Part shown: positions 1 to 57,767 of the stretch, piece by piece | Numbering within the stretch: position 1 is the stretch's first letter | How the letters are laid out: each line of letters starts with the position of its first letter | NCBI GenBank assembly: GCA_015488885.1 | Contig: WFMW01000048.1 | Span: forward strand, 1-57,767 | Reading direction: 5' to 3' | From: Gammaproteobacteria bacterium | GTDB taxonomy: Bacteria; Pseudomonadota; Gammaproteobacteria; SZUA-229 | Length of the DNA stretch: 57,767 nt | Notes under the pieces: model-generated | Seen by the model: the letters and a program-made list of their open reading frames with translations, nothing else | Databases searched by the model: none | Told to the model about the DNA's origin: nothing | Made by a program: the position numbers and the translations under genes

Positions 1-1052
1 CCGATAGTAAAACTCCACAATAATTGCCCGGAATCGCCGATAAGCTGTGCCAGATACCTGATATCACGTTCCCAAAATGGCATCATGGTAATGCCATGAA
101 AACCGGTTAACGCTAGCAGTCCCAGCATAAACCAGGCTTCATCCCAATGAGGACGACCACCTTGCAGGGCTTCACTGCCGGGTTGGCGCAGTCGCCAGTC
201 AACGTTTTCCTGCGGGCAGCTTAAACTACAGTTACCACAGGAGGTACAGTAGCTGTTTTGCTGTATACGCCCCATCACCAACCAGGTGGGGCAGGGTTCG
301 ATATCCTTGTTGCCATGGTAGCAATCAAGGGTTTTACAGTCGGCGCAGGTTTTAGTATTGATGGGGCGCAGTTCGATGGGGGCGAGCTGTGAATAACAGC
401 CAATAGTACGGCCAACTGGGCAAAAATAGCGGCAGAATGCATTACGCTCAAACACTAACATGGACATAGTTGCCATCACCACCATCAATAAAGCCATTAA
501 GGCGGTGGTATATGGATTAGTGGTAATACCTACGCCCAGTTCAAGCCAGCTTAGGCCAATAAATAAAATTAATGCGGGGAAAATATTTCGCATTACCCGT
601 GGTACGCGTAAATTCAGACTGGTATGAGCCGGTGCGCGCCGCCAGAGTCGGCGTTTTACCAGCCAGTGAGCCAAAGCATCCCACGGACAGATGGCACACC
701 AGGCTGAACCGGCAAAAAATATGGAGATAATGATACCCGTCCACCAGATGTTCCAGGTGAACAGGGTAGCAATATTGCGTTGGGGTATTTGTGAACCGGA
801 TAAGCCGGCGATGATAATCAGTAAAAATATTGCTGTTATCAGTATTCTAATGGATAACAAAGGCCAGGGACTGGTTGTCATACGATGAATCCATTTGCCC
901 ACAACAGGTATCTGGCTGAAATAATATTTGCGGTGACTTGTCGTCGAGGAATGCGGTTGTGGTGAAATCATCAGCCACAGACTGATGATAACAATAAATA
1001 CCAGTACAGCAATACCCCAACTTTCCGGTAAACCGGGATATGTCATCATCAT
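1..1052 (-). CDS. NapH-like membrane 4Fe-4S protein (3' end beyond window)
   Basis: This is a polytopic membrane protein of the NapH/NosR/CcoG iron-sulfur type, probably passing electrons between quinol or periplasmic carriers and the redox enzyme of this cluster. The translated part (about 350 residues) has a hydrophobic segment near residue 20, two more around 65-120, the motif CAICPWDAL, further hydrophobic helices, then CRYFCPVGR, a CADCKTLDC pair and a ferredoxin-type CTSCGNCSLSCP cluster. The CxxxCP motifs inside membrane helices are typical of NapH and NosR. The start ATG overlaps the stop of the upstream gene (ATGA), indicating translational coupling; two further in-frame ATGs follow directly. 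The C-terminus runs off the left edge, so length and the exact subfamily are unknown. It is the second NapH-like protein of the cluster. Confidence 0.8.
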   Translation of the reverse strand, partial: MMMTYPGLPESWGIAVLVFIVIISLWLMISPQPHSSTTSHRKYYFSQIPVVGKWIHRMTTSPWPLLSIRILITAIFLLIIIAGLSGSQIPQRNIATLFTWNIWWTGIIISIFFAGSAWCAICPWDALAHWLVKRRLWRRAPAHTSLNLRVPRVMRNIFPALILFIGLSWLELGVGITTNPYTTALMALLMVVMATMSMLVFERNAFCRYFCPVGRTIGCYSQLAPIELRPINTKTCADCKTLDCYHGNKDIEPCPTWLVMGRIQQNSYCTSCGNCSLSCPQENVDWRLRQPGSEALQGGRPHWDEAWFMLGLLALTGFHGITMMPFWERDIRYLAQLIGDSGQLLWSFTI

Positions 1053-1648
1053 GAGCTTTGATCCTGTTTAACCTGACTCTGGTGCGCGCGGCGAATACGC
1101 GCTCGTAACAGACGTTTGCGCTGAATAAGATTGACAGCAACCAAAGCAAAAACAATGACAGCAACCGTTATCCCCAGCGGACCAATAACCGGTGCCTTAC
1201 CAATGCGCATTGGGAAGTCGACAATATAGGGCGCACCGCCAGCATGAAAACTTGCACTAATGATATAGCTGCCTCGTTTCAAAAATTCAAAGTTCTGCCG
1301 ATAGACATTATCAATAGGGGGTTGTACCCCCAGAGTTTCTTCATTACTGCTAAACCAGCTATCATCACGTACCTTGAATGTAATCTTGCCGGTAAAAGGC
1401 TGATTATTGTCGATACGTTTGGCATACAGATTGATGCGTCCCGGTTGATTAGGGCGGGGGAAAGCAGGGAATACCATATAGGTAACATAGTAGTCGCCAA
1501 TCTGTGTTTCTACCTGCATACTGGGTGGTGTGTTAGAGTCTTCGTTCAGACTATAGGCAGGCCGACCCAGTACATGGTGTGCCTGTGATACAGGGATCAC
1601 CGGTAGCAATAGTAAAATTAAAATCAGCTGTTTTATCTGTATTCTCAT
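1049..1648 (-). CDS. FixH-like membrane-anchored periplasmic protein, function unknown
   Basis: A 199-residue protein with an N-terminal signal peptide (hydrophobic residues about 7-22, likely cut after SQA), a beta-rich periplasmic domain starting at HHVLGRPAYSL, one C-terminal membrane helix (about 157-177) and a very basic cytoplasmic tail. The layout recalls FixH or copper/redox accessory proteins, but I see no metal-binding motif beyond the His pair behind the signal peptide. It lies 25 bp after the NapG-like gene and overlaps the next gene by 4 bp, so it belongs to the same operon as the iron-sulfur proteins. A role in assembling or coupling the nap-like electron chain is inferred only from this position. 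Confidence 0.72.
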   Translation of the reverse strand: MRIQIKQLILILLLLPVIPVSQAHHVLGRPAYSLNEDSNTPPSMQVETQIGDYYVTYMVFPAFPRPNQPGRINLYAKRIDNNQPFTGKITFKVRDDSWFSSNEETLGVQPPIDNVYRQNFEFLKRGSYIISASFHAGGAPYIVDFPMRIGKAPVIGPLGITVAVIVFALVAVNLIQRKRLLRARIRRAHQSQVKQDQSS

Positions 1649-1673
1649 TTAAGTTATTTACTAAAGGTTCAAC

Positions 1674-2288
1674 TTATATTCTTGACGGTGTGATGGTGCC
1701 CATGGAACGATCCACGATGCGAATAGGTAAACTTGGTTGTGGGCAGACCTCAACACATAAGCCACAACCTACGCAACCTTTTTGCACCACTGGGCGGTAC
1801 TGATTCCATAATTTAAAGTTAATAGCCTTTTCCCCAATCGGGCAGGCACTCACGCAGGCACCACAGATACCACGGTCAACCCACGGATAACAGGCCGTGC
1901 GGTCAATCTGAGCGATGCCCATGGTAACTTTTTCACGGGCGGTAACGGAAAGTGCATTTGTTGGGCAAACTTTCATGCATTTGCCGCACAGGGTACAGCC
2001 CCTTTCCTCCGGGTTGATGTAAGGAATATTTACCCGTCCACCGCCATCACGTTCATGAAAAAGCACACAATGTGGTGGGCATACTTCACTGCATAGCCCG
2101 CATCCGATACAGGCACTGGCAAATTCTTCCGGGTCAGCTAAGGCACCGGGCAAGGGTATTTCACGTCGACTGCGGGTGGCTGCCTGAACTTTAGGTGACA
2201 GCAGTGATGACAGACCATAAGGCAGACTGGCTGCAGCGAGTACACCTGTGCCAAAGATTACCTGTTGGATAAAACTACGCCGTTTCAT
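1674..2288 (-). CDS. napG: NapG/MauM-type periplasmic ferredoxin
   Basis: A 204-residue iron-sulfur protein with a twin-arginine signal (MKRRSFIQQ followed by a hydrophobic stretch to about residue 36), so it is probably exported folded. Four cysteine groups follow: CIGCGLCSEVCPPHC, CTLCGKCMKVCP, a C-x8-C-x2-C-x3-CP group around CGACVSACP, and CVGCGLCVEVCP. This matches the four [4Fe-4S] clusters of NapG, which with NapH forms a quinol dehydrogenase feeding NapA. The start codon overlaps the stop of the upstream napH-like gene by 4 bp (ATGA). The family also includes MauM, and no mau genes are present. A second NapG-like protein is encoded at 3413-3988. Confidence 0.85.
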   Translation of the reverse strand: MKRRSFIQQVIFGTGVLAAASLPYGLSSLLSPKVQAATRSRREIPLPGALADPEEFASACIGCGLCSEVCPPHCVLFHERDGGGRVNIPYINPEERGCTLCGKCMKVCPTNALSVTAREKVTMGIAQIDRTACYPWVDRGICGACVSACPIGEKAINFKLWNQYRPVVQKGCVGCGLCVEVCPQPSLPIRIVDRSMGTITPSRI

Positions 2289-3295
2289 TTGATTGCCTCC
2301 TGTTTGGTCGATGAGTTTTTACCCTGTTCACGTTTATACAGGTGTCCAAGATGTCCGGGTCCCTGATTTGGCTGGTCAGTTATTTTTATTTCAAAGGTAA
2401 GCGCATCGGTCGGGCATATAGCAATACAGGCTGTGCAGTTATTGCATTCCTGACCAAAATTATCATGCAACGGATCAAGCCCAAATTCACATACTGCGTT
2501 ACACATCGCACAGTCATTGCAGGTTTTAACCAGACGCTGGATACGTACCAGACGGAAGTGCCCAAGTAATGAATACAGGGCTCCACCCGGGCACAGGTAA
2601 CGACAGAAGCCACGACGTGCGACAAGTAAATCAAACAATAAAGTGATAACGAAAAAAATACTGCCGGCACCGAACCCGCCAAGCGCAATACCATAATATA
2701 ACTCACGTCCGACAATCGCAGGTGGGTAAATGGCTGCTACCAGAACTGAACCCGTAATGGCGGATAGAATCAAGCCAACTAGCAGGATAAGGTATTTTAA
2801 CCGCCGGTCAAAATGTCGGTTACCAACAGGCAGTCCGGCACGGTGTGCCCAGGCCGCCAGATTGGTATTGAGTTCGTACAGAAAAGTTGCCGGGCAAATC
2901 CAGCCACAGAAAAAACGACCAAAAATAAGCGTTAACAGAACCGGGATTAATGCGGTTAATACGAATGGCCAGTAAATAGTGAGCCCCGCGGCAATCTGGC
3001 TAACTACCGACAACGGGTCACTCAGTTGTAAACCAAAAAAAGTTCCCGACCAGGTATTGCCCTTGATGACATCAAGGCCTTTCGCCGGGTTTTCGGTGAA
3101 CGGGGAGGTTAAAGTTGCCATTACATTGTAAATGTCTTTATCTGCATTGCTGAGTAGATCATAACCGTGTGCGGCGACGAAAGTTTGATACATATGCAGA
3201 AAAGGTAACAAAATTAACATACTGAATACTATAATAAGAGATACCCAGCGTAGTTTGTTAAGGTGTCGGTATAAAGTTAATGGTTTTTTATTCAC
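2285..3295 (-). CDS. napH: NapH-type quinol dehydrogenase membrane component
   Basis: A 336-residue membrane protein with about four or five helices (near residues 16-35, 105-125, 168-190 and 200-225). It has two CxxxCP motifs (CGWICPATF, CRYLCPGGA) and, at the C-terminus, two ferredoxin clusters (CNDCAMCNAVC and CNNCTACIAICP). That order is the NapH signature: a membrane subunit that takes electrons from quinol and passes them to NapG. The start is GTG, chosen because an AAAGGA ribosome site sits about 8 bases upstream. It is coupled to the next gene by an ATGA overlap. About 117 bp separate it from the upstream ferredoxin gene, leaving room for an internal promoter, though none is evident. 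Confidence 0.87.
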   Translation of the reverse strand: MNKKPLTLYRHLNKLRWVSLIIVFSMLILLPFLHMYQTFVAAHGYDLLSNADKDIYNVMATLTSPFTENPAKGLDVIKGNTWSGTFFGLQLSDPLSVVSQIAAGLTIYWPFVLTALIPVLLTLIFGRFFCGWICPATFLYELNTNLAAWAHRAGLPVGNRHFDRRLKYLILLVGLILSAITGSVLVAAIYPPAIVGRELYYGIALGGFGAGSIFFVITLLFDLLVARRGFCRYLCPGGALYSLLGHFRLVRIQRLVKTCNDCAMCNAVCEFGLDPLHDNFGQECNNCTACIAICPTDALTFEIKITDQPNQGPGHLGHLYKREQGKNSSTKQEAIK

Positions 3296-3412
3296 GATTT
3301 TAATCCTTTGTTCAGGTGTAACAAAACGCTAATAGTAAATTTTAAGTATTGTTAATCTATCAAACAACGACCTTGAGGAAATTGATATAGGTTAACTTTT
3401 AGCGTTCTTTTT

Positions 3413-3988
3413 TTAGCCGTAATCAGGAATAATTCGAATGGCCTGTGGCATCTGGATACAGGCGCGTTCACATAAACCACAACCGACACATTTATCCAGT
3501 ACATGGGGTTGTTCCATCCAGCCTACACGAATTGCTACGTCGGCCAGAGGACAGGCGCGATAACAGACGCCACAGCTTTGTCCCTGCCAGGACAGGCACA
3601 GACTACGATCAACCACAGCGTGCCCCATGTGAACCTTATCCAGAATGGGTTGCATGAGTTCGGGAACAGGGGTGATGGCATCAGTTGGGCAGATATCGCC
3701 ACATTTCATACATAAAATACAGGCCTGATCACGTGGAATAATATAAGGGGTATCGAGTGAGGCGGTGCCATTTTCCAGGCCAAAATAGCGAATACAGCGA
3801 TTCGGGCAGACTTCACCACATTGCCCGCAGTGGATACACCGGGCAACAAAATCAGCTTCAGCAAGTGCACCGGGAGGGCGCAGATAACGTTGTGATAACA
3901 GGCGTTGTCCGGTAAAGGCCTGTGCAGGGTTAATTGCCAGCGCCGAGGCGCTGGCAATTAAGGTTTGTAGAAAATGGCGACGTTTCAC
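3413..3988 (-). CDS. NapG/NapF-like ferredoxin, second copy
   Basis: A 191-residue ferredoxin with a twin-arginine-like start (MKRRHFLQ) and a hydrophobic stretch to about residue 24, ending in AQA. Four cysteine groups follow: CIHCGQCGEVCPNRC, CILCMKCGDICP, a group ending CGVCYRACP, and CVGCGLCERAC. It is clearly related to the NapG-like protein at 1674-2288 but too divergent to be a recent duplicate. It lies 25 bp downstream of the NapA-like gene and probably serves as its electron donor or partner. NapF is usually cytoplasmic and carries fewer conserved groups, so NapG/MauM is the better family call. No RNA hairpin was seen between this gene and the molybdoenzyme. Confidence 0.82.
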   Translation of the reverse strand: MKRRHFLQTLIASASALAINPAQAFTGQRLLSQRYLRPPGALAEADFVARCIHCGQCGEVCPNRCIRYFGLENGTASLDTPYIIPRDQACILCMKCGDICPTDAITPVPELMQPILDKVHMGHAVVDRSLCLSWQGQSCGVCYRACPLADVAIRVGWMEQPHVLDKCVGCGLCERACIQMPQAIRIIPDYG

Positions 3989-4013
3989 CTCTTTACACCA
4001 TCTATTTTCTCAT

Positions 4014-6734
4014 TTAGACCTTCTCGATTCGGCAGGCTGATTTTTTGAAATCTGCCTGACCGGAAACCGGGTCGTATGCACGGTTAGTGACAGCATTTGC
4101 CAGCCATTTATTTTTCGATGGCTCAGCACTGTCCGCAACCGAGAGGTTCCAGGGGCTGAAGAAATAACCGCGTGAAACACTGTTACGAGCCGGTTTTACC
4201 AGGCTGTGGGTGCCTACCTGTGCAAACGCTTCCATATGACCGCGACGGGTTACCAGACGCACCTTGTCACCATCTTCAATACCTAGTTCTTTGGCATCGT
4301 CAGGATCCATTTCTACATACATTTCAGGTACCAGACGACGGGTCGTTGGGCTACGTAATGATTTAGCAGTATGGAAATGTTCATATACCACACCCAGCCC
4401 CAACCAGTACGGATATTTGTCTTTAGGAATATCTTCCCAGCGTTTACCCAGATGTTCAAAGTCAGGTAAATCCGGGGTTAAACCATTATCGCGAGCTTTG
4501 ACCAGCAAGTCATGGTGATCAATGGTATAGAAACCTTTATCGGCACCAAATCTCATCAGCTGTTTGGTAATGGCTTTACGGTTGGTGTAATCCTGTTTAC
4601 AAAGTACCATATGGACTTTTCCATCTTTAGTACGGAAATCACCATAAGGACGGTCAGACCAATTGCCTTCCTGATGCATATAACGTCGTTCTGTACCACC
4701 GGCTTTGGCAATAGCATAGGTAGGTGCAGGCCATTGAATACCACGCAGGTTGGCCAGTTGTTGATAAGGGCTGACTTTATCACGTTTTTCAACTTCAAGA
4801 ATACCGGTCAGATCAGTATCAGTCTTTACCGATGCACGACATATATCACGGAAAACTTCTTCCGCATTATAAAAACCTTTTTCATCTTTGGAATAAGGAA
4901 TAATCTTGTCGCCATCCATACCCAGAAGTGTTGACACTTCCTTGATTTTATCCATAACCATATCCATATCAGGTTTACAGCCTTTGGGTGGTTCTGCTGC
5001 TTTCTGCAGAATATTAAAGCGTCGTTCCGAACTGATGTAGGTACCATTTATCTCACCCCAGGTAGCGGCAGGGAAGATAACATCCGCATACAGATTATTG
5101 GGTGCGTGACGATAAATCTCCTGGGCAATGGTAAAGGTTTTAGTTAACGCAGGGCGTGACAGATGCCAGGAATCGGGTAAGTCGATATGCGTGGCATAGA
5201 CCAGAAACATGGCTTTTACATCACCCTTAAGTGCCCGTTCCATCATGCCGACGGCCATGCCGGAGTTGTCAGAATGCATGGCCATAGTCAGGTTTTTCTC
5301 TGGAATACGCCACATTTTTGCCATATGTTTGCGGTGTTTATTGTTTTTTAAACCAATATTAAATGGTAGACGTCCAGTCAGACCACCGGTAAAACGTTCA
5401 CCCATCGCATTAGGTTGGCCTGTCATGGAGAATGGTCCACAACCCGGTTTGGCAAGATTACCAGTTAAGGCCAGCAGGTTGACAATAGAGATAGTATTAT
5501 TTTGGCCATGAATGTGCTGGTTGTAACCTATGCCCCACATGATTATCACACCACCGTAACCACCTTTGTCTTTAACATTCCATTGTTCTGGTGATTTTTT
5601 CTTGCTGCGGGCAAGACGTTTGCGAGTTGCATCTGCAAACATGCCGGCAATGCGGCGGATAAGTTCGGGTGAAACATCATGGTTCGGCCCACCCATCCGA
5701 TCCTGTACCTGTTCTGGACTATAGTCTTTGAGTACACCATCAGTGTATTTTTTCCAGCCATCGGTATGGGCTTTCATGAATTCCCAGTCAATGACGTCTT
5801 TATGCTCTTTTAGCAGAACATGGGCAATTGCATTGAGGAAACTAATATCACCATTGAGAATAGGTACGTGAACAGAGTTGTCGGGGTTGATATCGGCATA
5901 ACCCTGTGCAGTACCTGTACGGCGTGGGTCAACCACAACGGTAGGAATATCCGCTTTTTTCTTGTGATCGGCAATACGCCAGAAAATAATAGGATGTGAT
6001 TCACGCGCATTATGACCAAAATGCATAATCATGTCACATAACTCAAGATCCTTGTATGCCAGCGGCGGTGTATCAGAGCCTAATGTTTTAAAATAACCGG
6101 TTACAGCGGATGTCATACACATACGGGCATTGGCTTCAATGGTATTAGAACCAAGTACACCTTTCATAAACAGGTTTTCCATGTACTGACCTTCCACCGA
6201 TAATTGGCCGGAACCATACAGGCCGATGGAATTGTGACCATCCTTTTTAACAAAATGAGCGATTTTATGAGCCACCATTTCGGATACTTTTTCATAGGGG
6301 GCACGTACGAAGTGTTCGTCAGCAAATGAACCCTTGGTTTTACTGACATAACTCAGGTCACCATGACCAGGTTTGTTCCATTCTGCCCAGACATCTTTGC
6401 GTACATAGCTGTCACCTTCAAGGCGGTCAACATACATGGGTTCGGCGGCTGTCAGGCCTTTAATGCACTGCAGCCCACGGTTTGTTGGATGTTGCTTATC
6501 TGGCCGCATGGAAACAATCTTGCCATTTTCAACCTGAATAACGGTACCACAGCCAACCCCACAATACGGGCATTGAGCCAGAGCGGTAGTTCGTGATGCC
6601 GATTTTGTTTCGTTGGTGATTGCTGCTTCCAGTTCCGGGTTATGAGCGGTAAACAGACTTGTGCCTGCTGCTGCGCTGGTGACAAAGGCGCTGCCTTTCA
6701 TAAAATTACGGCGATTAACTTTTATACGTTTCAT
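4014..6734 (-). CDS. napA: NapA-type periplasmic molybdopterin oxidoreductase (probable nitrate reductase)
   Basis: A 906-residue bis-MGD molybdoenzyme, most likely reducing nitrate to nitrite in the periplasm. A twin-arginine signal (NRRNFMK) opens the protein. The [4Fe-4S] site is C55-x2-C58-x3-C62-x27-C90, and the molybdenum ligand is C206 in NARMCMTSAV, as in NapA. The C-terminus (DPVSGQADFKK...EKV) closely matches E. coli NapA. It is longer than the E. coli enzyme (828 residues), with extra sequence around residues 110-140 and elsewhere. VVDPRRTGTA near residue 270 reads more like the NasA/FdhF branch than like NapA. An AGAGGA ribosome site lies 8 bases before ATG. The substrate is inferred from family; other oxyanions cannot be excluded, since no NapB or NapD gene is visible here. 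Confidence 0.88.
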   Translation of the reverse strand: MKRIKVNRRNFMKGSAFVTSAAAGTSLFTAHNPELEAAITNETKSASRTTALAQCPYCGVGCGTVIQVENGKIVSMRPDKQHPTNRGLQCIKGLTAAEPMYVDRLEGDSYVRKDVWAEWNKPGHGDLSYVSKTKGSFADEHFVRAPYEKVSEMVAHKIAHFVKKDGHNSIGLYGSGQLSVEGQYMENLFMKGVLGSNTIEANARMCMTSAVTGYFKTLGSDTPPLAYKDLELCDMIMHFGHNARESHPIIFWRIADHKKKADIPTVVVDPRRTGTAQGYADINPDNSVHVPILNGDISFLNAIAHVLLKEHKDVIDWEFMKAHTDGWKKYTDGVLKDYSPEQVQDRMGGPNHDVSPELIRRIAGMFADATRKRLARSKKKSPEQWNVKDKGGYGGVIIMWGIGYNQHIHGQNNTISIVNLLALTGNLAKPGCGPFSMTGQPNAMGERFTGGLTGRLPFNIGLKNNKHRKHMAKMWRIPEKNLTMAMHSDNSGMAVGMMERALKGDVKAMFLVYATHIDLPDSWHLSRPALTKTFTIAQEIYRHAPNNLYADVIFPAATWGEINGTYISSERRFNILQKAAEPPKGCKPDMDMVMDKIKEVSTLLGMDGDKIIPYSKDEKGFYNAEEVFRDICRASVKTDTDLTGILEVEKRDKVSPYQQLANLRGIQWPAPTYAIAKAGGTERRYMHQEGNWSDRPYGDFRTKDGKVHMVLCKQDYTNRKAITKQLMRFGADKGFYTIDHHDLLVKARDNGLTPDLPDFEHLGKRWEDIPKDKYPYWLGLGVVYEHFHTAKSLRSPTTRRLVPEMYVEMDPDDAKELGIEDGDKVRLVTRRGHMEAFAQVGTHSLVKPARNSVSRGYFFSPWNLSVADSAEPSKNKWLANAVTNRAYDPVSGQADFKKSACRIEKV

Positions 6735-6782
6735 TGAGTATGTCCTCTTTCAGGCTCTATATAGAGCCGTTGTCTTGTTACT

Positions 6783-7460
6783 TTATTTACTTTTTGCTGC
6801 GTTTTTTGCGGGTAAGGTTCGCATATAGGCGATAACATCATCAATATTCTGTGGTGTCAGATGCGCCAGGCCCTCCGAACCGCTGAAGCCGCGCATTTGC
6901 GTGTTGGAGCGGCCATGACTGATTGTTTCGCGAATAAAACCATCAGATACCTTGCTCTGGAATCCCGCAAAACCAATGGCAGTACCGCTACCACCAGATG
7001 CATATCCATTGCCATCTATGCCATGGCAGGTAGAGCAAATTTCAACAAACCATACTTTCCCCAAATCGGGATCACCCTTGGTTTTGGGTTCATTATTAAC
7101 ATGTGCTGAAATATTGAAACGTTTTGAGAAGGAGCGTAAATAGGCGACAATATCGCTAATTTTTCTTTTACCAAGTTGCACCCATGGTGGCATAGCCGTT
7201 CCCGGACGACCATCTTTGATGGTGCTCTCAAAAAATTTATCTGAAGCAATACTGAGTAATTCCGGATTGGTTAAGGATGGCGCAAAGCCGACTTTACCAA
7301 CACCGTTTGCCTGATGACAAACCAGACAATTCTGGTTATACAATTGCTTGCCTTTTTTTATTGTGGCTTTACTGGCAGCCAGTGTTGTGACGCTTGTCGT
7401 TGTGAGTAATAGCCCTGTTAGCACTATAGCTAATTTAGAGAGGGCGGGTTTTGTTGGCAT
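6783..7460 (-). CDS. Diheme c-type cytochrome, first gene of the nap-like operon
   Basis: A secreted cytochrome of 225 residues with two class I heme sites, numbered from the chosen start: C45-x2-C48-H49 (NCLVCHQ) and C142-x2-C145-H146 (ICSTCHG). Likely methionine sixth ligands are in GTAMPPW (M90) and NTQMRGF (M189), giving a cytochrome c4-like two-domain layout. NapB would be shorter and bis-His ligated, so this is not NapB, but it occupies NapB's position as putative electron donor. The start at 7460 is preferred over an in-frame ATG at 7481 because AGGGGA lies about 7 bases upstream. It is 48 bp upstream of the NapA-like gene, and an FNR-type promoter lies upstream. Confidence 0.85.
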   Translation of the reverse strand: MPTKPALSKLAIVLTGLLLTTTSVTTLAASKATIKKGKQLYNQNCLVCHQANGVGKVGFAPSLTNPELLSIASDKFFESTIKDGRPGTAMPPWVQLGKRKISDIVAYLRSFSKRFNISAHVNNEPKTKGDPDLGKVWFVEICSTCHGIDGNGYASGGSGTAIGFAGFQSKVSDGFIRETISHGRSNTQMRGFSGSEGLAHLTPQNIDDVIAYMRTLPAKNAAKSK

Positions 7461-7524
7461 ATCAATTCCCCTGTTGTTCATGAATGAGTTATATGACTAT
7501 ATAATTACGTTATAAGACACAGTA

Positions 7525-7530
7525 ATAGTA
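7525..7530 (-). promoter_or_regulatory. Putative -10 element of the nap-like operon
   Basis: TACTAT on the minus strand would place the transcript start near 7518, giving a leader of about 57 bases before the cytochrome start at 7460. There is no convincing -35 hexamer, as expected for a promoter that depends on an FNR-family activator bound at 7552-7565. Confidence 0.5.
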
Positions 7531-7551
7531 AGGGTTTGATCTGTGAGTTCC

Positions 7552-7565
7552 TTGACTCATGTCAA
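7552..7565 (-). promoter_or_regulatory. FNR/DNR-type site upstream of the nap-like operon
   Basis: The sequence TTGACTCATGTCAA is a perfect inverted repeat of the TTGAC-N4-GTCAA kind. Its centre is about 41 bases upstream of the start expected from the -10-like TACTAT at 7525-7530 (read on the minus strand). That spacing is the class II position used by FNR-family activators. The consensus is TTGAT-N4-ATCAA, so this half-site change could suit a DNR/NNR-type nitric-oxide sensor or an FNR variant. Confidence 0.65.
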
Positions 7566-7704
7566 GAAATAGTCAGGTAAGATATAAGTTATTTGTATAT
7601 TTAACAAGTGGCACTCTAATATTTTGTCTGTTCATGAAAGTGGGGAGAGGGTAGTGGAGATGAATTGAAATGACAGGATTGTATATTCGGCCTGATTTTA
7701 TGCC

Positions 7705-7718
7705 TTGATCTACATCAA
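7705..7718. promoter_or_regulatory. Perfect FNR/ANR box
   Basis: TTGATCTACATCAA matches the consensus TTGAT-N4-ATCAA exactly. It lies in the 477-bp divergent region between the nap-like operon and manC, 245 bp from the cytochrome start and 219 bp before manC. It could act on either side: for manC a class II start would be near 7753. The region also holds an inverted CTCCCG/CGGGAG pair around 7744-7775 and a TATAAT at 7811; nothing else was seen. Confidence 0.7.
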
Positions 7719-7787
7719 CCTGTGGCTCTTATAGAAACTTAATCTCCCGCCCATCTAAAAAAACGACCGGGAGTTAAGGGTATTTTC

Positions 7788-7816
7788 TTACTAATTTAAA
7801 AATAAGTCTCTATAAT
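7788..7816 (+). promoter_or_regulatory. Putative promoter of manC
   Basis: A perfect TATAAT at 7811-7816 has a weak -35 (TTACTA, 7788-7793) at 17 bp spacing. Transcription would start near 7823, leaving a leader of about 115 bases before the manC ATG at 7938. The weak -35 is compatible with activator control. Confidence 0.45.
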
Positions 7817-7937
7817 CCCTGTGTTAGTGCCAGTATTCATCTTATTCCTGATTTTTGTTTTTCTGCAATAGTCTAAATATGAAAGGGAATCGGGCAGGTT
7901 TCTGGTTTAACAAAATAAAAATTAAAGAGTTAACTAT

Positions 7938-9353
7938 ATGATATTACCAGTTATATTGTCAGGCGGTTCGGGCACACGGTTATGGCCATTATCAAGAAAG
8001 ATGCATCCCAAGCAGTTATTGCCGTTAATTAATGATACATCTATGTTGCAGGATACGATTAACCGCCTGGGTGCTGCGGAGGAAATCAACCGTGCGCTTA
8101 TTATCTGTAACGAGCAATACCGCTTCATGGTCGCCGAACAGGTGCACCATAGTCAGATCAAACAGTCTGACATTATTCTTGAGCCGGTAGGGAAAAATAC
8201 CGCGCCGGCGATTGCACTGGCAGCAATTCACGCAACCGAAAATGATGAAGACCCGGTTTTACTGGTACTGCCAGCCGATCATGTGATTGAAAATGTAGCC
8301 GCCTTTCATCTGGCGTTAAAAACCGGATTAAAACAGGCGCAGGCTGGTAATTTTGTTACCTTTGGTGTGGTACCGGATCGTGCTGAAACCGGTTTTGGTT
8401 ATATTAAAGCCAACCGCTCACAGGGGGAGAATAATTATTACCCGGTAGATAAATTCGTTGAAAAACCCGATGCGGAACATGCCTTGCTCTATCTGCAGGA
8501 GGGCGGTTATTACTGGAACAGCGGTATGTTCATGTTCAAGGCATCGGCTTATCTGGTGGCCTTGCAGCAGTTTGCACCGGAGATTGCCGCTGCCTGCGAA
8601 CATGCCTGTGAAAAAGCCAGTCGTGATATGGACTTTATTCGTATTGGTATCGATGAATTTAAGCACTGTCCGAGCGATTCGATTGATTATGCCATTATGG
8701 AAAAAGTCGCCAATGCGGTGGTGATACCGGTGGATATTGGCTGGAGTGATGTTGGCTCATGGTCGGCTCTGCATGATATCGGTCACAGTGACCAAAATGA
8801 CAATATTCTCATCGGCGATGTAAAAAGTCGTGCCACCCGTAACAGTTATGTTCGTGCGGAAACCAGGCTGGTTGCCACGCTGGGTGTAGAAAATTTAATT
8901 ATTGTCGATACCGATGATGCCTTACTGGTGGCAGACAGGGAACGTGTACAGGATATAAAGGCTATTGTTGAAGAACTGCAAAATGAAAACCGTGATGAAG
9001 TCCTGATACATAAACGTGTATGTCGGCCCTGGGGTTGTTATCAGGGTATTGACGCAGCAGAACGGTTTCAGGTTAAACGTATTACCGTTAATCCAGGTTC
9101 TATCCTGTCGCTGCAATTGCATCACCACCGTTCTGAGCACTGGATTATAGTGAGTGGCACGGCAAAAGTGACCCGTGGCGAGGAAATATTTTCGCTCACT
9201 GAAAATGAATCGACTTATATTCCACTTGGCGTGAAACATCGTCTGGAAAATATTGGTAAAATACCGCTCGAAATTATTGAAGTGCAAACTGGCAGTTATC
9301 TGGGTGAGGATGATATTGTTCGCTTTGACGATATCTATGGTCGGCAGCAATAA
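7938..9353 (+). CDS. manC: Mannose-1-phosphate guanylyltransferase / mannose-6-phosphate isomerase
   Basis: A bifunctional type II enzyme of 471 residues making GDP-mannose from mannose-1-phosphate and GTP, and interconverting fructose-6-phosphate and mannose-6-phosphate. The nucleotidyltransferase domain spans about residues 1-285, with the signature GGSGTRLWPLSR at 9-20 and FVEKPD near 175. The C-terminal cupin domain (about 320-465) carries the QLHHHRSEHW metal site of the isomerase. The length is usual for the ManC/AlgA/CpsB family. It starts a three-gene nucleotide-sugar run with the two UDP-sugar dehydrogenase genes downstream, pointing to exopolysaccharide or O-antigen precursor supply. 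No phosphomannomutase (manB) is adjacent. Confidence 0.93.
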   Translation: MILPVILSGGSGTRLWPLSRKMHPKQLLPLINDTSMLQDTINRLGAAEEINRALIICNEQYRFMVAEQVHHSQIKQSDIILEPVGKNTAPAIALAAIHATENDEDPVLLVLPADHVIENVAAFHLALKTGLKQAQAGNFVTFGVVPDRAETGFGYIKANRSQGENNYYPVDKFVEKPDAEHALLYLQEGGYYWNSGMFMFKASAYLVALQQFAPEIAAACEHACEKASRDMDFIRIGIDEFKHCPSDSIDYAIMEKVANAVVIPVDIGWSDVGSWSALHDIGHSDQNDNILIGDVKSRATRNSYVRAETRLVATLGVENLIIVDTDDALLVADRERVQDIKAIVEELQNENRDEVLIHKRVCRPWGCYQGIDAAERFQVKRITVNPGSILSLQLHHHRSEHWIIVSGTAKVTRGEEIFSLTENESTYIPLGVKHRLENIGKIPLEIIEVQTGSYLGEDDIVRFDDIYGRQQ

Positions 9354-9411
9354 ACCGGATAGCAGTCAGAGCTTTTCCACGTAAACCAATAAAGGAAAAA
9401 GTTAAACAAAA

Positions 9412-10767
9412 ATGAAAATTACAATATTTGGTTCCGGCTATGTCGGACTGGTAACCGGTACCTGTCTGGCTGAAGTCGGCAATGACGTTTTATGCATGGA
9501 TGTTGATGAAAACAAGATTGAACAGCTAAAAAACGGGCTTATCCCCATTTATGAACCTGGACTGGAAACCATGGTGAAAGAAAACCATGCAGCTGGACGG
9601 CTTAATTTCACGGCTAATGCAGCAAAGGCAGTCGAACATGGTCTGTTTCAGTTTATTGCTGTCGGCACACCACCGGATGAAGATGGTTCAGCTGATTTAC
9701 AATATGTTCTGGCCGTGGCAGATACGATTGCTGAACATATGACAAGCTATAAAATTGTCATTGATAAATCGACAGTACCGGTTGGTACGGCTGATAAGGT
9801 CCGCGAAATGATCCGCCGTAAACTCAAACAGAGAAACCTTAAGCTGGAGTTTGATGTGGTATCAAATCCCGAGTTTCTCAAGGAAGGTGCTGCGATCGAT
9901 GATTTCATGAAGCCAGATCGTATTATTATCGGCACTGATAATCCACGCACCACTGAATTGCTCAAAGCCATGTATGCGCCGTTCAATCGTAATCATGATC
10001 GTATTATTGCTATGGATATCCGCTCTGCCGAGCTGACCAAATATGCAGCAAACTCCATGCTGGCGACAAAAATCAGTTTTATGAATGAACTGGCCAATCT
10101 GGCTGAACATCTGGGGGCTGATATTGAAAATGTCCGCCAGGGTATCGGTTCGGACTCGCGTATTGGTTATTCCTTTATTTATCCTGGCTGTGGCTATGGT
10201 GGTTCCTGTTTTCCCAAGGATGTGAAAGCACTGGAACGTACCGCAAGGGAAGTTGGTTATCATGCCGAATTACTCAGTGCTGTTGAAAATGTCAACGATC
10301 GTCAGAAAGAGGTTTTGTTTAATAAAATAAGCCAGTATTTTAAGGGTGATTTGAAAGGTAAGAAATTTGCTTTATGGGGTTTGGCTTTTAAACCGAATAC
10401 GGATGATATGCGTGAAGCACCCAGCCGGGTTTTGCTTGAAGCGTTGATTGATGCCGGTGCCAGTGTGCGGGCCTATGACCCGGAAGCTATGGAAGAAGCA
10501 CGACGAGTTTATCCAGATAAAGCAGGATTAACGCTGTGTGAGGAAGGTTGTGATGTACTTGAAGGTGCCGATGCATTATGTATTGTTACAGAATGGAAAA
10601 ATTTCTGGAGCCCTGATTTTGAAAAGATGAAATCATTGATGGCGCAGCCGTTAATCTTTGATGGCCGTAATCTGTTTGAACCTGAAGTTATTCAGGCGCA
10701 TGGATTTGACTATATTAGTATTGGCCGTGAGAAAATGATGCCGTCAGCCGATGACCAAAAACAATAG
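9412..10767 (+). CDS. ugd: UDP-glucose 6-dehydrogenase
   Basis: A 451-residue NAD-dependent dehydrogenase that oxidises UDP-glucose to UDP-glucuronate in two steps. The Rossmann motif [10 protein letters not shown] is at residues 7-16, a conserved STVPVGT at 120-126, and the catalytic cysteine is C266 in [13 protein letters not shown]-type C-terminal sequence is present as FDGRNLFEP. It lies 58 bp after manC, with an AAAGGA about 15 bases before the ATG. The last residues ([12 protein letters not shown]) extend past the usual family end, and the stop codon touches the left end of the palindromic element at 10767. GDP-mannose dehydrogenase (AlgD) is the main alternative, but the N-terminus reads as the TuaD/Ugd branch. 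Confidence 0.9.
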
Positions 10768-10918
10768 TAACTACTCAGCTAACCGCTGAAATCTACCAGC
10801 TATGCGTTGAAAAATGGACATTTACACTTGTAAACTCACATTTTTCGCCTTGATCTGTCGAATTTCAGCGGCAATCTGAGCAGTTACGATTATATTTAAC
10901 TACCCGCTGAGTAGTTAC
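10767..10918. repeat. Palindromic MITE-like element between ugd and wbpA-like gene
   Basis: Positions 10767-10887 form one long imperfect hairpin. The left arm starts GTAACTACTCAG and includes CCGCTGAAAT; the right arm holds ATTTCAGCGG and ends CTGAGCAGTTAC. An inner pair (TTGAAAAATG / CATTTTTC) leads to the apex TTTACACTTGTAAA at 10821-10834, exactly at the centre. A further terminal-type palindrome, TAACTAC...GTAGTTAC, follows at 10897-10918. A related short copy is at 34767-34789. No transposase is encoded, so it is non-autonomous or a regulatory repeat. Confidence 0.75.
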
Positions 10919-10936
10919 AAACAATAAAGGAAAGCA

Positions 10937-12241
10937 ATGAAACAGACATTAATCAATAAACTCGAAAATAAAACAGCAACTATCGGTGTGGTAGGTCTCG
11001 GCTATGTTGGTATCCCATTATCCATGACTTTTACCGATGCGGGTTATAAAGTGCTTGGCTTTGATATCGATCAGACTAAAATTGAGGCAATTTCGGCAGG
11101 TAAAACCTATATTAAACATATCCCTGACCAGGCAATTAGTAATGCGATCAACAAAGGTTTGGTTGCCACAACTGACTTTAGTCGTGCTACTGAAGCTGAC
11201 GCATTAATCCTGTGTGTGCCCACACCACTGGATTTACACCGTGAGCCTGATCTAAGTTTTGTGCTGGATACCATGGATTCACTACTTCCCTATTTACGAG
11301 AAGGTCAGGTGGTTTCGCTGGAAAGCACGACCTATCCGGGCACCACGGATGAAGAACTGAAACCGCGTATCGAGAGTACCGGCTTGCGCGTGGGTGAAAA
11401 TATTTTTCTGGTCTATTCACCCGAACGAGAAGATCCGGGTAATCCAGATTTTAATACCCGAACGATTCCCAAGGTCTGTGGTGGTGACAATGAAGCCAGC
11501 CAGCAGGCTGGTCTTGCCCTGTATCAGCATGTTATTGATAAGGTTGTGCCAGTGAGTTCAACCCGTGCCGCTGAAATGACAAAGTTGCTGGAAAATATTC
11601 ATCGTGCGGTGAATATTGGTCTGGTTAATGAAATGAAAACCGTGGCAGATAAAATGGGCGTTGATATTTATGAGGTCATTGATGCGGCCGCCTCCAAGCC
11701 CTTTGGCTTCGTGCCTTACTACCCTGGTCCTGGTCTGGGTGGGCACTGTATTCCGATCGATCCTTTTTATCTGACCTGGAAGGCGCGTGAATACGGGGTT
11801 AATACACGATTTATTGAACTGGCCGGTGAAGTCAACAGTGCGATGCCGAATTATGTGTTGAATAAAATTGTCGGTGGTCTAAATAACCAGAAAAAAGCCA
11901 TTAACGGCAGTAAAATTCTAATGTTGGGGATTGCGTATAAAAAGAATATTGACGACATGCGTGAATCGCCATCGGTTGAAATTATGCAGTTGATCCATGA
12001 TGGTGGTGCGAAAATTCATTATGCCGACCCATATGTGCCGGTGTTTCCAAAAATGCGGCGTTACGCGTTCCAGTTAAATAGCGTAGCCGTGACCGCGCAG
12101 ACGATTGCAGATTACGACTGTGTGGTAGTCGGCACGGAACACGATGATTTTGACTATGCCATGATACAACGGGAAGCAAAATTAATTGTTGATGCTCGTG
12201 GTAAATACCGGGGTGAGTATGAGAATGTGGTTCATGCATAA
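10937..12241 (+). CDS. wbpA: UDP-N-acetylglucosamine 6-dehydrogenase, WbpA-like
   Basis: A 434-residue nucleotide-sugar dehydrogenase. The Rossmann motif [12 protein letters not shown] is at residues 17-28, [11 protein letters not shown] at 130-140 and the catalytic C271 in [11 protein letters not shown]. The IPIDPFYL wording and the length place it with WbpA/WbpO/TviB enzymes, which oxidise UDP-HexNAc sugars rather than UDP-glucose; UDP-GlcNAc is the best guess. A good AAGGA site lies 6 bases before the ATG. It is separated from ugd by the palindromic repeat. With manC and ugd it would supply charged sugars for a capsule or O-antigen, but no glycosyltransferase or Wzx/Wzy gene is in the window. 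Confidence 0.87.
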
Positions 12242-12263
12242 ATATAGTTTATGCATAGTATAT

Positions 12264-12851
12264 TCAGCAGTCAGCAGGTATTGCCACACCTTCAATATGC
12301 AGGAAATCTATTAACCTGATTAATGGCAGCCCTATCAGCGCATTAGGGTCATCGCCACTCAGGCGTTTAAACAGGCTGATTCCCAGACCTTCCGATTTAA
12401 AACTACCAGCACAGTTATAGGGCTGTTCTTTTTTCAGGTAGCTGGTAATGGTTATCTCATCCAGATCCCTGAATTCAACTGTATAGGGCACACAGGTGCT
12501 TTGATAATGTGAGCTGGTGGCATTAAGCAGACATAAACCGGTCTGAAAAATAACTTTTTGCCCGGATGCGGCTTTTAGCTGAGCCACGGCAGTTTTAAAA
12601 TTTCCTGGTTTATCAAGTTTTTTGCCATTCAGTATAGCACTCTGGTCAGAGCCGATAATCAGTGCATCTGGATAATGGCTGGCAATATTTTCAGCCTTGG
12701 TTCGTGCCAGACGAACGACCATGGTTTCAATGGTTTCATTATCCAGTGCGGTTTCATTAATATTCGGTGATGCGCAGATAAAATCCAGCTGAAGTTGTTG
12801 CAGTAATGCTTTTCGATAGGGGGAGGTTGAGGCAAGCACAATTTTCATCAA
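12264..12851 (-). CDS. yceF: Maf/YceF-type nucleotide pyrophosphatase
   Basis: A 195-residue Maf-superfamily protein that hydrolyses non-canonical nucleoside triphosphates (7-methyl-GTP for E. coli YceF). The N-terminal motif STSPYRKALLQQL (8-20) and IIGSDQSA (about 65-72) are the family signatures, and the length is normal. It points away from yceD, exactly as yceF does next to yceD-rpmF-plsX in enterobacteria, which favours YceF over the septum-associated Maf paralogue. About 150 bp of AT-rich divergent promoter region separates it from yceD. It ends only 23 bp from the end of the convergent wbpA-like gene. Confidence 0.88.
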   Translation of the reverse strand: MMKIVLASTSPYRKALLQQLQLDFICASPNINETALDNETIETMVVRLARTKAENIASHYPDALIIGSDQSAILNGKKLDKPGNFKTAVAQLKAASGQKVIFQTGLCLLNATSSHYQSTCVPYTVEFRDLDEITITSYLKKEQPYNCAGSFKSEGLGISLFKRLSGDDPNALIGLPLIRLIDFLHIEGVAIPADC

Positions 12852-13002
12852 TCGGGATCACTTATGGTGAGAATAGCAGGAAGCGGATAATAGTAAACAT
12901 ATAATTTTAACCTGATTTAAAAAAATATGCTTGTTTTTAATGATTTTAGGACATAGTACGGAGCCTGGTAAACTATACAAAAATGCTAAATTGCTTTAAA
13001 AT

Positions 13003-13524
13003 ATGCTGATTATGCCGATGCAGTTATCCGATACCATGAATTTTATGCATCAGGTGGCCTCCCGGTTTAGTTTTGATGGTCAGGTGGCATTATCCCGGTT
13101 CGAGCGCCTGGCAGATGTATTACTGGATCAGGCTGGGCAGGTGTCTGTCGGGCTGGAATTCGGTATGAGTATCGGTTATGCCAGTTTAAAAGGACAGATT
13201 GTTGCTGATTTACAGCTTGAATGCCAACGCTGCATGCAGCCGATGCCTCTGGCAATCAATAACCGGTTCAAATTTGCTTTTATTCATGATGAAACAGAAA
13301 TTGACTCTGTACCGGGTCTATTTGAACCTTATCTGATAACAGGTGATGAGCAGTCAATAATAAATCTTCTTGAAGATGAGATTTTACTGGTTTTGCCAAT
13401 GGTAGCCAGGCATGAGCAGGCCTGTTCTGATTATATGACTAAACAGAGAGAACGGGTAAGAGCAGAGAAACAGGCATCACATCCTTTTTCTGCTTTAAAG
13501 GCATTAAAAGTAGCAAAAGAATAA
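13003..13524 (+). CDS. yceD: YceD (DUF177) 23S rRNA accumulation protein
   Basis: A 173-residue protein of the YceD/DUF177 family, needed for normal 23S rRNA accumulation in several bacteria. The family's CxxC pair is seen as LECQRCMQPM (about residues 75-84). A second conserved acidic stretch, FEPYLITGDEQSIINLLEDEI, follows in the usual place. The start is uncertain: ATGs lie at 13003, 13012, 13018 and 13036, none with a clear ribosome site. The position between yceF and rpmF is the strongest evidence. Confidence 0.85.
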   Translation: MLIMPMQLSDTMNFMHQVASRFSFDGQVALSRFERLADVLLDQAGQVSVGLEFGMSIGYASLKGQIVADLQLECQRCMQPMPLAINNRFKFAFIHDETEIDSVPGLFEPYLITGDEQSIINLLEDEILLVLPMVARHEQACSDYMTKQRERVRAEKQASHPFSALKALKVAKE

Positions 13525-13716
13525 ACTCAGGTATTAAATATTAATCAGGTATTAAACCCGAAACCATTGATCTGGAATCTGTTAACTCAGGAATGTATTA
13601 ACCCTGAGGCAGGCTCCTGATTAGTGTTTTTTTATAATCAGTTTTTTAAGTTTTAGGAAGTACTGACTGTGTCAGTGTTTTCTTCGATAGTTAAATTTAA
13701 TTTTCAGGAGACAGCC

Positions 13717-13908
13717 GTGGCCGTTCAAAAAAGTAGAAAGTCCCGTTCTAAACGTGGTATGCGTCGTGCACATGATGCATTAGGTAACCCAGCATTATCT
13801 GTTGATTCAACCTCAGGCGAAACGCATTATCGTCACCATATTACCGCTGATGGCTATTACAAAGGTCGTAAAGTTATTAGTACTGACGATGCCTTTGATG
13901 ACGAATAA
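13717..13908 (+). CDS. rpmF: 50S ribosomal protein L32
   Basis: A 63-residue basic ribosomal protein of the large subunit, starting with GTG and reading as (M)[16 protein letters not shown]. The start is set by CAGGAG about 5 bases upstream and by the family N-terminus; an in-frame ATG-like start at 13669 would add 16 unrelated residues. The zinc-binding cysteines found in some L32 proteins are absent, as in the E. coli form, so this is the cysteine-free type. The C-terminus GYYKGRKVI is conserved. It follows yceD by 192 bp and precedes plsX by 240 bp, both wider than in enterobacteria. Confidence 0.95.
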
Positions 13909-14148
13909 TTAATAGTGACCTTTGAATAATTCATCAATCGATATCTTATGATTAAAACTGTCTGTTTCTTTGTTGTAGAATTTTGCAATAGACTTGCTCA
14001 ACATTCAGTTATTGTGTGCAGTACACGCACTGAATCAGCATGTTTCAACCACAAGCTGTTTAACCCGGACGTAATCAGCAATTCTCTGATTAACAGCAGG
14101 TTATTTTTCAACCGCTTTATTATTCTTCTTCAACATCAGTAATGCTTC
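13909..14148. other. Non-coding gap between rpmF and plsX
   Basis: This 240-bp stretch holds no convincing gene. An inverted repeat ATTCAGT...ACTGAAT near 14003-14036, with an inner GTGT/ACAC pair, could be a partial terminator or attenuator reducing read-through from rpmF into plsX. A 64-codon open frame at 13948-14142 has no ribosome site and no recognisable family. Confidence 0.5.
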
Positions 14149-15219
14149 ATGTCTGAGCTGGCAGTCATTGCACTTGATGCCATGGGCGGTGATTTTGGTA
14201 TTGATGTTGTTATACCTGCGGCAGCACATGTATTAAAGAAAAATAACCGTATTCATATCATTTTAGTGGGTGATGAACCGACTATTCGCGGTTATGCAGA
14301 ACATCATGCTATAACACTGATGAGAGATGGCGCTGATTACACTAATAATGCTATCAGTGTACACCATGCATCCGAAGTGGTAGCAATGGATGAAGAGCCT
14401 GCTATTGCCATGCGTAAGAAAAAAGATTCATCCATGCGTGTGGCCATTAATCTGGTGAAACAGGGGGTTGCCCAGGCTGCAGTGAGTGCGGGTAATACGG
14501 GTGCTTTAATGGCAACAGCAAAGTTTGTACTTAAAACCCTGCCGGGGATAGATCGTCCGGCAATAAGTACAACGCTTCCTTCTGTGCATGGACATACCCA
14601 TATGCTTGACCTTGGCGCAAACGTGGACTGTGATGCCGATAATTTATTACAGTTTGCCGTAATGGGGTCTGTTTTAGCTGAAGCTGTAGACAATGTCAGC
14701 AAGCCAAAAATTGGTTTGTTAAATATCGGTTCAGAACCCGGCAAGGGAAACGCTCAGATTAAGGAAGCAGATAAAATTTTACATACAGCACCGATTAATT
14801 ATATTGGTTTTGTTGAAGGTAATGATATTTACCTTGGTGATGTTGATGTCGTAGTCTGTGATGGTTTTGTGGGTAATGTTTCACTGAAAACATCAGAAGG
14901 CGTGGCAAAAATGATCAGTCATTTTATGAAGCAGGAGTTTTCCAGTGGCTTATATAACCGCATGGCTGGTTTACTGGCGCTACCAGTTTTAAAAGCCCTT
15001 AAAAAACGCATTGATCCACGTATGTATAATGGTGCATCAATGCTGGGTCTGAATGGTATTGTTATCAAAAGTCATGGTGGGGCAGATGTTTTTTCTTATG
15101 CGAACGCCATTAACATTGCCCTGTTAGAAATAGAAAAATCTGTACCTGAATATATTCGTCATTGTATGGCTCCTTTACTGGTGCCTCTGACTGAGAAAGA
15201 TAAAGGGGAAAATAGTTGA
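14149..15219 (+). CDS. plsX: Phosphate acyltransferase PlsX
   Basis: A 356-residue enzyme that converts acyl-ACP and phosphate to acyl-phosphate for the first acylation in phospholipid synthesis. The start [12 protein letters not shown] is the family signature, followed by [15 protein letters not shown] (about 82-96), [10 protein letters not shown] (113-122) and GFVEGNDI (about 222-229). The length is normal. Its stop overlaps the fabH start codon (TTGA), so the two are translationally coupled, as expected from their joint role in starting lipid synthesis. Confidence 0.95.
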
Positions 15220-16184
15220 ACTACGCAAGAATTATCGGTACTGGTAGCTATCTACCCGAAAAAATTATTACCAATTTTGATCTCGAAAAAATGGTAGACA
15301 CCACAGATGAGTGGATTCGTTCGCGTACGGGGATCGAGCAGCGTCATGTTGCCGCAGAAGGGCAGTTTACCGTTGACCTGGCTGAACAGGCAGCACGTCG
15401 TGCGCTTGAAGCAGCGGGAAAAACCTCCGCTGATATCGACCTGATTATCGTGGCAACCACCACTGCCGATAGGGTCTTTCCCAGTACCGCCTGTCTGTTA
15501 CAGCAACGTCTGGATATCCATGGCTGTGCCGCCTTTGATGTACAGGCAGTCTGTACCGGGTTTATTTATGCACTGGGTGTTGCCGATAAATTTTTTCGTA
15601 CTGGTTCCAGTAAATGTGCGCTGATTGTTGGCGCGGAAACTCTATCACGTATTCTTGACTGGAATGATCGTAACACCTGTGTTCTGTTTGGCGATGGTGC
15701 TGGTGCGGTTGTGCTTGAACAGAGCAATGAAGCAGGGATATTATCTTCGCATCTACATGCTGATGGTGCCTACGAAAAATTGTTATATACTCCTTATGGC
15801 GTGTCACGTGGTTTATCTGAACTGCTTGATGGCGCTGGTGGTATTGCGATGAAGGGGAATGAAGTGTTCAAGGTGGCGGTAAATACACTGGGCCGCATTG
15901 TTGATGAAACGCTAGCCTGTAACAATATGGATAAATCTGATATTGACTGGCTGGTACCGCATCAGGCAAATATTCGTATTATCAATGCCACCGCAAAAAA
16001 ACTTAAAATGTCACTGGAACATGTCGTGGTGACGGTCAATAAACATGGTAATACATCCAGTGCATCGGTTCCTCTGGCGCTGGATACGGCGGTACGTGAT
16101 GGTCGTATCAAACGCGGTGAAGTGCTAATGCTGGAAGCTTTCGGTGGTGGGTTTACCTGGGGTTCGGTTCTACTTAGATACTAA
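15216..16184 (+). CDS. fabH: 3-oxoacyl-ACP synthase III
   Basis: A 322-residue condensing enzyme joining acetyl-CoA and malonyl-ACP to start fatty-acid synthesis. The catalytic triad is visible: C113 in QAVCTGF, H249 in VPHQANIRI and N279 in [10 protein letters not shown]. The start codon is TTG overlapping the plsX stop (TTGA); the residues [14 protein letters not shown] match the family N-terminus, which supports it. In most gammaproteobacteria fabD, fabG and acpP follow directly, but here a VOC protein and a cold-shock gene come next, so the fab cluster is broken after fabH. Confidence 0.95.
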
Positions 16185-16222
16185 CGATAGATACTAACAA
16201 CTTCGCTATAAATAACAAAAGT

Positions 16223-16600
16223 ATGACAATACTTGGCAGCATTCCTGTACTTGCAAGCAAAGATGTACATAACGCTGTGGTTTTTTATCAACAGGCATTT
16301 CAGTTTGTTATGGTTAATCAACGTATTGATAGTTCTGTGATGCCTGAAAAAATACGATGGGCGCATCTCAAAAGCAGTCATACCGCATTAATGCTTGAAG
16401 CGGTTGATAATAATATACAGCAGATTTGTTGTAGCCGTCTGTATTTTTATACCGATGAAATAAATTCACTGCATCATTATCTGATTGCAAAAGGCTACCA
16501 TCCTGAGCATTTATACAATACCGATTACCGTATGCGGGAATTTACTATTTTTGATCCAGACGGTCATCAGCTTACTATTGGGCAGAGATTGTCCCTCTAA
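16223..16600 (+). CDS. VOC-superfamily (glyoxalase/bleomycin-resistance-like) protein
   Basis: A 125-residue protein with the vicinal-oxygen-chelate fold. PVLASKDVHNAVVFYQQAF near the start is the typical first beta-alpha unit, and REFTIFDPDGHQLTIGQRL near the end is the typical second metal-ligand strand. It contains one repeat pair, as in bleomycin-resistance-like proteins, and would act as a dimer. Substrate and function cannot be told from sequence. It lies 38 bp after fabH on the same strand and may be co-transcribed. Confidence 0.75.
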   Translation: MTILGSIPVLASKDVHNAVVFYQQAFQFVMVNQRIDSSVMPEKIRWAHLKSSHTALMLEAVDNNIQQICCSRLYFYTDEINSLHHYLIAKGYHPEHLYNTDYRMREFTIFDPDGHQLTIGQRLSL

Positions 16601-16805
16601 CTCACGGCACCAGACTTCTGGCCGTTAAGATCTGTTTCAAATCAGCTTTCCCTTACCATGGCTTCTGTTCTCAGACAGACTACTGGAGCAATATCATACT
16701 GTTTTAATATTCTAATGTATTGATTTAGCAAAAGTTTTTGTTGTTTTTTTTTACCCGCCTGATATACAATTAAGCTTCCACTATAAATCAAGAAATGGAG
16801 CTGGA

Positions 16806-17015
16806 ATGGCTGAACGTGAAACAGGTACCGTAAAATGGTTTAATAACTCAAAAGGATTTGGTTTTATTGAAAGAAAAGATGGTGAAGATGTGTTTGTGCA
16901 TTTCAACCAGATTCGAGGGGATGGTTATAAATCACTTGCTGATGGACAACAGGTTGAGTTTACTGTTGTTAAAGGTGAAAAAGGTTTTCAGGCGGAGGAT
17001 GTTGCGCCCTGTTAA
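16806..17015 (+). CDS. csp: Cold-shock domain protein
   Basis: A 69-residue single cold-shock domain (OB fold) that binds single-stranded RNA or DNA. RNP1 (KGFGFIER) and RNP2 (VFVHF) are both present, and [14 protein letters not shown] is the canonical N-terminus. A GGAG site lies just before the ATG. The upstream 200 bp contain a T-rich stretch and a TATACA-like -10 around 16763, which would give only a short leader, unlike the long cspA-type leader. A perfect 32-bp palindrome lies downstream. Confidence 0.93.
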
Positions 17016-17052
17016 ATTGTGATAACTAGCAATCGTTTGCAACGATAGTGAA

Positions 17053-17084
17053 TGCCCGCATAGAATTATAATTCTATGCGGGCA
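17053..17084. terminator. 32-bp perfect palindrome between csp and recN
   Basis: TGCCCGCATAGAATTA is followed directly by its exact reverse complement, giving a 16-bp stem with almost no loop. It sits between the convergent csp and recN genes, so it could terminate both. No T-tract follows on the plus strand, so a pure intrinsic terminator is not certain. Confidence 0.65.
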
Positions 17085-17095
17085 GGTATGGCAGG

Positions 17096-18781
17096 TTAAT
17101 GTGCGTTGTCTGTTTTTGCATGCGTGAGCATTTCTTCTGCATGTACACGAGATTGTGCGGTAATCTTAACACCGCTTAACATACGTGCAATTTCCTCTAT
17201 ACGTTGTGCTGGGGTCAGGCTGACGACATGACTACTAACATTATGACTGCGTGTATGTTTTTCAACCAGCAGATGATGTTGTCCCTGTGAGGCTACCTGC
17301 GCTAAATGAGTAATACAGATCAGCTGATTAGTCTGGCCGAGTGAAGCCAGGTGCTGGCCGACTATATCAGCAATCCCTCCGCCAATCCCACTGTCAACTT
17401 CATCAAATATTAATGTTGGAATTTTGCTGGTTTTAGCAATTATCATCTGAATTGCCAGGCTGATACGGGCGAGTTCGCCACCGGATGCAACGCGGGCAAC
17501 AGGTTTACAGGTCTGCCCGCTATTTGCGGTGACGGTAAATTCAATTTTATCGAGACCGTGAGCGCTGTATTGTGTGGTATCAGTCGAATTTATTTCAATA
17601 ATAAATTTGCCACCACTCATGCCTAGTGTCTGCATTGCCCGAGTAATATTTTTATTCAGTTTTCTGGCTGCTGCATGACGGCTTTCGCTCAGCCGCTTAC
17701 TGCTCAGTAGATATTTCTGTTCAAGCTGTTCATATTGCAGTTTCAGCTCATCGAGACGTTCATCAGCATGGTCGATATCATGCAGTTCTTTCAGTAGGTT
17801 TTGATGGGTTTCATGCAGGAATTCAGGCGCAACCTGATGTTTGCGTGCCAGATCCAGAATAGTCTGTATACGCGATTCGGTTTCTGCCAGGCGTTGATTA
17901 TCCAGCTCTATGGTGTCCTGATAACCGCGTAACAGGGAAATACTTTCATCCAGCTGAAGCTGTGCGTTCTGAATAAATTCAACTGCTGGTAACAGGCTTT
18001 TATCCATATCAGCCAGTTTTTCTAACAGTTGCTGTAATCCAGCCAGCCCAGACTGTATATTACGATTATCATCATCACTCAATGAATATAGCGTTTGCTG
18101 TACCCCATTTTGCAGGCTTTCTGCATTGGCAAGGCGTTGATGCTGTGTGTTTAATTGCAGGTATTCATTATCTTCCAGTGCCAGTTCATCAAGTTCACGC
18201 GTTTGAAAGCGTAATAGATCAACCCGGTCATTGCGTTGTGTCGTGGTCTGTAATAAATGCTGATACTGTTCTTCAACCAGTTTTAGTTCAACAAACTGGT
18301 TGCTGACCTTTTTGAGTAATTCGCTGTGAGCAGCATAGTCATCAAGCAGTTGCCGCTGCACGGCTGGTTTCATCATTGACTGATGTTCATGCTGGCCATG
18401 AATATCCATCAGCATTTCAGCAAGTTCCCGGATGTTCTGTAAATTTACCGGAGTGCCGTTGATATAGGCGCGGGAACGACCATCTCTGGTAATCCGGCGG
18501 CGTAATATACATTCATCTTCAGCATTTAATTCCTGTGTCACCAGCCAGCTGCAAATAGAAGTATGTGTACTGACATCAAATTCAGCAACAATTTCAGCAA
18601 AATCTGTTCCCTGCCGGATGGTATCGGTGTCAGCACGATCTCCCAGAACCAGATGCAGTGCGCCCAGCAAAATAGATTTGCCCGCACCAGTTTCTCCTGT
18701 CAGGACAGTGAGTCCTGTATCGAAGTCCAGTTCAAGTTTATCAATAAGGATAAAATTGTGAATATAGAGATGTTTTAGCAT
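17096..18781 (-). CDS. recN: DNA repair protein RecN
   Basis: A 561-residue SMC-like ATPase acting in double-strand break repair. Walker A is GETGAGKS (29-36), the middle (about 160-370) is a Gln/Glu/Leu-rich coiled coil, and the signature ASGGELARISLAIQ and Walker B (LIFDEVDSGIGG) lie near 445-490. The length is typical. It starts 6 bp after the nadK stop, so nadK and recN are probably co-transcribed, an arrangement common in gammaproteobacteria. Confidence 0.95.
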   Translation of the reverse strand: MLKHLYIHNFILIDKLELDFDTGLTVLTGETGAGKSILLGALHLVLGDRADTDTIRQGTDFAEIVAEFDVSTHTSICSWLVTQELNAEDECILRRRITRDGRSRAYINGTPVNLQNIRELAEMLMDIHGQHEHQSMMKPAVQRQLLDDYAAHSELLKKVSNQFVELKLVEEQYQHLLQTTTQRNDRVDLLRFQTRELDELALEDNEYLQLNTQHQRLANAESLQNGVQQTLYSLSDDDNRNIQSGLAGLQQLLEKLADMDKSLLPAVEFIQNAQLQLDESISLLRGYQDTIELDNQRLAETESRIQTILDLARKHQVAPEFLHETHQNLLKELHDIDHADERLDELKLQYEQLEQKYLLSSKRLSESRHAAARKLNKNITRAMQTLGMSGGKFIIEINSTDTTQYSAHGLDKIEFTVTANSGQTCKPVARVASGGELARISLAIQMIIAKTSKIPTLIFDEVDSGIGGGIADIVGQHLASLGQTNQLICITHLAQVASQGQHHLLVEKHTRSHNVSSHVVSLTPAQRIEEIARMLSGVKITAQSRVHAEEMLTHAKTDNAH

Positions 18782-18787
18782 ACTTTT

Positions 18788-19738
18788 TTAAGAATATTCA
18801 CTCCAGTGCAGTTTGGCGCGCAGAATCTCAAAATAATTATGTTCCGGTGGATGTAACAGGGTAATACGTCCGGGTTTACGCCTGATTTTTATATGGTCGC
18901 CAACATGTACATCGGTTGAAATATGGCCGTCACAACTCGATTGGGCGACCCCCCCCTTGGTATTGCAGATAAGAATATCAATTTGTGAGCTGGCATCGAC
19001 CACAATAGGGCGACTGCTTAAGGTATGGGGTGAAATCGGTACCAGCGTTATCGCGTCCAGAGTGGCATGCAGAATTGGGCCGCCTGCTGACAACGCGTAG
19101 GCAGTTGAACCGGTCGGTGTGGAAACCACCATGCCGTCAGCACGCTGGTGATTGACAAAACTATGATTAATTCGGGTTTCAAATTCAATCATCCGGGCTA
19201 CATCGCGAATATGCACGACGGCATCGTTAAAGGCATCACAACTAAAAATGACCTGTTCGTCACGAATGACCTCACAGGCAAGTAAAAAACGTTTTTCTTC
19301 ACAATAATTACCATCAAGAATTTCATTTAATGAGGTTTCCATCTGACTGGACGATATGTCGGCGAGAAAACCCAGGCGGCCAACATTAATACCCAGTAAT
19401 GGCACATTAAACGGTGCCAGTGAGCGTACTGCACTGAGAATTGTCCCATCACCACCTACCACAATAACCAGCTCACAGCGTTGACCAATTTCCTCTCGTG
19501 GCCCGGAAGGGAAATACTGATTAATCGTAGCTGGAACACATTCGTCAACCAGTACCTCACAATGGCGTTGTTTCAGGTAGTTAAATAAAAGCAGCAGCGT
19601 TTCGCGTACCGACTCGGCTTCGGGCTTGGTGATAATGCCAATGCGGGAAAAATGACAGTCTGTGCAGGTCGAGTCATTGGCTGATATGAGCTTAGCCGTT
19701 TGATTTTTATTGGCGGATATAGACATAAGTTCTACCAT
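18788..19738 (-). CDS. nadK: NAD kinase
   Basis: An ATP-dependent NAD kinase making NADP. The GGDGT motif lies in VVVGGDGTILSA, followed by GINVGRLGFLAD, the NDAVVH motif and the glycine-rich TPTGSTAYALSAGGP, all family hallmarks. The start is uncertain: ATGs at 19738 and 19726 and a TTG at 19762 are in frame, none with a clear ribosome site. The first 25-35 residues before RIGIITKP are not conserved in the family. It is the upstream partner of recN and lies 82 bp downstream of no coding sequence on the same strand other than mutS. Confidence 0.92.
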   Translation of the reverse strand: MVELMSISANKNQTAKLISANDSTCTDCHFSRIGIITKPEAESVRETLLLLFNYLKQRHCEVLVDECVPATINQYFPSGPREEIGQRCELVIVVGGDGTILSAVRSLAPFNVPLLGINVGRLGFLADISSSQMETSLNEILDGNYCEEKRFLLACEVIRDEQVIFSCDAFNDAVVHIRDVARMIEFETRINHSFVNHQRADGMVVSTPTGSTAYALSAGGPILHATLDAITLVPISPHTLSSRPIVVDASSQIDILICNTKGGVAQSSCDGHISTDVHVGDHIKIRRKPGRITLLHPPEHNYFEILRAKLHWSEYS

Positions 19739-19819
19739 AGAGCACGGATAAACAAGATGCAATAATAAATGGCATTTTTTTCAATGGTATATGTCGGGAG
19801 TCTGTCATATAGCCAGGTG

Positions 19820-22423
19820 TTAGTTTATGGCGAGTTTTTTTAGCTGATAGAGTATATCCAGTGCCTCACGCGGGTTTATGTCATCGGGGTTTAAATTCTG
19901 TAGCTGTTCGATTAAAGGATGTGGCTGATCATTAAAAAGTTCATACTGACCGCTTTGCTGAGGGAGGCTGGCCGCCTGTTGTTCAAGTAGCTGTAGTTTT
20001 TTTCTTGCCTGTTCAATGACCGGTCTGGGGACACCAGCCAGTTGCGCGACCTGCAGGCCATAACTCTGGTTTGCCGGGCCGGGTTTTACGCTATGTAGAA
20101 AGATGATTTTTTCACCATGTTCTACTGCATCAATATGGACATTATTGATACCGCTGATTTCCTCAGGCAAGGCAGTGATTTCAAAATAATGGGTGGCAAA
20201 CAGGGTATAGGCGCGGTTGTGTTTGCTAAGTTGCCAGGCACAGGCCCAGGCCAGTGACAGGCCATCGAAAGTGCTGGTGCCACGGCCTATTTCATCCATC
20301 AATACCAGACTATTCGCGGTGGCATTATTGAGAATATTGGCGGCTTCAGTCATTTCTACCATAAAGGTCGAACGTCCGCTGGCAAGGTCATCCGAAGCAC
20401 CGATACGGGTAAAAATACGGTCAATTGGCCCGATGACCGCTTCCTGTGCAGGTACATAACTACCCATACAGGCCAGTAATACAATGAGCGCTGTCTGCCG
20501 CATATAGGTCGATTTACCCCCCATATTCGGCCCGGTAATAATGCTCATGCGTTTGCTGTCACTGAGCAGGGTATCATTGGCGATAAAAGGGGTATCCAGC
20601 ACCCGTTCAACCACCGGGTGACGCCCCCGGGTGATATGAATGCCGGGTGTATCAACCAGGGTTGGGCAGTTATAATCCAGTGTCTGGGCGCGTTCTGCCA
20701 GACAGGTGATCGCATCGAGTTCAGCAATGCCTGTGGCACAAAGTTTAAGCCGTGCAATATTTTGCTGTAGCTGTTTAAGTAACTCGTCATAGAGTGATTT
20801 TTCCAGTGCCAGAGCACGTTCACGCGCACTCAGCACTTTTTCTTCATAGCGTTTGAGTTCTTCGGTAATAAAACGCTCGGTGGTTTTTAAGGTTTGCTTG
20901 CGAATATAGTCGTCGGGTACCTGCTCCGATTGCAGACGACTTATTTCAATATAATAGCCATGTATGCGGTTATAACTGACTTTTAATGTTTTGCAGCCGC
21001 TGCGTTCACGCTCACGCATTTCCAGCTGGGTGAGAAAATCATCGGCATGTTTACTTAAACCGCGTAGTTCATCGAGTTCAGCATGATAACCTTCAGCAAT
21101 CACGCCGCCATCGCGAATCAGTACCGGCGGATTATCTTTGATGGCGCGTGTCAGTAGCTCAACCAGATCTGGATGGGTATTGATATTGATGCTTAGACTG
21201 TTTAACCGCTTACTGTGACAGTTTTGCAGAATGCTTTGTATGTCGGGCAACACCCTCAGTGACTGCTTTAAGGTAGTGAGATCACGTGGGCGTGCTGACA
21301 GTAATGCCACGCGACCTGTAATGCGCTCGATATCACCGATTTTATTCAGGATGCTCTGGATATCTGCGACAGACTGCTTATCGATTAACTCGGCAACGGC
21401 CTGCTGGCGATATTGCAATGGTTGCCGGTTGCGTAGCGGGGTGTGTAACCAGCGCCGCAGACAGCGGCTGCCCATGCTGGTAATACTGCGATCGATCACC
21501 GAGGCAAGGGTATTCTCTGCACCACCGGTTAAGTTAACTTCAATTTCAAGATTACGCCGACTGGCCGCATCCAGTACCACCACATTATCGGTATTTTCAA
21601 CCTGAAGACTGTTAATATGCGGTAATGTTGCACGCTGGGTATTCTGTACATATTGCAACAGACAACCGGCAGCCATAATGGCAACCGTTAAATCATCGCA
21701 GCCAAAACCACTTAGATCACGGGTTTGAAACTGCGTATTTAACAGCCTGTCGGCACTGTCAGCATCAAACCACCACGGTGGTTGCAGGCGCAGGCTGGTT
21801 TCAGTTTTCAGATAATGTTCGAGATCACTGGCAAGTGTTGAATCTTCTGCCAGTAGAATTTCAGCTGGATTAAGGCGTTCCAGTTCAGCCAACAGTTGTT
21901 CTGCTGAGCGCACTTCGAGCACACAGAAACGGCCAGCACTGATGCTTAGACTGGCAATACCAATTTTATTCGCCTGTTTATGCACACACACCAGTAGATT
22001 ATCTTTACGCTCATCAAGCAGTGCTTCTTCAGTTACTGTGCCGGGGGTTACAATGCGCATTACCTTACGTTTCACCGGTCCCTTGCTTTCACCAGGTTTG
22101 CTGACCTGCTCACAAATGGCGACAGATTCGCCGCGTTTAATCAGCCGTGACAGGTAATTGTCGGCTGCATGATAAGGAATGCCACACATTGGAATCGGAC
22201 TGCCATTGGAAGAACCGCGTGAGGTCAGGGTAATGTCCAGTAGCCTGGCAGCTTTTCTGGCATCATCATAAAACAACTCGTAGAAGTCACCCATGCGATA
22301 GAACAACAGGGTATCGGGGTGGTCAGCCTTGATGCGCAGAAACTGCTGCATCATCGGAGTGTGAGTGCCAAAATCGGTGCTATGATCGGGCTGATTGGAT
22401 GTTGTTGAGGTGGATACAGTCAT
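19820..22423 (-). CDS. mutS: DNA mismatch repair protein MutS
   Basis: An 867-residue mismatch-recognition ATPase. Domain I contains [15 protein letters not shown] near residue 42, with the conserved Phe-x-Glu mismatch-contacting motif in its usual place. The ATPase domain has Walker [14 protein letters not shown] near 625, [14 protein letters not shown] and [15 protein letters not shown], and the C-terminus carries the short tetramerisation tail. Length compares well with E. coli (853). It is the 5' gene of a mutS-nadK-recN block on the minus strand. Confidence 0.97.
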
Positions 22424-22672
22424 ACGATGAAGTTTACTGGAAATTGTGTCCGAGGTAAGTGGAATTTAGTTATTTTCATATCTATTCTGGTTCTCATGTT
22501 TCTGCGTGGTTAACGCCGTCGCCGTATGTATTGCCATGTCAGAGCGCAATGGCGAGATATTCTCTTGCCTTGAAACTCCAGTGTCGGATAAACTCCAGTG
22601 TCAGTGTGAAAATTGTTACTACTTTGCTATAAATAACCATCTGATCTTATTTTAACTCCGATACCTAACGTT

Positions 22673-24442
22673 ATGAAGCATACCCGTATCAATGTCACCA
22701 TACAGTCCGGTCGGCCATCGAGCCAGATAAGCCTGAGTGATGAGGCCCGGCAGGATGTACAGCAGGCTTATCTTGTCTCTCAGCGTCAACGTTTTAAAAT
22801 GGAAGTCAACCGCCTGACAGGTGGTGAGATGCTAGCCATGCTACAGGCAAAATCCAGTGCCGGTGCGGCATCACAAAATCTGGCTTTTTTGATGAGTTAT
22901 GTCTATATCTGGTACTGGTTAGAGCATAATGTGCATAAAAAATTTCAGCCTCAGGTATTAGCGGTATTTACTAAGGGTAAACAGGCTTTTTTAATGGCAA
23001 TGTTGTTGCAAAGCAACAGTTCTGGAGATTTTATCCGTCAATATATTCAGTACTGGATTGATTATCAGGGAGAGGCACAATTACAACAGCAGCAGATACT
23101 AGCGTTACTCAAGCAGCATAATAATATGATAATGCTGGTTCAATACATTGAATCTGTCTGGTCATCAATGCAGTTATTTACCCGGTCCCATGCACAGGCA
23201 TATAAGGATCTGGCAAAGCAGGAAAAAGACCGTTATACAAACATGCTGGGTGATGACGACCGGGAACGGCTGGCACTGATCGACCAACTGCCTGACACAG
23301 CACTGTCAGGCCGATTTACTAAACTCGGTATTATTCCTGCGATGGGCTGCCCGCAAACCTGTCGCCATTGTATGTTTATTTTTCGTCCATTAATGAAAAA
23401 TACGCAAGACCCCATGCCCCTGTATCAGATGGTTGATACATTAACGACATCGGTGTTATTTACCGGTGGTGATCTGAGTAAACATCTGAATCATTTTTAC
23501 CAGGCTATCAGCAGTATGCAGCATGTCTCGACTTTTGCCATTTTATTGAATGGTGATTTTGCCGATACGCGTGAGAGTACCCGGACGGTGTTAGCGAATA
23601 TGGCAGCGGCTGTTCGCCGACGTTCGATTACCTGGCCAAAAGCAAAAGTTATGTTACAGATTAGCTTTGATGAATTTCATCAGGAAGTGGTGGTGGACCG
23701 TCACGGGAATTTAACGGAGCGCATTCCCGTGACTAAAATCGCCAATATTGTTGAGGCAGTAGTACGTTTCAGCGATGAGATCCAACTGTGTCTGTTACAC
23801 AAACAGGGGGCGCTAAATTTTTCCATGGCATTGTTCGAGAAGGGGGTATTCGCCAGGCTGGTCAGGGAACTGGGGCGGCGGGGTCATCAGGTCAAAATTA
23901 CTTCAACAGCGCCATCGAGCCGGTTAAAACGTAATCCGGCTAATCCCGATAATCCTGCACCATTGATTAAAGATGCAACATTTATCCTGGCAAAAAATCC
24001 CGATGTACCCCTGATGTTTACCAGCTCCACTATTGATGCATATGGCCGTGCTAATACCATGGCATTACATGAAGCCGTCAATGAACGTGACCTGTTAAAA
24101 CAGCTGCTTGTCGGTAAAGGGGCGGGGGGTGAGGTCTTTGATAAAGATATGATGTTCTGGTTTAATGGCTGGGTTACCCTGTTTTCGGCAGTACATATGT
24201 GCCTGGGTAATGTGTTTACGGACGGCCTGACACTGATTCGCCAACGCCAGCTTAAAGACCCGCTGACAAATGCCTTAAATCAATTCGATTTACGTCTGCT
24301 GGCGTTTTACCGCGAGAAGCGCGATAATCTGGACACTATTATTGAAACATCGACCAGCCCTCATCATCTGTTTCATTGTATCACCGAGAACAGCAAAATA
24401 CGCCTGCATATGACCCGTCGTTTACTGGAACAGGGCGGTTAA
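22673..24442 (+). CDS. Radical-SAM-like protein of unknown function
   Basis: A 589-residue protein I do not recognise. Residues 226-233 read CPQTCRHC, a C-x3-C-x2-C motif of the radical SAM [4Fe-4S] site, followed by VLFTGGDLSK with GGD at 265-267 in the place of the usual GGE strand, and a conserved-looking QISFDEFHQE near 335. Before it are about 220 mostly helical, Gln-rich residues with no family I can name; after it, 250 residues include STIDAYGRANTM and CLGNVF. No signal peptide or membrane helix is evident. It stands alone, divergent from mutS, with no clear ribosome site. A SAM-dependent radical enzyme is the best reading, substrate unknown. Confidence 0.7.
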   Translation: MKHTRINVTIQSGRPSSQISLSDEARQDVQQAYLVSQRQRFKMEVNRLTGGEMLAMLQAKSSAGAASQNLAFLMSYVYIWYWLEHNVHKKFQPQVLAVFTKGKQAFLMAMLLQSNSSGDFIRQYIQYWIDYQGEAQLQQQQILALLKQHNNMIMLVQYIESVWSSMQLFTRSHAQAYKDLAKQEKDRYTNMLGDDDRERLALIDQLPDTALSGRFTKLGIIPAMGCPQTCRHCMFIFRPLMKNTQDPMPLYQMVDTLTTSVLFTGGDLSKHLNHFYQAISSMQHVSTFAILLNGDFADTRESTRTVLANMAAAVRRRSITWPKAKVMLQISFDEFHQEVVVDRHGNLTERIPVTKIANIVEAVVRFSDEIQLCLLHKQGALNFSMALFEKGVFARLVRELGRRGHQVKITSTAPSSRLKRNPANPDNPAPLIKDATFILAKNPDVPLMFTSSTIDAYGRANTMALHEAVNERDLLKQLLVGKGAGGEVFDKDMMFWFNGWVTLFSAVHMCLGNVFTDGLTLIRQRQLKDPLTNALNQFDLRLLAFYREKRDNLDTIIETSTSPHHLFHCITENSKIRLHMTRRLLEQGG

Positions 24443-24632
24443 GTCAGGATTTTTGCAATGGGTTTAATTGTTTATTCTATGAAATATCCGGGTTAATTTA
24501 TAAAAATGTAAAAATATCTTGTAAACAATCTGGTTATCGTGCTATAAAAAGAATAACTGGATGGGTTTCATATGGATGTTCGATGGAGAAAAATTAAAAT
24601 AAACAAAGGACTATTTTTCTAACTGATAAAAT

Positions 24633-24980
24633 ATGCTACCACGCTTTATTTATGAGGTATTACCATACTTATATTTAAGTATTGGGCTTACAACTGGGCT
24701 GATATTTCATTCCAGTGTGATTTTTATTGCCGCTTCATTATTGATTGCGACAGGTATTTCAATTCTGTATATGCGGTTTAGTTACCGACGTAAATTACAG
24801 CAAGTATCCACCACTACCAATAGCCTCTCTGCGCGTCGGCATCATTATGTCAGTCGGTGCAGTGCTGATCGTCGGCGGAACCAGTTATTGCCATTTCCAT
24901 TGATTGATTGTTATGGTTATCTGGTTACCTATGATCGTCGCCGGGGTGAGCGCAGAACGTCAGATTCTCCGGTATCATGA
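24633..24980 (+). CDS. Small membrane protein with Arg-rich DRR/ERR tail
   Basis: A 115-residue hypothetical protein. Residues about 10-48 form two closely spaced membrane helices ending in the basic MRFSYRRKLQ; the rest is soluble and ends YDRRRGERRTSDSPVS. The DRR-x-(G/A)ERR pattern also occurs in the small protein at 36286-36471 and earlier here as SADRRRNQ. It has no strong ribosome site; AAAGGA lies about 25 bases upstream. The last 6 bp overlap the convergent cysQ gene. No function is known to me. Confidence 0.55.
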   Translation: MLPRFIYEVLPYLYLSIGLTTGLIFHSSVIFIAASLLIATGISILYMRFSYRRKLQQVSTTTNSLSARRHHYVSRCSADRRRNQLLPFPLIDCYGYLVTYDRRRGERRTSDSPVS

Positions 24981-25790
24981 CAGATACATTGACCAGTCAC
25001 GGCTGTCATCACCAAACACAAAAAAGAACGGGTTAAGCAGGCTGTCTTTGGTATTGTATTTCAATGGTGTCATATCTATTTTAGTTATATAGCCACCGGC
25101 CTGTTCAACAATACAATGTGCAGCAGCGGTATCCCATTCTGAAGTCAGCCCCAGTCTGGGATAAAGATCGGCTTTACCTTCAGCAACCAGGCAGAATTTT
25201 AGTGAACTTCCCATGCTGATAACGTCTACATCCCCCAGCTTCTCCATATAGTGCTGCATCATCTCAGAACCGTGAGAACGGCTGCCGGCAACGGTAAGCC
25301 GGGTATTTTTGCTGGTATCAAGTTTACGTACTTTAATGGGGTTTGCCTCGCCACCATGTTCAGCCTTGAAACTGCCACCGCCCGACCAGGCAAAATAGTC
25401 AACATCCAGTACCGGAACATGAATGACGCCGATGATACTTTTATGCTGGTGGATCAGGGCTATATTAACCGTGAACTCGCCATTGCGTTTAACAAACTCA
25501 CGGGTGCCATCCAGTGGATCCACCAGCCAGTAGGTTTCCCAGCTGGCTCGTTCAGCAAAGGGTAATTTTGCTGATTCTTCTGATAAGATAGGGATATCGG
25601 GGGTTAACTCGGTCAGACGCTGTAAAATCAGCGTATGTGAGGCTAAATCTGCGGCAGTCAGTGGTGATTTATCTGCTTTCTCTTCAACCTCAAAATCGGT
25701 GTTGTAAATGGCTAAAATGGCTTTGCCTGCATCGCGAGCAATGACGACACAGTGGTGGCAAAGATTTTCCAGATTTAGTGAATGACTCAT
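24975..25790 (-). CDS. cysQ: 3'(2'),5'-bisphosphate nucleotidase CysQ
   Basis: A 271-residue lithium-sensitive phosphatase of the inositol-monophosphatase family that removes the 3' phosphate of PAP or PAPS, supporting sulfate assimilation. Metal-site motifs are visible: SEES (about 73-76), WLVDPLDGTREF (about 88-99) and SEWDTAAAHCIVEQAGG near 218. The start at 25790 is preferred because an AGGAA site lies about 10 bases upstream; an in-frame upstream codon at 25823 would add 11 residues. It is divergent from yrfG, whose ATG is 64 bp away. Confidence 0.92.
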   Translation of the reverse strand: MSHSLNLENLCHHCVVIARDAGKAILAIYNTDFEVEEKADKSPLTAADLASHTLILQRLTELTPDIPILSEESAKLPFAERASWETYWLVDPLDGTREFVKRNGEFTVNIALIHQHKSIIGVIHVPVLDVDYFAWSGGGSFKAEHGGEANPIKVRKLDTSKNTRLTVAGSRSHGSEMMQHYMEKLGDVDVISMGSSLKFCLVAEGKADLYPRLGLTSEWDTAAAHCIVEQAGGYITKIDMTPLKYNTKDSLLNPFFFVFGDDSRDWSMYLS

Positions 25791-25853
25791 AAATAAAAGA
25801 TTCCTGTATTTTTGTAGTGACAAACGTAATTATATAGTATCCAAATCAATCTT

Positions 25854-26546
25854 ATGACTATAGACGTTGATAATAAAAAAAGCTTTGATCCAGAGCATGA
25901 CTGGCAAAATATTGAAACAGTTATGCTGGATATGGATGGAACCTTACTGGATCTGCATTTTGATAATCAATTCTGGTTAACTTATGTGCCGCAGTGTTAT
26001 GCACGTAAGCATCGATTAACAGATAAGGCTGCACATGAAAAATTAATGCAGAAATACAACGCAGTGCGTGGTCAGCTGGACTGGTATTGTGTGGATTACT
26101 GGAGCAAACAACTGGGGCTGGACATTGAGCAATTGAAGCATGATATGGTAGACAAAATTGCGCTACGTCCTGAAGTGGACGGTTTTCTAAGCTGGTTAAA
26201 TAAGCAACGCAAACGTATAGTATTAGTAACGAATGCACACCCGATAAGTTTGTGGTTAAAAATGGATAAAACCGGCTTGCATGGCCATTTTGATAAAATC
26301 ATTCATGCCCATGAGCTGGGTCTGGCAAAAGAACATGCCGGATTCTGGAAGAAATTGCAGTCACTGGAGTCGTATCGGCCGACAAAGACAATGTTGATTG
26401 ATGACAATATAGCGGTGCTGGATAGTGCGCATCGTTATGGTATACGGTATTGTATGGGTATCTATTTACCCGATAGCCAGGGTGAAGCCATCGACAACGC
26501 GGCTTATCCATTGGTGAAAAATTTTAAGGATATAATCTATGGATGA
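25854..26546 (+). CDS. yrfG: HAD hydrolase, GMP/IMP nucleotidase YrfG
   Basis: A 230-residue haloacid-dehalogenase phosphatase. Motif I is MLDMDGTLLDL (24-34), motif II LVTNAHP (about 123-129), motif III lysine in LAKEHAGFW, and motif IV LIDDNIAVLD (about 180-189). The wording LDMDGTLLDLHFDNQFW is typical of YrfG, which dephosphorylates GMP and IMP in E. coli. It lies divergent from cysQ and convergent with surA (17 bp between the two ends). Confidence 0.9.
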   Translation: MTIDVDNKKSFDPEHDWQNIETVMLDMDGTLLDLHFDNQFWLTYVPQCYARKHRLTDKAAHEKLMQKYNAVRGQLDWYCVDYWSKQLGLDIEQLKHDMVDKIALRPEVDGFLSWLNKQRKRIVLVTNAHPISLWLKMDKTGLHGHFDKIIHAHELGLAKEHAGFWKKLQSLESYRPTKTMLIDDNIAVLDSAHRYGIRYCMGIYLPDSQGEAIDNAAYPLVKNFKDIIYG

Positions 26547-26563
26547 CAGATCTGGATAACAGA

Positions 26564-27901
26564 TTAGCCAGGCTTATAACGTTTGTCTAAATATTTCACA
26601 TAGGCCTCATCACGAATTCGGCGTAGCCAGAGGCGTAATTGTTCGTCAATTTTTCTTTTTTGAATAGCCAGTCGTGCTGTGTTTTCCTTAATGGTTTTTG
26701 ACTGGTCGTGGTCGCGTCGTGCTACTACCTGAACAATATGCCAGCCAAACCGAGTTTTAAATGGTGCAGAAATTTCACCCACTTTCAGTTTATTCATTAC
26801 TTTCTCAAAGGTGGGTACAAAATTGCCGGGGTCAGCCCAGCCCAGATCGCCGCCTCTGGTTTTTGATCCAGGGTCATCGGAATATTTAGCTGCCAGTGGA
26901 GCAAATTTTTTGCCATCTTCTATTTGCTGTTTTATATCCAGCAAGGTTTTACGTGCATTTTCATCGGTCATTTTACCGCTGGTGCGGATAAGGATATGTC
27001 TGGCATGTGTCTGTTTTACGATAACAGCATTACTGGAATGGCTGACAAGCTGTAGAATATGAAAACCACTGGCGCTACGCAGAGGTTTGGTGATTTCACC
27101 AGGGGATAAATTTTTCACAGCGTTGACAAATAATTTGGGTAATTCATTAGCTTTACGTTCACCTAGATCACCACCATTTAATGCATTTCTGCCGTTAGAA
27201 TATTTAATCGCCATGTCGCTAAATTTACTTCCTGCCCTGATTTTTTTATAGATATTCTCAGCCTTCTGTTTTGCCTTTTGCAAAGCTTTCGGGCTAACTT
27301 CCTCAGGTATAGAAATTAGAATATGGCGCAAATGGTAGCTGATTTTTGCCGCATCGGTGGATTCATTTTGATGGATATATTGTTGAATTTCCTGTTGTGA
27401 GATATTAATCCGGTCAACTACCAGGCGCTGTTGCAGTTTTTTGATAATAAGTTCTTTTCGTGTTTCTTCACGGAAACGGCTATAGGGGATGCCTTGTCGA
27501 TTAATTGCGTCTCGAAATTGATTCAGTGATAAATGATTGGTTTTTGCCAGTTGTTCAAGCATGCGGTTTAAGAGTAAATCATTAATCTGTATGCCAAGTT
27601 GTTTGGCTTTTTGTAACTGAATATCATCCCGAATCATTTTTTCCAGTACCTGTTTGCGTAGTGCTTTGGCTTCAGTACCAGAGATATTCTCAAGTTTTAA
27701 TTGTTTTTTGAAATCATTAATTCGATTAATCAGCATTTGTTGAGTAATAACATCATCGTTAACCACAACAATAATGTGATCAAGGGGTATTACTTTTGCA
27801 AAAGCTAACGGGTTAAAAGCGAGAGTGAAAATGAATAAACAGCCGTTAACAAGGGCAATTAAGGATGTTGGTGAAAAAATTTTTTTAGAAGAAATATTCA
27901 T
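26564..27901 (-). CDS. surA: Periplasmic chaperone and peptidyl-prolyl isomerase SurA
   Basis: A 445-residue outer-membrane-protein chaperone. A signal peptide covers about residues 1-35 (hydrophobic LIALVNGCLFIFTLAFNP, ending FAKV), then the SurA N-terminal domain (about 37-165) and two parvulin domains, one at about 185-285 and one at about 290-395, both with the RHILI motif and GGDLG loops. The last helix packs back on the N-domain in the known structure. It is the last gene of the run argD-argF-lptD-surA, 54 bp after lptD, and works with LptD in outer-membrane assembly. Confidence 0.95.
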   Translation of the reverse strand: MNISSKKIFSPTSLIALVNGCLFIFTLAFNPLAFAKVIPLDHIIVVVNDDVITQQMLINRINDFKKQLKLENISGTEAKALRKQVLEKMIRDDIQLQKAKQLGIQINDLLLNRMLEQLAKTNHLSLNQFRDAINRQGIPYSRFREETRKELIIKKLQQRLVVDRINISQQEIQQYIHQNESTDAAKISYHLRHILISIPEEVSPKALQKAKQKAENIYKKIRAGSKFSDMAIKYSNGRNALNGGDLGERKANELPKLFVNAVKNLSPGEITKPLRSASGFHILQLVSHSSNAVIVKQTHARHILIRTSGKMTDENARKTLLDIKQQIEDGKKFAPLAAKYSDDPGSKTRGGDLGWADPGNFVPTFEKVMNKLKVGEISAPFKTRFGWHIVQVVARRDHDQSKTIKENTARLAIQKRKIDEQLRLWLRRIRDEAYVKYLDKRYKPG

Positions 27902-27955
27902 AAATTTATTGGTGAATGTATCAAGGAATCTCCGAACGAGTCTATACTATCGAAT

Positions 27956-30247
27956 TTATTGCAATATGTCATGGTAACCATAAATAGATTGCTCCAGTGT
28001 ATGACGTGCCTTGCTGCCAGCTATATTCCCCAGGCCTTTAAGAACAAACTGTACCAGAATTGAGCTTTCATAGAGGTTATCTGTGGTGGAGTTCTGTAAA
28101 CGCCGTTGAGCCAGTAACTGAAGTGACCAGCAACAGTTATCATAGGATAACCCGGTTATCGTATTAATGTTTTTATTATCTTTAAGTGAATAGTTCCAGC
28201 GTGCATAGGCGCTGAGTCTTGCATTGATCGGCATCACCAGAGAAGTATCTGTCTGTTGTAAATCCAGAGTATTATTTTTTAGCCGCTTTCTGTATCCAAA
28301 ATTAAAAATATGCCGGTTGTCAGTCTGGTAATGCAGCAAATAATTCTCTTTGGAAAAACGATTAGCATCAGCGTCCCATTGTAAGTCAATGTTACCTGAC
28401 CAGGCACCTGCCTGAGTCGCCAGCTCTGCGATAATATCAGACTGTCTGCGGCTATCAGTAGTTCCATCTATCGATACCCGACGGTCATTAAAATATAGAA
28501 TCTGACCAATACTGGCGCGCATACTCTGTTTGCTATTTACTGGATTTATCAGGCGGCTGGTTAATGCAATAGTAAGCTGGTTAGCATCGCCGATTCTGTC
28601 GCCGCCAATAAAACGATTGTCGCGGAACAGTTGTGCAATGCTGAAATCGGGAATGCTGGTGTCAAATAAAGGGATGTTGTTCTGTGCTTTATACGGAACT
28701 TTTAAATAATATAATCTTGGCTCAAGTGTCTGCACCAGACCATTGCTCAGGGTGCGTTCAAAAAACAGTCCGGTATCAATACTGCTGACAGGCAAGTTGC
28801 GATCTTCAATGCGTTGTTTGCTACCGTTGTCGGGTCCAACGTTATATTGAGTATGACTGAATTTAATTGCCGGGTCAAAAAACCAGGCGGCACCAGATAG
28901 CGGCCAGTAAAACCCAGGTCGCAGGGTAATGCGTGAACCGGTAGGCTTATTATTGTCTTCATGTCTGAATTCAACCAGTTCAGAGTCAAGGGTAAATTGG
29001 ATACCATGTTTGCCAACAGCTGTTTCCCCATTCAGGGTCAACTGTGGTAGTCGTGCATAGGGGCGGGTGGCCAGAGGGGAGCTGGTGTCAATGGTTTTAA
29101 TTTTCTGAACCAGTGTGCGCATGTGCCAGTCCTGAGTGTCATAATTCAGGCGAGCGCTACGGTCGAGATGGGTCTGGCTGGTGATATTCAGGTTATTACT
29201 AAAATCATTAAAATAATCCTTATCAGAAATATCCTGTAAATCAATGGCCATGCTCAGGTTGGGCATAATAGTACTGTATTGCTGGTAGCGTACCTGATAA
29301 CGTTTCTGTTGACTGATTCTGTCGCGATGCAGATAGGCGCCATGTAAACTACCATGACTGGATTTTGTTAGATAGCGATATTCACCGCCTAGTTCAATAC
29401 CCCGTTTGGCCATAAAATGCGGTGTAATCGTTGCATCCATGTTGGGTGCAATATTCCAGTACCAGGGTTGGGCGAATTCCAGTCCGCGTGATGATGAAGT
29501 ACCAAACTCTGGAAATAATAAACCACTACGACGCTTGTTACTGGTGGGGAACTGAATATAAGGGGTGTATAAAAATGGCACACCTTTAAAGCGCATAATG
29601 ACATTATGTGCGCTACCATACTCTTTGTTGTGATTGATGGTGATTTTTTTAGCATTGATTAGCCAGTCCGGTGAGTTAAGATTACAGCTGGTAATGCTTG
29701 CATTATGCAGGGTTGAAATATGATTGCTACCGGTGGTAATGGAACCAGCAGTACCTTTCAGGCTGATGCTGCGTTTTTTATTTTCCGCAGGCAGGATAAA
29801 TTTTGTATGGGTGAAAGTGCCCTGGTTGGCAGAATTTGACAGTGAAAAGGTCGCCTTACTGGCATCAAGTGACAGGCTGGGTGTATCAATATGAACATTG
29901 CCGGTAACTTGCAGAAAATCTTTTTGCTGATCGTAGCGAGCTTTGTCAGCATGGACATAAAGCTGATTCTTTTTTATATCAATATTACCTGTCAGCACGG
30001 TAGTGCCATCCGGTAATGTGCTGGAATAATTGGCACCAATATAGGTTTTAAGCTGGTTGTCGGGCGAGAATAGTGGTGGTGCCTGATAATCGGGTGCCGA
30101 TGGATCAGTAGATTGACACTGTCTACTTGCTGGATGCGCCAGGAAGGTCACGGATAACAGAAAAAACAAAGCGACCAGTCTCATTGTGGTGGCAAGTATT
30201 TTGCTGAACCAGATTCTGGAAAACCGGCATAGAGAAAATACAGGCAT
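27956..30247 (-). CDS. lptD: LPS assembly outer-membrane protein LptD
   Basis: A 763-residue protein: signal peptide, a periplasmic OstA-type beta-jellyroll (about 65-215) and a C-terminal beta-barrel. It inserts LPS into the outer leaflet together with LptE. All four disulfide cysteines of the family are present: C44 (RQCQST), C188 (TSCNL) and C705-C706 (DNCCW). Start is ambiguous: the ATG at 30247 gives a long basic N-region before the hydrophobic core; an in-frame ATG at 30184 gives a short normal signal peptide (MRLVALFFLLSV) and may be the real start. It begins 14 bp after argF, so it probably relies on the arg promoter. Confidence 0.93.
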   Translation of the reverse strand: MPVFSLCRFSRIWFSKILATTMRLVALFFLLSVTFLAHPASRQCQSTDPSAPDYQAPPLFSPDNQLKTYIGANYSSTLPDGTTVLTGNIDIKKNQLYVHADKARYDQQKDFLQVTGNVHIDTPSLSLDASKATFSLSNSANQGTFTHTKFILPAENKKRSISLKGTAGSITTGSNHISTLHNASITSCNLNSPDWLINAKKITINHNKEYGSAHNVIMRFKGVPFLYTPYIQFPTSNKRRSGLLFPEFGTSSSRGLEFAQPWYWNIAPNMDATITPHFMAKRGIELGGEYRYLTKSSHGSLHGAYLHRDRISQQKRYQVRYQQYSTIMPNLSMAIDLQDISDKDYFNDFSNNLNITSQTHLDRSARLNYDTQDWHMRTLVQKIKTIDTSSPLATRPYARLPQLTLNGETAVGKHGIQFTLDSELVEFRHEDNNKPTGSRITLRPGFYWPLSGAAWFFDPAIKFSHTQYNVGPDNGSKQRIEDRNLPVSSIDTGLFFERTLSNGLVQTLEPRLYYLKVPYKAQNNIPLFDTSIPDFSIAQLFRDNRFIGGDRIGDANQLTIALTSRLINPVNSKQSMRASIGQILYFNDRRVSIDGTTDSRRQSDIIAELATQAGAWSGNIDLQWDADANRFSKENYLLHYQTDNRHIFNFGYRKRLKNNTLDLQQTDTSLVMPINARLSAYARWNYSLKDNKNINTITGLSYDNCCWSLQLLAQRRLQNSTTDNLYESSILVQFVLKGLGNIAGSKARHTLEQSIYGYHDILQ

Positions 30248-30261
30248 ATTTATCGTTACAG

Positions 30262-31194
30262 TCAGCCCACCAGTAAAAATTCTAACAGAGCTTTTTGTGC
30301 ATGTAGCCGGTTTTCTGCTTCCTGCCAGACAACGCTCTGGTTACCATCAATAACATCGTGAGCCACTTCTTCACCACGATGCGCAGGCAGGCAATGCATA
30401 AACAGAGCAGCTTTGTTTGCTACCTGCATGTGTTTACCGGTCACCTGAAAATCAGCAAAAGCCTGTTCACGTATTTTCTGTTCTTCTTCCTGACCCATGC
30501 TTGCCCAGACATCGGTAACGATGAGGTCGCTGTTCTCACAGGCAGTCAGTGCATCATGGGTAATATGTATATTATCCTTACATTCTTCAGTGAAACGTGC
30601 AGCAGGTTCAAACCCGGGGGGGCAGGCAATGTTTAACTTAAAATCAAGAATCTTTGCAGCGTGCATATAAGAATGGCACATATTGTTTCCATCTCCTACC
30701 CAGGTGACGGTTTTGCCCTGGATATTACCACGCTGCTCAGCATAGGTTTGCATGTCGGCTAATAGCTGACAGGGGTGAACATCATCGGTTAGCCCGTTAA
30801 TCACCGGCACAGAAGAATATTTCGCCAGTAACTCGGCTTTATGATGATCAAAGGTGCGTACCATAATGCAGTCAACCATGCTGGACAGAACGCGGGCGCT
30901 GTCTTCAACCGGCTCGCCACGACCCAGTTGGGTGTCTCGAGGTGATAGAAAAAGGGCGTGTCCACCAAACTGCGTCATACCGGTTTCAAACGAGACACGG
31001 GTACGGGTGGATGATTTCTCAAAAATCATTGCCAGGACTTTATTTTTCAGTGGTTCATAAATTTCACCGTTACGCTGTATGGTTTTTAATGCTATGGCGC
31101 GCTGAATGAGGGTGTTAAATTCATGCCGATTTATATCGGTCAGAGTCAGAAAATGACGGATAGAATCAGCTTTGTTTGTGGCTGGAAAAGACAT
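30262..31194 (-). CDS. argF: Ornithine carbamoyltransferase
   Basis: A 310-residue enzyme joining carbamoyl phosphate and ornithine to citrulline in arginine synthesis. The carbamoyl-phosphate motif STRTRVSFE (about 59-67), HPCQ (about 140-143) and [11 protein letters not shown] (about 268-278) are all conserved. Length is typical. It lies 59 bp after argD and 14 bp before lptD on the same strand, which makes an argD-argF-lptD-surA transcription unit likely. Confidence 0.95.
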
Positions 31195-31253
31195 AATAGT
31201 TTTAAATAATTCAAATAGCCCAGATTAACGTGAGCCGGAAGCAATAATTAAAA

Positions 31254-32444
31254 TCAGGCGGCTGCCTGATGAAGTTTTATCTGTATCAGTTCGCATACTG
31301 TATTAATAACCTGATCAGCTTGCTGTTGGGTGAAAATTAATGGGGGTAACAGGCGTATGACATTGCCCGCTGTGACATTAATTAACAGTTGCCTGTCGGC
31401 GGCAGCCTTAACCAGCTCGGTACAGGGCTGGTTAAGCTCAATACCTATCATCAGGCCTTTACCGCGGATAGCCCGTACTGATTCAACATTGCCTAGCTGC
31501 TTACTGAATTGCGCAAGAAAATAGCGGCCCAGTCTGGTTGCATGATCAATCAGCTGCTGTTCTTCCATGGTGTCAATCACGCTACAGGCAACCGCGCAGG
31601 CTAATGGATTGCCGCCAAAGGTGGAACCATGGTTGCCCGGTTTTATTAAAGCTGACGTTTTTTCATTTGTCAGGCAGGCACCAATGGGTAAACCATTCCC
31701 CAGCGCTTTGGCCAGCGTCATAATATCCGGCTGAATGTTATTATGCTGAAAGGCAAACCATTTGCCGGTTCTGCCCATGCCAGTCTGAATTTCATCGAGA
31801 ATCAGTAACCAGCCCTTATTATCACAGAGCGTACGCAGCTGGTTCAGGTATGATTCATCAGGTATATTAACACCGCCTTCGCCCTGAACCGGTTCAACCA
31901 TCACCGCCACGATATTACTGTGGTTATCGCTGATATTTTTTATGGCCGCAATGTCATCATAAGGTGCACGCACAAACCCCTGCACCAGTGGTTCAAAACC
32001 AGCCTGTACCTTACGGTTACCTGTAGCGCTTAAAGTGGCCATAGTGCGCCCATGGAAACTTTTATCCATGACAATAATCGTTGGTTTATTAATGCCCTGT
32101 GCGTGGCCATATAAGCGAGCTAGTTTAATGGCCGCTTCATTGGCTTCAGCACCGGAATTGGCAAAGAATACCCGATCCAGTGATGAGATTTGAGCTAATT
32201 TATCGGCCAGTAATTCCTGTTTCTCTATGCGATATAAATTGGATGTATGAATAAGCTGGCCGGCCTGTGAACAGATGGTTTCTGTAATTGCTGGATGGGC
32301 ATGACCCAGGCCACAGACGGCAATGCCGCTGAGAGCATCCAGATATGGCTGGTTGTGTTTATCATATAAAATGGCACCTTCACCGCGAGTAAAGGTTATT
32401 TCAAGTGGCGCATAGGTGTTCATCAGGTGTTGGTGTGTTGTCAT
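31254..32444 (-). CDS. argD: Acetylornithine aminotransferase
   Basis: A 396-residue class III PLP aminotransferase converting N-acetylglutamate semialdehyde to N-acetylornithine. The PLP lysine is in TLAKALGNGLPIGA (about 250), with DEIQTGMGRTGKWFAF upstream, both typical. Length is normal. Its leader contains a sigma70-like promoter and an intrinsic-terminator-like hairpin (32511-32531), about 67 bp before the ATG. It is the first gene of the arg-lptD-surA run and diverges from rep. Confidence 0.94.
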   Translation of the reverse strand: MTTHQHLMNTYAPLEITFTRGEGAILYDKHNQPYLDALSGIAVCGLGHAHPAITETICSQAGQLIHTSNLYRIEKQELLADKLAQISSLDRVFFANSGAEANEAAIKLARLYGHAQGINKPTIIVMDKSFHGRTMATLSATGNRKVQAGFEPLVQGFVRAPYDDIAAIKNISDNHSNIVAVMVEPVQGEGGVNIPDESYLNQLRTLCDNKGWLLILDEIQTGMGRTGKWFAFQHNNIQPDIMTLAKALGNGLPIGACLTNEKTSALIKPGNHGSTFGGNPLACAVACSVIDTMEEQQLIDHATRLGRYFLAQFSKQLGNVESVRAIRGKGLMIGIELNQPCTELVKAAADRQLLINVTAGNVIRLLPPLIFTQQQADQVINTVCELIQIKLHQAAA

Positions 32445-32510
32445 TTGTCTATTTAATTACCCATGTAAAAACACAAAACTGCTAAAAAAACAAAACTGCA
32501 AAAAAGCAAA

Positions 32511-32531
32511 AGCGGCAGTCATGCTGCCGCT
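32511..32531 (-). terminator. Intrinsic-terminator-like hairpin in the argD leader
   Basis: AGCGGCAG and CTGCCGCT form an 8-bp GC-rich stem with a 5-base loop. Read on the minus strand, the stem is followed by TTTTGCTTTTTT and further T-rich sequence, the form of a rho-independent terminator. It lies upstream of argD, just after the predicted transcript start (about 32542), so it would act as an attenuator or block antisense transcripts. Confidence 0.65.
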
Positions 32532-32548
32532 TAATATCTAAAAGGCTG

Positions 32549-32577
32549 ATTATACCTGCCCTGATGTTTAAATCCAA
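32549..32577 (-). promoter_or_regulatory. Putative promoter of argD
   Basis: On the minus strand a perfect TATAAT (32549-32554) follows TTGGAT (32572-32577) at 17 bp spacing. The start would be near 32542, leaving a leader of about 98 bases that contains the hairpin at 32511-32531. No clear ARG box was seen. Confidence 0.6.
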
Positions 32578-32697
32578 TACCTGTTCAAGTACCAGTTTGG
32601 GGTGGACTGCTGAAAAAAACAAAAAAAACGGTCAAACTGAAGCAATTCCTGTCTGCCTTCAAGTAAAATAGCCACCCCCAGTAAAGCAGAACCCGTT

Positions 32698-34728
32698 TTG
32701 AATAAATTTTCACCTCAATCATATAGCAAGCCCCAGCTTAATCCTCAGCAGCAGGAAGCCGTTTTTTATATTGATGGCCCCTTGCTGGTGCTGGCGGGTG
32801 CTGGTAGTGGCAAAACTCGGGTTATCACCGAAAAAATTGCCTATCTACTGGGAGAATGCGGAATAACGCCCAGGCATATTGCGGCGGTAACGTTTACCAA
32901 TAAATCGGCGCGTGAAATGAAAGCACGGATTAAAAAACTGGTGGGCAATAAAGCCAGCCGTGGTCTGCGTGTTTCGACGTTTCACCGGCTATCTCTGGGT
33001 ATTCTGCAAAAAGAATACCGAGTGCTGGATTATAAAGCCGGTTTTTCGGTGTTTGCACACGGTGATTGTATCACCGTGTTAGCCGAGTTACTCAAACTCA
33101 CCGGTGAGCGTGGTGTGGATGCGGCGGAATCTGCACACTGGCAAATCAGTCAGTGGAAAAATAACGGTATTATGCCAGAACAGGCTTTTGATGTTGCCGA
33201 GGATGATCGGCAACTGGGAATTGCCAGGCTGTATGGAAATTATCAGCGCCAGTTGCATGCTTATAATGCCTTCGATCTTGATGACCTGATTCTGCAAACC
33301 GTGCATATTTTTAGAACGCATCCTGAAATATTGAAAAAGTGGCAGAATTACATTCACTATTTACTGGTAGATGAGTATCAGGATACCAATGCCATGCAGT
33401 ATGAACTGGTAAAAATGCTGGCTGAACAGCGTGAGTGTCTGACTGCGGTGGGGGATGATGACCAGTCCATTTATGCCTGGCGCGGTGCGCGTCCAGAGAA
33501 TCTATTGCAGCTGTCAAAAGATTTTCCACGTATGAAACTGATTAAACTGGAGCAGAATTACCGCTCCAGCTCACGCATACTCAAACTTGCCAATAGCCTG
33601 ATTGCGCATAACCCGCATGTTTATGAAAAACGTCTATGGAGTGATCTGGGCGCGGGTGACGAAATACGGATGATTCAGTGTAACAGTGAAGAAGATGAAG
33701 CTGAGCGCGTCTGTATAGAAATTCAGTCACATCGGATTCAGCGGCAGACAAAATTCAGCCACTATGCCATTTTGTATCGGGGTAATTTTCAGGCGCGGAT
33801 GTTTGAACGTTATCTACGCGCCATGCATATTCCCTATGTTGTCAGTGGGGGTATATCCTTTTTTGAACGTACTGAAATAAAAGATATTGTGGCGTATTTA
33901 CGTTTACTGGCTAACCCGGATGATGATGCAGCCTTTTTACGGGTCATTAATACCCCACGCCGAAGTATTGGTGCAGCCACGCTGGAAAAACTGGGTAAAT
34001 ATGCGACGCGTCGAGAGGTGAGCATGTTAACGGCCTGTAGCGAGGTAGGGCTGGAGGGAAAAGTTTCCACAACGGCTTATAAAAACCTGAATGTGTTCAG
34101 CAACTGGTTACTAGCACTTGCCTGTCGTGCAGAAAATGAACCAGCCACCACCATTACCCAGCAATTACTCGATGATATTTATTATGAAAACTGGTTGCGT
34201 GAGCAAAGCAAGGATGAAGAAGCCGCAGAACGACGCTGGAAAAATGTGCTGGATTTGCTCGACTGGTTACAGGCTATGCAGAAAAAAGATGCTGAGGCAG
34301 GTGTTGCGCAATTAATGGCGCAATTATCGTTAATGGATATTTTGCAGCGCAATGAAAACGAATCCGACCAGGATGCGGTGCAGTTAATGACCTTGCACGC
34401 AGCCAAAGGGCTGGAATTTCCCCATGTATTTCTAGTTGGTTTTGAAGAAGAACTGCTCCCACATGCAACCAGTATTGCCGAAGATAGTATTGAGGAAGAA
34501 CGTCGTCTGGCGTATGTGGGTATTACCCGTGCAGAAAAAAGTCTGACTATGACCATGGCACGGGTACGTAAACGTTATGGCGAAAAGAACACTGTTGAAC
34601 CCAGTCGTTTCCTGGAAGAATTACCAGAAGAGGAAATTGAGTGGCAGGGTGGTAAAGCAGCAAGAGAAAAAAGCAGTAAAGATAAAGGCCGGGCACACCT
34701 TATGGGTTTAAAAACACTGCTGGAGTAA
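32698..34728 (+). CDS. rep: ATP-dependent DNA helicase Rep
   Basis: A 676-residue SF1A helicase that helps replication forks past obstacles. Walker A is AGAGSGKTR, followed by AVTFTNKSAREMK, the DEYQDTN motif, GDDDQSIYAWRGA, LEQNYRSS and LMTLHAAKGLEF, all in family order. It is the Rep type rather than UvrD: length near 670 and N-terminus LNPQQQEAV. The start is TTG at 32698, the only start giving the conserved N-terminus. The C-terminal tail (EKSSKDKGRAHLMGLKTLLE) is basic and short. It diverges from argD. Confidence 0.94.
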   Translation: MNKFSPQSYSKPQLNPQQQEAVFYIDGPLLVLAGAGSGKTRVITEKIAYLLGECGITPRHIAAVTFTNKSAREMKARIKKLVGNKASRGLRVSTFHRLSLGILQKEYRVLDYKAGFSVFAHGDCITVLAELLKLTGERGVDAAESAHWQISQWKNNGIMPEQAFDVAEDDRQLGIARLYGNYQRQLHAYNAFDLDDLILQTVHIFRTHPEILKKWQNYIHYLLVDEYQDTNAMQYELVKMLAEQRECLTAVGDDDQSIYAWRGARPENLLQLSKDFPRMKLIKLEQNYRSSSRILKLANSLIAHNPHVYEKRLWSDLGAGDEIRMIQCNSEEDEAERVCIEIQSHRIQRQTKFSHYAILYRGNFQARMFERYLRAMHIPYVVSGGISFFERTEIKDIVAYLRLLANPDDDAAFLRVINTPRRSIGAATLEKLGKYATRREVSMLTACSEVGLEGKVSTTAYKNLNVFSNWLLALACRAENEPATTITQQLLDDIYYENWLREQSKDEEAAERRWKNVLDLLDWLQAMQKKDAEAGVAQLMAQLSLMDILQRNENESDQDAVQLMTLHAAKGLEFPHVFLVGFEEELLPHATSIAEDSIEEERRLAYVGITRAEKSLTMTMARVRKRYGEKNTVEPSRFLEELPEEEIEWQGGKAAREKSSKDKGRAHLMGLKTLLE

Positions 34729-34766
34729 ATGCTATCGAATGTTTTATGGTAACGTTATAATTAGTA

Positions 34767-34789
34767 GTAACTACTTGCTGAGTAGCTAC
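34767..34789. repeat. Short copy of the GTAACTAC palindromic repeat
   Basis: GTAACTAC-TTGCTGA-GTAGCTAC matches the terminal palindrome of the MITE-like element at 10897-10918 with few changes. It lies 38 bp after rep and before the unknown secreted-protein gene. No full-length element surrounds it, so it is a solo end or remnant. Confidence 0.6.
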
Positions 34790-34842
34790 AATTAGAATAA
34801 GCCGATTCGAACAAGTCAATTAGAGAAGTTGGCATAAGAGGA

Positions 34843-35955
34843 ATGTGGTTTAGACAACCTGTTGTTATGCGCATACATCTGAAAATTTTTATTGCTGCCG
34901 TCATGTTGAACCTGATGCTGGGTCAGCCAGTGCGGGCGAGCGTAAAATATTATCAGTATAATGGTAATCTGCCCTTTGTTGAGATGATGCTTAATATGAT
35001 GGTGGTGATGGGCATACTTGATAAAATCCCGGCACAGATGATGGGCAATAATTATTATGGTGCCAATAATTATAATGGAACATATGACCAGCAGAATTAT
35101 TTAAAAAACTGGCTGCTACAGAAAGCTTTATTAAACCGGCAGGGTATGGGCTTGTCGGGGTTTAACCCTTATGGCCTGAATTCAACCGGTTTTAATCCTA
35201 TGAGTATGGGGGGGGCTGGCACCACACCGTTGACACTGAATCCAGTCATTTCAAATCTATTGGCACTGAATTCTGTTGGGTTTAATCCACCGGGTTTATA
35301 TATGGGGTCGTATCCGGCTGGAAATGCCCTGGGGTTAGCTGGCTCTGGTTTCAGGCCATGGTATTCCTCGTCATTATCCCGATCACCCTGGGATAATATT
35401 CTATTAGGTAGCTATCCTGCCAGTAATTATACCGACGAGCCTTACTATGATGAGTCATATTATGATGAATATCCTGTTCATGGAACAGGGTTAAGCCGAT
35501 CACCTTTGCGCCATTACATAGAATCGGGTCGGCGCCATCGTTCCCGTCACCGATATTCGCCATTGGCAAGACACTATCAGCATCGGTATCGATCTGGCTA
35601 TAGGCCGGAATACCGCCATGCTATTTCGTCCGCTAATTCACCCTGTGTGACTGAATTCTGCGGAATGTTGAACCCACCAGTTCAGCCTGTTCTTAGGCTA
35701 TCCAGACTCGATGGTTTGTGGGTAACGCAGTCTGGAGAAATGCTGGGTATAAAAAATAACCGGTTTTTATGGAGTGATGGGAACTCACGTTATTTAACCG
35801 GTAAAATCAGGGTACTGCCAGGCCGACTGATTATTCTTGCCGATGGCAGAGAGAATCAGCCCAGGCAGTATCAGTATCGTCTACAGGCGAACCGTCTGCT
35901 AACGCAGGATGCAGGTAATGTAGTACGTGTCTTTATGCGAGTGCCGGTAAATTGA
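34843..35955 (+). CDS. Secreted low-complexity protein with GFNP repeats, function unknown
   Basis: A 370-residue protein I do not recognise. It has a signal peptide (hydrophobic about 13-28, likely cut after VRA). Residues about 55-170 are rich in Asn, Gly, Leu and Met with recurring GFNP/GLN units (SGFNPYGLNSTGFNP, SVGFNPPGL). A Tyr/Asp/Glu patch DEPYYDESYYDEYP (about 200-213) is followed by an Arg/His/Tyr-rich stretch to about 265. The last 90 residues (RLDGLWVTQSGEMLGIKNNRF onward) look like a small folded beta domain. An AGAGGA sits directly before the ATG, so an in-frame ATG at 34867 could be the start. It stands alone; a surface or matrix protein is only a guess. Confidence 0.6.
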   Translation: MWFRQPVVMRIHLKIFIAAVMLNLMLGQPVRASVKYYQYNGNLPFVEMMLNMMVVMGILDKIPAQMMGNNYYGANNYNGTYDQQNYLKNWLLQKALLNRQGMGLSGFNPYGLNSTGFNPMSMGGAGTTPLTLNPVISNLLALNSVGFNPPGLYMGSYPAGNALGLAGSGFRPWYSSSLSRSPWDNILLGSYPASNYTDEPYYDESYYDEYPVHGTGLSRSPLRHYIESGRRHRSRHRYSPLARHYQHRYRSGYRPEYRHAISSANSPCVTEFCGMLNPPVQPVLRLSRLDGLWVTQSGEMLGIKNNRFLWSDGNSRYLTGKIRVLPGRLIILADGRENQPRQYQYRLQANRLLTQDAGNVVRVFMRVPVN

Positions 35956-36264
35956 GCGAATTAACGATGAGTGGCTGTTTTGAAGTCAGCTATTTTCGTT
36001 AAATAAACCGACGGGCCACTTGTTAAAAATCAGTAGAATCAGGAGATGTTCGCCACAAAACTGTAAAGAAAGTTTACATTTCGTCATTGTTGAAATTGCC
36101 GATATTTTTCAAGTTATTGATTAATATAGTTTATTTTTAATGGTATAAAAATTGCATCGTTTGTTGAAATAATTATTGAGGTAATTATTTTGCAATTTTG
36201 ACCGTTTAATCTGGTCAAAAAATTATCAGTCTGTCAGGGATGAATACTGATGTCATAAAAAACT
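35956..36264. other. Non-coding region with hairpins and a promoter-like motif
   Basis: Just after the secreted-protein gene, TTAACGA (35961) pairs with TCGTTAA (36002), with an inner TGGCTG/CAGCTA pair, so it is terminator-like but lacks a T-tract. A TATAAA near 36143 could be a -10. Further on TTTTGACC (36196-36203) and GGTCAAAA (36213-36220) form a perfect 8-bp inverted repeat, an operator or leader hairpin candidate. No gene is visible. Confidence 0.5.
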
Positions 36265-36285
36265 TTGTTTCAATATCAAAATGCT

Positions 36286-36471
36286 ATGAATAAATTAAGA
36301 AGTCAATACAGGCAGTCATTCGGTGATCGGCGTAAACTTAACGTCATTTATAAAGCCCCGTTTTTCGATAGTGATGGTGTGCTGGTTCGTGCAGATAGAC
36401 GTATTCGAGCTGAGCGACGGGTATTTAATGAAGGGGCTGATATAGTAGTGACAGAGCATATTGAGTTGTAA
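36286..36471 (+). CDS. Small Arg-rich protein with DRR/ERR motifs
   Basis: A 61-residue hypothetical protein from the ATG at 36286 (an in-frame TTG at 36265 would add 7 residues). It has SFGDRRKLN near the start and RADRRIRAERRVF in the middle, resembling the tail of the protein at 24633-24980. A 17-codon open frame at 36240-36293 ends across this ATG and might couple translation, though its own ribosome site is poor. No function is known to me; it could be a small regulator. Confidence 0.5.
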   Translation: MNKLRSQYRQSFGDRRKLNVIYKAPFFDSDGVLVRADRRIRAERRVFNEGADIVVTEHIEL

Positions 36472-36682
36472 TAATATTTGTCACTAATCAGCGCACATTA
36501 AGCCGCTATTGTTTCATAACAGGCTGTTTTATCTTAGCCAGAATGCGTACAGCCTTAATCATTCTTGTGTAATTCGTATAAGAATCATATAAAATACCGC
36601 GCTTTTCCCTACAAATGGTAATGCAATAAATAGTGGCCGCAGGGTTAACTAACATTTATTTCTGTTACTGGAGATGCTGCTG

Positions 36683-37183
36683 ATGGCAAATGATAAAGTT
36701 AAAGTTGGTGTGGTGATGGGCAGTCAGAGTGACTGGCCTGTAATGCAATACGCCGTAGAGCAATTTGAGAATTTTGGTGTGGCCTATGAGGCGCAGGTGG
36801 TGTCAGCACACCGTACCCCGGATTTGCTTTTTAGTTATGCACAAAGCGCTTATGAACGAGGGATAAGTTGCATTATTGCGGGTGCAGGTGGTGCTGCACA
36901 CTTACCGGGTATGCTGGCCGCGAAAACGACAGTCCCGATTTTGGGCGTGCCCATTCCATCAAAATATTTAAAAGGCATAGATTCTTTGCTTTCTATTGTG
37001 CAGATGCCAAAAGGCATTCCGGTGGCAACTTTTGCGGTTGGCGAGGCTGGTGCGGTGAATGCTGCTTTATATGCGGTTTCATTACTGGCAATGCATGATA
37101 AGCAACTACTGACCCGGTTGAATGAATTTAGGAAACAACAACAGGAAACTGTATTGTCAATGAAGCTTCCACCCGCTGAGTGA
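36683..37183 (+). CDS. purE: N5-carboxyaminoimidazole ribonucleotide mutase
   Basis: A 166-residue class I PurE that moves the carboxyl group from N5-CAIR to C4 (CAIR) in purine synthesis. The motifs VVMGSQSDWPVM, SAHRTPD with its catalytic histidine, and AGGAAHLPG are all present. The start at 36683 is preferred over 36674 because GGAG then lies at proper spacing. It is 22 bp before purK, its usual partner. Confidence 0.95.
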   Translation: MANDKVKVGVVMGSQSDWPVMQYAVEQFENFGVAYEAQVVSAHRTPDLLFSYAQSAYERGISCIIAGAGGAAHLPGMLAAKTTVPILGVPIPSKYLKGIDSLLSIVQMPKGIPVATFAVGEAGAVNAALYAVSLLAMHDKQLLTRLNEFRKQQQETVLSMKLPPAE

Positions 37184-37205
37184 GCAGATTTAACCCGGAT
37201 ATTTC

Positions 37206-38348
37206 ATGAATAAAATAATATTGCCTGGTGCCACACTTGGTGTGCTTGGTGGTGGCCAGCTTGGCCGAATGTTCTGTACGGCTGCGCGCTCTATGGGGTA
37301 TCGGACACTGGTGCTAGATCCCGATCAGCATAGCCCGGCGGGTCATGTTGCGGATATTCACCTACAGGCTGATTTTCAGGATCAGCATGCACTCGCACGA
37401 ATGGCAGCACAATGTGATGTTATTACCACAGAATTTGAAAATATTCCTGCTGATACGTTGCGTTTTCTTGCCCGTTCAACAAATGTTTTTCCTTCACCTG
37501 AAATACTTGAAATTGCACAAAATCGTCAGGCTGAGAAACAGTTTGCCCTGAAAGCCGGTTTGACACCCGTACCCTATTTTGCTATTGAATCACAAGATGA
37601 TTGTACGCTGGCACAGGCAGCAGTGCCTTTTCCTGCTATTTTAAAAACCACCAGTATGGGCTATGACGGCAAGGGTCAACAACTGGTCAGGCAGGCAGAT
37701 GAGTTAATGATGGCTTTTCAGATCATGGGTAAGCGACCCTGTGTGTTAGAGAAAAAAATCAAATTAAGCAGCGAAATTTCAGTTATTGTTGCCAGAAATG
37801 CAGATGGTGATATGCAATGTTTTCCGGTATCAGAAAATCAGCATATTCAGGGTATTTTGCATACGGGGATTGTACCTGCACGTATTAATGAGAAAATCAG
37901 CGAGCGAGTGAAACAGCAGGCATTCAAGCTCGCGCAGTCGCTCAATTACATTGGTATTCTGGCGGTAGAGTTTTTTGTAGAGAACAATAAGACAGTATAT
38001 TTTAATGAGATGGCACCGCGTCCGCATAATAGTGGGCATTATACAAACGATGCCTGTGTTACCTCGCAGTTTGAGCAGCAGGTAAGAATGATCTGTGGTT
38101 TGCCGCCAGGTGATACACGTCTGCTTTCGCCTGTGGTGATGGTAAATATGCTGGGTGATCTATGGGAGCCGAACTGGTGGCATATTTTGCAGCACGATAA
38201 TATTAAATTACATCTCTATGGTAAAAATGAAGCCAGGCAAGGGCGTAAAATGGGACATTATAATGTACTGGATACAAATATCGAGTCGGCAATAGATACT
38301 GCGCAAACTGTTTTTTCAAAAATTAAAAATGCTATTGTTGATAATTAA
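37206..38348 (+). CDS. purK: N5-carboxyaminoimidazole ribonucleotide synthase
   Basis: A 380-residue ATP-grasp enzyme using AIR, bicarbonate and ATP to make N5-CAIR, the PurE substrate. LGVLGGGQLGRMFC at the N-terminus, TTSMGYDGKGQQ in the ATP-grasp domain and FNEMAPRPHNSGHYT near residue 265 are family signatures. The end overlaps the convergent rhlB gene by 4 bp. Confidence 0.95.
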   Translation: MNKIILPGATLGVLGGGQLGRMFCTAARSMGYRTLVLDPDQHSPAGHVADIHLQADFQDQHALARMAAQCDVITTEFENIPADTLRFLARSTNVFPSPEILEIAQNRQAEKQFALKAGLTPVPYFAIESQDDCTLAQAAVPFPAILKTTSMGYDGKGQQLVRQADELMMAFQIMGKRPCVLEKKIKLSSEISVIVARNADGDMQCFPVSENQHIQGILHTGIVPARINEKISERVKQQAFKLAQSLNYIGILAVEFFVENNKTVYFNEMAPRPHNSGHYTNDACVTSQFEQQVRMICGLPPGDTRLLSPVVMVNMLGDLWEPNWWHILQHDNIKLHLYGKNEARQGRKMGHYNVLDTNIESAIDTAQTVFSKIKNAIVDN

Positions 38349-39640
38349 TTTTGCGTTTTTCTGTTTTTATTGCTTCTGTGACTATGTTGTCGGTTTTGTT
38401 GACGATGAGCCTGGTTCGGTTTATGCCCGGAGCGAGATCGGTGTGGTCTTTTAACGGGCGGTTCTGGTTTGAGTAGTAACTCAGCGGTAACTGGCTGGTT
38501 ATTAATTTTCTGTCCGATATATTCTTCTATATCTACAATATAGTGGGCATAGTCTTCACAGGCAAAACTAATGGCTGTACCACTGGCACCTGCTCGACCG
38601 GTTCGACCAATACGGTGGACATAATCTTCACCGCTTTGAGGCAGGTCAAAATTAAAAACATGGCTGACCTCGGGTATATGTAGCCCACGTGCAGCAACAT
38701 CAGTAGCAACCAGAGTCTGGTATTCACCATCCTGAAAACCCTGTAGCAGGCTTTGGCGTTTTCTCTGTGGGACATCACCGGAAAGTAAAGCAGATTTCTG
38801 GTTGTTGCCTTTTAGCCAGGCTTGCAGATTTTCGGCAGTACGTTTGGTATTAATAAAAATAATACTTCGTGAAGGTTTGAACTTTTTCATTAAACCCAGC
38901 AAGAGTGGTATTTTTTCATTATTGGAGGGGTAATAAATTTGCTGCTTTACTTTATCGGCAGTTTTGTGTTCGGAAATTATTTTTACCTCTTCCGGCGAAT
39001 TCATATGGTCATAGGCCAGCTCTGCGACACGATGAGACAGGGTTGCAGAAAACAGCATGCTCAGACGTTTGTCAGCAGGCGGGCAACCCCGAATCAGATA
39101 GCGAATATCATTAATGAAACCCAGATCAAACATTCTGTCGGCTTCATCCAGAATAAGTACCTGAATGGCTTTAAGGTCAAAAATATGCTGTTTATAATAA
39201 TCAATAATACGGCCTGGTGTACCAATCAGAATATCAATACCAGCAGCAAGTTGCTGACGTTGTTTTTCGTAGCCGGTACCGCCATAAACCAGACCGAATT
39301 TTAAGGGTGTATATTTACCGATAGCAATGCTGTCTTTATGAATCTGAATAGCCAGCTCACGTGTCGGAGCAACAATTAATGTACGTGGCTGATTTTTTTT
39401 GCGTGTGTTGCTGGCGGGGTGGGATAATAAATGCTGGATACAGGCAACCATAAAAGCTGCCGTTTTGCCGGTTCCGGTCTGTGCTTCTCCGGCAACATCT
39501 TTGTCGGCTATAGTGATGGGGATACTCTGTGCCTGAATGGGGGTACAAAATTCAAAACCAATTTCATTTAAACCCTTGAGTAAGTCAGCGTTTAGATTAA
39601 ATTCAGTAAAACGTGTTTGCGTGAGGTGACGGTTGCTCAT
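38345..39640 (-). CDS. rhlB: DEAD-box RNA helicase RhlB
   Basis: A 431-residue RNA helicase, a partner of the RNA degradosome in E. coli. The Q motif FCTPIQAQSIP, Walker A AQTGTGKT, VAPTRELA, DEADRMFDLGF, FSATL and YVHRIGRTGRAG are in family order. The C-terminal tail is basic and low complexity (RPHRSRSGHKPNQAHRQQN), as expected for RNA binding. It faces away from trxA and rho, the same arrangement as rhlB-trxA-rho in E. coli, which supports the call over other DEAD-box paralogues. Confidence 0.93.
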   Translation of the reverse strand: MSNRHLTQTRFTEFNLNADLLKGLNEIGFEFCTPIQAQSIPITIADKDVAGEAQTGTGKTAAFMVACIQHLLSHPASNTRKKNQPRTLIVAPTRELAIQIHKDSIAIGKYTPLKFGLVYGGTGYEKQRQQLAAGIDILIGTPGRIIDYYKQHIFDLKAIQVLILDEADRMFDLGFINDIRYLIRGCPPADKRLSMLFSATLSHRVAELAYDHMNSPEEVKIISEHKTADKVKQQIYYPSNNEKIPLLLGLMKKFKPSRSIIFINTKRTAENLQAWLKGNNQKSALLSGDVPQRKRQSLLQGFQDGEYQTLVATDVAARGLHIPEVSHVFNFDLPQSGEDYVHRIGRTGRAGASGTAISFACEDYAHYIVDIEEYIGQKINNQPVTAELLLKPEPPVKRPHRSRSGHKPNQAHRQQNRQHSHRSNKNRKTQN

Positions 39641-40086
39641 AAAAAAGCCTGATAATAGTAAATGCTGAAGTGGGTGAAATGTGATTTCCTGTTGAATTCG
39701 GCGCGCTTAAGAATCAACAGTTGGCAGATTATGAATAAAACAGCCGGTAAATACAACTTAATACACAGAAAATAGCTGAAATATAAAATAAGGGGGTGTA
39801 CAAAGGTGGAAAATAGTCTAAAATGAACTCATCCCATATTATTCTATTGTTCAGGATTTTATTATCCGGGTTGCGAAATCTTATTCAAAGAATACGTCAG
39901 ACCCGCTATGCCAAACCAGCATAATCTAAAAACATACTTAATCGTATAAACTTAACCATATATTAATCATATATAAACTAAGCCATATATTATCTAAGCC
40001 ATATATTATGATCGCACGCATTTTGATTGCAAGTATGATTGCAAGCGTAATACATTTTTATTCTATTAATAAGTTGAGGTTTGATT
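39641..40086. other. Divergent AT-rich region between rhlB and trxA
   Basis: About 446 bp with no gene. It holds a short tandem repeat: CTAAGCCATATATTAT occurs twice in a row (39978-39993 and 39994-40009), with a diverged third unit at 39951-39967. A further GATTGCAAG pair lies at about 40024-40045. The repeats lie 80-140 bp before trxA and could tune its promoter; nothing else was recognised. Confidence 0.6.
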
Positions 40087-40413
40087 TTGAGTAACGAAAT
40101 TATCTATGTCAGTGATGATTCATTTGAGCAGGAAGTTTTACAGTCTGATATCCCCGTATTAGTTGACTACTGGGCAGAATGGTGTGGCCCCTGCAAGATG
40201 ATAGCACCACTTCTTGAGGATATTGTTGGTGACTATGCCGGTAAGTTGAAAGTGGCTAAATTGAATATTGATGATAACGCTGGCACCCCCCCGAAATATG
40301 GTATTCGTGGTATCCCAACATTAATGTTATTTAAAAACGGTGACGTTGAAGCAACAAAAGTGGGTGCCTTGTCAAAATCACAGTTAACGGCCTTTATTGA
40401 TAGCAATCTGTAA
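40087..40413 (+). CDS. trxA: Thioredoxin
   Basis: A 108-residue thioredoxin with the active site [10 protein letters not shown] at about residues 29-38 and the cis-proline loop RGIPTLMLF. It is a general disulfide reductant in the cytoplasm. The start is a TTG at 40087 with TGAGGT 6 bases upstream; the resulting N-terminus [13 protein letters not shown] lines up with E. coli thioredoxin, while an in-frame TTG at 40081 would add two residues. It lies 417 bp before rho. Confidence 0.96.
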
Positions 40414-40830
40414 ATAAAACATCGGTTAATACCGCATTTCTTTGCTGCAATGATGCTACGTTATTTTCGCTTACAGGCCAGGGAGCTGTATGAAGACGAG
40501 AAGTCAGCTGGAGAATTTCTGGGTTGATCTCGGTCTATGCACGTCATTTATTGATAGCTTCCTGGAATGAACAGGGGGGTCTGGGTGTTGTCACAAAACG
40601 CTAAGGTACCCAGGTTATTTTGCTATGATTCCATCCTCAGACAGAATACCGGTGTGTTGAACATAGGATAGAACACCGTTAATAATTTCATTGACAATAA
40701 TTTTATTGAAATACAATTTTAATCCTGAAATTGTATATATTTTAATCCAGCAGTGATGATGATTTAAAACCCATAATCAACATTTATCGCCTAACTTTCT
40801 ACTTATGCAAAACAAGTCCTGAATCCGCTT
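40414..40830. promoter_or_regulatory. rho leader region with promoter and hairpins
   Basis: This 417-bp gap has a TTGACA at 40691-40696 followed by TACAAT at 40712-40717 (15 bp spacing), a plausible rho promoter. ATACAATTT and AAATTGTAT (40711-40736) form a perfect 9-bp inverted repeat just there. GTGTT/AACAC at 40653-40675 forms another. Rho is known to regulate its own leader in E. coli; whether this is the case here is inference. No gene was seen. Confidence 0.5.
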
Positions 40831-42087
40831 ATGAATCTAACCGAATTAAAACTCAAACCCGTCCCTGAATTAATTGAAATTGCATCTTCAATGAAGCTGG
40901 ATAATGTAACTCGAGGCAAAAAACAGGAAATTATTTTTGCTATTTTAAAAGCACATGCAAAAAAAGGTGAAGATATTTTTGGTGATGGTGTACTGGAAAT
41001 ATTGCAGGATGGCTTCGGTTTTTTAAGGTCAGCCGACGGTTCTTACCTGGCCGGCCCGGATGATATTTATGTATCACCCAGCCAGATTCGTCGATTTAAT
41101 ATGCGTACCGGTGATTCTATTGCAGGAAAGATACGTCCGCCTAAAGATGGTGAACGTTATTTCGCCATGCTTAAAGTTGACAAAATTAACATGGAACCAC
41201 CAGATAATACCCGTCATAAAGTTGCCTTTGAGAATTTAACCCCATTACACCCTGATCAGCGTTTAATAATGGAACGGGGTAATGGTAGCACTGAAGATAT
41301 TACTGCCAGAATTATTGATCTGGTCTCACCGATTGGTAAGGGGCAACGTGGTTTGATTGTATCGCCACCAAAAGCTGGTAAAACCATGATGATGAGTAAT
41401 ATTGCACAGTCTATTGCCGCCAATCATCCCGAATGTTATCTGATTGTGTTATTAATTGATGAGCGCCCGGAAGAAGTCACTGAAATGCAACGTAGTGTAC
41501 GTGGTGAAGTAGTTTCATCAACCTTTGACGAACCGGCCAGTCGGCATGTTCAGGTTGCTGAAATGGTTATCGAAAAAGCAAAACGACTGGCTGAGCATAA
41601 AAAGGATGTGGTCATTTTACTCGATTCTATTACTCGTCTGGCGCGTGCTTACAACACGGTTATTCCATCATCAGGTAAAGTGTTAACTGGCGGTGTGGAT
41701 GCGCATGCCCTGCATCGACCCAAACGCTTCTTTGGTGCGGCGCGTAATATTGAGGAGGGTGGAAGTATTACTATTCTGGCCACAGCACTGGTTGATACCG
41801 GTTCTAAAATGGATGAAGTAATTTATGAAGAATTTAAGGGAACCGGTAATATGGAAGTGCATCTCGACCGCCGTATTACTGAAAAACGTATTTTCCCTGC
41901 AATTAATATCAATCGCTCAGGCACCCGCCGTGAAGAACTGCTGACAAAACCTGATGAATTACAGAAAATGTGGATTCTGCGGCGTTTATTACAACCGATG
42001 GACGAAATCGGTGCCATTGAATTTCTTATGGGTAAGTTGCAGGCAACAAAAACCAATGATGAATTTTTTGATTCCATGAAAGGTTAA
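40831..42087 (+). CDS. rho: Transcription termination factor Rho
   Basis: A 418-residue hexameric RNA helicase ending transcription at rho-dependent sites. The N-terminal helical domain and cold-shock-like RNA-binding domain ([17 protein letters not shown], about 47-65) precede the ATPase: [15 protein letters not shown] (Walker A, about 170-184), [15 protein letters not shown] (Walker B region) and the Q-loop VLTGGVDA. Length matches E. coli (419). It lies downstream of trxA, the standard order. Confidence 0.97.
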
Positions 42088-42122
42088 TCAGTTGGTATAT
42101 CCTGCCGCGCAGGTCAGTTATT

Positions 42123-42176
42123 TAAGGATACGCTGAACAAGCCTGATTCTAACCATACTTGTTCAGCGTATCCTTA
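42123..42176. terminator. Long hairpin between rho and purD
   Basis: Nineteen bases at 42123-42141, containing GATACGCTGAACAAG, are exactly complementary to 42158-42176, with a 16-base loop. It lies between the convergent rho and purD genes and probably terminates one or both. The GCTGAACAAG part resembles the ends of the element at 48969-49263, so it may be a related repeat. Confidence 0.65.
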
Positions 42177-42206
42177 TTCTTAAAGAAAATAAGCGGAAAA
42201 AAGGAG

Positions 42207-43514
42207 TCATGCAGCAGGTTCTTTATTCTCAGACAAGTTCCTGGCTATGGCGCGATAACCAATGTCAGTTCGGTAATACATTCTATCCCAGCTTATTTTA
42301 TTAACCAGCTGGTAAGCTTTTTGCTGTGCTTCGGAGATACCATGACCCAGCGCAACGGCACATAAAACCCGGCCACCATTTGTCACTATTCGGCCCATTT
42401 TTTCTATTGTACCTGCGTGAAAAACTTTTGTTGATTCGGTCTCCGTGTTTTCCAGGCCGTTGATACTATCGCCTTTATGATAGTTGCCGGGGTATCCACC
42501 TGCAGCAAGTACCACGCCCAGCGCCGTGCGTTTATCCCATCTTGCTTCAGCTCGGTCGAGTCTACCATCAATGGCATCCAGGCAATGTTGTACCAGGTCA
42601 GATTGTAAGCGCATCATAATTGGCTGGGTTTCCGGGTCACCAAAGCGCACATTAAATTCCAGTACCTTGGGTGTGCCCTGTTTGTCTATCATGACGCCCG
42701 CATACAGAAAGCCAGTGAAGCTGGTGTTTTCCTCTGCCATGCCTTTTACCGTTGGCTCAATCACCCTCTGCATAATCCGCTGGTGCATGGACGGGGTGAC
42801 AACTGGTGCAGGTGAATAAGCCCCCATGCCGCCTGTATTTGGGCCTTTGTCGCCATTATCACGGGCTTTATGGTCCTGTGAACTGGCCATTGGTAGAATG
42901 TTTTTTCCATCTACCATACAGATAAAACTTGCCTCTTCACCATTGAGAAACTCTTCAATTACCACGCGTGCGCCCGCGCGGCCAAATTTATTTTCTGCCA
43001 GCATATCCTTAATCGCAGTCATTGCCTCATTTTCTGATTGTGCAATGATAACGCCTTTACCTGCTGCCAGACCATCGGCTTTAATAACAATGGGTGTGCC
43101 CTGTTGCCGAACATAGGCCAGAGCGGGTTCGATTTCTGTAAAGCTGCTGTAGAAAGCGGTAGGTATATGGTGGCGTGCCAGAAAATCCTTGGCAAAGGTT
43201 TTTGAGCCTTCCAGTTGCGCGGCAGCTTTATCCGGGCCAAATATTTTCAGACCGGCCTGTCTGAATGCATCGACAATGCCATTTACCAGTGGTTGTTCCG
43301 GGCCGACAATAGTGAGGTCAATCTGATTGTTTTGCGCGAATTGTAGCAAAGCAGGGATGTCGTCAGCTTTAATATCAATGTTTTTTAGCTTTGTTTCCTG
43401 TCTGGTACCAGCATTACCTGGCGCGACAAAAACCCGTTTTACCAGTGTGGATAAGGATGTTTTCCAGGCAAGCGCATGTTCACGCCCACCGCTGCCAATA
43501 ATAAGAATTTTCAT
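42207..43514 (-). CDS. purD: Phosphoribosylamine-glycine ligase
   Basis: A 435-residue ATP-grasp enzyme making GAR in purine synthesis. LIIGSGGREHALAWK at the N-terminus, IVIKADGLAAGKGV in the ATP-grasp domain, GPNTGGMGAYSPAP and NVRFGDPETQ are conserved in order. Length is normal. It usually sits with purH; here it stands alone, convergent with rho and divergent from the Crp/Fnr gene. Confidence 0.95.
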   Translation of the reverse strand: MKILIIGSGGREHALAWKTSLSTLVKRVFVAPGNAGTRQETKLKNIDIKADDIPALLQFAQNNQIDLTIVGPEQPLVNGIVDAFRQAGLKIFGPDKAAAQLEGSKTFAKDFLARHHIPTAFYSSFTEIEPALAYVRQQGTPIVIKADGLAAGKGVIIAQSENEAMTAIKDMLAENKFGRAGARVVIEEFLNGEEASFICMVDGKNILPMASSQDHKARDNGDKGPNTGGMGAYSPAPVVTPSMHQRIMQRVIEPTVKGMAEENTSFTGFLYAGVMIDKQGTPKVLEFNVRFGDPETQPIMMRLQSDLVQHCLDAIDGRLDRAEARWDKRTALGVVLAAGGYPGNYHKGDSINGLENTETESTKVFHAGTIEKMGRIVTNGGRVLCAVALGHGISEAQQKAYQLVNKISWDRMYYRTDIGYRAIARNLSENKEPAA

Positions 43515-43721
43515 TTTAGTTTGATGTGGGGTGTAAGATTCCGAGCATCTCTGGATTCAGCTTTAATAGTTTAAGTGCATGCATTTTACATGAAAAAGTT
43601 TTAGCAATATATGGCATTAAATATATGTCATTATTTAACAGATAAATTCCGTATTAGGTGTGCCCCTGAACCAAAAAAACAGATATACTTGCCATTATTT
43701 TTTTTCAATGGATGTTTTATT

Positions 43722-44420
43722 TTGCCAATATCAATACCAGTGGATCACGCATGGCGTGGTAAAGGAAATTGCCTGAATTGCTCATTACGTAGCCAGGCAT
43801 TATTTAGCGGCCTGATTGAAGAAGACTTTAAACAGTTACATCAGCCAATTGACCAGATGGTGATGCAGCCGGGTGACGTGCTTTACAGAAAAAATGATAC
43901 GGGTCGTTTTCTGTTTACGGTACGTAGCGGGTTAATAAAACTGGTAAAATATCTACCTGATGGCAGGCAGCGTATTGTACGCCTGGTCTGTAGCGCAGAG
44001 GTGATGGGGATGGAATTGCTGGCCGAGGAGTCTTACCGACATGAAGCTATCGCCCTGCAGCAGACAGAGCTATGCCGTTATCCTGTTGATGAGATTGACC
44101 GGCTTAGTCTGCATAATCCTGTTTTACACAGGGCGTTAATGGAAGAATGGGAAAAAATGCTGTCTGAAGCCGAGGCCTGGCTAACCCAGCTTTCTACCGG
44201 ACCTGCTAAAAGACGCATGGCAAGTTTATTATTACGTTTAACCGATGGTATTACGTCAGAATGTTATCTGTTTAGTCGTGAGGATATTGGTTCAATTCTC
44301 AGTATAACCACCGAAACGGCCAGTCGGACTATTTCTGAATTCAAACGACAGGGGTTAATCAAAGCACTTGGCCATAATCATTATTATGTCGATACAGTAG
44401 CATTGAAGGCTATTCCCTGA
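43722..44420 (+). CDS. Crp/Fnr-family transcription regulator
   Basis: A 232-residue regulator with an N-terminal cyclic-nucleotide-like domain and a C-terminal winged helix. The recognition helix contains TTETASRTISEFKRQG; its E-x2-SR residues match those FNR uses to read TTGAT-N4-ATCAA. Cysteines align with three of the four FNR cluster ligands: C17 and C20 (GNCLNC) and C118 (TELCRYP); the third ligand (FNR C29) is replaced by Ala26. It is thus FNR-related, but oxygen sensing by a [4Fe-4S] cluster is doubtful. The start is taken as TTG at 43722, where family similarity begins; a longer in-frame reading begins at 43611. It could control the nap-like promoter. Confidence 0.82.
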   Translation: MPISIPVDHAWRGKGNCLNCSLRSQALFSGLIEEDFKQLHQPIDQMVMQPGDVLYRKNDTGRFLFTVRSGLIKLVKYLPDGRQRIVRLVCSAEVMGMELLAEESYRHEAIALQQTELCRYPVDEIDRLSLHNPVLHRALMEEWEKMLSEAEAWLTQLSTGPAKRRMASLLLRLTDGITSECYLFSREDIGSILSITTETASRTISEFKRQGLIKALGHNHYYVDTVALKAIP

Positions 44421-44444
44421 TTGTTTATCGGACTGAATAATGAA

Positions 44445-44456
44445 TGATAATTATCA
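44445..44456. promoter_or_regulatory. Palindromic Fur-box-like site before bolA
   Basis: TGATAATTATCA is a perfect 12-bp palindrome inside an AATGATAATTATCAATT context that resembles the Fur consensus built from NAT repeats. It lies 20 bp before the bolA ATG and next to a TATTAT -10-like element. Iron control of bolA is plausible, since BolA proteins act with iron-sulfur partners, but it is only suggested. Confidence 0.4.
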
Positions 44457-44476
44457 ATTGTGCTATTATCTAAGCT

Positions 44477-44800
44477 ATGGAACCGCTGAATAAATCTATA
44501 CAAACAACTATAACTGAAAAGCTCAATCAGGCGTTTTCACCTGAACATCTCGAGGTGACTAATGAAAGCTATATGCATAATGTGCCTGAAGGATCAGAAT
44601 CACATTTTAAAGTGCTTATCGTTGCTGATGCATTTGCCGGGCAAACATTGATCGCTCGTCATCGCCAGATCAATAAAGTCCTTGACGATGAATTGCATCA
44701 TGGTATTCATGCACTGGCTTTACATGCCATGACTATGGAAGAGTGGTTTGCCAGAGGTTCATCGCCTGATTCCCCGGAATGTATGGGTGGCGGGAAATAA
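44477..44800 (+). CDS. bolA: BolA-family protein
   Basis: A 107-residue BolA protein. The central region [26 protein letters not shown] carries the family's helix-turn-helix-like loop and conserved histidines, and [14 protein letters not shown] is the usual C-terminal helix. BolA proteins work with monothiol glutaredoxins in iron-sulfur trafficking and, in E. coli, also regulate cell-shape genes. It is followed 57 bp on by a DUF350 protein gene, which it may share a transcript with. Confidence 0.9.
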
Positions 44801-44857
44801 AACAGTTCAGAAATAAAACAGTTCATTATGTATAACAGTAGATTATTGAGGTAAGCC

Positions 44858-45085
44858 ATGCACGAGATTCCCCCTATTTTGCTTAATTTTATCTATGTTA
44901 TTTTTGGTGGTCTGTTGACATTATTATTTATGAAGCTGGGTTGCAGTATTTTTAACCGCATGGTGTGTTTTAATATTAGCGAAGAGCTGGCAAAAGGTAA
45001 TGTTGCCGTCGGTTTGATGGTGATGGGGTTATTTATTGGTATCGGCGTTGCGTTAGGTTTAGTCATCGGACTGGGGCTTGGTTAG
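44858..45085 (+). CDS. DUF350 small membrane protein
   Basis: A 75-residue protein with two membrane helices (about 8-27 and 48-72) separated by a short loop containing FNISEELAKGNVAVGLM. The loop wording and size match the DUF350 (YjfL-like) family of unknown function. A GAGGTAA-like ribosome site precedes the ATG. It lies between bolA and the transglycosylase gene, 22 bp before the latter. Confidence 0.75.
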   Translation: MHEIPPILLNFIYVIFGGLLTLLFMKLGCSIFNRMVCFNISEELAKGNVAVGLMVMGLFIGIGVALGLVIGLGLG

Positions 45086-45107
45086 GTAGGCACCCGTCTT
45101 TTATCTA

Positions 45108-45710
45108 ATGAAATACATTATCTCACAACGATTAACGATTATAGTTGTACTAACTGTATCTGTGATTGGCACGGCAAGTGCCAATATCTTTAAACAATCC
45201 AGTACGTTTAAACATCATTTATTTAAACATGCACTGCATTCATCGCACTGGACAGATAAGTATGATCATCATTTTAAAAAATACAGTAAGCGTTATTTCG
45301 GGCCTTTTTTTGACTGGCACTGGTTTAAGGCGCAGGCCATCGCAGAATCCGGCTTAAATGATAATGCACAAAGTCAGGTAGGTGCTGTGGGATTAATGCA
45401 GATAATGCCGGCAACTTTTGGTGATCTTGCAAAAACCAATCCGCACTTTGATGCGCTGCGTTCACCGCGCTGGAATATAGCCGCTGGTATTTTTTATGAT
45501 CGAAGCCTGTATCGTAAATTTAACCATAGCAGTAGTCAGGATAAACTGTATAAAACTTTTGCCAGCTATAATGCCGGTTATGGACGTATTCTGAATGCTG
45601 AAAAACGGGTTAAGGTGCCACCAAAACACTGGAAAAAAATCAAGACCTATCTACCAAAGGAAACTCAGAATTATGTTGCAAGAATTCGTGATTTAATGGG
45701 CGGCATGTAG
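45108..45710 (+). CDS. Lytic transglycosylase (SLT/MltF-like)
   Basis: A 200-residue periplasmic muramidase-like enzyme that cleaves peptidoglycan glycan strands with anhydro-end formation. A signal peptide (hydrophobic about 9-24, ending ASA) precedes the SLT domain: catalytic Glu80 in QAIAESGLN, then VGAVGLMQIMPAT (about 92-104) and ASYNAGYGRI near 155. It is small for the family, close to a bare catalytic domain with a His/Lys-rich linker. A strong AT-rich hairpin lies 80 bp downstream. Confidence 0.88.
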   Translation: MKYIISQRLTIIVVLTVSVIGTASANIFKQSSTFKHHLFKHALHSSHWTDKYDHHFKKYSKRYFGPFFDWHWFKAQAIAESGLNDNAQSQVGAVGLMQIMPATFGDLAKTNPHFDALRSPRWNIAAGIFYDRSLYRKFNHSSSQDKLYKTFASYNAGYGRILNAEKRVKVPPKHWKKIKTYLPKETQNYVARIRDLMGGM

Positions 45711-45753
45711 TTCTTTACTGCCAGCCATTATTACAATGGCATCTTAGCATTAC

Positions 45754-45821
45754 AAAACATCTTATATTAATTACTAAAAAACATCTTATATCACAAAAAA
45801 TATTCTTCTTTTTTTTGTGAT
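45754..45821. terminator. Direct repeat and AT-rich hairpin after the transglycosylase gene
   Basis: AAAACATCTTATAT occurs at 45754-45767 and 45778-45791. Directly after, ATCACAAAAAA (45790-45800) and TTTTTTGTGAT (45811-45821) form an 11-bp hairpin with a 10-base loop, followed by no T-run on the plus strand but with T-rich stem. It is a likely transcription end or a small repeat element. Confidence 0.5.
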
Positions 45822-45948
45822 GCAAACAGGTGGTTGAGGTTCTATTTTTAAATCAATTGAGTTTTTTAGTGGACTATTCTGAAGATAAAAATCAATAAAA
45901 GACATAGCGTTTTCTTTATTTAATATAGGGCTGTGCAATGAAATTACC

Positions 45949-46233
45949 ATGAAACCAAAAACGCCTGTTGCCATGCGGCAGCTCATTAACCAGGTACGTG
46001 AGACTTTACCCTTTGATGCGCCAGAGAGTTATCTCTGTACGGATGACTGTAAAGGTTGCTCTCTCAAGTTACTGGAATTTCTGGATGGTGAACTAATAAA
46101 CTGGCAACACCGCCTGGATAATGGTGAAATACCCACATTGGGTGATGTTGAGTACGTGGCAAGGCTGAGTCGTAAGATATTTAAGGTACTTGAGAAGAAC
46201 GGGGTTATCTCGTCAGCTTCGTTCAGGCAATAA
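45949..46233 (+). CDS. Small conserved protein with CxxxCxGC motif
   Basis: A 94-residue protein without signal or membrane helix. Its hallmark is YLCTDDCKGCSLKLLEFLDGEL (cysteines near residues 29, 33 and 36), followed by WQHRLDNGEIPTLGDVEYVARLSRKIFKVLEKNGVI. Similar short proteins occur in other gammaproteobacteria, as far as I recall, without an assigned function. The cysteines could bind metal. It stands between the transglycosylase and the YbhB-like gene. Confidence 0.65.
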   Translation: MKPKTPVAMRQLINQVRETLPFDAPESYLCTDDCKGCSLKLLEFLDGELINWQHRLDNGEIPTLGDVEYVARLSRKIFKVLEKNGVISSASFRQ

Positions 46234-46343
46234 CTGACAGATGGCTATTAAAGCTTATCCGTTTCTATAACAATATGCATTTGATTTATGCATAGAGCTG
46301 GCTTATTCTTGACTTTCCATCCAGCAACGCCAGGTATATATTA

Positions 46344-46880
46344 ATGAAAAAATTGATTCTGCTATTTGCGGCCATGCTGTTTTCGGCTTCAGTTTTTGCT
46401 GAAGGTTTTACTTTGCACAGCAGTGATGTACATGGTCAGCTATCCATGGCACAGGTCTATAATGGTTTTGGCTGTAGCGGTAAAAATATTTCACCGCAAC
46501 TGAGCTGGAGACATGCACCGCAAGGTACAAAAAGTTTTGCTGTCACGGCCTATGATCCTGATGCACCGACTGGCAGCGGCTGGTGGCACTGGCTGGTTTT
46601 TAATATTCCAGAAAATATCGACTATTTAAAAACCGGTGCCAGTCAAAAAACCATGCCAGAAGGTAGTGTTGAAAGTATGACCAGCTTTGGCAAGCCCGGT
46701 TACGGCGGAGCCTGTCCGCCAAAAGGTGATCGGCCACATCGGTATGTTTTTACTGTTTATGCGCTTGATATCCGCATGATTCATCAGCCAGCCAGCGCAC
46801 AGTCTGAATTAATCGGTTTTCTTTTAAATCGTCATGCCATCGCTAAAACCTCACTAATAGCTTATTACGGCAGAAAATAA
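46344..46880 (+). CDS. YbhB/YbcL (PEBP-like) periplasmic protein
   Basis: A 178-residue protein of the phosphatidylethanolamine-binding/RKIP superfamily with a signal peptide (MKKLILLFAAMLFSASVFA, cut after FA). CSGKNISPQLSW, DPDAPTGSGWWHWLVFNIP and GGACPPKGDRPHRYVFTVYAL are the bacterial YbhB/YbcL signatures around the ligand pocket. The molecular role is not known. It lies 22 bp before leuC, with no terminator between. Confidence 0.87.
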   Translation: MKKLILLFAAMLFSASVFAEGFTLHSSDVHGQLSMAQVYNGFGCSGKNISPQLSWRHAPQGTKSFAVTAYDPDAPTGSGWWHWLVFNIPENIDYLKTGASQKTMPEGSVESMTSFGKPGYGGACPPKGDRPHRYVFTVYALDIRMIHQPASAQSELIGFLLNRHAIAKTSLIAYYGRK

Positions 46881-46902
46881 ATGATGAGAGTACAAATAAA
46901 CA

Positions 46903-48333
46903 ATGAGTAGCATAGATTCAAAGCCAAAGACCCTGTATGACAAATTATGGCATGAGCATGTCGTGCGCAGCGAAGCCGATGGCACGGCACTGTTATATAT
47001 TGATCGTCATTTGATCCATGAAGTGACCTCACCACAGGCATTTGAAGGTTTGCGCCTTGCCGGTCGGCAGCCCTGGCGTAAAGAGACTATTATTGCTGTA
47101 CCCGACCATAATGTTCCGACCACCGACCGGCATGTCGGCATTACTGACCCGGTGGCAAAACGGCAACTGGAAACGCTGGATAAAAACTGTATGGAGTTCG
47201 GTTTAACCGAATTTGGCATGAATGATATACGCCAGGGTATTGTGCATGTTATAGGCCCGGAACAGGGAGCTACCCTGCCGGGCATGACCGTGGTCTGTGG
47301 TGATTCCCATACTTCAACACACGGTGCTTTCGGTGCCCTGGCTTTTGGTATTGGTACGTCGGAAGTCGAGCATGTATTGGCCACACAATGTCTGGTGCAG
47401 AAAAAAAGTAAAAATATGCGGGTTTGTGTCGATGGCAGAGCCGCGCCGGGGATTAGTGCAAAGGATATTGCGCTGGCGATTATCGGCAAAATGGGTACTG
47501 CCGGGGGTACCGGTTATGCGATAGAATTTGCCGGTGATGCGATCCGTGCATTAACGATGGAAGGCCGGATGACAGTTTGCAATATGGCAATTGAAGCCGG
47601 GGCGCGTGCTGGCATGGTAGCGGTTGATGATACCACCATTAATTACCTTAAAGGTCGTCCTTATGCACCTGTTGGCAAGCAGCTTGAACAGGCAATAAGG
47701 TACTGGAAAACACTGTACAGTGATGACGGCGCGCATTTTGATAAAACGGTTCATCTGGATACCAGTACCCTTGAACCACAGGTGACCTGGGGAACATCGC
47801 CAGAAATGGTCGCCAGTATCAACAGCAGTATTCCCGACCCGGATTTAATTGATGACAAAGTCAAAGCCGATGGTATACGCAAGGCACTGGCCTATATGGG
47901 GCTTGAAGCGGGTACCGACATCAAACAGATTGCCATAGACAAGGTATTTATCGGTTCATGTACCAATTCACGGATTGAAGATTTACGCGCGGCGGCTAAA
48001 GTCAGTCGAGGAAAAAAAATTGCCGCTACTATCAAGCAGGCACTGGTGGTGCCCGGTTCGGGTTTAATTAAACAGCAGGCCGAAGCAGAAGGCCTGGATA
48101 AAATTTTTATCGAAGCCGGTTTTGAGTGGCGCGAACCGGGCTGTTCAATGTGTCTGGCCATGAATGCCGACCGGCTGGAACCGGGGGAGTCCTGTGCGTC
48201 AACCTCCAACCGTAATTTTGAGGGGCGACAGGGGCAGGGTGGACGGACGCATCTGGTGAGTCCGGCAATGGCAGCAGCAGCAGCTATCGCCGGGCATTTT
48301 ATCGATATCAATGAATACAATGGTGATGATTAA
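46903..48333 (+). CDS. leuC: 3-isopropylmalate dehydratase large subunit
   Basis: A 476-residue aconitase-family subunit that isomerises isopropylmalate in leucine synthesis. The [4Fe-4S] ligands are visible as the cysteine in GSCTNSR and the pair in [28 protein letters not shown] is the conserved substrate-binding stretch. It is slightly longer than E. coli LeuC (466). It is followed 3 bp on by leuD, its obligate partner. Confidence 0.96.
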
Positions 48334-48336
48334 ATA

Positions 48337-48993
48337 ATGAAAGCCTTTACGCAGCACACGGGTATTGTCGCTCCTCTGGATCGACCCAATGTGGATACCG
48401 ATGCGATTATTCCCAAGCAGTTTTTAAAGTCAATAAAACGTAGCGGTTTCGGTCCTAATGCTTTTGATGACTGGCGCTATCTGGATGCTGGCGGGCCGGA
48501 AATCGACAATCATACACGCCGACTGAATACCGATTTTATCCTTAATCAACCGCCTTTTGATAAAGCCACTATTTTACTGGCACGTGAAAACTTTGGTTGC
48601 GGTTCATCACGTGAACATGCCGTCTGGGCACTGGATGATTTTGGTTTTCGTGCCGTCATTGCGCCGAGTTTTGCTGATATTTTTTATAACAACAGTTTTA
48701 AAAATGGTTTACTGCCCATCGTGTTACCGGCTGAAATGGTTGATGTGTTGTTTAAACGTATGCAGCAGCATCCGGGTGTACAACTCAGTATTGATTTAGC
48801 CACACAGACAATAGCCTGCGAAAACGAAATCATTGCCAGCTTTGATATTGATGCATTCAGAAAAGACTGTTTACTGAAAGGTCTGGATGATATTGCCCTG
48901 ACCCTGCAACATGCTGATGAAATAAAAGCCTATGAAAACAGGCGCAGGCAAACTGCCCCCTGGTTGTTCAGGGAAGCTCTGAACAAGTCGTGA
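48337..48993 (+). CDS. leuD: 3-isopropylmalate dehydratase small subunit
   Basis: A 218-residue swivelling-domain subunit of isopropylmalate isomerase. [17 protein letters not shown] and [19 protein letters not shown] are the family signatures. The usual C-terminus would end near QTAPWLF; the last seven residues, REALNKS, are encoded by the left end of the inverted-repeat element at 48969-49263, which also supplies the stop codon. Confidence 0.95.
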
Positions 48994-49263
48994 ATACGCA
49001 TCTTGAGCTCAGCGTTCGCCTTAGTAAGTAATTGCAATCACTGCTGTTCCGTTAAAGTTATCATGAAAACGTTTACATGGTTGTTTTGTTGTTATGAACC
49101 TTTGTTATGTTAACGTAATCCGAGACATAAAACGGGAATCTTTTTCATGACCTGCTGTGAATACATCCATGTACGCTCGTAGCCGCGTCCATGCGGCATA
49201 ACGGTCCTGAAAAAGATTCCCGTTCTCGATCTGCTGTACCCAGACCTGTTCAGAGCTTTCCTG
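48969..49263. mobile_element. MITE-like element with nested hairpins between leuD and leuB
   Basis: The ends are inverted repeats: CAGGGAAGCTCTGAACAAGTC at 48969-48989 minus its last base and its near-complement at 49243-49263 (19 of 21 matching). Inside, 49131-49152 and 49203-49224 form a 22-bp stem with one mismatch. The 50-base tip carries two small hairpins, TACATCCATGTA (49162-49173) and GCCGC-GTCCAT-GCGGC (49182-49197). No open reading frame of a transposase is present. The nested structure suggests a REP-like unit inside a terminal-repeat element. Confidence 0.75.
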
Positions 49264-49307
49264 AGTTGGTTTCCCTGATAGTCAGCCTGTCTACAGCAAA
49301 ATTAGCG

Positions 49308-49313
49308 TATAAT
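49308..49313 (+). promoter_or_regulatory. Putative -10 of leuB
   Basis: A perfect TATAAT lies 45 bp downstream of the repeat element and 73 bp before the leuB ATG. No good -35 is present at 17 bp. It may restore leuB expression now that the element separates it from leuCD. Confidence 0.4.
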
Positions 49314-49386
49314 GACGGTCTTTTTTGAAACCGGCAAAGGTCTTACCTGAATCCGTAGATTTCAGTTATATTATTTAGAGAAAAAT

Positions 49387-50460
49387 ATGAGTGTAAATGT
49401 TGCAGTGATGCCGGGTGATGGCATCGGTATTGAAATTATTGCCGAGGCGGTTAAAGTACTGGACTATTACCGGGCGCAGGGGCGTCTGGATATTACCTTA
49501 AATGAATGTCCGGTTGGTGGGGCAGGCTATGATGCGGCGGGTAAACCGCTGCCGGATGAAACCCTGGCACTGGCGAAAGCCTCAGATGCGATTTTATTTG
49601 GTGCCATTGGTGGCCCGCAATACGAAAATCTGCCACGTGAACTGCGCCCCGAGCGAGGTTTACTAGCATTGCGTGCCGGGCTGGATCTGTTTGCCAATTT
49701 GCGTCCCGCCATCCTTTACCCGCAACTGGTGGCAGCATCATCGTTAAAACCCGAGGTGGTTGCCGGCCTGGATATCATGATTGTCCGCGAACTGACCGGT
49801 GGCATTTATTTTGGCCAGCCTCGTGGTATTAACACCGATGCCAGCGGAGAGCGCACCGGTTTTAATACGCTGGTGTATAAGGAAAGTGAAATAGAGCGTA
49901 TTGCCAAAGTGGCGTTTGATATTGCCATGAAACGTGGCAAACGCCTGTGTTCGGTAGACAAGGCCAATGTGCTTGAAGTGTCAGAACTATGGCGTGAGGT
50001 GATGATTAAAAAAAGTGAGGCTTATCCCGATGTTGAACTCAGTCATATGTACGTGGATAATGCCGCCATGCAGTTAATCAAATGGCCGAAACAGTTCGAT
50101 GTGGTGGTCACCAAAAACCTGTTTGGTGATATTCTTTCCGACGCGGCTTCCATGCTAACCGGTTCCATTGGCATGTTACCGTCGGCTTCACTGGATGCAA
50201 ATTCAAAAGGCATGTATGAACCTATTCATGGTTCAGCGCCGGATATTGCGGGGAAAGGTGTGGCCAACCCGTTAGCGACAATATTATCCGTTGCCATGAT
50301 GCTGCGTTACAGTTTGCGTCATCCTCAACTGGCCGACGAAATTGAAGCAGCCGTTGGCCGGGTGCTGGATAAAGGTTTACGTACCCCGGATATTATGGCT
50401 GAAGGCTGTAAGCAAGTGGGGACGGTTGAAATGGGCGAAGCTGTGCTGGCTGAGTTATAA
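49387..50460 (+). CDS. leuB: 3-isopropylmalate dehydrogenase
   Basis: A 357-residue NAD-dependent oxidative decarboxylase in leucine synthesis. [11 protein letters not shown] at the start, [10 protein letters not shown] near 135, and the metal-binding [19 protein letters not shown] near 240 are family motifs, with [13 protein letters not shown] following. Length is typical. It is separated from leuD by 393 bp rather than the usual few bases because of the inserted element. Confidence 0.96.
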
Positions 50461-50598
50461 ACTCGACAGACGCCTGGCAGGCGGTTAGAGATAGGGAAGC
50501 TCCGAAATAAAAGAAAACGATTGCGCAGTATTTCCCGTTTGTTAGAACTTCATTTTTACGGCCAGCTGTTTTTTTATTATTTAGTGAAGATATATATT

Positions 50599-51621
50599 AT
50601 GAATAAAACATATAATGTTGCGGTAGTTGGTGCCACCGGTGCGGTAGGTGAAACCATGTTATCCATTCTTGCCGAGCGTCACTTTCCTGTGGGTGAGGTG
50701 TATGCGCTGGCAAGCAGTCGTTCAGCAGGTAAACGGGTAGCGTTTGGTAAAAAAACACTGGTTGTACAGGATCTGGATAAATTTGATTTTCGCCAGGCGC
50801 AGATTGGTCTGTTTTCTGCCGGTGCCTCGATTTCAGAAAAATATGCCCCCATCGCTGCTGCTGCCGGTTGTGTGGTGGTTGATAATACCTCACAGTTTCG
50901 TTATGACGATGATATTCCACTGGTGGTGCCGGAAGTGAACCCGCATGCTATTGCCCGCTACACCACGCGCGGTATTATTGCTAACCCGAACTGCTCAACG
51001 ATTCAGATGCTGGTGGCATTGAAACCCATTTATGATGCTGTTGGCATCAAACGCATTAATGTTGCCACTTATCAGGCGGTTTCAGGTACCGGCAAGGAGG
51101 CGATTGAAGAACTCGCAGGCCAGACGGCAAGATTACTCAATGCCAAACCCATGGAATGCAAGGTTTACCCCAAACAAATTGCTTTTAACGTACTACCGCA
51201 GATTGATGTGTTTATGGATAATGGCTATACCAAGGAAGAAATGAAAATGGTGTGGGAGACACGTAAAATATTTGAAGACGATACTATTATGGTTAACCCG
51301 ACGGCTGCTCGGGTGCCGGTTTTTTATGGCCATTCTGAGGCTATACATATTGAAACGAAAGATAAAATCAGTGCCCGACAGGCTACGGAATTATTATCCG
51401 GGGCAGCGGGTGTCAGGGTACTGGATGAGCGTAAAGACGGGGGCTATCCAACAGCTGTTACCGAAGGCGCGAATCATGACGCGTCGTTTGTAGGACGTAT
51501 TCGTGAAGATATTTCCTGTGACAAAGGACTGGATATGTGGGTGGTATCGGATAATGTGCGCAAAGGCGCGGCATTAAATAGCGTACAAATTGCTGAGATT
51601 TTGATAAAACAATATTTATAA
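50599..51621 (+). CDS. asd: Aspartate-semialdehyde dehydrogenase
   Basis: A 340-residue NADPH-dependent enzyme reducing aspartyl phosphate to the semialdehyde, for lysine, threonine, methionine and peptidoglycan precursors. VVGATGAVGETML near residue 8 is the nucleotide site, and the catalytic cysteine is in IIANPNCSTIQM (about 130). The start at 50599 is chosen because the conserved N-terminus begins there; an upstream in-frame start at 50521 would add 26 unrelated residues. A GAAG site lies about 10 bases before the ATG. Confidence 0.95.
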   Translation: MNKTYNVAVVGATGAVGETMLSILAERHFPVGEVYALASSRSAGKRVAFGKKTLVVQDLDKFDFRQAQIGLFSAGASISEKYAPIAAAAGCVVVDNTSQFRYDDDIPLVVPEVNPHAIARYTTRGIIANPNCSTIQMLVALKPIYDAVGIKRINVATYQAVSGTGKEAIEELAGQTARLLNAKPMECKVYPKQIAFNVLPQIDVFMDNGYTKEEMKMVWETRKIFEDDTIMVNPTAARVPVFYGHSEAIHIETKDKISARQATELLSGAAGVRVLDERKDGGYPTAVTEGANHDASFVGRIREDISCDKGLDMWVVSDNVRKGAALNSVQIAEILIKQYL

Positions 51622-51750
51622 TCTATAGTTACTGCATTATTGACAATAAATAGTGTTAACACAAAAATACAAGCCGTTTAATCAGCTCGGAATCAACTTG
51701 TCTGGGTGATGAATCAGCAGGCTGTTGCGGCATGATAAGGGGAATTAGCA

Positions 51751-55062
<3,312 letters not shown>

Positions 55063-55093
55063 TAGACTATCTCTGTAGTAGGTAAAAAACCAA

Positions 55094-55131
55094 AACCAAC
55101 GGCACCGATGACAGGTGCCGTTGGTTGTTTT
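55094..55131 (+). terminator. Terminator after fimV
   Basis: AACCAACGGCACC and GGTGCCGTTGGTT form a 13-bp stem with a 7-base loop, followed by GTTTT. It is a strong intrinsic terminator 31 bp after the fimV stop, and it overlaps the sequence upstream of the truA start, supporting the truA start at 55154. Confidence 0.85.
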
Positions 55132-55153
55132 CAAGTCTGTATACATCTATCTT

Positions 55154-55948
55154 ATGTGTAAAACGCGTATTGCTCTTGGCATCGAATATAATGGCAGCCG
55201 TTTTAATGGTTACCAGTTACAGCAGCCTGGAACACGTACGGTTCAGGCCAAACTGGAAATGGCATTATCAAAAGTGGCCAATCAAACCATACGTGTCACC
55301 TGTGCAGGTCGTACCGATACCGGTGTCCATGCAACCGGACAGGTCGTCCATTTTGACACAACGGCCAGACGCAAACTTAAAGCCTGGGTAGCCGGTACTA
55401 ATGCACAGTTGCCAGAAGATGTACGTGTGCGCTGGTCAAGGCAGGTTGAAGACAGCTTTAGCGCACGTTTCAGTGCGACTGCACGCAGTTATCGTTATAT
55501 ACTGTTTATGTCAGAAGTACGGCCAGCTATACTGGCGAATAATGTCAGCTGGAGTTTTGCTGAACTTGATGTCACAAAAATGCATCAGGCTGCCCAGTTG
55601 TTATTGGGGGAAAAAGATTTTTCTGCGTTTCGTGCCTCACAATGTCAGGCCAGACATGCCCGGCGGTGTGTGCAGCAAATAAGCCTGCGCCAGTCAGGGC
55701 CTTATGTATTAATGGATATTCAGGCGAATGCCTTTCTGCATCACATGGTTAGAAATATTATGGGTTCATTAATGGTTATTGGTTGTCATGAACGACCTGT
55801 GGACTGGTTGAAAGAGGTATTGAACAGTCGTGATAGAAATCAGGCTGGTATCACTGCCCCGGCTGCCGGACTTTATATGGTTAATGTACAATATCCGCAA
55901 CTGTTTGGTTTACCGCCCCGGACTGGCTGGTTACCTGCGTTTGGCTAA
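55154..55948 (+). CDS. truA: tRNA pseudouridine synthase A
   Basis: A 264-residue enzyme making pseudouridine at positions 38-40 of tRNA anticodon arms. The catalytic aspartate lies in CAGRTDTGVHATGQV (about 50-64), and FSARFSATARSYRY and NAFLHHMVRNIMG are conserved. The start at 55154 is chosen because it lies after the fimV terminator and gives the family N-terminus (TRIALGIEYNGSRFNGY); an in-frame upstream start at 55115 lies inside the terminator stem. Confidence 0.95.
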   Translation: MCKTRIALGIEYNGSRFNGYQLQQPGTRTVQAKLEMALSKVANQTIRVTCAGRTDTGVHATGQVVHFDTTARRKLKAWVAGTNAQLPEDVRVRWSRQVEDSFSARFSATARSYRYILFMSEVRPAILANNVSWSFAELDVTKMHQAAQLLLGEKDFSAFRASQCQARHARRCVQQISLRQSGPYVLMDIQANAFLHHMVRNIMGSLMVIGCHERPVDWLKEVLNSRDRNQAGITAPAAGLYMVNVQYPQLFGLPPRTGWLPAFG

Positions 55949-56006
55949 GCAGGTCGGCTTATATCTCCAGGCAGGATAATAACCGTTAAAGTGAGAAGCA
56001 TGTAAA

Positions 56007-56642
56007 GTGAGAACCCGTGTTAAAATATGTGGCATTACCCGTGTTGATGATGCGCAGTTTGCGGTTGAGCAGGGCGTGGATGCCATTGGGCTGGTTTTTT
56101 ATGCCCGCAGTCCGCGCTGTATTGGTGTTGAACAGGCCATAGCAATTTGTCGGCGTTTGCCCGCTTTTGTCAGCTCGGTGGCTTTATTTAAAGATGCCGA
56201 TACGCATACAGTAGCGCAGCTTATCAAGGCCACCGGGATTGATTTACTTCAGTTTCATGGTAGCGAATCCGCCGACTTCTGTGAACAGTTCGAACGTCCC
56301 TATATTAAAGCACTGGGCATGGCAGGGGAAAACCGGGACGATGTGGTTGCCATGGCGCAACCTTATACGCAGGCACGTGGTTTTTTGCTGGACAGCCATG
56401 CACCGGGCGCAGCCGGTGGTACCGGTCATACTTTTGACTGGAATACAGTGCCAGATAATCTGCCCGGGCCACTGATTCTGGCCGGTGGTTTAAAGGTTGA
56501 CAATGTCGCGCAGGCCATTAACAGGGTGAAACCCTATGCCGTCGATGTGAGTAGCGGTGTCGAAAAGCAGCCGGGTATCAAGGATGTCGATAAAATCCGC
56601 GCGTTTATGCGGCAGGTCAGACAAATGAATATAGCAGAATAA
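56007..56642 (+). CDS. trpF: Phosphoribosylanthranilate isomerase
   Basis: A 211-residue TIM-barrel enzyme of tryptophan synthesis. [11 protein letters not shown] at the N-terminus carries the catalytic cysteine, with [20 protein letters not shown] and [15 protein letters not shown] in family order. The start is GTG. The stop (TAATG) overlaps the start of trpB by one base, so the two are coupled. It follows truA, the order found in Pseudomonas. Confidence 0.95.
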
Positions 56643-57767
56643 TGATGACAGAAAAACCCAATAATGTAACCATCGATTATACCGCCATGCCTGATAAGCA
56701 CGGGCATTTTGGCATTTATGGCGGTATTTTTGCATCCGAAACCTTAATGCAGGCACTGGATGAGCTTTCAGCGGCTTATGAAGATGTTAAAACAGACAAA
56801 CAATTTCAGGCAGAATTTGACCGTGATATGGCGCAATATGTGGGACGCCCCAGCCCGCTGTATTTTGCCGAACGCCTGACGGGAAAAGTGGGGGGTGCGC
56901 AGATTTTTCTCAAGCGCGAAGATCTGAATCATACCGGCGCGCATAAAATCAACAATACCATTGGCCAGGGTTTGCTGGCAAAAAAAATGGGCAAAAAACG
57001 TATTATTGCCGAAACCGGAGCCGGTCAGCATGGTGTTGCCTCGGCAACTGTTGCAGCACGCTTCGGCATGGAATGTGTGGTTTATATGGGTGCCGAAGAT
57101 ATTGCCCGTCAGGCACCCAATGTTTACCGCATGAAACTACTTGGCGCACAGGTGGTCGCGGTTGAATCAGGTTCAAAAACCCTGAAAGACGCGCTCAATG
57201 AAGCCATGCGTGACTGGGTAACCCATGTTGATGATACCTTTTATATTATCGGTACGGCTGCCGGGCCACACCCGTATCCGGCAATGGTACGGGATTTTCA
57301 GGCGATTATTGGCCGTGAAGCCAAACAACAGATGGCGGCGCAGTGTGGCTGCCTGCCCGATGCGCTGGTGGCCTGTGTGGGCGGTGGTTCGAATGCTATC
57401 GGGCTGTTCTATCCTTTTCTGGGTGATGAAACCGTTACCATGGTGGGTGTCGAAGGCGGTGGTCTGGGTTTGCAAAGCGGCAAACATGCCGCGCCCTTAT
57501 CGGCAGGGTCGCCCGGTGTATTACACGGTAACCGAACCTATCTGATGGAAGACAAAGACGGTCAGATTATCGAAACCCATTCCGTGTCTGCCGGGCTGGA
57601 TTACCCGGGTGTCGGCCCTGAACATGCCTGGCTGAAAGATATCGGGCGTGTCAGCTATGTGGCGGCAACCGATACCGAAGCGCTGGAGGCTTTCGATATA
57701 TTAACCCGTACTGAAGGGATTATTCCAGCACTGGAATCCAGTCATGCGGTTGCCTACGGGATGAAAC
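56642..57767 (+). CDS. trpB: Tryptophan synthase beta chain (3' end beyond window)
   Basis: At least 375 residues of the PLP enzyme joining indole and serine. The PLP lysine lies in [13 protein letters not shown] (near residue 95), with [15 protein letters not shown] and [14 protein letters not shown] downstream. ESSHAVAYG is reached just before the window ends, so about 30 residues are missing. ATG codons at 56642 and 56645 are both possible starts. It is coupled to trpF by a one-base overlap; trpA is expected outside the window. Confidence 0.95.

Follow-up and report, generated by a model that had tools for sequence, protein, structure and literature searches.

The gene at positions 22673 to 24442 of the window (the whole stretch of DNA analysed, a contig of 57,767 nucleotides from a gammaproteobacterium) encodes a protein of 589 amino acids that, as judged by sequence comparison and structure prediction, is well supported as a radical-SAM enzyme that belongs to a subfamily not previously described and would cleave S-adenosylmethionine (SAM). 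The subfamily is strongly conserved, and it appears to reuse the scaffold of the EpeE epimerase without that enzyme's auxiliary cluster or catalytic cysteine.

The open reading frame (forward strand, ATG start, stop codon included in the coordinates) is a genuine coding gene, since relatives with 60-71% identity to the window protein have full-length open frames and since the codon-position differences that separate it from close relatives fall mostly at the third position (137/89/318 in the case of locus L014). The divergent neighbour, mutS (19820 to 22423, reverse strand), was identified from its sequence. It lies outside the system and does not adjoin the gene in most relatives. Downstream of the gene, at 24633-24980 on the forward strand, there is a small membrane-like open reading frame with hydrophobic stretches and no family match. 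I rejected it as a partner: its relatives, 60-70 residues in length, sit near cysQ (in L017, L019, and L060), and its presence tracks cysQ rather than the radical-SAM gene.

The window protein finds no match above cut-off in curated protein libraries. It seemed unfamiliar because, taken by itself, it misses the Pfam model Radical_SAM (PF04055), which nonetheless matches 66 of the 68 aligned members of the family (best E-value 1.2e-8). The motif C226-x3-C230-x2-C233 (23348 to 23371, forward strand), characteristic of the radical-SAM [4Fe-4S] cluster, is invariant in all 68, and the SAM-binding GGE/GGD motif, G265-G266-D267 (23465 to 23473, forward strand), has both glycines invariant and the aspartate in at least 90% of members. 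About 65 further residues are invariant. The original prediction, which drew its radical-SAM call from the three cysteines and the GGD strand, was correct in the position of the reading frame and of both motifs, and the call is upheld by the conservation of the cysteines, the Pfam matches, and the fold described below. A match of the window protein to another Pfam model, WH_CYT4, was set aside, as its 21.8 bits lie under the cut-off of 27 and only 5 of 68 members share it.

The structure predicted by AlphaFold2 from the 68-row alignment (pLDDT 91.5, pTM 0.89) has a radical-SAM fold around the cysteines. Residues 208-589 (23294 to 24439, forward strand) make up the catalytic part, a partial TIM barrel with a C-terminal domain, which corresponds to the fold of EpeE/YydG (PDB 8ai1-8ai6; TIGR04078) by VIA, Foldseek, and profile-profile comparison. 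VIA superimposed this part on EpeE (8ai6_A) with a Z-score of 24.3 (rmsd 3.4 over 304 residues), as compared to 14.5 for the runner-up group. The Foldseek match to EpeE has an E-value of 1.8e-8, and the profile-profile match to EpeE-like proteins has a probability of 96% and an E-value of 1.3e-9 over residues 216-390. The C-terminal 250 residues, which had been said to match nothing, therefore have a clear structural relative. Besides the fold, the family shares with EpeE/YydG the CxxxCxxCxF start, the GGE/GGD motif, the motifs NG(F/D) and S-x-DE(F/Y)H, and an aspartate in register with EpeE D210. It differs in possessing an extra helical N-terminal domain of 205 residues and in lacking conserved cysteines at C206, C222, and C223 (by register), a match to the family model, and an epipeptide operon.

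After EpeE, the VIA ranks are occupied by anSME, SuiB, SkfB, and ChlB, so that the nearest fold and those that follow it all belong to modifiers of peptides or proteins. This ranking favors a reading in which the enzyme is a peptide or protein maturase descended from EpeE-like ancestors, and in which the N-terminal domain recognizes a target whose gene lies in another part of the genome, for example a respiratory or housekeeping protein that is itself conserved. I regard this as a real possibility, if one that falls well short of even chances. The SPASM/twitch maturases among these proteins (anSME, SuiB, SkfB, ChlB; Z about 14) share with the family a radical-SAM barrel followed by a DGxV-type hairpin, but the family lacks their auxiliary-cluster cysteines in the C-terminal domain.

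EpeE contains two [4Fe-4S] clusters, and the hydrogen donor proposed for it is Cys223 (PMC8326336). The C-terminal domains could not be aligned from sequence profiles alone (globally aligning the profiles for this half of the family and of EpeE gave a meaningless result), and EpeE residues were mapped instead by strand register, taking the EpeE sequence from the PDB alignment, the strands 493-496 and 500-503 from DSSP of the model, and setting G499 on EpeE G217. The region in question consists of D492 and the beta-hairpin 493-503 (24146 to 24181, forward strand), followed immediately by F504 and S505. By this register, EpeE D210 corresponds to D492, invariant in the 68 members, a point in favor of a peptide or protein target. 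C222 corresponds to F504 (phenylalanine in 68 of 68), C223 to S505 (serine in 35, asparagine in 26, alanine in 4, glycine in 3, and cysteine in none of the 68), and C206 to position 488, where cysteine is not among the common residues. Regardless of register, C226, C230, and C233 are the only invariant cysteines, the next best being C510, present in 57 of 68. The family thus also departs from the PoyD-type proteusin epimerases, with which it shares only the radical-SAM cluster: PoyD homologues strictly conserve a single cysteine (Cys372) and carry a C-terminal RRE (PMC8326336), whereas no cysteine outside the radical-SAM motif is strictly conserved here.

An auxiliary cluster and a hydrogen donor of the EpeE type are therefore unlikely in this family, given the lack of any invariant additional cysteine, the serine, asparagine, alanine, or glycine at the register of C223, and the score of the window protein against TIGR04078, 18.7 bits as against a cut-off of 300. 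The same observations, together with the absence of an epipeptide gene across divergent loci, make it very improbable that the protein is a true EpeE/YydG peptide epimerase, despite a fold that matches at Z 24.3.

There is a conserved histidine-rich stretch, H564-H565-L566-F567-H568 (24362 to 24376, forward strand; H564 in 66 of 68, H565 in 61, and H568 in 66), near what I infer to be the site equivalent to EpeE Cys289/Cys292. H508 (24194-24196) is likewise conserved and near the site of EpeE's cluster cysteines, and the four histidines H508, H564, H565, and H568 could constitute a metal site.

From these features a course of reaction may be proposed. One [4Fe-4S] cluster per chain would reductively cleave SAM, and the 5'-deoxyadenosyl radical would take a hydrogen atom from the substrate. 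The substrate radical would most likely rearrange, eliminate, couple, or be quenched by another residue, rather than be epimerised as in EpeE, because the family would have no second cluster to act as electron acceptor and has no invariant cysteine that could give a hydrogen back. The N-terminal domain would supply the binding of the substrate or of a partner.

That domain is all-helical, with nine helices from about residue 14 to residue 205 (22712 to 23287, forward strand), as AlphaFold2 predicts when given only this domain (pLDDT 91.5). Every full-length member of the family has such a separate helical domain at its N-terminus. It is far more variable than the catalytic part, with 19-27% identity to Magnetococcales, though R40, R47, W82, W163, R199, and D204 are kept. 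Searches with it found no convincing relative by sequence in the PDB, nothing better by Foldseek than an E-value of 1.8, a best E-value of 0.34 in a viral library, and by VIA a best Z-score of 4.8, the top rows consisting of TetR-like and phycocyanin helices, which I take as no match. Superoxide dismutase-like matches of the N-terminal profile had E-values of 0.6 or worse and were ascribed to chance. The description of residues 1-220 as matching nothing that could be named thus stands for both sequence and fold, and absence from the VIA list does not by itself establish a new fold.

The family comprises about 100 relatives, from Gammaproteobacteria of the sulfur-oxidiser type and from Magnetococcia. 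When about 85,000 genomes were scanned, 87 relatives were found and 80 retained; the 87 is a lower bound, since the pattern search requires exact short peptides. Among 40 genomes searched, 11 have the gene, the window's own included, and the other ten encode proteins at 60-71% identity in full open frames. The gene is present in 21 of 54 genomes of the window's GTDB family and in 33 of 48 genomes of Magnetococcia, the class that includes the complete genome G073 (4,719,581 bases). The gammaproteobacterial hosts include Sedimenticola, Thiolapillus, Chromatiales, Thiotrichales, and tubeworm endosymbionts (from Lamellibrachia and Escarpia), and one host assembly is labelled Nitrosomonadales. The relatives in Magnetococcales are at 37-40% identity. 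In a phylogenetic tree, the Gammaproteobacteria form one supported group, separate from the Magnetococcales rows, several of which are long branches, so that their branching order is unsure. In most genomes the gene is solitary and chromosomal, as would be expected of an enzyme with one fixed protein target. Relatives were absent from a plasmid scan (by tblastn), a scan of viral contigs, PADLOC, and PHROGs, and a mobile or defence role was rejected for want of any such sign.

The original prediction had the gene standing alone with no visible partner, and in the window and in Gammaproteobacteria generally this is so: the loci there show no constant partner and no constantly adjacent glycosyltransferase. 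The recurrent local neighbours include cysQ with a HAD phosphatase. A gene for the flavoprotein of flavocytochrome c sulfide dehydrogenase lies directly upstream in L044, L046, L050, and L052 and just downstream in L059, and L031, L048, and L083 have a sulfide:quinone reductase-like gene no more than 10 kb away. Many of the named host groups are known to oxidise sulfur. One might suppose from these neighbours and hosts that the enzyme has a part in sulfide oxidation, perhaps as a maturation factor for a flavoprotein or haem protein, but most loci have no such neighbours and dsrA occurs equally in the window's family whether or not a genome has the gene, and I consider a role of this kind quite improbable. 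In one gammaproteobacterial group (L061, L063, L067, L068, L069, L072, and L076), a gene for a macro-domain protein of about 240 residues follows downstream on the same strand.

Nor is there a small open reading frame family that recurs across divergent loci (62-63 testable flanks per side), in keeping with the earlier remark that no peptide substrate gene is visible. The recurrent neighbours include no RiPP peptidase/transporter cassette, such as the one that true yydG genes adjoin, and in the true-yydG loci used for comparison (L144 and L147) the epipeptide precursor gene lies alongside. Both absences speak against a peptide or protein target.

The situation differs in Magnetococcia, where the supposition of a solitary gene fails and where the shared neighbour that had been sought as a pointer to the substrate does appear. 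In most loci of this class a family 2 glycosyltransferase gene is directly upstream, scoring 193.2 and 194.6 bits with TIGR04283 (curated cut-off 182), some members falling slightly under the cut-off, at 174-179 bits. The stop codon of the one gene and the start codon of the other overlap, often as ATGA (L084, L112, L114, L119, L122, and others), and from this arrangement the radical-SAM gene is judged to be translationally coupled to the glycosyltransferase. All 21 of the gene-positive Magnetococcia genomes tested have one TIGR04283 gene (174-218 bits) that stands far above their other GT2 genes, and this top gene mostly adjoins the radical-SAM gene and has a long C-terminal extension. In this long variant (L112:10695-11735, reverse strand, with equivalents in L084, L114, L119, and L122) the extension is about 120 residues and has some conserved positions. 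Gene-negative Magnetococcia lack the long variant, except for G115; canonical TIGR04283 is found instead in most of genus g147 and in one genome of family f79. Considering only near-complete genomes, the long variant is present in 19 of 19 gene-positive and 1 of 6 gene-negative Magnetococcia (Fisher p 1.1e-4, kinship ignored), with the qualification that five of the six negatives come from one genus, leaving about two lineages as independent evidence. One gene-positive genome (G147) has a TIGR04283 frame of 245 residues whose subtype is ambiguous. The coupling could reflect no more than synteny inherited within one class.

Since TIGR04283 is the "arsenosugar biosynthesis" type of glycosyltransferase, and since ArsS was found in 31 of 31 gene-positive genomes tested (one below cut-off), a role in an arsenosugar pathway, after ArsS and the glycosyltransferase, has to be weighed. 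ArsS (TIGR04167) resembles the family insofar as it too is a radical-SAM protein whose gene keeps company with a TIGR04283-type glycosyltransferase. It is, however, a different radical-SAM family, separately present in the same genomes, and its model is not among the matches of the window protein at E-values up to 10. The gene does not adjoin ArsS in the loci read, and its coupled glycosyltransferase belongs to a long, divergent form of 174-218 bits, unlike the canonical type, which scores about 250-283 bits and adjoins ArsS in Gammaproteobacteria. Moreover, nearly every member of the window's family that lacks the gene also has ArsS and canonical TIGR04283, as do several Magnetococcia without it, so the co-occurrence of ArsS does not cleanly split genomes with the gene from those without. 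An arsenosugar role is accordingly improbable.

The Magnetococcia glycosyltransferase provides the first testable lead to the substrate. Because it is coupled to the radical-SAM gene and retained along with it in that class, and because no precursor-peptide gene is conserved, a sugar-bearing metabolite or a glycolipid would be a likelier substrate than a ribosomal peptide, although this is a weaker inference than that of the chemistry. The reading I prefer, with less than even confidence, is that of a single-cluster radical-SAM enzyme with an EpeE-type barrel that abstracts hydrogen from such a sugar-bearing compound. Against it are the closest solved relatives, all of which act on peptides or proteins, and the Gammaproteobacteria, in which no glycosyltransferase is constantly adjacent and the TIGR04283 gene is found with ArsS. 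That the target is instead a protein encoded at another locus is judged nearly as likely as a sugar-bearing substrate, because the closest relatives by fold modify peptides, even though the glycosyltransferase coupling in Magnetococcia tells against it. The preferred reading may be extended, more doubtfully, to a new class of single-cluster radical-SAM enzymes that combine the EpeE scaffold with a helical substrate domain and remodel what a dedicated family 2 glycosyltransferase makes, whether a glycosylated metabolite or a glycolipid. If that were true, the product would be a natural product or a constituent of the membrane in chemolithotrophs, shared by magnetotactic cocci and sulfur-oxidising Gammaproteobacteria.

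A few irregular copies of the gene were encountered. L040 (8584-9189 and 9989-11740) and L075 (12960-13214) have a second, partial copy beside the full gene, and the partial copy of L040 may be an artefact of assembly, since it runs into unknown bases. In the Magnetococcia genomes G167 (C43:17919-19505) and G202 (C264:7470-9023) the gene was matched as two adjacent pieces, which suggests frameshifts or sequencing errors, and in three others (G147, G175, and G238) it contains one in-frame TAA.
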